Of a DNA stretch of 32,032 nt, positions 1 through 32,032 are shown in pieces. Origin of the DNA: Hyphobacterium sp. (GTDB lineage Bacteria > Pseudomonadota > Alphaproteobacteria > Caulobacterales > Maricaulaceae); NCBI GenBank assembly GCA_021604625.1, contig BQJI01000006.1, positions 1 through 32,032 on the forward strand. The letters run 5' to 3'. How positions within the stretch are numbered: position 1 is the first letter of the stretch; each line of letters opens with the position of its first letter. The notes beneath the pieces are model-generated. The model made no database searches. It had not been told where the DNA came from and was given only the letters and a program-made list of their open reading frames with translations. Both the position numbers and the translations under genes were made by a program.

Positions 1-937
1 GCTCGACGGTGCGGTTGCCGTCCGCATCCAGATCGCCGACATCGCGGCCATCATTGTTGTTGGTGGCGATATCGCCATTGGTATCGCCGAGCACGATGAA
101 AGAGCGTACCGGGCCATCGGTTTCCGGAAGGCCACGCCGAACGTCGATCTCACCGCGACCCGGCACGATTGTATCGATTTCCCAGTCCGTATCGGTATAG
201 CTCGCCGTTGCGCGGGTGGGCGAGACAATGCGTTCAATATTGCCGCCATCGGGATTGCACCACAGGCGCAAGCGCTGGGAGACACGTCCGCGTGTATGAT
301 CAGGGCGGGTTTCCTCGGCGATCATATCAACTTGCGCAAACAGGCACGGCCCTTCGGCGCTGACGTCTGCGGACAACTGGACGCGCGGGCCATTGCCGCC
401 AAATTCTCCATCGCCGCCGCCATCGCGAATGGCCCAGAGCCGGCCACTTGGTCGCGGCTCGACATGAATCGTCTGGCGGGTGATCGGCGGTGCCGTATAT
501 TGAATTGTGGTGACCGCCGAAACCGTCGGGCGCGGCTGAATGGCCGTCGGGTTTGGCGTTGGCGGGCGGTTGATCTGCTGGGGTGAAACCGGACGGCGAA
601 TGACTTGCTGTATCTGGGGGCTGACCTGCTGCACACGCGGCGTCGCAGCGCTTTCATTGCAACGGGCGAGCTGGACAGCATTCAGGCGCGATGCGGGATG
701 ACCGTATTCCGAGACGCGCCCGACAATGGCCGCCAACTGGGCGCATGCCCCGACGCCGGGCTGTGTCCACGGGCCGGATATGCGGCAGGCATTGCCGGAA
801 CAGGCCCAGGTGAGAGAGCCAGCGCGAACCTGGCCAGACTGTAGAACATCTGACGCCGTTCGCGCCGTATAGTTATAGGTCTGGGCGTAAGTGGGCGCGC
901 TCAGTAGGACGGCCGCCAGCATGATCAGAAAACGCAT
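1..937 (-). CDS. Secreted protein of unknown function, C-terminus truncated by the window edge
   Basis: Reading frame from ATG at 937 stays open to base 1: MRFLIMLAAVLLSAPTYAQTYNYTARTASDVLQSGQVRAGSLTWACSGNACRISGPW...; N-terminal signal peptide, Pro/Gln-rich linker. Absent from the ORF track because it has no stop inside the window. Confidence 0.75.
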   Translation of the reverse strand, partial: MRFLIMLAAVLLSAPTYAQTYNYTARTASDVLQSGQVRAGSLTWACSGNACRISGPWTQPGVGACAQLAAIVGRVSEYGHPASRLNAVQLARCNESAATPRVQQVSPQIQQVIRRPVSPQQINRPPTPNPTAIQPRPTVSAVTTIQYTAPPITRQTIHVEPRPSGRLWAIRDGGGDGEFGGNGPRVQLSADVSAEGPCLFAQVDMIAEETRPDHTRGRVSQRLRLWCNPDGGNIERIVSPTRATASYTDTDWEIDTIVPGRGEIDVRRGLPETDGPVRSFIVLGDTNGDIATNNNDGRDVGDLDADGNRTVE

Positions 938-1023
938 AATTATTCCCCTGTCCCGATCCCCGCGACAAAGACATTAACCGAAACAGGGGTATTCGCCTAA
1001 CGCGTGAAAAACCGCTCATCCTG

Positions 1024-1443
1024 TCAGGGTAATCCGGGCGATAGTATCTGCATGCCGGGACCGAAGCCCCCATCCGGGCGCGGCGTGAAACCGAAGCGCG
1101 CATAAAAGTCTTCCTGACCCTTGGCGCACATCAGCATAATCGACGCAGACGGGAATTTCGTCCGTATCTGACCGAGCAAATTGTGCATCATCTGCTCGCC
1201 AATTTTCTTTCCCCGGAATTCGGGCCTGACGATGACGTCCTGAATATAGACATACATCGAATCGCCGAAGGCCCGGCAAAAGCCGATGGTTTGCTTCGTC
1301 TCATCCATTGCCGTAACGCTGGCAACAGAACCGGACAGACAACAACGGGCAATGGCCGGCGACACTTCGCCCCAGCCGCAGGCTGCTCTCATGGATACAA
1401 AATCCCTGACCGGCGGCGCGGCGCCCAGATATGTGATCGTCAT
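1024..1443 (-). CDS. GNAT family N-acetyltransferase
   Basis: 139 aa; contains the acetyl-CoA binding-like segment VYIQDVIVRPEFRGKKIGEQMM and C-terminal FYARFGFTPRPDGGFGPGM. Confidence 0.85.
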   Translation of the reverse strand: MTITYLGAAPPVRDFVSMRAACGWGEVSPAIARCCLSGSVASVTAMDETKQTIGFCRAFGDSMYVYIQDVIVRPEFRGKKIGEQMMHNLLGQIRTKFPSASIMLMCAKGQEDFYARFGFTPRPDGGFGPGMQILSPGLP

Positions 1444-1504
1444 GGCATGATCCTGATCAACAACACACCGAACCGGGTATCAACGGCTTTGTATTCGAGC
1501 CAGT

Positions 1505-1532
1505 AAAAAGGGCGCGATCAATGACCGCGCCC
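1505..1532 (-). terminator. Rho-independent terminator of the thiolase gene
   Basis: On the minus strand GGGCGCGGTCATTGATCGCGCCC followed by TTTTT; perfect 7-bp GC stem with additional TCA/TGA pairing, just downstream of the thiolase stop. Confidence 0.8.
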
Positions 1533-1557
1533 CGAAAACAGACATATGGCGCATTGC

Positions 1558-2748
1558 TTAATTCATACGCTCCAGCGCGACAGCTGTGGCTTCACCGCCG
1601 CCAATGCAAAGCGAGGCCACGCCTTTGGTCTTGCCATGCTTTTCGAGCGCGGCCAGCAAAGTCACCATGATGCGCGCACCGGAGGCCCCGATGGGATGGC
1701 CCAGCGCACATGCACCACCATTGACGTTGAGAATGTCGTGGCTGATGCCGAGTTCTTTCATTGCAATCATCGGCACAACGGCGAACGCTTCGTTGATTTC
1801 CCAGAGATCGACATCGCTGGTTGACCAGCCAGCCTTGTCCAATACCTTGCGCATGGCCGGAACCGGGGCGGTGGTGAAATAGGCGGGCTCGTGGGCGTGT
1901 GCCGCAGTTGCAACAATTTTCGCCAGCGGCTTGAGGCCACGACGTTCGGCTTCCGATTGCTTCATCAGCACGAGGGCAGCCGCACCGTCAGAAATCGCGG
2001 ATGCGTTCGCCGCTGTGACCGTGCCATCCGGTGTGAAAGCCGGGCGCAGGCTCGGGATCTTGTCCGGCATGGCGCGGCGCGGCAATTCATCTGTATCAAC
2101 GGTGACATCGCCTTTACGGCCCTTGATCGTGACCGGGGTAATCTCTCGCTTGAAATCACCTTTTTCGGTGGCCCGTTGCGAACGCGCCAGTGTTTCCAGC
2201 GCATAGGCATCCTGCTGTTCGCGCGTGAACTGGTATTCATTGGCGATCATGTCGGCATACACGCCCATCGGCTTGTGCTCATAGGCGTCGGTCAGACCGT
2301 CCTGGGCCATGTGATCCTTGATGACGTCATCGCCATATTTGGAACCGGTCCTGTGGTTGGGCATCATGTGCGGCGCGTTGGTCATGGATTCCATCCCGCC
2401 GGCAATGATAACGGCCGCATCGCCTGCCATCAGCGAGGCGCGCCCCATGATCGCGGCCTGCATGCCGGACCCGCACATCTTGTTCAACGTCGTGGCTTCG
2501 ACAGATTTGGGAAGACCCGCCTTGATCGCCGACTGGCGGGCCGGTGCCTGTCCCTGACCAGCGGGCAGGACATTGCCCATGTAAATCATCTCGACATCGT
2601 CGCCTGACACACCGGCTTCTTCCAGTGCCGCCTTGACGGCAATCGCGCCGAGTTCATTCGCCGACACAGCGGCAAGATCACCGAGCAAGCCACCCATCGG
2701 GGTGCGGGCCATGCCGACGATGACAATTGGGTCTTCCTTGGAACTCAT
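1558..2748 (-). CDS. Acetyl-CoA C-acetyltransferase (thiolase)
   Basis: 396 aa; active-site LNKMCGSGMQAA, NVNGGACALGHPIGASGARI and CIGGGEATAVALE thiolase signatures. Confidence 0.95.
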   Translation of the reverse strand: MSSKEDPIVIVGMARTPMGGLLGDLAAVSANELGAIAVKAALEEAGVSGDDVEMIYMGNVLPAGQGQAPARQSAIKAGLPKSVEATTLNKMCGSGMQAAIMGRASLMAGDAAVIIAGGMESMTNAPHMMPNHRTGSKYGDDVIKDHMAQDGLTDAYEHKPMGVYADMIANEYQFTREQQDAYALETLARSQRATEKGDFKREITPVTIKGRKGDVTVDTDELPRRAMPDKIPSLRPAFTPDGTVTAANASAISDGAAALVLMKQSEAERRGLKPLAKIVATAAHAHEPAYFTTAPVPAMRKVLDKAGWSTSDVDLWEINEAFAVVPMIAMKELGISHDILNVNGGACALGHPIGASGARIMVTLLAALEKHGKTKGVASLCIGGGEATAVALERMN

Positions 2749-2955
2749 GATCAGTCACTCCTGGGTGGACTCATGAAATGGGAATTCGGGGGCGCATGTG
2801 AAAGGGGCGCGGCGGGTTTCGTCAAGCCTGCTCGCAGAGGAAAATGCTGCACTGCACATAAAGACGGCAGAAGCCGCGTCGGCAAATGCCGGGAAATTCG
2901 CGGCTTTTCCTTGATCGCGGACTGGTTTATGCCCACGCGGGATCGGGGGAACTTC

Positions 2956-3480
2956 ATGTCCAGAGTCAAAGGTCGGCCAAGCCGGCGATCATTTCTGCGC
3001 ACCGTTGTAGGCGGCGCAGCTCTCTCGGGGGCGACCTCCATCATCAATGGCGCGCCCGCACAAGTCCGGACCTGGAGCGCCAATGAGGCAGCATGCGCGT
3101 CCGGTGTGACCGACAGTGATCGCGGGGCGGAAGCCGATCCGGCGGGCAATGGGCGCGGTACGGGTGTGACTGATTCTGACAGCGGCGAGAGCGCGGACCG
3201 CGGCGGATACGGGCAAGGCACAGGCGTCAGCGATGAGGATTCGGGTGAAACCGCAGATCGCGCCGGATATGGCAGCGGGCCGCGCGCCGTAACCGATCGC
3301 GATCACGGTGCCCATGCCGATCCGGTGGGGGAAGGTCGCGGGCGCGAACGCCATACGGATACAGATGTCGGTTTTGGGTCAGACCCCATCGGGCGCGGAG
3401 CAGGCGAAAACCGCCGTCGTCCCGGCTCCTATCGTCCTTGCCGACAGGAACCCGCTGGCACGGATGAGGGCGATCAATGA
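2956..3480 (+). CDS. Tat-exported protein with about 20-aa tandem repeats, unknown function
   Basis: Within ORF 2773..3480; start at 2956 (MSRVKGRPSRRSFLRTVVGGAALSG) chosen because it gives a twin-arginine signal (SRRSFLR). Repeats of GVTDSDxGxxADxxGxGxGT. Confidence 0.65.
   Translation: MSRVKGRPSRRSFLRTVVGGAALSGATSIINGAPAQVRTWSANEAACASGVTDSDRGAEADPAGNGRGTGVTDSDSGESADRGGYGQGTGVSDEDSGETADRAGYGSGPRAVTDRDHGAHADPVGEGRGRERHTDTDVGFGSDPIGRGAGENRRRPGSYRPCRQEPAGTDEGDQ
3103..3411 (+). repeat. Coding tandem repeat, about 60-bp period, 4-5 degenerate units
   Basis: Units: GVTDSDRGAEADPAGNGRGT / GVTDSDSGESADRGGYGQGT / GVSDEDSGETADRAGYGSGPR / AVTDRDHGAHADPVGEGRGRER / HTDTDVGFGSDPIGRGAGENR. Confidence 0.85.
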
Positions 3481-4616
3481 GTGAGGTCCGGGAATTCGAC
3501 CCCGGCCTGTCGGAAATCACAGCCCCTGCCGCCGCGCGGCTGGAAGGCATCGACTTTGCTCGCGCCGTCGCTTTTCTCGGCATGATGATGGTGAATTTCC
3601 ACATCTACATACATAACGCCGATACGGATCCTGTCTGGGCCACCCAGCTTGCCAGCCTGTTTTCCGGGCGAGCCGCGGCAACATTCGTCTTCATCGCCGG
3701 TGTCGGCACCGCCCTTCTGACGGCGCGATGGCGGAGAACACGTGATCAGACCGACCGGCGGTCTGCGCGGCTTTCACTGCTTAAGCGGGGCCTGTTTCTC
3801 TTCATTGTCGGCGTTTCGTTCCGGGCACAATGGCCCTATGATATCCTGCATTTCTATGGTGCTTACCTGGCGCTGGCGGCACTGGTTTTCACTCTGTCGG
3901 CGCGCTGGATCATCCTGCTCGCCATCCTGACGGCGTGCGGCTTTGTCGCGCTCTATCTCGCTCTGCCGCCTTTGACCGGCATTGACTACTGGGAGAGCCC
4001 CGGCTTTGACGCGCCGGGGGCAGCCATCCGCGATGTATTCTTCACCGGGCATCACCCGGTTTTCCCGTGGTTTGCTTTCTTTTTGGCAGGGCTGGCCGTG
4101 GGACGGATCGATCTGCATAAACCGGCCAATCAATGGCGGCTCCTGATCGGCGGCGTCGTGCTTATCTCACTCGCCAAAGCGATCAAGTTCGCGGCTCTGG
4201 ATCTGAATTATGTGAAGCTGATGCCGGTCGAGGAATGGGGATTTGCCCTGCCTTATATCGCCGATCTGTTGGGCTCCTCCGCCTATCCGCCGACACCGAT
4301 ATACGTGATGTTCGGCCTCGGTGTCGGGCTCATTGTCCTCTCGCTGTCGCTGATGCTTTGCGCCTCGGAATCGCGGCGCAAATTGGTTCAGCCGGTCATC
4401 CATGCCGGACAAATGGCATTGACGCTCTATCTCGGTCACGTCTTCATCGGCGTCACCGGAATTGAATGGTTTTTGCCCCGTGAAATGGAATCAACCTTCT
4501 GGCTCTATGGTATCGTCATCGCTTTCTTCATCGCGTCGGTAGTCTTCGCGACGTTATGGCGGACGCACTTCAAACGAGGACCGGTTGAATGGGCGATGCG
4601 AAGACTGGTGGATTGA
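3477..4616 (+). CDS. DUF418/YeiB-like multi-pass membrane protein
   Basis: 379 aa; N-terminal RLEGIDFARAVAFLGMMMVNF, many hydrophobic segments, C-terminal LWRTHFKRGPVEWAMRRLVD typical of DUF418. Overlaps upstream stop by 4 bp (ATGA). Confidence 0.85.
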   Translation: MSEVREFDPGLSEITAPAAARLEGIDFARAVAFLGMMMVNFHIYIHNADTDPVWATQLASLFSGRAAATFVFIAGVGTALLTARWRRTRDQTDRRSARLSLLKRGLFLFIVGVSFRAQWPYDILHFYGAYLALAALVFTLSARWIILLAILTACGFVALYLALPPLTGIDYWESPGFDAPGAAIRDVFFTGHHPVFPWFAFFLAGLAVGRIDLHKPANQWRLLIGGVVLISLAKAIKFAALDLNYVKLMPVEEWGFALPYIADLLGSSAYPPTPIYVMFGLGVGLIVLSLSLMLCASESRRKLVQPVIHAGQMALTLYLGHVFIGVTGIEWFLPREMESTFWLYGIVIAFFIASVVFATLWRTHFKRGPVEWAMRRLVD

Positions 4617-5182
4617 TAGCGGCGTTTCGCTTTCCCGACGCCCGTGCGTGGACGGAAGCGGCCATTCTCTTCATGATCTTCGCAGGGCTTGCCGCGCTCA
4701 TCGGCATTGGTAGCGGATTGTTCGAGGATTCTCCGCACTTCGATACTTCGCTTTTGGTCACCGCTGTGGTGGCCGTTTTTATCCCGGCAATGGGTGAAGA
4801 GCTGGTCTTTCGGGTATGGTTGCTGCCTTGGCCGGCTGGACTTGCCATCCCTCCTTCGAGGCCGACTACGTCGGCACCTCAGGATGAGGTTGAAGGTAAG
4901 TTTTCCAACCCACCTCATGCTGAGGTGCGAGCGAAAGCGAGCCTCGAAGCACGTCTGCTATTTATTCTCCCCAGCCTCGCTCTTTTCGTCCTCTGGCATC
5001 CGGTTCAGGTCTGGCTCGGATTGCCATTGGCGCAGGCCGTGTTTCTTGACTGGCGATTTCTGATTACCGCCGCTTTGCTGGGCATTGCCTGCACGATCAG
5101 CTGGCAAAGATCCGGCTCGATCTGGCCCGCGATCGCGATCCATTGGGCAGCAGTCGTCGGATGGAAAGCGCTGCTCGCCTAG
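4589..5182 (+). CDS. CPBP family (CAAX/Abi-type) intramembrane protease-like protein
   Basis: 197 aa; motif GEELVFRVWLLP and second motif LFVLWHPVQVW, C-terminal SGSIWPAIAIHWAAVVGWKALL. Interrupted in frame by a 96-bp palindromic element. Confidence 0.75.
   Translation: MGDAKTGGLIAAFRFPDARAWTEAAILFMIFAGLAALIGIGSGLFEDSPHFDTSLLVTAVVAVFIPAMGEELVFRVWLLPWPAGLAIPPSRPTTSAPQDEVEGKFSNPPHAEVRAKASLEARLLFILPSLALFVLWHPVQVWLGLPLAQAVFLDWRFLITAALLGIACTISWQRSGSIWPAIAIHWAAVVGWKALLA
4854..4949 (+). repeat. Palindromic repeat-like element (REP/RPE-like) inserted in frame in the CPBP gene
   Basis: 8-bp terminal inverted repeats CTTCGAGG (4854-4861) / CCTCGAAG (4942-4949); internal perfect hairpins GCCGAC-tac-GTCGGC (4861-4875), ACCTCA-gga-TGAGGT (4876-4890), ACCTCA-tgc-TGAGGT (4912-4926). 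Length 96 bp = 32 codons. Confidence 0.8.
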
Positions 5183-5538
5183 GCCACGCGCTGCGGGTCG
5201 TCGCGGTCGAGCGCGATGGCGGCGGCAATAATCTCGTCCAGTCCAGCATCGACCTCGGCCAAGGCATGTACTTTCACATGACGCAGGGATTTTCCCGTCC
5301 CTTCAATGCGCGGAAATTCGGGTGCCAGCGTCGCGCCATACCAGAGCTGGAAATTGACGTGGGCCGTTTGTGCGGCAATCGAGAAGATGCGCTCATTGCC
5401 CGAATAACAGGGAAAGCCCCAGGCGAGCGTTTCGGTCAGGTCAGGACCGGCCTTGCGGATGGCCTCACGCAGCGCCAGCGCGATGGGGGCGAGGCTGTCC
5501 TCAAGTTTGGCGAAATAGGCGTCGGGCGTTTTGGTCAT
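5179..5538 (-). CDS. DUF1801 domain-containing protein
   Basis: ORF 5179..5559; MTKTPDAYFAKLEDSLAPIALALREAIRKAGPDLTETLAWGFPCYSGNERIFSIAAQTAHVNFQLWYGA; internal ATG at 5538 is the likely start. Confidence 0.75.
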   Translation of the reverse strand: MTKTPDAYFAKLEDSLAPIALALREAIRKAGPDLTETLAWGFPCYSGNERIFSIAAQTAHVNFQLWYGATLAPEFPRIEGTGKSLRHVKVHALAEVDAGLDEIIAAAIALDRDDPQRVA

Positions 5539-5591
5539 GGCAGGAGAATAGCAATTCAAAACTGCTGCCGAAAGGCGGGCTCAGACGTTGA

Positions 5592-6038
5592 TCAATTTGC
5601 CGCGCGCGTCTCCGGATAATACCAGACCGATGCGATCAGGCCGTTTTCAATCCGGTAGACGGCCAGCGCTGTCTGGTTGCGTGCTTCACCACCCGCCGTC
5701 ATCCAGCTTGCCGATTCCCGCACAGCGATATGGTCACCATCCACCATGAACGACAGGATTTCGGATCGGGCCGATGGAAGCGCGGTAAAATAATCCTGCA
5801 TCGATTGTGCCAGGCTTTCCACGCCATTCACTTCACTGCTCGACCCATCAGCCGACAGGTAGATAACGCGAATATCGTCGCTCACCCAATCGGCCATTGC
5901 CTCCGAGTCGTGCGCGTTGAAAGCTTCGAAAAATGCTGTCAGCACAGCATTTCGAGATGCCTGGTTGGCTTGCGCGGACGCCGGAACCATCATCACAGCA
6001 AGAAATGCAAAAGCACCGAATATGTTCTCTAACCGCAT
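5592..6038 (-). CDS. Exported SnoaL/NTF2-like fold protein
   Basis: 148 aa; signal peptide then AVLTAFFEAFNAHDSEAMADWVSDDIRVIY...GDHIAVRESASW, SnoaL-like pattern. Confidence 0.75.
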   Translation of the reverse strand: MRLENIFGAFAFLAVMMVPASAQANQASRNAVLTAFFEAFNAHDSEAMADWVSDDIRVIYLSADGSSSEVNGVESLAQSMQDYFTALPSARSEILSFMVDGDHIAVRESASWMTAGGEARNQTALAVYRIENGLIASVWYYPETRAAN

Positions 6039-6050
6039 GATTTTTCCTTC

Positions 6051-7259
6051 CTAAATCGTGCCCGTAATCCAGCCGCCGCCGAGAACGCGATCCCCGCCAT
6101 CGGCAGGTGAATAGAAGACCGCCGCCTGTCCGGGGGCAACGCCTTCTTCGCCTTCATCGAGCAACAGGCTGGCCTTGCCGTGCGTCATCTGCATCACCGC
6201 AGGAACTGGCGGGCGGGTCGAACGCACCTTCACCAGAATGGGCGCGCCGTCATGCGCGGCGAAATCACCTTCGCCGAGCCAGTTGACCTCGTGCAGTCTG
6301 ATTTCCTTCACCGTCAGCGCTTCGCGCGGACCGACAATGACCTGGCGTTGGTCCGGATTGAGTTTCACCACATAGAGCGGTTCGCCGGTGGCGATGCCGA
6401 GCCCGCGTCTCTGCCCCACGGTAAAGCGCAATACACCGGAATGCGTACCCATGACGCGGCCATCAATGTGAATGACATCGCCGGGCTCGGACGCGCCGGG
6501 GCGCAGTTTTTCAACGATATCGGCATAATTACCATCCGGCACAAAGCAAATGTCCTGACTGTCCGGCTTGTCGGCAATGGCCAGACCAAAGGCCTCGGCC
6601 AATGCGCGGGTCTGATCCTTGTTGAGCGAGCCCAGGGGAAAGCGCAGATAATCGAGCTGTTCTGCCGTTGTGGCGAACAGAAAATAGGATTGATCCTTGC
6701 CCGGATCGGCCGCGCGACGAAGCTCTGCCCCGTTCGGGCCGTCAACGCGCTGGATATAATGCCCGGTTGCCATGCAGGCCGCGCCCAATTGCTTGGCCTG
6801 TTTGAGGAGATCGGCAAATTTCACGCGCTCATTGCAACGCACGCAGGGGATGGGGGTGAATCCGGCGAGATAGGTGTCGGCGAACTCGTCCATCACCGCT
6901 TCCTTGAAGCGGCTTTCATAGTCGAGCACATAATGCGGGAAACCCATTTCCTCGGCGGCGCGGCGGGCATCATAGATGTCCTGCCCGGCACAGCACGCAC
7001 CCTTCTTCTTGATGGCCGCGCCGTGATCGTAAAGCTGGAGGGTGACCCCCACCACGTCATAGCCGGCCTTGTGAAGCAGGGCGGCCGTCACGGTGGAATC
7101 CACCCCGCCCGACATGGCCACAACCACGCGGTGATCGGACGGCTTGCCGCCCAGACCCAATATGTCTCCATCGAGACCGAATTCACGGATGAGGGTATCG
7201 GCGCGGCTATCGCGCGCGCGCGTCAAAGTCGTCGTCATATGCGTCTCCCACGGGGTCAA
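6051..7259 (-). CDS. mnmA: tRNA-specific 2-thiouridylase MnmA
   Basis: 402 aa; PP-loop [70 protein letters not shown]. Start may be the internal ATG at 7238 ([11 protein letters not shown]). Confidence 0.96.
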
Positions 7260-7320
7260 GGCCCGAAGCAGTCGTTAAAGGAGGCGCGAATATAGGGGAA
7301 AAGTGGCAGTTTTGGAAGGG

Positions 7321-7866
7321 CTATTCCCGCCGGGCTTCGACGGAATCGGTAATGAACCAGTCAGTACCGGGATAGCGACGTTCGATTGTCTGGCGATAAT
7401 GATCATCCGAGACGCGGTCCATGCGGGTGCGCGAGTCGAACGCGCCGTGCTGATCCTCACCCGAAAACGTTGATTCAAAGCCGGTATCGGTGAGCGTGAT
7501 GGCCTGATCAGAGTCGATCCAGCGATTATTGCGCCCGTCGAAAAACCGGACCGAGTAGAGGTTTTCTGTCGGTTCAAATGTGGTGATGACGGTGCCGATC
7601 CAGTCACCGGTTTCATTATCAACCCAATAGGAGCGCATGCCCAGCCCGTCGAATACGCGGGTGGTGGTGACCGAGAAATGCTTCGTTGTGGACTGCCCCG
7701 GCCCCTGAACCAGGAAGTTTTCGAGCTGCCATCTTCCTTCCTGATAGGCGAAATTGTCGAAGAACTCCCGCGCAGCGTGATGTGGGTCGTAATCGATCTG
7801 CTGCGCGACAGCTGTGCCGGGCAATGCCAGAAACCAAAGCAGAGTGATCACTCTCATTATGTACAA
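7321..7866 (-). CDS. Exported protein of unknown function (DUF1579-like)
   Basis: 181 aa; signal peptide MRVITLLWFLALPGTAVAQ; FLVQGPGQSTTKHFSVTTTRVFDGLGMRSYW...NRWIDSDQAITLTDTGFESTF. Confidence 0.6.
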   Translation of the reverse strand: MYIMRVITLLWFLALPGTAVAQQIDYDPHHAAREFFDNFAYQEGRWQLENFLVQGPGQSTTKHFSVTTTRVFDGLGMRSYWVDNETGDWIGTVITTFEPTENLYSVRFFDGRNNRWIDSDQAITLTDTGFESTFSGEDQHGAFDSRTRMDRVSDDHYRQTIERRYPGTDWFITDSVEARRE

Positions 7867-7945
7867 TCTCCGGAAATTTATATCATCAACCGAGAAGTAT
7901 GAGGTTCATTCTTGCTTGTAATCTGACAATTTCGTGAAATGGCAC

Positions 7946-8860
7946 CTACCTCAAGAACGGCAATAACGACACCTGGCTGAGAACGGAGAATGTCTGAGCC
8001 GCGACATCGACCGCCGTCTGGGCTTGCTGGAAGCGCGTTGCCGCAGTGGCCATATCGGCATCCTCCAACCCGCCGATCAGGCTGGTCAGGTAATCCGATT
8101 TCTGCTGTTGACTGGCGATCATGTTTTCGACGCGCGATTGCTGGGCGCCGTTTTCGCCAACGATGTCGCCTATCGCATCGAATGCGGTCATGACGTTGGC
8201 GATTTCACCCTGAAGATAGGCTTGCTGGGTATCGGTCAACGGGCCGTCGAGCGGACCATTCGCCCCGGCATCAAATTCCGCCAGACGTTTGAACGCCGCC
8301 ATCAGGTCTTCGCCGACCTCGCTGGCGAGAATACCCACTTCCAGCGTCACCTGGTCATCGAGCTTGGCGACCGGGCGGCGATTGGAATTGACAAATACAT
8401 CCGCTGCGGTCGGCGCGGCCACAAGATCATCGAGCGAGGTGGCAGAAATCGGCGCCGTATCAGTTCGTGTGCCACCAAAAACATAACCGCCGGCATATTG
8501 GGTCGAGAGCGCATTGCGCGCGTTTTCAAACGCTTCGCGCGCCTGACTCATAATGTGGGTGCCATCAATGGTCGTCATGGCAACGCGCAGATCGGTCGCC
8601 GCATCAGTCAGCTGATCGAGGGCGATCGAGGTGATTTCCATCCGGCTTTCAACGCGCTCGGCGGTAAATTTATAGGCATCTGCGCGATCCCGGGCACCAT
8701 AGGCTGCGGCAATCGATTCCGCCTTGTGACCTGCGCCTTTCAGATCCGGATAGAGTTTTCCGCTGGCCAGTTGTTGCTGGGCTTCAAACACATTGCGCTG
8801 CGCCTTCATCAAATCGAGAAGCGCGGTCTGTGAAGCAGCGGCGGTCGCGATGCGGGTCAT
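7946..8860 (-). CDS. flgL: Flagellar hook-associated protein 3 (hook-filament junction)
   Basis: 304 aa flagellin-like protein directly downstream of flgK; N-terminal LMKAQRNVFEAQQQLASGKLYPDLKGAG and C-terminal helical region DMATAATRFQQAQTAVDVAAQTFSVLSQVSLLPFLR. Confidence 0.88.
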   Translation of the reverse strand: MTRIATAAASQTALLDLMKAQRNVFEAQQQLASGKLYPDLKGAGHKAESIAAAYGARDRADAYKFTAERVESRMEITSIALDQLTDAATDLRVAMTTIDGTHIMSQAREAFENARNALSTQYAGGYVFGGTRTDTAPISATSLDDLVAAPTAADVFVNSNRRPVAKLDDQVTLEVGILASEVGEDLMAAFKRLAEFDAGANGPLDGPLTDTQQAYLQGEIANVMTAFDAIGDIVGENGAQQSRVENMIASQQQKSDYLTSLIGGLEDADMATAATRFQQAQTAVDVAAQTFSVLSQVSLLPFLR

Positions 8861-8870
8861 CTCATCACTC

Positions 8871-11009
8871 CTAGATCAGGCTCAAAAGCGTATCGGTCAG
8901 TTCTTTTGCGGTCTGCAGAAGCCGGGCCGAAGCGTTATAGGATTGCTGGAACAGCGTCATGTTGGCGAGTTCTTCATCGAGGCTGACGCCTTCGACATCA
9001 GCGCGTTTCTGATCGGCAGCGGATTTCAGCGATTGTGCCGATGCCATGGCGCGCTCTGCACCGGCAGCGCGAGATCCGACATCGCCCGCAATCCGGGCGG
9101 CAAAGTTTTCAAGCGTTGCCGTGCTGGCGGAAAAACGGCCGGCCGCGCCAAAACTGCGCTGGCGGGTCAATGCTGCCTGCAAGGCATGTCCACCACGACT
9201 ATCGCCCGCCGCAATCACGAAATCGCCGACCGCCGGCGAACCGGCTAGGTCGAGCCTGGCCAGGGAAAGCTGCGAGGAATCAGCGCGAATGCGTGATGCG
9301 ACTTGCGGCAGATCGGTCCGGTTGGCTGTCGCCGCAAGATCAACGCCAAACATCTGGCTGAAGGAAAGGCCGGTATTGCCGCGTTCCGTCGTATCGGTGA
9401 CGAGTTCGACCTCGAAACTGCCATAGCCGGATGTGGGCGTCTGAACGAGCTCACCCGATGCGTTCAGACTGAAGGTGGCATAGCGCCCGAGACCGGAAAC
9501 CGTATCGTTCAACTGCGTCAGAAGATCGTTGAAGCTGGTGCCGCCGATACTGATGGAGACGTTCTGGGCGATGGTGCCCTGAGCGGAATTGACGCGAAAC
9601 TCCAGCGTTTCACCGGCGGTGAAACCATGTGCGTCGGTCGATGTGAGCCCGCTCTGGAAAAACAAGGGGCGTTGCGATTCCACCAGATCATTGAGTCCGA
9701 AGAAATGCGCAAATCCACGCCCGCCGCGATCGGAGGGCGTGGTTTCGTCCTGCAAGGTCGCGACGCCGCTGCCGGTCGTGGCTGAAACCGTCATTTGCCC
9801 GTCCGCGAATGTTGCGCTGCCATCTGCGCCCAATGCCGTGTTCAACGCCGAAACGAAATCCGCAATTGTGGTTCCGCCAAACGCGGTTGCTGCGGCACCA
9901 TCAACGCTGAGTGTACCGGCGTCGAAATCGACATCGATCTGCTTGGCCAGAGCGCCATTGCTGTCGACGACCGCGACCGTTGTGGCACCGGTAAAGCCAA
10001 GGGCGTCGGTTGTCAGCAAGCCGGTGTTTCGGCCTGCGAGGGTGGTGGGCGGCGGATAGGCGGTTGAATCATTGTGCTCACGGTTGATCGCATCGGCTGC
10101 GCCGGAGACCATTTCGGCGATCTCTTCCATCAGGATTGGCAGCTCTATGTCGCGCAAATCCATGTGCGCTTTCAGTTCGCCAGACCCGATATGGGAATTG
10201 AAATCCATTTGGGCCGTGCCATTTGCCGCCTGGATTGTAATCCGGGCGTAATCCACGCCGGCCGCGCCTGTCCCCGATGGCGCATAGCCCAGCACAGACG
10301 GTCCGTTTTCAACCAGCGGCACACCATCGGATGTTGAAACAAACGTCCGGCCATCGCCGTTTGTGGTGGTTCTGATGTCGATATATTTTGCCAATTCGTC
10401 AATCAGCTCGGCTTGCCGGTTCTGGGCGCCTGTCGAATCTGCTGCAGCGGCGGAGAGCGATTGCACTTCTCCGTTCAACGCCGAAAGCTCGGTTGTCAGC
10501 TCATTGATCCGGCCAATGGTCGAGCCGATACGGGTATCGGATTCCTGGCGAAGGACGCGAAGTTCGCTGTTCAGACGGCGGCCTTCGTCAAAGAAGGATT
10601 GCAGATCCGATGCGACCGACAGCCTTGAGACGCTGAGTGATGGATCGATTGCAGCAGAAGAAATCGACGAAAACGCCTGATTGAGACGCGAGAAGATCGA
10701 ACCCTGATCGTCGAAAGTTCCGACTTGCGCCTGAAAACGATCGAGTGACTGGCCGAGAATTTCGGCAGCCGAAGCCTGCGACGTCGCCCGAACAGAGGCG
10801 GCTTGCAGAAACGCATCGGCGACGCGAACAACACCGGAAACGCTGACGCCGAACCCGCGACCGTCGATAACGCGCGTGGTGAAGTTTGCTTCCGTCCGCG
10901 CATAGCCCGGCGTGTTGACATTGGCGACATTGTTGGAGGCCGACCGAATGCCGACCTGACTGGCCTGCAGGCCAGACAATGCACTTCCAAGAATTGAGCT
11001 CAGCGACAT
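8871..11009 (-). CDS. flgK: Flagellar hook-associated protein 1
   Basis: 712 aa; SLSSILGSALSGLQASQVGIRSASNNVANVNTPGYARTE N-terminal rod/hook signature and C-terminal SLDEELANMTLFQQSYNASARLLQTAKELTDTLLSL. Confidence 0.95.
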   Translation of the reverse strand: MSLSSILGSALSGLQASQVGIRSASNNVANVNTPGYARTEANFTTRVIDGRGFGVSVSGVVRVADAFLQAASVRATSQASAAEILGQSLDRFQAQVGTFDDQGSIFSRLNQAFSSISSAAIDPSLSVSRLSVASDLQSFFDEGRRLNSELRVLRQESDTRIGSTIGRINELTTELSALNGEVQSLSAAAADSTGAQNRQAELIDELAKYIDIRTTTNGDGRTFVSTSDGVPLVENGPSVLGYAPSGTGAAGVDYARITIQAANGTAQMDFNSHIGSGELKAHMDLRDIELPILMEEIAEMVSGAADAINREHNDSTAYPPPTTLAGRNTGLLTTDALGFTGATTVAVVDSNGALAKQIDVDFDAGTLSVDGAAATAFGGTTIADFVSALNTALGADGSATFADGQMTVSATTGSGVATLQDETTPSDRGGRGFAHFFGLNDLVESQRPLFFQSGLTSTDAHGFTAGETLEFRVNSAQGTIAQNVSISIGGTSFNDLLTQLNDTVSGLGRYATFSLNASGELVQTPTSGYGSFEVELVTDTTERGNTGLSFSQMFGVDLAATANRTDLPQVASRIRADSSQLSLARLDLAGSPAVGDFVIAAGDSRGGHALQAALTRQRSFGAAGRFSASTATLENFAARIAGDVGSRAAGAERAMASAQSLKSAADQKRADVEGVSLDEELANMTLFQQSYNASARLLQTAKELTDTLLSLI

Positions 11010-11150
11010 GCCGCCTCCTTCGCCAGATTACCGTGTGACGGGTAGAAACATGCCGGGTAGCGGGCAGTTATTGCCGAGGAAATCGGGTAAAACAGCCGCA
11101 CCGAATGAACGTGCAACTTCCGCTTACCTTTTGATTTTACTTCACTATCT

Positions 11151-11166
11151 AGCATTTCCTGTCCCA
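11151..11166 (-). promoter_or_regulatory. Candidate sigma-54 promoter upstream of flgK-flgL
   Basis: Minus strand TGGGACAGGAAATGCT: GG-N10-GC spacing, 5/6 match to TGGCAC at -24, weaker -12 element; about 140 bp upstream of the flgK ATG. Confidence 0.35.
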
Positions 11167-11370
11167 CGGCCACAGCAATGGCCAATTTGTGTGGTGATGA
11201 ACGTCGCAATGCGGGGGCCAGATCAGGCCACGGTCGGTGCTGGATGTTATTTCGGTTCACCCGGCAGATTCAGCCACGCGGACGCGGCGATTCCTGCCGA
11301 GCGGTATAATTCGACCCACAGCCGTTCCAATTTTTTGAAGTGTAAACAATAGCTTATATAGTTACCGAAC

Positions 11371-11386
11371 TGGCACGCAGTTTGCG
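11371..11386 (+). promoter_or_regulatory. Sigma-54 promoter of fliK-flgD
   Basis: TGGCACGCAGTTTGCG: -24 TGGCACG, N4, -12 TTGC, GG-N10-GC spacing; about 60 bp upstream of the fliK ATG at 11448. Confidence 0.85.
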
Positions 11387-11447
11387 ACTCCGTTATGTGG
11401 GTGCGTGGGCCAACGGGGTTCACGCTGCATGGGAGACACAGGACGGA

Positions 11448-13205
11448 ATGGACTCGATCGCTTCGATCCTGCCGCAAATTGCCAGCGCCAATGGCGCGAC
11501 CGGCAATGCTGCGCCTGAAGCTGCAGAGTCCGGATTGTTCGCCTCTTTGCTGGCAGCTCAAACGACACCGGTATCGCCGGTTCCCGCCGTCAATCCGCGT
11601 CCCCAGGGCGACACCCGCTTTGCACCTCAATCGTCCACATCCGAAACCGGCTCCGTTCTGGCCAGTCTGACCACATCTTTGTCAACGCCGTCGCCTGCTG
11701 CCTCCTCCACCACAGGAAACCCGGCAGAGACAGCGATCCCAGCGGTGAATATGTTACTGGCTGGCGATGGAGATTTGGCGGTGCAAGTCAACGCTGAACC
11801 GGCAGGGATGCAGGCAATGGCCAATGCAGGCGGCGTGACGGCAGCGCCAATACAGGCACAAACGGCTGAGAAGTTATCCGCCACAATTGCCGCCAAGTCG
11901 GGCCAGAACGAAATGGACATCCCGGCTATAAATACCAAGTCGGGTCAAAACGAATTGGACATCCCGGCTATAAATAGCAAGATGTCCCCGGATGATGGCA
12001 AGCAGGAGTCTGGTCCGGAGGCCGCACAGCAATCCAAGTCTGCCTCAATTGAGGGTGTCCGGACAGCAAGCCAATGGGATAACGCAACAAGAATACCCGT
12101 CTTTCCCGCGCCGTTGGCTGAGACATCCGCGCCATCATCACCCGCAACGCTTGTGTCACCAACAGCGTCGCTCACGCCCACGCTACCACCTTCGGCGACA
12201 GCCACTCAGGCGGGTGATGCTGCGCAACAACCGCCGAACATAAATGACAAATCTGTCTCCTCCCTTCCGCTGGCTGAGACGCGGCCGCCTTCACCGGCGT
12301 TTGCCATCGCTTCCTTGCCTTCAACGTCTACGGTTGCAGATGCTGCCTCCCAGAGCAGCCAGTCGATGCCGGAACCTGCTCTGTTAAACGAGATTCAAGC
12401 GGGTGTGCGGGCCCGTAGAGACTCGGCACCCACCGATCGGGCTGCCGACACGATTGCCATGTCAGGTCGAAAATCAACCGGCAACAGCGAGGCTGCGGGC
12501 AAGAAATCAATAGTGCCTGAAATCAAATCAACGCCGTCAACTCAACCTCCGACGGTGTCCGCACCTCAAATGCAATCGCCGCAGGTGGATCGCCAATCCG
12601 ATGTGGCGCGCCTGACTGCAATGGGCGATAGACCCACGCCGCCGCCTATCACCGGAATGACGACAACCGAGGCCGATGCAGATAGCGAGCGGGTGGATCT
12701 GTCGACTTTGCGCGCTACCGATGCCAGCCGGACAGCCGAACGTCCCGCAACAGCAGCGGGAACGGCACGTTTCACACCGACCAATGCAGGCTCACTAGCG
12801 GCGCAGATTGCCGCCAAATTCCAGAATGGCGATCGCAAATTTGCCATCCGCATGGACCCGCCGGAGCTTGGCAAGATCGAAGTCAAGCTTCATGTCGGCA
12901 ACGACAATCGCGTCCACGCTATTTTGAGCGCGGAGCGGCCGGAGACGCTGAATGATATGCGCCAGTATGCGCGCGATCTGGAACGCGCCCTCGAAGACGC
13001 CGGCCTACAACTCGAAAATGACGGATTGTCTTTCGAATTGTCCCAAGGCCAAGAGAATGCCGATGAAAACCAGACTGGACAGGATGCATTTTCAGACCTC
13101 GAATTTGCCGAGGACGTATCCGGTCCGGTTACAGCCGCTGCCGTGGCTGCGGAGCTTTACGGCTTCCGTCTGACCGCGCCATCCGGCGTCAATATAAGAT
13201 TGTAG
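11448..13205 (+). CDS. fliK: Flagellar hook-length control protein
   Basis: Ser/Thr/Pro/Ala-rich central region and C-terminal Flg_hook domain (AAQIAAKFQNGDRKFAIRMDPPELGKIEVKLHVGNDNRVHAILSAERPETLNDMRQYARDLERALEDAGL). Start set at 11448 because the listed start (11382) lies in the sigma-54 -12 element. Confidence 0.88.
   Translation: MDSIASILPQIASANGATGNAAPEAAESGLFASLLAAQTTPVSPVPAVNPRPQGDTRFAPQSSTSETGSVLASLTTSLSTPSPAASSTTGNPAETAIPAVNMLLAGDGDLAVQVNAEPAGMQAMANAGGVTAAPIQAQTAEKLSATIAAKSGQNEMDIPAINTKSGQNELDIPAINSKMSPDDGKQESGPEAAQQSKSASIEGVRTASQWDNATRIPVFPAPLAETSAPSSPATLVSPTASLTPTLPPSATATQAGDAAQQPPNINDKSVSSLPLAETRPPSPAFAIASLPSTSTVADAASQSSQSMPEPALLNEIQAGVRARRDSAPTDRAADTIAMSGRKSTGNSEAAGKKSIVPEIKSTPSTQPPTVSAPQMQSPQVDRQSDVARLTAMGDRPTPPPITGMTTTEADADSERVDLSTLRATDASRTAERPATAAGTARFTPTNAGSLAAQIAAKFQNGDRKFAIRMDPPELGKIEVKLHVGNDNRVHAILSAERPETLNDMRQYARDLERALEDAGLQLENDGLSFELSQGQENADENQTGQDAFSDLEFAEDVSGPVTAAAVAAELYGFRLTAPSGVNIRL
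11895..11978 (+). repeat. 42-bp tandem duplication inside fliK
   Basis: AAGTCGGGCCAGAACGAAATGGACATCCCGGCTATAAATACC / AAGTCGGGTCAAAACGAATTGGACATCCCGGCTATAAATAGC (4 mismatches); encodes KSGQNEMDIPAINT / KSGQNELDIPAINS. Confidence 0.95.
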
Positions 13206-13214
13206 GAGTTCGAG

Positions 13215-13880
13215 ATGGCAGAGATTGACGCATTAGGTGCCGCTTTCGGGTCGCAAACCGCGAACTCGCAAACCTCACTGGCGAATAATTTCGAAATGTT
13301 CCTGACGCTTCTGACTGAACAAATGAAAGCGCAGGACCCACTCAATCCGCTCGATTCCACCGAATTCGTGAACCAGCTTGTGAATTTTTCAAGCGTGGAA
13401 CAGGAAATCCGGTCCAATCAGAATCTGGAATCGCTGATTTCCATACAGGCGGCTTCCGCGCAAGGTGCTGCAGTTGGCTTTATCGGTCGTGAAGCGACTG
13501 TCGGTTCGCCCGATGCGTCCCTGACTGAGGGTTCGGCGGAATGGACCTATGTGATGCCGGAAAACAGTCAGGGCACTTTGCTCTCGGTTCAGGATTCCAG
13601 TGGCCGAACTGTGGCGACCTTTGAAGGCGAAGCCACCACCGGCACGCATACCTTTGAATGGAATGGCGAAGATCAGACCGGAAATGCCATGAATGACGGC
13701 ATCTACACGCTGGAAATCTCAGCCGTGAATGGCGACGGCGTTCCTATTCAGCCTGACATTCTGACCACCGCCCGCGTGACGGGCGTGGATTTTTCAGGTT
13801 CTGAAGTCGTGGTCGAACTGGACGGTATTTTTGTCCGTTTATCTTCGGTTAGAAGCCTGCGAGAGGCAGGCGCAATTTAA
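13215..13880 (+). CDS. flgD: Flagellar hook assembly/capping protein
   Basis: 221 aa; FLTLLTEQMKAQDPLNPLDSTEFVNQLVNFSSVEQEIRSNQNLESL, HTFEWNGEDQTGNAMNDGIYTLEI. Confidence 0.95.
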   Translation: MAEIDALGAAFGSQTANSQTSLANNFEMFLTLLTEQMKAQDPLNPLDSTEFVNQLVNFSSVEQEIRSNQNLESLISIQAASAQGAAVGFIGREATVGSPDASLTEGSAEWTYVMPENSQGTLLSVQDSSGRTVATFEGEATTGTHTFEWNGEDQTGNAMNDGIYTLEISAVNGDGVPIQPDILTTARVTGVDFSGSEVVVELDGIFVRLSSVRSLREAGAI

Positions 13881-13908
13881 TATCGGGTCCATAAGAACCC
13901 GACGCTTG

Positions 13909-13924
13909 GCGGCAAGAATTCTGC
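13909..13924 (+). promoter_or_regulatory. Candidate sigma-54 promoter of flgE
   Basis: GCGGCAAGAATTCTGC: GG (13911-13912)-N10-GC (13923-13924), about 50 bp upstream of the flgE ATG at 13975; degenerate but correctly spaced. Confidence 0.5.
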
Positions 13925-13974
13925 CGGGTGATGATCAAAGCAGAACGCTCCTCATAAAACTCAGGGAGCAAAAT

Positions 13975-15363
13975 ATGAGTATCAATTCAGCCCTTTGGGC
14001 CGGTGCGTCCGGTCTGCTGGCAAATTCAAGCGCTTTGGCCGCCGTTTCGGACAATATCGCCAACGTCAACACGGTCGGTTACAAACGTGCGCAAGCGGTA
14101 TTTTCGCCGATGTATGAATCCTACGGTGTAAGCTCACGCTACGCTGCGGGGGGTGTCACCACGAGTAACCGCTTTCAGATTTCCACGGGCGGACTATTAA
14201 CTCCGGGCTCCGCTCCGACCGATCTGGCAATAGCCGGTGATGGTTTCTTCGTTGTCCGACCTGTTGCGGGCAATGTGGAAGGGACCGACGCAGTTCTCTT
14301 CACGCGGTCCGGCGCCTTCTCGGCTGATTCGCAAGGCAACCTCAGAAACGATGCCGGGCTTTTCCTTTTTGGGTGGCCGGTCGCAGCCGATGGCACGGTG
14401 ACGGCAAACCCGTCCGATCTGTCCGGGCTGGAAGCGATTAATCTGTCATCCATCGGCGGTGCAGCAGAAGCCACAACCCTGTTGGGCGTAAATGGTAATC
14501 TGCAAGCAAGCCAGGTCATATCTGCGGATGAAGCCACCTATGACGCGACGGTCAGCGGTACAAATATGGCATCAGGCACTGTCACACCCGATTTCCAGCG
14601 CTCCATTCAAATCTATGACTCTCAAGGCGGCGCAAGAACGATCACGCTGTCTATGCTGAAAAGTGCCACTGCAAATGAATGGCATGCTGAACTACATGTT
14701 ACGCCGTCATCGGATATCACGACCGGAGCCGGACTTGTAGATGGTCAAATGGCTACGGGCTTGATCGCGTTCGATGCTCAAGGTGAAATCGATCTCACCA
14801 ACACAACCCTGCCCCTGACATTGGATTTTCTATCTTCCACCAACGTCGGCGCATTAGGTGCGACCGAGTTTCAATGGGCCGCCAGCACCGGAGTTGCCGG
14901 GCAATCGGTAACGTTAAACCTTGGTTCACCCACACAACCAGGTGGACTTACGCAGTATGACAGTCCGTCAACATTGTCATCAACGCAGGTAAATGGCTCA
15001 GCTTTCGGTACGTTCACTGGCGTTCAGGTCGACAGTGACGGCTTCGTTTATGCTAAGTTTTCCAATGGCATTATTCGTAAAACCTACCAGGTTCCCATTG
15101 CAACCTTTGTCAATGCCAATGGGTTGAGTGTCGAAGCTGGTGGAGCTTACTCGGTGACCCCGGATTCGGGCAGCTACACATTTAACATTCCTGGTAATTC
15201 TGCTGCCGGCACGATCGCTTCTTCAACACTCGAAAATTCCAACGTTGATCTCGCAACGGAATTCACAAGCCTGATCACGACCCAGCGCGCCTATTCGGCA
15301 TCGTCGAAAATCATCACCACGGCCGATGAGATGCTCGATGAAGCGATCCGAATGAAACGCTAA
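13975..15363 (+). CDS. flgE: Flagellar hook protein
   Basis: MSINSALWAGASGLLANSSALAAVSDNIANVNTVGYKRAQAVFSPM; C-terminal LENSNVDLATEFTSLITTQRAYSASSKIITTADEMLDEAIRMKR. ORF track start 13831 is too early (lies inside flgD). Confidence 0.95.
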   Translation: MSINSALWAGASGLLANSSALAAVSDNIANVNTVGYKRAQAVFSPMYESYGVSSRYAAGGVTTSNRFQISTGGLLTPGSAPTDLAIAGDGFFVVRPVAGNVEGTDAVLFTRSGAFSADSQGNLRNDAGLFLFGWPVAADGTVTANPSDLSGLEAINLSSIGGAAEATTLLGVNGNLQASQVISADEATYDATVSGTNMASGTVTPDFQRSIQIYDSQGGARTITLSMLKSATANEWHAELHVTPSSDITTGAGLVDGQMATGLIAFDAQGEIDLTNTTLPLTLDFLSSTNVGALGATEFQWAASTGVAGQSVTLNLGSPTQPGGLTQYDSPSTLSSTQVNGSAFGTFTGVQVDSDGFVYAKFSNGIIRKTYQVPIATFVNANGLSVEAGGAYSVTPDSGSYTFNIPGNSAAGTIASSTLENSNVDLATEFTSLITTQRAYSASSKIITTADEMLDEAIRMKR

Positions 15364-15397
15364 CGCTGAACTGATACTGCCTTTCTGAGTTAAGGGC

Positions 15398-15420
15398 CTC
15401 CCGCTTCGGTGGGAGTTCCT
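15398..15420 (+). terminator. Terminator-like hairpin downstream of flgE
   Basis: CTCCCGC-TTCG-GTGGGAG (one G:T pair) with UUCG tetraloop followed by TTCCTTTGCATTTT. Confidence 0.65.
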
Positions 15421-15439
15421 TTGCATTTTAGTCATTGAG

Positions 15440-15456
15440 TTAAATGAAGATTTACC
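15440..15456 (+). promoter_or_regulatory. CtrA-like binding site upstream of sciP
   Basis: TTAA-ATGAAGA-TTTACC, fits TTAA-N7-TTAAC-type CtrA box with one deviation; about 95 bp upstream of sciP. Confidence 0.5.
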
Positions 15457-15550
15457 ACGGCGTTTAGGTGGAATTTAAGAGCCTTGGCGTATGTTCATCT
15501 CAACAAGGGCGACAAAGAGCGCCTGACGGGTGAACTTAAGGGTGGTGGAA

Positions 15551-15844
15551 ATGCAAGCTCGGCTTCGTAAGGAAAACTATGTCATTGGTCCGGACGGAAG
15601 TCCGCTGACTCTGGCAGATTTACCAAATCCTTCAACAAAACGATGGGTTATCCGCCGCAAGGCTGAAGTGGTCGCCGCCGTGCGCGGCGGTCTTTTGTCT
15701 CTGGAAGAGGCATGTGAGCGTTATCGCCTCACCGTTGAAGAGTTTCTTGGCTGGCAGCGGTCAATCGACAAGCACGGTCTGGCCGGATTGCGTACCACGC
15801 GCATCCAGCATTATCGGGCCAAGCCCGACCCATTGGGCGTCTGA
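15551..15844 (+). CDS. sciP: CtrA inhibitor SciP (DUF1153)
   Basis: ENYVIGPDGSPLTLADLPNPSTKRWVIRRKAEVVAAVRGGLLSLEEACERYRLTVEEFLGWQRSIDKHGLAGLRTTRIQHYR; ORF may alternatively start at GTG 15530. Confidence 0.92.
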   Translation: MQARLRKENYVIGPDGSPLTLADLPNPSTKRWVIRRKAEVVAAVRGGLLSLEEACERYRLTVEEFLGWQRSIDKHGLAGLRTTRIQHYRAKPDPLGV

Positions 15845-15905
15845 CGCACTAAAATCAGTAAAAACTGCGAAAATCGCCCGGTTCATTGAGCCGGGCGCTC
15901 GCAAA

Positions 15906-15922
15906 TTAAACTCCCGTTTACG
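15906..15922 (+). promoter_or_regulatory. CtrA-like binding site upstream of fliF
   Basis: TTAA-ACTCCCG-TTTACG, same architecture as the site upstream of sciP. Confidence 0.5.
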
Positions 15923-15990
15923 CGGGCAGTGGGAAAAAGTTGCCGGGTTGCTGCATCGAAAGCAGCGCAACGAATCGGCGGGATGCCCAC

Positions 15991-17676
15991 GTGAACAGTC
16001 TGATGGAACAGTTTCGGTCGCTTGGCGCCATGCGTCTCATTGCCATATTTGGCTTGAGCGCAGGGCTTGCTGCGGCACTCCTCGTTTTCAGCTTCAGTAT
16101 GGGTGGCGGCAGCCAAGCCCTGCTCTATGGCGGGCTCGACCCGTCTGATTCCGCACATGTCAGTGAAGCGCTGGATAGCGCCGGTATCTCGTATGAGTTC
16201 CGCAGCGGCGGGTCTGCCATATATGTCGCTCGCAATCAGGTCGATGAGGCCCGCGTGCGCGTTGCCAGTGGCGGGGCGCTGAATTCCGGCTCTGTCGGTT
16301 ACGAGATTTTTGACGAGACCGATGCGCTCGGCGCGACGAGTTTTGTCCAGAACATGAATGCAAAGCGGGCGCTGGAAGGCGAACTGGCCCGCACAATCCA
16401 GTCGCTCGACATTATAGATACGGCGCGGGTTCACCTGGTTTTGCCGGAACGGCGCCTGTTTGAACGCGATGCCGCGCAGCCTTCCGCCTCTATTGTTATC
16501 TCCGCCCGCGGTGACCTGACCAACGAACATTCCGGCATTATCCGTAATATTGTTGCCAGCGCGGTCGACGGCTTGTCCGCGCGTGAAATCACAATCGCCG
16601 ATACGACCGGACGCCTGCTGGCCAGCCCTGATGATGGCGGAGCCGGGTCGGCCATGTTCGAAAGCGCGCGCGCCGATGTGGAGGAACGCTATCGTCAGCG
16701 CATTCTCAACCTGGTGGAAGGCGTCGTCGGCTCGGGTGCAGCCCGCGTACAGGTGAGTGCAGAACTCAACCGGGAATCACTCAGCACAAGTAGTGAAGTC
16801 TATGATCCTGACGGTCAGGTCATGAGTCGCCGGCAAAGATCGGAACAAACCGGTCGTGACATGGATGGATCAAGCAATGCCGTGTCGGCGTCGGAAAACC
16901 TGCCCAATGACGCAGCTTCTGCTGGAAATCAGCCTAATTCTGTCAACGAGACCAGCAGTTCCGATGAAACAGTTGAATTCCAGAACCCTGTCACCCGCAC
17001 AACGCGCATCATCGAAGCCGGTGGTCTGGAGCGCCTTTCCGTCGCGGTAGCGGTCGACGGCATTGTCCAGACCGGCGAGGACGGCACACAATCCTACGTA
17101 CCGCGCACGCCTGAAGAAATGACACAAATCACGGCTCTCGTCCGTTCGGCCATGGGATTTACTGAAGTCGCAGGCGGTCGTCAGGACAGTCTGGAAGTGA
17201 CCAATATCCGGTTTGCGCGGGCGGACCCTGCCCTCGGAACGCCCGCCGCATCCGGGTTTTCACTCAACAAGAATGACATCATGCGGGCCGCAGAAATCGG
17301 CGTCATGTTTATCACGGCCTTACTGGTCATCTTCCTCGTTGCGCGGCCGATGGCCAAAGGTGCGGCGGCAGCACCGGCGATGGCCATTGCAGGCGCGGGC
17401 GCGGGCGTCGGGGGCGGAAACGCTGGTCGTGGTGCACTGGAGTCCGGAAATGCACAGGCCGCAATTGCAGATTCCAGTGGCCAGCAAATGTCTCAACAAA
17501 CCTCTGACAACAGCGGTTCCGCGCCAACAATGCAGGCCCCGAGAGATGACGGCATAGACATCGCCAAGATTGACGGTCAGGTAAAGGCCTCCTCGATCAA
17601 GAAGGTTTCAGGCGTCGTCAATTCCCACCCGGATGAATCCCTGTCGATCATTCGCAGCTGGATGAATGAGGGCTGA
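15991..17676 (+). CDS. fliF: Flagellar MS-ring protein
   Basis: [29 protein letters not shown]...[33 protein letters not shown]...[27 protein letters not shown]. Start GTG 15991 or ATG 16003 preferred over 15940. Confidence 0.95.
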
Positions 17677-17681
17677 TCGGT

Positions 17682-18710
17682 ATGGCGCGCGAAACAAAAC
17701 GTCTCATTGATGATCCGCAGAAACTGGCCGGACCCGAACGCGCCGCCATCATTCTGCTCGCCCTTGGCGAGGAAGAGCACACGCTGTGGGAAATGATGGA
17801 CGAAGAGGAAATTCGTGAGGTTTCCCAGGCCATGTCCAATCTTGGCAGTGTGTCGGCCAAGGCAGTCGAAAAGCTGATTGTCGAGTTTGCCGGCCAGATT
17901 TCCCAGGGCGGTTCGCTCATGGGTTCGTTCGAGGCCACACAGCGCCTGCTCACAACCTTCCTGCCCGGTCAGAAAGTCGACGGCATTATGGAAGAATTGC
18001 GCGGTCCGGCGGGTCGCACAATGTGGGACAAGCTGGGCAATGTGAATGAGGTGGTCCTCGCCAATTATCTGAAAAATGAATACCCGCAGACGGTCGCCGT
18101 CATCCTGTCCAAGGTGAAAGGCGAACACGCCTCGCGCGTGCTGGGCGCCCTACCCGAGGATTTTGCGCTGGAAGTTGTAATGCGCATGCTGCGGATGGAG
18201 CCGGTACAACGCGAAATTCTGGACAAGATCGAAGAAACGCTTCGAACCGAATTCATGTCGAATCTGGCGCGCACCTCCAAGCGCGACAGCCATGAAATGA
18301 TGGCCGATATTTTCAACAATTTCGACCGCCAGACCGAAAACCGGTTTCTGGCCGCCCTGGAGGAGCGCAATCGTGACAGCGCCGAAAAAATCCGCGCACT
18401 CATGTTTGTTTTTGAGGATCTGTCGAAACTTGATCCAGCTGGCATCCAAACTCTCATGCGTGCGGTAGACAAGGATCAAATGGGTCTGGCGCTCAAGGGC
18501 GCTTCGGATTCCCTGCGCGATCTCTTCTTCTCGAACATGTCCGAACGCGCTGCGAAAATTCTCAAAGACGATATGGCGGCGCTTGGACCGGTACGCCTCA
18601 AAGACGTCGATCAGGCCCAGACGGCCATGGTTGCATCTGCAAAGGACCTCGCCGCGAAAGGCGAAATTTTGCTGGCCGAAGGCGGCGGCGAAGACGAACT
18701 GATTTACTAG
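17682..18710 (+). CDS. fliG: Flagellar motor switch protein FliG
   Basis: 342 aa; [43 protein letters not shown]-like [41 protein letters not shown]. Confidence 0.97.
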
Positions 18711-18722
18711 GAAACCGATGGA

Positions 18723-19394
18723 ATGACGACAGCATTGCCAAAATTCGATTTCCAGACGGTCTTCTCGGCCGATGGCGATGTGCTGCGTGATGGTCGGCGG
18801 GTGAAACAGGTTTTGACGGCCGAAGAAGTCGAACAGGAACGCCAGCAGGCCTATGCCGAAGGCGAAGCGTCGGAGACATCAAAAGCCGCCGCCATCCAGG
18901 CCGACGCCGTGCGCGCCATCGCCTCGCAAATGCAGCTAATCCTTGCACGACTGGCAGGCGAATCCGATGCTTTGCGCCAACAATCAGCAACATTGGCGCT
19001 TGGCGCGGCCCGCAAGCTGGCCGGATCCGCTCTGGATAATTTTGCGGCTGACGCCGTTACCGGGTTTTGCGAAGGCGTTCTCAAAGATTTGCGCGGCGAA
19101 CCAAAATTCAATGTGCATTGCGCCGAAGCCATTGCCGGACCGGTGGCTGAAATCCTCGAAAACATCTCCAGCGATGCGGGTTTTGAGGGCGCCATTTTCG
19201 TCCGCGCCAATGCCGATATGGTCGGCGCGGATTGCCGGCTGGAATGGGCGAGTGGAAGCGTCGAACGCACTCAGGCCGATATCGAAAGCCGGATTGAATC
19301 GCTGATCGCCGACTGGCTCACCGCGCCCGATACAGAAACAGATACCCATGATAGCGCGTCCTTCGACGACAGCGCTAACGCGGTTAATGGATAA
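18723..19394 (+). CDS. fliH: FliH/FlbE-like flagellar export ATPase regulator
   Basis: 223 aa between fliG and fliN; EEVEQERQQAYAEGEASETSKAAAIQ N-terminal pattern and ALGAARKLAGSALDNF...VGADCRLEWASGSVERTQADIESRIESLI. Confidence 0.85.
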   Translation: MTTALPKFDFQTVFSADGDVLRDGRRVKQVLTAEEVEQERQQAYAEGEASETSKAAAIQADAVRAIASQMQLILARLAGESDALRQQSATLALGAARKLAGSALDNFAADAVTGFCEGVLKDLRGEPKFNVHCAEAIAGPVAEILENISSDAGFEGAIFVRANADMVGADCRLEWASGSVERTQADIESRIESLIADWLTAPDTETDTHDSASFDDSANAVNG

Positions 19395-19405
19395 AGGAGA
19401 CCGGA

Positions 19406-19801
19406 ATGTCTGAAGAGAATGATCTCGACTTACCGGAGTTCGAAACCGGACAGGACGACGGCGCGGGCGCGGATGCGCCAGCGACCACAGAACAGGCCGC
19501 GGGCACAGCCGGTGCCATGGTCCAGACACTCGCCGATGAAAACGAGAAAGCGGCCACCGATTTGTCGCCGGTTTTCGATGTACCGGTCAATGTGTCTGCC
19601 GTACTCGGGAAAACCCATATCGAACTGAATTCCCTGCTCCGATTGAAGGCGGGATCAGTCGTCGAACTGGAACGAAAAGTCGGCGAAGCCATCGATATCT
19701 TCGTCAATGACCGACTGGTCGCACGCGGCGAAATCGTCGTTGTCGACGACCGGCTCGGCGTGACCATGACAGAAATCATCAAGGATGGAGACGCAGCATG
19801 A
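19406..19801 (+). CDS. fliN: Flagellar motor switch protein FliN
   Basis: 131 aa; C-terminal SpoA domain VPVNVSAVLGKTHIELNSLLRLKAGSVVELERKVGEAIDIFVNDRLVARGEIVVVDDRLGVTMTEII. Confidence 0.95.
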   Translation: MSEENDLDLPEFETGQDDGAGADAPATTEQAAGTAGAMVQTLADENEKAATDLSPVFDVPVNVSAVLGKTHIELNSLLRLKAGSVVELERKVGEAIDIFVNDRLVARGEIVVVDDRLGVTMTEIIKDGDAA

Positions 19802-19839
19802 CGACGTTACCATCCAATAGCGGCAAGGAGATATAAGCC

Positions 19840-21204
19840 ATGCGCTTACTCATCGTGGGAAGCCTTGGGGGACAACTCCATACAGCGGCGAAAATCGCCA
19901 TCGATCGCGGCGCAAAAGTGGCGCAGGTTGATACCATCAACCAGGCGACAAACCATTTGCGCGCCGGGCGCGGTGCCGATCTTCTGATGGTCGATGCGGC
20001 GCTCGATATTGCCGCACTGATCCGGGCGAATGAGCAGGAGCGCATCACCGTTCCGGTCGTCGCCTGCGGGGTCAATGTGAAGCCGGATATCGCAGCGGGT
20101 GCCATTCGCGCCGGGGCGAAAGAATTTATCCCGCTTCCACCGGAAGCCGATCTGATTGCGGCGGTGCTGGGCGCTGTCGCCGATGACGAACAGCCAATGA
20201 TTGCGCGCGATCCATCCATGCAGAGCGTAATCGAGTTCGCCAATCAGATCGCCGGTTCGGATGCCAGTGTGCTGATCACCGGAGAGAGCGGCTCGGGCAA
20301 GGAAGTCATGGCCCGCTATGTCCACACCAAGTCGAAGCGGGCAGCTGCGCCGTTCATCTCGGTCAATTGCGCCGCGATTCCGGAAAATCTGCTCGAATCC
20401 GAGCTGTTCGGGCATGAAAAGGGCGCTTTCACCGGTGCCGTTGCCCGCCGCGTCGGCAAATTCGAGGAAGCCAATGGCGGCACTTTGCTGCTGGATGAGA
20501 TTTCGGAAATGGATGGGCGTCTGCAGGCCAAGCTCTTGCGCGCATTGCAGGAACGGGAAATTGACCGCGTCGGCGGCAGTGGTCCGGTCAAGGTCGATAT
20601 CCGTATTCTCGCAACCTCGAACCGTGATCTGCACAAGGCGGTTGCTGACGGCTCTTTCCGCGAGGATCTGCTATTCCGCCTCAACGTCGTCAATCTGGCT
20701 CTGCCACCTTTGCGGCAGCGACCAACCGACATCATCGCACTGGCCGCACACTTTGCGCGCAAATACTCCGCCGCAAACGGTATTGGCGATCGCGCGATTG
20801 CCGAAAATGCCAAAACAGCGCTTTTGGCGCGGGAATGGCCGGGTAATGTTCGCGAGCTGGAAAACACCATGCACCGCGCCGTCTTGCTGGCATCGGGTCA
20901 GGAAATCGGACCGGAAGCCATTCGCATGCCGGACGGCTCGCTCTTTACCGGTGGCCAGACCAATCCCGCATCACGCGCGGCAGAAACCGCCGATGTCGCC
21001 CAACGCAATATGGTCGGCCGGACCGTCTCTGCGGTCGAACAGGACCTGATTCTCGAAACGCTGGACCATTGCCTCGGCAACCGGACCCATGCCGCCAATA
21101 TTCTCGGCATCTCCATCCGGACGCTGCGCAACAAGCTGAAGCTCTACAATGAGCAGGGCATCAGTGTTCCGGCGCCCGGCGATACACGTGCAGGAGCGGC
21201 CTGA
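19840..21204 (+). CDS. flbD: Sigma-54-dependent flagellar transcriptional regulator FlbD
   Basis: 454 aa; AAA+ GESGSGKEVMARYVH, ELFGHEKGAFTGA, GGTLLLDEISEM, WPGNVRELENTMHRAVLL; C-terminal Fis-type HTH; non-canonical receiver MRLLIVGSLGGQLHTA. Confidence 0.95.
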   Translation: MRLLIVGSLGGQLHTAAKIAIDRGAKVAQVDTINQATNHLRAGRGADLLMVDAALDIAALIRANEQERITVPVVACGVNVKPDIAAGAIRAGAKEFIPLPPEADLIAAVLGAVADDEQPMIARDPSMQSVIEFANQIAGSDASVLITGESGSGKEVMARYVHTKSKRAAAPFISVNCAAIPENLLESELFGHEKGAFTGAVARRVGKFEEANGGTLLLDEISEMDGRLQAKLLRALQEREIDRVGGSGPVKVDIRILATSNRDLHKAVADGSFREDLLFRLNVVNLALPPLRQRPTDIIALAAHFARKYSAANGIGDRAIAENAKTALLAREWPGNVRELENTMHRAVLLASGQEIGPEAIRMPDGSLFTGGQTNPASRAAETADVAQRNMVGRTVSAVEQDLILETLDHCLGNRTHAANILGISIRTLRNKLKLYNEQGISVPAPGDTRAGAA

Positions 21205-21209
21205 TCTGA

Positions 21210-23321
21210 ATGGCTGACACGACGGCCTCCTCGCAAACCGGCTCCGGCGGGTTTGATGTTCTCGGATTCCTGAAAAAGGGTCTGCGCGGCGATGTGGCGC
21301 TGGGCATCGGCATCATGGCCATTCTGGTCATGCTGATCCTGCCCATGCCGCGTATCCTGATGGACATTGCGCTGGCGATTTCCATCTCGCTGTCTGTGCT
21401 GGTGCTGATGACGGCGCTGTTTATCAAACGGCCGCTGGAATTCTCCGCTTTCCCGGCCGTGCTTCTGATTGCGACACTGTTGCGGCTAGGCCTGAATATC
21501 GCCTCGACCCGCCTGATCCTGTCCGACGGAGCTGAAGGCACGGATGCCGCCGGTCAGGTGATCGAGGCTTTCGGCGCGTTTGTCATGCAGGGCAATGTCG
21601 TGATCGGCGTCATTGTCTTCATTATTCTGGTCATCGTGAACTTCGTCGTTATTACAAAGGGTTCGGGACGGATCGCGGAAGTCGCAGCCCGCTTCACCCT
21701 GGATGCCATGCCGGGCAAACAAATGGCGATTGATGCCGATTTGTCCGCCGGTCTGATCAATGAGGATGAAGCGCGCAAACGACGCAGCGATCTGGAAGGC
21801 GAAAGCAATTTCTTCGGTGCCATGGATGGTGCCTCGAAATTCGTGCGCGGCGATGCCATGGCCGGGCTGATGATCACGGCCATCAATCTGATCGCCGGCA
21901 TGGTCATCGGGATCGCGCAATCGGGGATGGATTTCGGCACTGCGGCCTCGACCTATTCCACGCTGACCATTGGTGATGGTCTGGTGTCTCAGATCCCGGC
22001 TCTGATCATCTCGGTAGCCGCCGGTCTTCTGGTCTCCAAGGCCGGTGTCGAAGGCCAGGCCGATGAAGCGCTTTACAAGCAGCTCGCGGGCAATCCGCAA
22101 GGGCTTTACATGGTTGCAGCGACCGCAGGGGTTATCGGCCTTCTGCCCGGTATGCCGTTTATCCCGTTTGCGCTGATGGCTGCCGGAGCAATTGGCCTCG
22201 GACTGACTGCCAATCGAAAATCAAACGAAGCCGAAGCCGAGATTACGGCCCAATCCGTTCAGGCGAGTGCGGAGACCGAAGCGGCAGAAGCGCCGATTGG
22301 TGAAACGCTGGCCATTGACGAGTTGAAGGTCGAGCTGGGTTACGGGCTGTTGCCGCTCATCAATGATGTCGAGGGCCGCAAGCTGACCGACCAGATCCGC
22401 GCGCTGCGCCGGACAATGGCGGAAGAAACCGGATTTGTGACGCCGTCTGTGCGGATCATCGACAATATGCGCCTTGGTTCGAATGACTACATTATTCGGG
22501 TCAAGGAAATGGAAGCCGGCAAAGGCATGGTGAAGCTGAAGCACCTTCTGGTCATGGATCCGCAAGGTGCGCAGATCGGTCTGCCGGGCGATCATGTAAA
22601 AGAGCCCGCCTTCGGCCTGCCCGCCACATGGATTGACGACAATCTGCGCGAGGAAGCGACTTTCCGCGGCTATACGATTGTCGACCCGTCTGCCGTACTA
22701 GTCACCCACCTGACCGAGATTCTGCGCGAGCATATGGCCGAGCTTCTGTCCTATGCCGAGGTTGAAAAACTGATTGCCGGCCTGTCGAAGGAACACAAGA
22801 AGCTGGTCGAGGATATGGCACCGGCCCAGATCACGCGCGCCGGTATTCAGCGGGTCCTGCAAAACCTGCTCAAAGAGCGGATTTCCATTCGCGATCTGCC
22901 GACCATCCTGGAAGGTATTGCCGAGGCCAGTGCACACTCCCAGCATATCGATGCGATCACCGAACATGTTCGCGGCCGACTGGCCCGCCAGATCTGTCAC
23001 ACCAATTCCGGTCCCGACGGGCAATTGCCGATCCTTGCTCTATCGCCGCAATGGGAGCAGGCGTTTGCCGAGGCCATGATCGGCGATGGCGAACGAAAGC
23101 AGCTGGCGCTTGCACCAACCAAATTACATGAATTTGTCGCGGCGGTGCGCGATGCCTATGAACGCGCGGCGGCGCAAGGTGAGACGCCGGCGCTGCTGAC
23201 CAGCCCGTCCGTCCGCCCCTACGTTCGATCCCTGGTCGAGCGTTTTCGGGCCAACACTGTGGTCATGGGACAAAACGAAATTCATCCCAGTGCGCGACTG
23301 AAGACAATGGGGCATGTCTAG
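21210..23321 (+). CDS. flhA: Flagellar biosynthesis export gate protein FlhA
   Basis: 703 aa; ALLIATLLRLGLNIASTRLIL, FVVITKGSGRIAEVAARFTLDAMPGKQMAIDADLSAGLI signature. Confidence 0.97.
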   Translation: MADTTASSQTGSGGFDVLGFLKKGLRGDVALGIGIMAILVMLILPMPRILMDIALAISISLSVLVLMTALFIKRPLEFSAFPAVLLIATLLRLGLNIASTRLILSDGAEGTDAAGQVIEAFGAFVMQGNVVIGVIVFIILVIVNFVVITKGSGRIAEVAARFTLDAMPGKQMAIDADLSAGLINEDEARKRRSDLEGESNFFGAMDGASKFVRGDAMAGLMITAINLIAGMVIGIAQSGMDFGTAASTYSTLTIGDGLVSQIPALIISVAAGLLVSKAGVEGQADEALYKQLAGNPQGLYMVAATAGVIGLLPGMPFIPFALMAAGAIGLGLTANRKSNEAEAEITAQSVQASAETEAAEAPIGETLAIDELKVELGYGLLPLINDVEGRKLTDQIRALRRTMAEETGFVTPSVRIIDNMRLGSNDYIIRVKEMEAGKGMVKLKHLLVMDPQGAQIGLPGDHVKEPAFGLPATWIDDNLREEATFRGYTIVDPSAVLVTHLTEILREHMAELLSYAEVEKLIAGLSKEHKKLVEDMAPAQITRAGIQRVLQNLLKERISIRDLPTILEGIAEASAHSQHIDAITEHVRGRLARQICHTNSGPDGQLPILALSPQWEQAFAEAMIGDGERKQLALAPTKLHEFVAAVRDAYERAAAQGETPALLTSPSVRPYVRSLVERFRANTVVMGQNEIHPSARLKTMGHV

Positions 23322-23324
23322 GCC

Positions 23325-24332
23325 ATGCAGCTGAAAACCTTCACCGCCCCTTCTCTCGCCCAGGCGATGGCGAATATCCGTCGCGATCTGGGCGAGGATG
23401 CGATCATCGTGGCGACGGGCGATGCGCCCGGTGGCGGCGTTGAAGTTCGCGCTGCCTCGGAAAAACCACGCGGCGGCGATGTCATCGAAGCTCCGAAGGC
23501 GCGCGCTGAGCGTATTCACAGTGAAATCCGGACCCAGCGCGGAGATGACCGTGACGGTATCGAGCGTATCATTCGTGCCCTTGGTTTTCATCGCGCCCCC
23601 GACAGTGCCATCGAGGCGCTGGCGCGGTTTTGCGAAATGCAGGAAGCCGCGCCGACCGCCCATACGTTCGCGCAGGCCCTGGAAAACCGGTATCACTTTG
23701 CGCCGGTCGAAGTCGAGACCGGACAGGTTCTGCTCTTTGCCGGTGCGCCGGGCGCCGGGAAAACCTCGACACTCGCGAGGATTGCCGCGCGCGCGGCGGC
23801 GGCGAACGTGCCGGCGATGATACTGGCCACAGACTGCGAACGCGCTGGCGCTGTCGCGCGCATATCCGAACTGGCCGAGAAACTTGGCTTCCCCTACGCT
23901 GTCGCTGACGATCCGCGCGAGGCCGAAAGCCTGTCCCGGCAATGCGGTGATCAATTGCTGCTGATCGATGCCCCTGCCGGCAATCCGTTCGATCTGGATG
24001 ATCTGGACATGACGGCGGCATTTGCGGCATCTGCAGAAGCCGAAATCATCGCCGTGATTGATGCCGGACAGGCACCGGAAGATGTCATGGATTCTGCCTC
24101 GCTTTATGCCTCGATCGGCGCGCGACGAACGATCATCGGCAAAGCGGATTGTTCACGCCGAAAAGGCGCATTGATTGCAGCGGGCGAGGCCGGACTGGCT
24201 TTCGCACATATATCCGCCAGCCCCTATATCGGATCCGGTCTGGCGCCGGCGACACCATTGCGGCTGGCGCGAACGCTGCTGGAAATTGATGACTTGCCGG
24301 ACGACCTGGCATCCCAGGGAGATGAAGCATGA
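23325..24332 (+). CDS. flhF: FlhF-like SRP-type GTPase (divergent)
   Basis: 335 aa directly after flhA; N-terminal MQLKTFTAPSLAQAMANIRRDLGEDAIIVATGDAPGGGVEVRAA and P-loop LLFAGAPGAGKTSTLARIAARAA; downstream flhG-like gene overlaps by 4 bp. Confidence 0.85.
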   Translation: MQLKTFTAPSLAQAMANIRRDLGEDAIIVATGDAPGGGVEVRAASEKPRGGDVIEAPKARAERIHSEIRTQRGDDRDGIERIIRALGFHRAPDSAIEALARFCEMQEAAPTAHTFAQALENRYHFAPVEVETGQVLLFAGAPGAGKTSTLARIAARAAAANVPAMILATDCERAGAVARISELAEKLGFPYAVADDPREAESLSRQCGDQLLLIDAPAGNPFDLDDLDMTAAFAASAEAEIIAVIDAGQAPEDVMDSASLYASIGARRTIIGKADCSRRKGALIAAGEAGLAFAHISASPYIGSGLAPATPLRLARTLLEIDDLPDDLASQGDEA

Positions 24333-25126
24333 GTTTTCTGCCTGATAGTGGCGCTCCTGCAGGACGAATTCTGGCCGTTGCTTCCGGCAAGGGCGGGGTT
24401 GGGAAAACCGTGATCGCTGCCGGGCTGGCCCAGGCGTTTTCGGCGCAAGGCGAGCGCCTGCTACTGATTGATGGCGATCTCGGCATGGCCAATATCGATG
24501 TGCAATTGGGGCTGGCGCCCGATGCGGACCTGGCAGCGGTTATGGCCGGACAGGTCTTGCTGGAAGATGCCTGCCTGCCGGTTCTGGGCGGTGCACGCGA
24601 ACGCGGTGGCTTTGATGTGATCTCCGGACGGTCCGGTTCTGGCGGACTGGCGGGGCTTCGGCCGGATGCCGTCAACCGGCTGGCGGCGGCCTGCGCGACC
24701 ATTGCCCTCTCCTATGAACGCGCCATTCTTGATCTGGCAGCCGGGGCAGATGATGCAACGATGCGAATGGCGATGACGGCCGATGATGTGCTGATCGTCA
24801 TCAATGACGAACCAACCTCGCTGACCGATGCCTATGCGTTCGTCAAACGCCTGCGTATTCGCGATGAAAGCGCTGCGCCTTTTGTCGTGGTCAACAATGC
24901 GCCCAGCGCTGACAAGGCCCGCGAAGCCTATGCCGCGTTTCGCAAGACCTGTCAGAGCTTTCTCGGCTTTGCGCCGGCACTGGCCGGAATTGTTTCACGC
25001 GACGAGCATGTGCCATTGACCATTCGCGCACAGATGCCGCTCGGCCAGCGCTCGCCGAATTGCACCGCTATGGTTGATATTTCAGAATTGGCCTCGGCCC
25101 TCGCCGAAGGCCGCAAAGCAGCATAG
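24329..25126 (+). CDS. flhG: FlhG/MinD-like ATPase
   Basis: 265 aa; deviant Walker A AVASGKGGVGKTVIAAGLA, LLLIDGDLGMANIDVQLGL, NDEPTSLTDAYAFVKRL. Confidence 0.88.
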   Translation: MSFLPDSGAPAGRILAVASGKGGVGKTVIAAGLAQAFSAQGERLLLIDGDLGMANIDVQLGLAPDADLAAVMAGQVLLEDACLPVLGGARERGGFDVISGRSGSGGLAGLRPDAVNRLAAACATIALSYERAILDLAAGADDATMRMAMTADDVLIVINDEPTSLTDAYAFVKRLRIRDESAAPFVVVNNAPSADKAREAYAAFRKTCQSFLGFAPALAGIVSRDEHVPLTIRAQMPLGQRSPNCTAMVDISELASALAEGRKAA

Positions 25127-25136
25127 GGGCAGGATC

Positions 25137-25457
25137 ATGGATGCCATTATGGACAGGCTGGCGGGTGGATTCACCGGAACGGACTGGTGGTTGATACTGA
25201 TCTGGTCGCTGTTTGGCGCGCTGATCATGCGCCGCGTCAGCCAGCTACCGGTGGTCGTGGGTCTGGCGTTTGTCGCCGATACGATCACGCCGTTTTTCTT
25301 GAATGTGGCGACAGGTGTTCCGTCCGATTTTGCTTTTGACCTGATGCTGGAACGGCTGGATGGACGCGGCGGTCTGGTGCTGCTGGCCCGGATTTTTGTC
25401 TACTTCCTTTTCATCGGAATGGCTTTTGCGGCGCGTGGCAGATTCGGACGGCGTTAG
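25137..25457 (+). CDS. Small membrane protein of unknown function following flhG
   Basis: 106 aa (MDAIMDRLAGGFTGTDWWLILIWSLFGALIMRRVSQLPVVVGLAFVADTITPFFLNV...VLLARIFVYFLFIGMAFAARGRFGRR), apparent TM segments; starts 10 bp after flhG stop. Confidence 0.7.
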   Translation: MDAIMDRLAGGFTGTDWWLILIWSLFGALIMRRVSQLPVVVGLAFVADTITPFFLNVATGVPSDFAFDLMLERLDGRGGLVLLARIFVYFLFIGMAFAARGRFGRR

Positions 25458-25930
25458 TGGCGCCATTCCTTCTCTCCATGCTTGCGGCTATTTTTCTACC
25501 AACCGGGTGCAACACGCCGGGTTGGAGTTTTTGTGTGAATTTGCCGCCGGAGATCCGCATGGAAGTGGTGCGGGATGAGGCGGCATTTGCTGCAAACTAC
25601 CATTTTTCCATGGCCGATGGCTCCAGCGCACATGTCCGGATTGATTCCGAAACAGAAATTATTCGCGTGGGCGCATGGTCAGAGCGGCGTCAGGGGCTGG
25701 AAACCGTCCGGTGGCAGGCCGATGGCGATGGGCGGATCGACTATTTCATTGAGCGTGTATGGGCTGAATCTGCCGGGATTCCGCGCTGGATTCATGCCTG
25801 GATCCTCGCATCTGAATCCGGGGAGATCTCCGATGCCGAAGCACTGATCCTGACGCTCCGCTCCTGTGATCCCGGCATGTGCCCGGTGCCGGAACCGGTC
25901 ACGCTTTTAACGCCTGCTGCTGATCATTGA
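25457..25930 (+). CDS. Exported protein of unknown function
   Basis: 157 aa; GTG start overlaps upstream TAG stop; hydrophobic N-terminus [22 protein letters not shown]. 3' end overlaps the convergent folE 3' end by 24 bp. Confidence 0.6.
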
Positions 25931-26512
25931 TAAAAAGCGGTTACGAAGATCTGCATCGGTTTTGAATGATCCTGCGAAATGCTGCGTCAGCGTCGAAGTG
26001 CCCGCGTGTTTGACGCCGCGCGTCATCATGCAGTGGTGGACGGCGTCGATCTGAACGGCCACGCCCTTGGGGGCGAGGCTCTCCTCGATGGCGGAGGCTA
26101 TCTGCGCCGTCAATCGCTCCTGGGTTTGCAGCCGCCGGGCGAAAATCTCGACCGTGCGCGCCAGCTTTGACAGGCCGAGCACACGGTCAGACGGAATATA
26201 GGCGACGCTGGCCTTGCCGATGATCGGCGCGAAATGGTGTTCACAATGACTGGTGACGTCGATGTCGCGTACCAGCACCATCTCGCCATAGCCGCCCTCA
26301 TTTTCGAACGTCTTCGACAGACTGCTGGCCGGGTTTTCCGCATAGCCGCCAAACCATTCCGCATAGGCCCGAATGACACGGTCAGGCGTATCCTTGAGAC
26401 CAGCGCGATCAGGGTCATCGCCCGCCCAGGCGATCAGCGTTCTGACCGCTTTCAGCGCGGCTTCGCGGCCCGGCTTCACCTCAAGCGGCAAAAAACTGCC
26501 TGCATCGTCCAT
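25907..26512 (-). CDS. folE: GTP cyclohydrolase I
   Basis: 201 aa; [101 protein letters not shown]. Confidence 0.97.
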
Positions 26513-26607
26513 AATCTATTCCTGTTCTGGAGAAGGAAGGGCAACGACTGCGGTCCTGGCGATTGGGGGACAGAACGCACAAGGGGAGTTTCAGTCGTTG
26601 CCCTGTC

Positions 26608-27027
26608 TCAGTCCGGCTCTGCCGGGGATAGTGATTCAAGATAGGATATGATGTCGGCCCGGTCCTGGGCATTGCGGGTTCTGACGCCCATCGACGTTCC
26701 GGGAACCAGACCAGTGGGGTTTGACAGCCAGCTATCCAGGGTCTCGGCGGTCCAGATGATACCGGAGTCGCGTAATGCGCCGGAATAACGATAGCCGTCG
26801 ACGGCACCGGCTTCTCGCCCGAACACGCCGCGGTGACTTGGGCCCGCCCGATTGGCGTCAAGCGCATGGCACGCCATGCAACGTTGCCGGTAAAGGCGTT
26901 CGCCACGTTCCATGTCGCCGACCAGCGTTTCGGTTACCTGCCGGGCCTGCGCCACTGGCATGGTCATCCCGATCACCATGATCGCGGCGACCAGGCCGAT
27001 GAAAGTTTGCTTGCGGTGTTCCGACAT
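26608..27027 (-). CDS. Exported c-type cytochrome
   Basis: 139 aa; signal sequence, GERLYRQRCMACHALDANRAGPSHRGVFGREAG (CxxCH) and distal PGTSMGV Met ligand motif. Confidence 0.92.
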   Translation of the reverse strand: MSEHRKQTFIGLVAAIMVIGMTMPVAQARQVTETLVGDMERGERLYRQRCMACHALDANRAGPSHRGVFGREAGAVDGYRYSGALRDSGIIWTAETLDSWLSNPTGLVPGTSMGVRTRNAQDRADIISYLESLSPAEPD

Positions 27028-27034
27028 GACGTCA

Positions 27035-27610
27035 TTAACCGCCGAACATCATCCCGGCGACCGGAATCGGTTCGCCGAGTGCATGGCCCAGAATGGCCGC
27101 GTGATACGCCTCGTCACCGGCCATCTGCGCGGCCAGCTGATGCTGTTCGGCGGTGCTCAATGACGGAATCAGGCCGAGATAAGCGTTGGCCGCTCCGGTT
27201 TCGAGGCCGAGCGCGAGCCGCAGAACGTCCGCCTGATTTGCCAGACTGGCGACGCCGAGCGCTTCGACATAATGCGCTTCGCTTTCGGTTTCGACCGGCG
27301 TCCCGCCGAGGGCCGTGACGGCACTTGCCAATGCGTCGCGGTGCTCTCGGTGGTGGCCCCGAAAGCGCACGCCGATCTCGGTGACGTCCGGAGTCAGAAG
27401 CCCGCTGCCAGCCGCAATCGTGTAAGCAGCAATGCCTTCATGCTCCAGTGCGATGGCCGCGTTCAGCAACTGGACATCCTGTGCGGGATTGTCCGATCCC
27501 TGATAGGCCGATGCCGCCGATGAGCCCATCATGGCCATCAGGCCGGCTGCCGACAGGGTCTGGGTGCCGGTGAACAGGATATTCCTGCGTGTGGGGCTGT
27601 GCTGGGTCAT
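27035..27610 (-). CDS. Tat-exported ferritin-like domain protein
   Basis: MTQHSPTRRNILFTGTQTLSAAGLMAMMGSSAASA signal; QLLNAAIALEHEGIAAYTIAAGSGLL...VRFRGHHREHRDALASAVTALGGTPV...GLETGAANAYLGLIPSL...QMAGDEAYHAAIL. ATG overlaps the sigma factor TGA (ATGA). Confidence 0.8.
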   Translation of the reverse strand: MTQHSPTRRNILFTGTQTLSAAGLMAMMGSSAASAYQGSDNPAQDVQLLNAAIALEHEGIAAYTIAAGSGLLTPDVTEIGVRFRGHHREHRDALASAVTALGGTPVETESEAHYVEALGVASLANQADVLRLALGLETGAANAYLGLIPSLSTAEQHQLAAQMAGDEAYHAAILGHALGEPIPVAGMMFGG

Positions 27611-28320
27611 GCTTTCATTCCTTTCCACTGTGATTGAAGGTGTCCCATGACGCGATCCGCGAGGCCGCCGCAGCGACTGCCACCAAAGGGAAACGAACTG
27701 CGAAGCACTTCATTCCATTCGGTTTCGAGCATCTCTCGGAGTTTCCGCCGGGCGCGGAAATGACGGGATTTGACGGTTGCCGGAGCAATCTGAAGAATTT
27801 CCGCCGTCTCCTCGATGGCGACACCTTCAATGTCGCGCAGGATGAAGACCGTGCGGAAGGCTTCGGGCAATTGAGTGATGGCCTGTTGCAAGCCAAGGGA
27901 TAATTGTTTCTGAGCCAGGCGCGCTTCCGGCGAAGCTTCGCTGACAGGGGCATCACCAGCGTCTGTCGAGCGGGTTCGGAGCATGGCTATTCCTTCGCGT
28001 TCCATGATCGCGACGCGGCGGGCCTGTTTGCGCCGACGGTCGATGGCGGCATTAATGACGATGCGTGTGATCCAGGTCGAAAGCAGGGCTTTAGCGTCCT
28101 GTTTCTGTGGTCCCGAAAAGACCTTCAGATACGTGTCCTGCAGAATTTCTTCGGCATCGGACGCATTGAGCAGTATCGCATAGGCTGCCCTGTAGAGCCG
28201 CTGATTAAAACGCGCCATGAAAATGCGTGCCGCCAACTCGTTTCGGGCGCAGGCCGTCAGCAATAATTGCTCGTCGCTCATGGCGTTATAGTCGCGCGCT
28301 AAGGCCGGGTTGGAATTCAT
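27607..28320 (-). CDS. ECF-family RNA polymerase sigma factor
   Basis: MNSNPALARDYNAMSDEQLLLTACARNELAARIFMARFNQRLYRAAYAILLNASDAEEILQDTYLKVF...LPEAFRTVFILRDIEGVAIEETAEILQIAPATVKSRHFRARRKLREML. Start at 28320 preferred over the listed 28392. Confidence 0.93.
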   Translation of the reverse strand: MNSNPALARDYNAMSDEQLLLTACARNELAARIFMARFNQRLYRAAYAILLNASDAEEILQDTYLKVFSGPQKQDAKALLSTWITRIVINAAIDRRRKQARRVAIMEREGIAMLRTRSTDAGDAPVSEASPEARLAQKQLSLGLQQAITQLPEAFRTVFILRDIEGVAIEETAEILQIAPATVKSRHFRARRKLREMLETEWNEVLRSSFPFGGSRCGGLADRVMGHLQSQWKGMKA

Positions 28321-28344
28321 CGCTCGTCGTCCTTTCAACCATTG

Positions 28345-28370
28345 GACGATACCATCTGCGCAAAAGTTCC
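28345..28370 (-). promoter_or_regulatory. ECF-type promoter upstream of the ECF sigma gene
   Basis: Minus strand GGAAC-TTTTGCGCAGATGGTAT(17)-CGTC, about 25 bp upstream of ATG 28320. Confidence 0.7.
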
Positions 28371-28434
28371 CCACCCCGGCTGAAGGTCGCATCCAGTACG
28401 GCCCTGACAGGCATCCATTGAGCTGAATTATTCA

Positions 28435-28902
28435 ATGGAGACCTACATGATTGACATTCTGCTCGCCGCTGCGATCAGCACGACCGGTTTCACGCCGTAT
28501 GCGCCTACGGATTTTCAGTTTGGCGGCGATGTCGCAGCGCATGATTTCAATGCAATGTGCGCCACCCATACGGAGCGCGAACTCGACCCGTCAGAACTGC
28601 CACTTGCAACCACACGCCACGTGCAGGTTGATTGCGAGGGATATGAGTATTTTGGCAGCGCGCGACTGGCTGAGTTTGTTTTCGCCGATGGCGCGCTGAC
28701 CCATGTCTGGGTCCTGGTCCATGAAGCCGAGCTCGACGCGCTTCAATCCGCGTTCGAGGCAGAATTCGGATCGCCGGACGCGCAGGCGCCCGTCTTTTCC
28801 GCCTTCTTCGATAACCGTGCGGCCGTGCGCCGGGATATTCCGGAAGCGCTTTATTATGGCGAGGCGGCGGCCCCGCTATTTGAAGCCTTTTTCTCGCAAT
28901 AA
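28435..28902 (+). CDS. Exported protein of unknown function
   Basis: 155 aa; METYMIDILLAAAISTTGFTPYAPTDFQFGG...; no family recognised. Divergent from the ECF sigma gene. Confidence 0.65.
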   Translation: METYMIDILLAAAISTTGFTPYAPTDFQFGGDVAAHDFNAMCATHTERELDPSELPLATTRHVQVDCEGYEYFGSARLAEFVFADGALTHVWVLVHEAELDALQSAFEAEFGSPDAQAPVFSAFFDNRAAVRRDIPEALYYGEAAAPLFEAFFSQ

Positions 28903-28924
28903 GAGCCGCGCAAACGCAGATAAC

Positions 28925-28953
28925 GACACCCCCTGTAGCAAGCCGGGGGTGTC
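28925..28953. terminator. Hairpin between convergent genes, possible bidirectional terminator
   Basis: Perfect 9-bp stem GACACCCCC-(11 nt)-GGGGGTGTC between the 28435 and 28991 genes; no clear T-tract. Confidence 0.5.
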
Positions 28954-28990
28954 GCCGGGCGGTTCGCCCAATCAAACACGTCGGCGAATA

Positions 28991-30040
28991 CTATTCTGCG
29001 GCAACCATCTGATCGTGCGCGCCCCATATCTCGACTTGCGCGTTGAGAATTTCCTGCGCTTCGACCCAGGCTTCATTGGTTGTTTCAGCGTCAAAGTATA
29101 GACGCATGGACGCATCCAGCAGCGGACCGTAAAGCAACGTGCCCTGCGCATCATCCTCGACATGGAAGCCGGCGGTTGAGGCTTCGAGGTTGTCCCAGTA
29201 ATTCCGAATGTGTGTCCAGTAATCAGCGGTGGCTGCCCAGTAGTGGTCGGCAATCGCATCATTCGGCAAGTCTGTTCGCGTATAGGTGTTCACGCCCACT
29301 TCACGGACCAGCGGCGTGGCATTGCCGCTTTCATCGATTACCAGCTTGGTATTGTCCTGTTCGTGCACCCAACCCCATGGCGCGATCACATGACGATTAA
29401 CAGCCTCGATCGCATCATAATCGGTACGGGTGGTGTCGTCGCGACGCGGCAATGGGCGCAAAGAGGTTTCCGGTTCCCAGGTGGAAATGTCGCCGTCATG
29501 TTCCCAGCGAGCGACACCGGCATAGCGCGGGCTGTCATCAACCTGATAGACGCTTTGCGACCATGCTCCCGCTGCATCGGTCGCATCCACGGTCACCATG
29601 TCCCAATCATCGTGGCCGGCGAAAGCCATAATGCGTTCTGGCTGATAGGCCCAATCCTGACGCCAATGCTTGATCACCATGGCGTCATCGTCTTCGCCGG
29701 TCAGGAGGAAATGCTGCAGGGCAATGAAATCACCGCGATCCTCAATCACCCGAACGACTTCCCAGGCGCCCGTTCGCTTGTCATCAGCAAATTCGTAACC
29801 GGCCTGCAGGGCCACGACTTCACGAAAATCAAAGACCACATCATATTCGCCGGCCATGGCGAGAATTGCGTCGCGATCCTGCTGGAACTCGGCTTCAGAC
29901 CGCATCTCGGCGGCCGGTGCCGCCGCCATTCCGGCGTCTGTTGTTGTCGCACAGGCCGTCAGCCCCATTGTGAGCGCGCCTGCAATTATCAATCTTGAAA
30001 TCATGATCGTCCTCATCATCCGGTTGTCGTTTTCGCTCAA
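28991..30040 (-). CDS. DUF6607-like lipoprotein
   Basis: 349 aa; lipobox LIIAGALTMGLTAC; DRDAILAMAGEYDVVFDFREVVALQAGYEF...FIALQHFLLTGEDDDAMVIKHWRQDWAYQPERIM. Start may be an internal ATG (30004). Confidence 0.7.
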   Translation of the reverse strand: MSENDNRMMRTIMISRLIIAGALTMGLTACATTTDAGMAAAPAAEMRSEAEFQQDRDAILAMAGEYDVVFDFREVVALQAGYEFADDKRTGAWEVVRVIEDRGDFIALQHFLLTGEDDDAMVIKHWRQDWAYQPERIMAFAGHDDWDMVTVDATDAAGAWSQSVYQVDDSPRYAGVARWEHDGDISTWEPETSLRPLPRRDDTTRTDYDAIEAVNRHVIAPWGWVHEQDNTKLVIDESGNATPLVREVGVNTYTRTDLPNDAIADHYWAATADYWTHIRNYWDNLEASTAGFHVEDDAQGTLLYGPLLDASMRLYFDAETTNEAWVEAQEILNAQVEIWGAHDQMVAAE

Positions 30041-30048
30041 CTGCTATC

Positions 30049-30067
30049 GCAATTGATTCTCACTTGC
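30049..30067. promoter_or_regulatory. Fur-box-like palindrome
   Basis: GCAATTGATTCTCACTTGC (reverse GCAAGTGAGAATCAATTGC), 19 bp, matches the GCAAATGAGAATCATTTGC style of alphaproteobacterial Fur sites. Confidence 0.65.
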
Positions 30068-30106
30068 AATCGCAAAAATGACGTTGCAAAACGTTCAGAT
30101 CAATTC

Positions 30107-30121
30107 TGCGAATGATTTGCA
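30107..30121. promoter_or_regulatory. Second Fur-box-like half/complete site
   Basis: TGCGAATGATTTGCA, about 23 bp upstream of the receptor ATG. Confidence 0.45.
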
Positions 30122-30143
30122 AACAACTCCGGAGCCGTCACCT

Positions 30144-32032
30144 ATGCGCCTATCCCTGCTATCCGCGGTCAGCAGTCTGGCTGTGCTTTTCGCCTCCGCG
30201 GACGCCGCCGCTCAGAATGGAGACACCGAAACCGAAACGGTCCCCAGCGACGATGTCATCATCGTGATGGCCACGCGAACGGAGATTCCCGCTTTCTCCT
30301 ATCCCGGGCAGGTCTCGGTCATTGATCAGGAAACGCTGGAACTGGTCGATCCGTACTCGCTGGAAACATTGCTGCGGCAAATTCCCGGCGTCGAAGCAGG
30401 CGGCGGACCTCGTCGCACGGGCCAGACGCTGACCATTCGCGGGCAATCTCGCGAAAATGTCACTCTGTTGCTGGACGGCGCGCGGCAGAATTTCAACTCG
30501 GCCCATGACGGAGTTTTCTTTGTCGACCCCGCTCTTCTGTCATCGGTTGAATCCGTGCGCGGCCCGGCGTCAGCCCTTTATGGTTCCGGTGCATCAGGCG
30601 GCGTTATCGCATTTGAAACGGCAGATGCCGCAGACCTCCTCGATGACAGTGAGACGTTTGGCGCCCGCATCACCGCCGGATATCGTTCTGTGGACGAAGG
30701 GTTTTCGCTCTCCGGCGCGGTCTATGGCATCAACGGCCCGCTGGATACGCTGGCGTATCTTTCGCGTCGTGAAAGTGGCGATATCAGCCTCGGCTCCGGT
30801 AATGACCTTCCGGCCGATGACCAATCGGTTTCGGGACTGCTCAAACTGGGTCTCGATGCCGCGCCCGGCATACGACTGGAAGGCTCCTGGCAGGCGCTGC
30901 GGGCCGACGCGACGGAACCCAATAACGGACAGGGCAATAATCCCACCGACCAACTCAATCCGCTGGTCAACAAGGACATTACAACCGACACATTCCGCTT
31001 TTCGGGGGCTTTTTCACCCAATGGCACTTTCCTGGATCTGAACGTCACGCTGTTCCAGACGACATCATCTGTTGAGGAGACGGAAACCGTTGGTGGCCGG
31101 ATCGTTGACCGCGAACTGGAAAGCCGGGGCGTACGTGCCGATCAACGCTTTGAATTCGGCCTGGGCCCGGCAGATGCCGCGCTGACGGTTGGCGGCGAAA
31201 TCCATGAAGACGAGCAGTCCGGATTTGACTCCACCGCCGCAGGAAATATTCGCGGCGGCGTACCGGATGCATCAACGCAGTTTTCAGGTCTGTTCGCGCA
31301 ACTGGAACTGACCGCATTCGAACCCTTTGGTCTGCCGGGCGAACTGGTGGTGCTGCCGGGCGTGCGTCTGGACAATTATGAAAGCGAGTCATCCCTTGCT
31401 GGCAGTAATAGCGACAATGCGACGTCCGGGCGGTTCGGCGTCAGCTATGCTCCCAACAACACTTTCCTGATCTTCGCCAACTGGGCGCAAGCCTTCCGGG
31501 CACCGTCTGTGAATGAAATCTATCTGGACGGCACTCACTTCTCTCTGCCCCACCCCGTCCTCGGCCCGCCGACCTTCATTTCCAATGAATTCATCGCCAA
31601 TGCGGCCCTGAGCCCGGAAACAACGGAGACGCTGGAAATTGGTGCCGGTTTCGGTTTTGACGGGCTGGTTCGAGCCGGAGACCGGTTGGAAATCAAGGGC
31701 TCCTGGTTTGAAACACAAGCGGAAGACCTGATCAATCTGTCGGTCAATTTTGCGTTTGATCCGACCTGTTTTGCCCCGCCTTTCCTGCCGTGTTCTGCCG
31801 GTACGACCAACAGCGCGAATGTGTCGTCTGCCACACTGACCGGCTATGAAATTCAACTGGACTATGAGAGCGGTCCTTTCAGCGTTTCGGCCTCGCTCTC
31901 CGAGACCGATGGCGAAGATGATGCGACCGGCACGCCTGTTGGCTCGTTGACGCCGGTTCGGCTGTTTGTGGATGGTCGGTGGCGTATTGACCGCCAGCGA
32001 CTGGTGCTGGGCGCGCGGGCGGAAATCGCCGG
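30144..32032 (+). CDS. TonB-dependent receptor, haem/haemoglobin type, truncated by the window end
   Basis: Frame open to the window end: MRLSLLSAVSSLAVLFASADAAAQ...DDVIIVMATRTEIPAFSYPGQVSVIDQETLELVDPYSLETLLRQIPGVEAGGGPRRTGQTLTIRGQSRENVTLLLDGARQNFNSAHDGVFFVDPALLSSVESVRGPASALYGSGASGGVIAF plug; NWAQAFRAPSVNEIYLDGTHF FRAP motif. Absent from the ORF track because no stop in window. Confidence 0.92.
   Translation, partial: MRLSLLSAVSSLAVLFASADAAAQNGDTETETVPSDDVIIVMATRTEIPAFSYPGQVSVIDQETLELVDPYSLETLLRQIPGVEAGGGPRRTGQTLTIRGQSRENVTLLLDGARQNFNSAHDGVFFVDPALLSSVESVRGPASALYGSGASGGVIAFETADAADLLDDSETFGARITAGYRSVDEGFSLSGAVYGINGPLDTLAYLSRRESGDISLGSGNDLPADDQSVSGLLKLGLDAAPGIRLEGSWQALRADATEPNNGQGNNPTDQLNPLVNKDITTDTFRFSGAFSPNGTFLDLNVTLFQTTSSVEETETVGGRIVDRELESRGVRADQRFEFGLGPADAALTVGGEIHEDEQSGFDSTAAGNIRGGVPDASTQFSGLFAQLELTAFEPFGLPGELVVLPGVRLDNYESESSLAGSNSDNATSGRFGVSYAPNNTFLIFANWAQAFRAPSVNEIYLDGTHFSLPHPVLGPPTFISNEFIANAALSPETTETLEIGAGFGFDGLVRAGDRLEIKGSWFETQAEDLINLSVNFAFDPTCFAPPFLPCSAGTTNSANVSSATLTGYEIQLDYESGPFSVSASLSETDGEDDATGTPVGSLTPVRLFVDGRWRIDRQRLVLGARAEIA

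Follow-up and report, generated by a model that had tools for sequence, protein, structure and literature searches.

An in-frame copy of a dispersed palindromic element in a CPBP-type protease gene of Hyphobacterium

In-frame palindromic elements in bacterial genes have been described above all from Rickettsia and Wolbachia (PMC3767692, PMC10969869), and intragenic REPs have been catalogued in some other bacteria. Among the latter is the CGTC-tagged super-family (Di Nocera et al. 2013, PMC3733652), whose CGTC-1 family comprises Neisseria dRS3 and RPE-6. The same paper describes CGTC REPs with intragenic copies and no dedicated transposase, and two Xanthomonas species whose recB genes carry different REPs at roughly one site. 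Published precedents thus exist both for in-frame palindromes and for different repeats at one site. The case presented here comes from a relative of Maricaulis.

The window, i.e., the whole 32,032-nucleotide stretch of Hyphobacterium sp. contig BQJI01000006.1 that we analysed, contains a palindromic element within a gene for a CPBP-type membrane protease. Our main reading, to which we assign a probability of about 85%, is that a copy of a dispersed family (here called family A) has inserted in this gene and been retained in a tolerant loop, with the function of the host protein probably persisting. The genome itself (G000) is a draft of 2.36 Mb in 271 contigs.

Structure and borders of the element

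The element has the following parts:

About 4850-4953, no strand: whole palindromic element, a family A head-to-head dimer, counting the CCTC and CACG tags at its ends (conservation over 78 unit ends)
4854-4862, plus strand: left terminal inverted repeat CTTCGAGGC, 9 bp (inverted-repeat detection)
4861-4875, plus strand: variable hairpin of the left unit, GCCGAC-TAC-GTCGGC, with arms that covary among copies
4876-4890, plus strand: core hairpin of the left unit, ACCTCA-GGA-TGAGGT (inverted- and direct-repeat detection)
4891-4911, plus strand: variable spacer separating the two units, differing in length and sequence across 28 copies
4912-4926, plus strand: core hairpin of the right unit, ACCTCA-TGC-TGAGGT (direct- and inverted-repeat detection)
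4927-4942, plus strand: variable stretch of the right unit, GCTCGC subtype, a direct and not an inverted repeat (sequence and arm analysis)
4941-4949, plus strand: right terminal inverted repeat GCCTCGAAG, 9 bp (inverted-repeat detection)

The initial annotation had described a 96-bp segment with 8-bp inverted repeats at its ends and three hairpins, two of them with common ACCTCA/TGAGGT arms. All three hairpins were recovered, as were the inverted-repeat ends, which measure 9 bp. The segment 4854-4949 has a fold energy of -54 kcal/mol on either strand; shuffled sequences give about -27 (z about -8).

Aligned copies and the unit-end profile define the family A unit as CGTS-CTTCGAGGC-(variable hairpin)-GCACCTCA-NNN-TGAGG, mostly paired head to head around a variable spacer. 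Conservation continues for four more bases on each side of 4854-4949, this being the CGTS/CCTC tag at positions -5 to -2, and the profile (n = 78) holds 0.7-1.5 bits at positions -5 to -1 and <0.25 further out. Judged from this profile, the borders would lie at about 4850 and 4953, giving 104 bp. The earlier figure of exactly 96 bp, or 32 codons, is thus right for the core and not necessarily for the inserted length. Since the first base of the core is the second base of a codon, approximately 33-35 residues are changed, and since 104 is not a multiple of three, a base must have been gained or lost at the target or in the tags.

Family A across genomes

A BLAST-type search of G000 returned 36 family A matches at approximately 20 places; the genome has about 21 elements, and the relative G007 has 30. 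Matches are found in all eight genus members and in several other genera of the host's family. The exact pattern TTCGAGG-N6-28-CCTCANNNTGAGG occurs as 31 units in G000 and 53 in G007, and the reversed control pattern gives 0. Over 58 distinct arms of the variable hairpin, 5.03 of the 6 pairs are complementary, compared with a mean of 3.86 and a maximum of 4.19 in 2000 arm shuffles.

Of the 51 elements that G000 and G007 have together, 42 are intergenic, six overlap predicted gene ends, and the remaining three lie within predicted genes, namely the G000 protease gene and thiC in both genomes. Where both neighbouring genes were called, these are mainly convergent or unidirectional, divergent pairs making up 2 of 41. 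The gene calls used for placement are home-made and approximate, based on a hexamer coding model trained on long open reading frames (ORFs) of these loci; a first model based on codon usage was too weak and was dropped. ORFs found mechanically to span elements were rejected as proof of intragenic copies, because in this GC-rich genome most of them are noncoding by hexamer score. Nor did we rely on the single reading frame of all intragenic copies as a sign of selection on the peptide, since there are few independent events and, on each strand, roughly two of the three frames run open through the core in any case. The intergenic placement agrees with the REP distribution given in PMC3733652. 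The expectation of a dispersed, normally intergenic family is therefore borne out, and its converse, a single-copy element with no related palindromes, does not hold.

Further afield, a wider family A pattern occurs in 37 of 385 sampled alphaproteobacterial genomes, with at most 151 units per genome and one control match in the survey. Some of these genomes (G366, G440, G514, G437, G385 and others) have 87-151 exact units, mostly of the TTCGAGAC variant, and most others have none. Searching Rfam with the window gave no family at the gathering threshold, and none at E <= 1 near the element. Literature searches on the element core and the encoded peptides yielded no paper on family A, and we found no name for the family there or in Rfam.

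Movement of the family is deduced from its copy number, as we found no transposase. RAYT proteins (Y1_Tnp, PF01797) were considered as the mover and rejected, because none of the eight genus genomes has one; the same search was positive in 5 of 14 control genomes. This agrees with the CGTC REPs of PMC3733652, which have no dedicated transposase. The event in the window would then be a mobile-element insertion, in which a non-coding, non-autonomous family A dimer entered the protease coding sequence, presumably moved by some enzyme that may be foreign-encoded.

The host protein and its loop in relatives

The host gene and its neighbours in the window are as follows:

3477-4616, plus strand: upstream DUF418/HGSNAT-like membrane protein gene, which also adjoins the host gene in G001 and G004 (Pfam, synteny)
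4589-5182, plus strand: host gene, an Rce1-like/CPBP intramembrane protease homologue of 197 aa (ORF, Pfam)
6051-7259, minus strand: downstream syntenic marker, which we take to be mnmA (translated ORF, synteny)

Elsewhere in the window, a 104-aa ORF among flagellar genes (15530-15844, plus strand) appears to resemble the SciP/DUF1153 regulator of the CtrA circuit.

The host ORF starts within the upstream DUF418 gene and continues without interruption over its 197 aa, insert included. Residues 54-188 match PF02517 (Rce1-like; E 8.6e-13) with 48.8 bits, against a cut-off of 22.4, and the EExxR motif and both histidine motifs are there. EELVFR lies upstream of the insert and WHPVQ downstream, so the initial annotation was correct in placing an in-frame, stop-free insert between the two catalytic motifs. 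Sequence and fold searches of the PDB with the host protease gave no significant match.

For comparison, we aligned the protein with orthologues from the family and order, the named records belonging to Maricaulis, Oceanicaulis, Ponticaulis and related alphaproteobacteria. The invariant residues E70, E71, F74, R75, W136, H137, P138 and H185 are all retained, and the protein deviates at 1 of 27 strongly conserved columns, the mean for all orthologues being 1.26. An AlphaFold2 model built from 35 sequences has a mean pLDDT of 85, mostly >90 in the core. It places residues ~81-110 in an unstructured loop (pLDDT about 60) between two helices, with the insert's end lengthening the helix that follows. 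The insert is hydrophilic (GRAVY -1.0) and its flanks are hydrophobic (+0.95 and +1.2). The protein would thus have gained a hydrophilic, disordered peptide of ~33-35 residues between the EExxR helix and the WHPVQ-motif helix, which may have been kept because the net change preserved the frame, the frame used is free of stops through the element, and the position is a loop.

In the alignment, every examined orthologue from outside the genus has a short loop, with no insert, from EE(L/M)VFR to the WHPVQ helix, and the window's own loop minus 32 residues equals the G023 loop in length. The added residues are therefore not shared by many genera.

Within the genus, DUF418 was found in all eight genomes. 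In G001 and G004 the protease gene still follows DUF418, and mnmA lies beyond the pair. After DUF418, the protease gene is absent from G002, G003, G005 and G007, and the G006 contig ends there; an empty allele of the gene is thus to be had at close range from none of these five near relatives. The gene is dispensable, as the sister species that lack it show. Among the four protease-less congeners (loci L111, L113, L114 and L117), three have DUF418 followed directly by mnmA. The G007 mnmA and thiC genes (L111, L178) match only piecewise, with frame changes or in-frame TGA codons, which suggests an indel-rich assembly for that genome.

These absences bear on whether the insertion inactivated the protease or is eroding it, so that the gene is on its way to being lost as in the sister species. 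The lower hexamer coding score of the protease gene relative to its neighbours points the same way. However, the intact ORF, the full set of invariant residues, the lack of excess changes in conserved columns and the confidently predicted core fold with the insert in a loop all argue against inactivation, as does the insert-bearing gene of G001 and G004, for which dN/dS is ~0.25 outside the insert. On sequence comparison, the gene is under purifying selection in these two species, and we consider inactivation in the window quite unlikely. The initial annotation had allowed for either a tolerated loop or inactivation, and the dN/dS value, the modelled loop and the single changed column favour the former. 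We infer from sequence and model that the function of the host protein persists despite the insert, noting that neither the Rce1 match nor the own-lineage selection estimate, whose synonymous sites are near saturation, is proof of protease activity.

The insert of G001 and G004 is a different palindrome in the same loop, 69 bp or exactly 23 codons long. The G004 form is CGTC-ATTCCCGC-GAAG-GCGGGAAT-CCA-spacer-TGG-ACCCCGGC-TTCC-GCCGGGGT-GACG. It has every feature of CGTC-1 REPs as defined in the text of PMC3733652: a CGTC tag, an 8-bp stem beginning with AT, a 4-base loop, a CCA tail and head-to-head dimer arrangement. Searches with this dimer gave 36 matches in G001, 21 in G004 and none in G000 at E <= 0.001. 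Among two dozen sampled CGTC loci, coding in one frame on both sides was seen in the protease copies only. The spacer of the protease-loop copy is common to G001 and G004 and those of other copies differ, which indicates a single, vertically inherited insertion. A CGTC-1-type dimer unrelated to family A has entered this loop in two congeners, and its presence there indicates that the loop is permissive.

A palindrome therefore occupies this loop in all three congeners that keep the gene, and the genus ancestor may already have had a CGTC dimer there, which family A then replaced by nested insertion plus deletion or by recombination between palindromes. Such a replacement would accord with the shared origin of the CGTC insert in G001 and G004, and with the downstream borders of both inserts, each 6-7 residues ahead of the point where the SL[AI] helix starts. 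The upstream borders, however, are about seven codons apart, no CGTC remnant is seen beside the family A element, and the CGTC dimer is unmatched in G000 at the threshold above. We regard replacement as possible but less probable than not by a good measure. The same comparison makes a false join by the assembler extremely improbable: palindromic repeats can mislead assemblers and G000 is a 271-contig draft, but the gene is continuous through the insert, and in the two other assemblies that keep the DUF418-protease order the loop also contains a palindrome, an independent one.

Another question is whether the hairpins have been domesticated, with transcript structure slowing translation or setting mRNA stability. 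The very stable fold would suit this, and so would the comparison of G004 with G001, where synonymous changes affect 2 of 21 sites in the CGTC element and 45.5 of 124 in the rest of the gene (Fisher p ~0.02, on small counts), and one stem pair of the element is compensatory. The scarcity of synonymous changes could reflect hairpin constraint, but gene conversion between copies would produce the same pattern, the data are one pairwise comparison, and the window's own element has no comparable orthologue pair. Domestication consequently seems to us rather improbable.

ThiC provides a second host protein. Its C-terminal linker, after the CxxCxxxxC motif, has in-frame family A units in five species: one unit each in G000 (L203), G006 (L233) and G007 (L178), three in G019 (L209), which belongs to another genus, and in G002 (L219) a dimer of the TTCGTGG subtype, likewise in frame. 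The ThiC linkers of G003 and G005 are short and have no family A units. The reading frames that yield the linker peptides (PHPEVRANASLEG, PSR...PQDEG) are those used in the window too (PSRPTTSAPQDEV, PHAEVRAKASLEA). In G002, another TTCGTGG-subtype palindrome closely follows the thiC stop codon (L219), beside the in-frame dimer. The G007 ORF at L178 had been a candidate spurious ORF; that view was rejected, as the ORF proved to be the end of thiC, family A unit included.

These cases are best read as non-autonomous palindromes that now and then enter a tolerant loop and stay there if their length and frame permit. A stronger proposal is that unrelated palindromes dock repeatedly in certain loops or linkers, such as the CPBP loop and the C-terminal linker of ThiC, and that their hairpins then come under selection as nucleotide sequence; we think this unlikely, but were it true, palindromes would be a continuing source of loop peptides with a role at the mRNA level. 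The natural series of empty loop, element A and element B can be used to test whether such inserts are neutral or useful.

Comparison with described palindromic elements

RPEs (especially RPE-4 and RPE-6) and the Wolbachia palindromic elements are also palindromic, multicopy and ~100-150 bp long, with some in-frame copies at exposed regions. The element in the window behaves similarly, being a multicopy palindrome with at least one in-frame copy in a recognisable gene whose examined orthologues outside the genus are all short-looped. The comparison with Rickettsia that was drawn at the outset is thus apt as a behavioural one. However, family A copies are nearly all intergenic, and their host is akin to free-living, Maricaulis-type marine bacteria and is not an obligate intracellular one. 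We therefore liken the element to RPEs and REPs by behaviour and do not file it as an RPE by sequence.

Whereas the insert of G001 and G004 fits the CGTC-1 definition, the window's own element differs in stem, loop and tail: it has a CGTS/CCTC-like tag and a longer, two-hairpin unit, with no AT start and no CCA tail. By its sequence, it belongs to none of the four CGTC families listed and defined in the text of PMC3733652. It shares with REPINs and GTAG REPs the head-to-head pairing of short palindromes and the intergenic dispersal, but not the GTAG tag, and its genus lacks the Y1_Tnp proteins by which RAYT-mobilised REPINs are moved.

To these known systems, the present case adds three things: the insert belongs to a widespread alphaproteobacterial family of palindromes that is apparently unnamed, sister species have two unrelated palindrome families in one protein loop, and ThiC is a second target.
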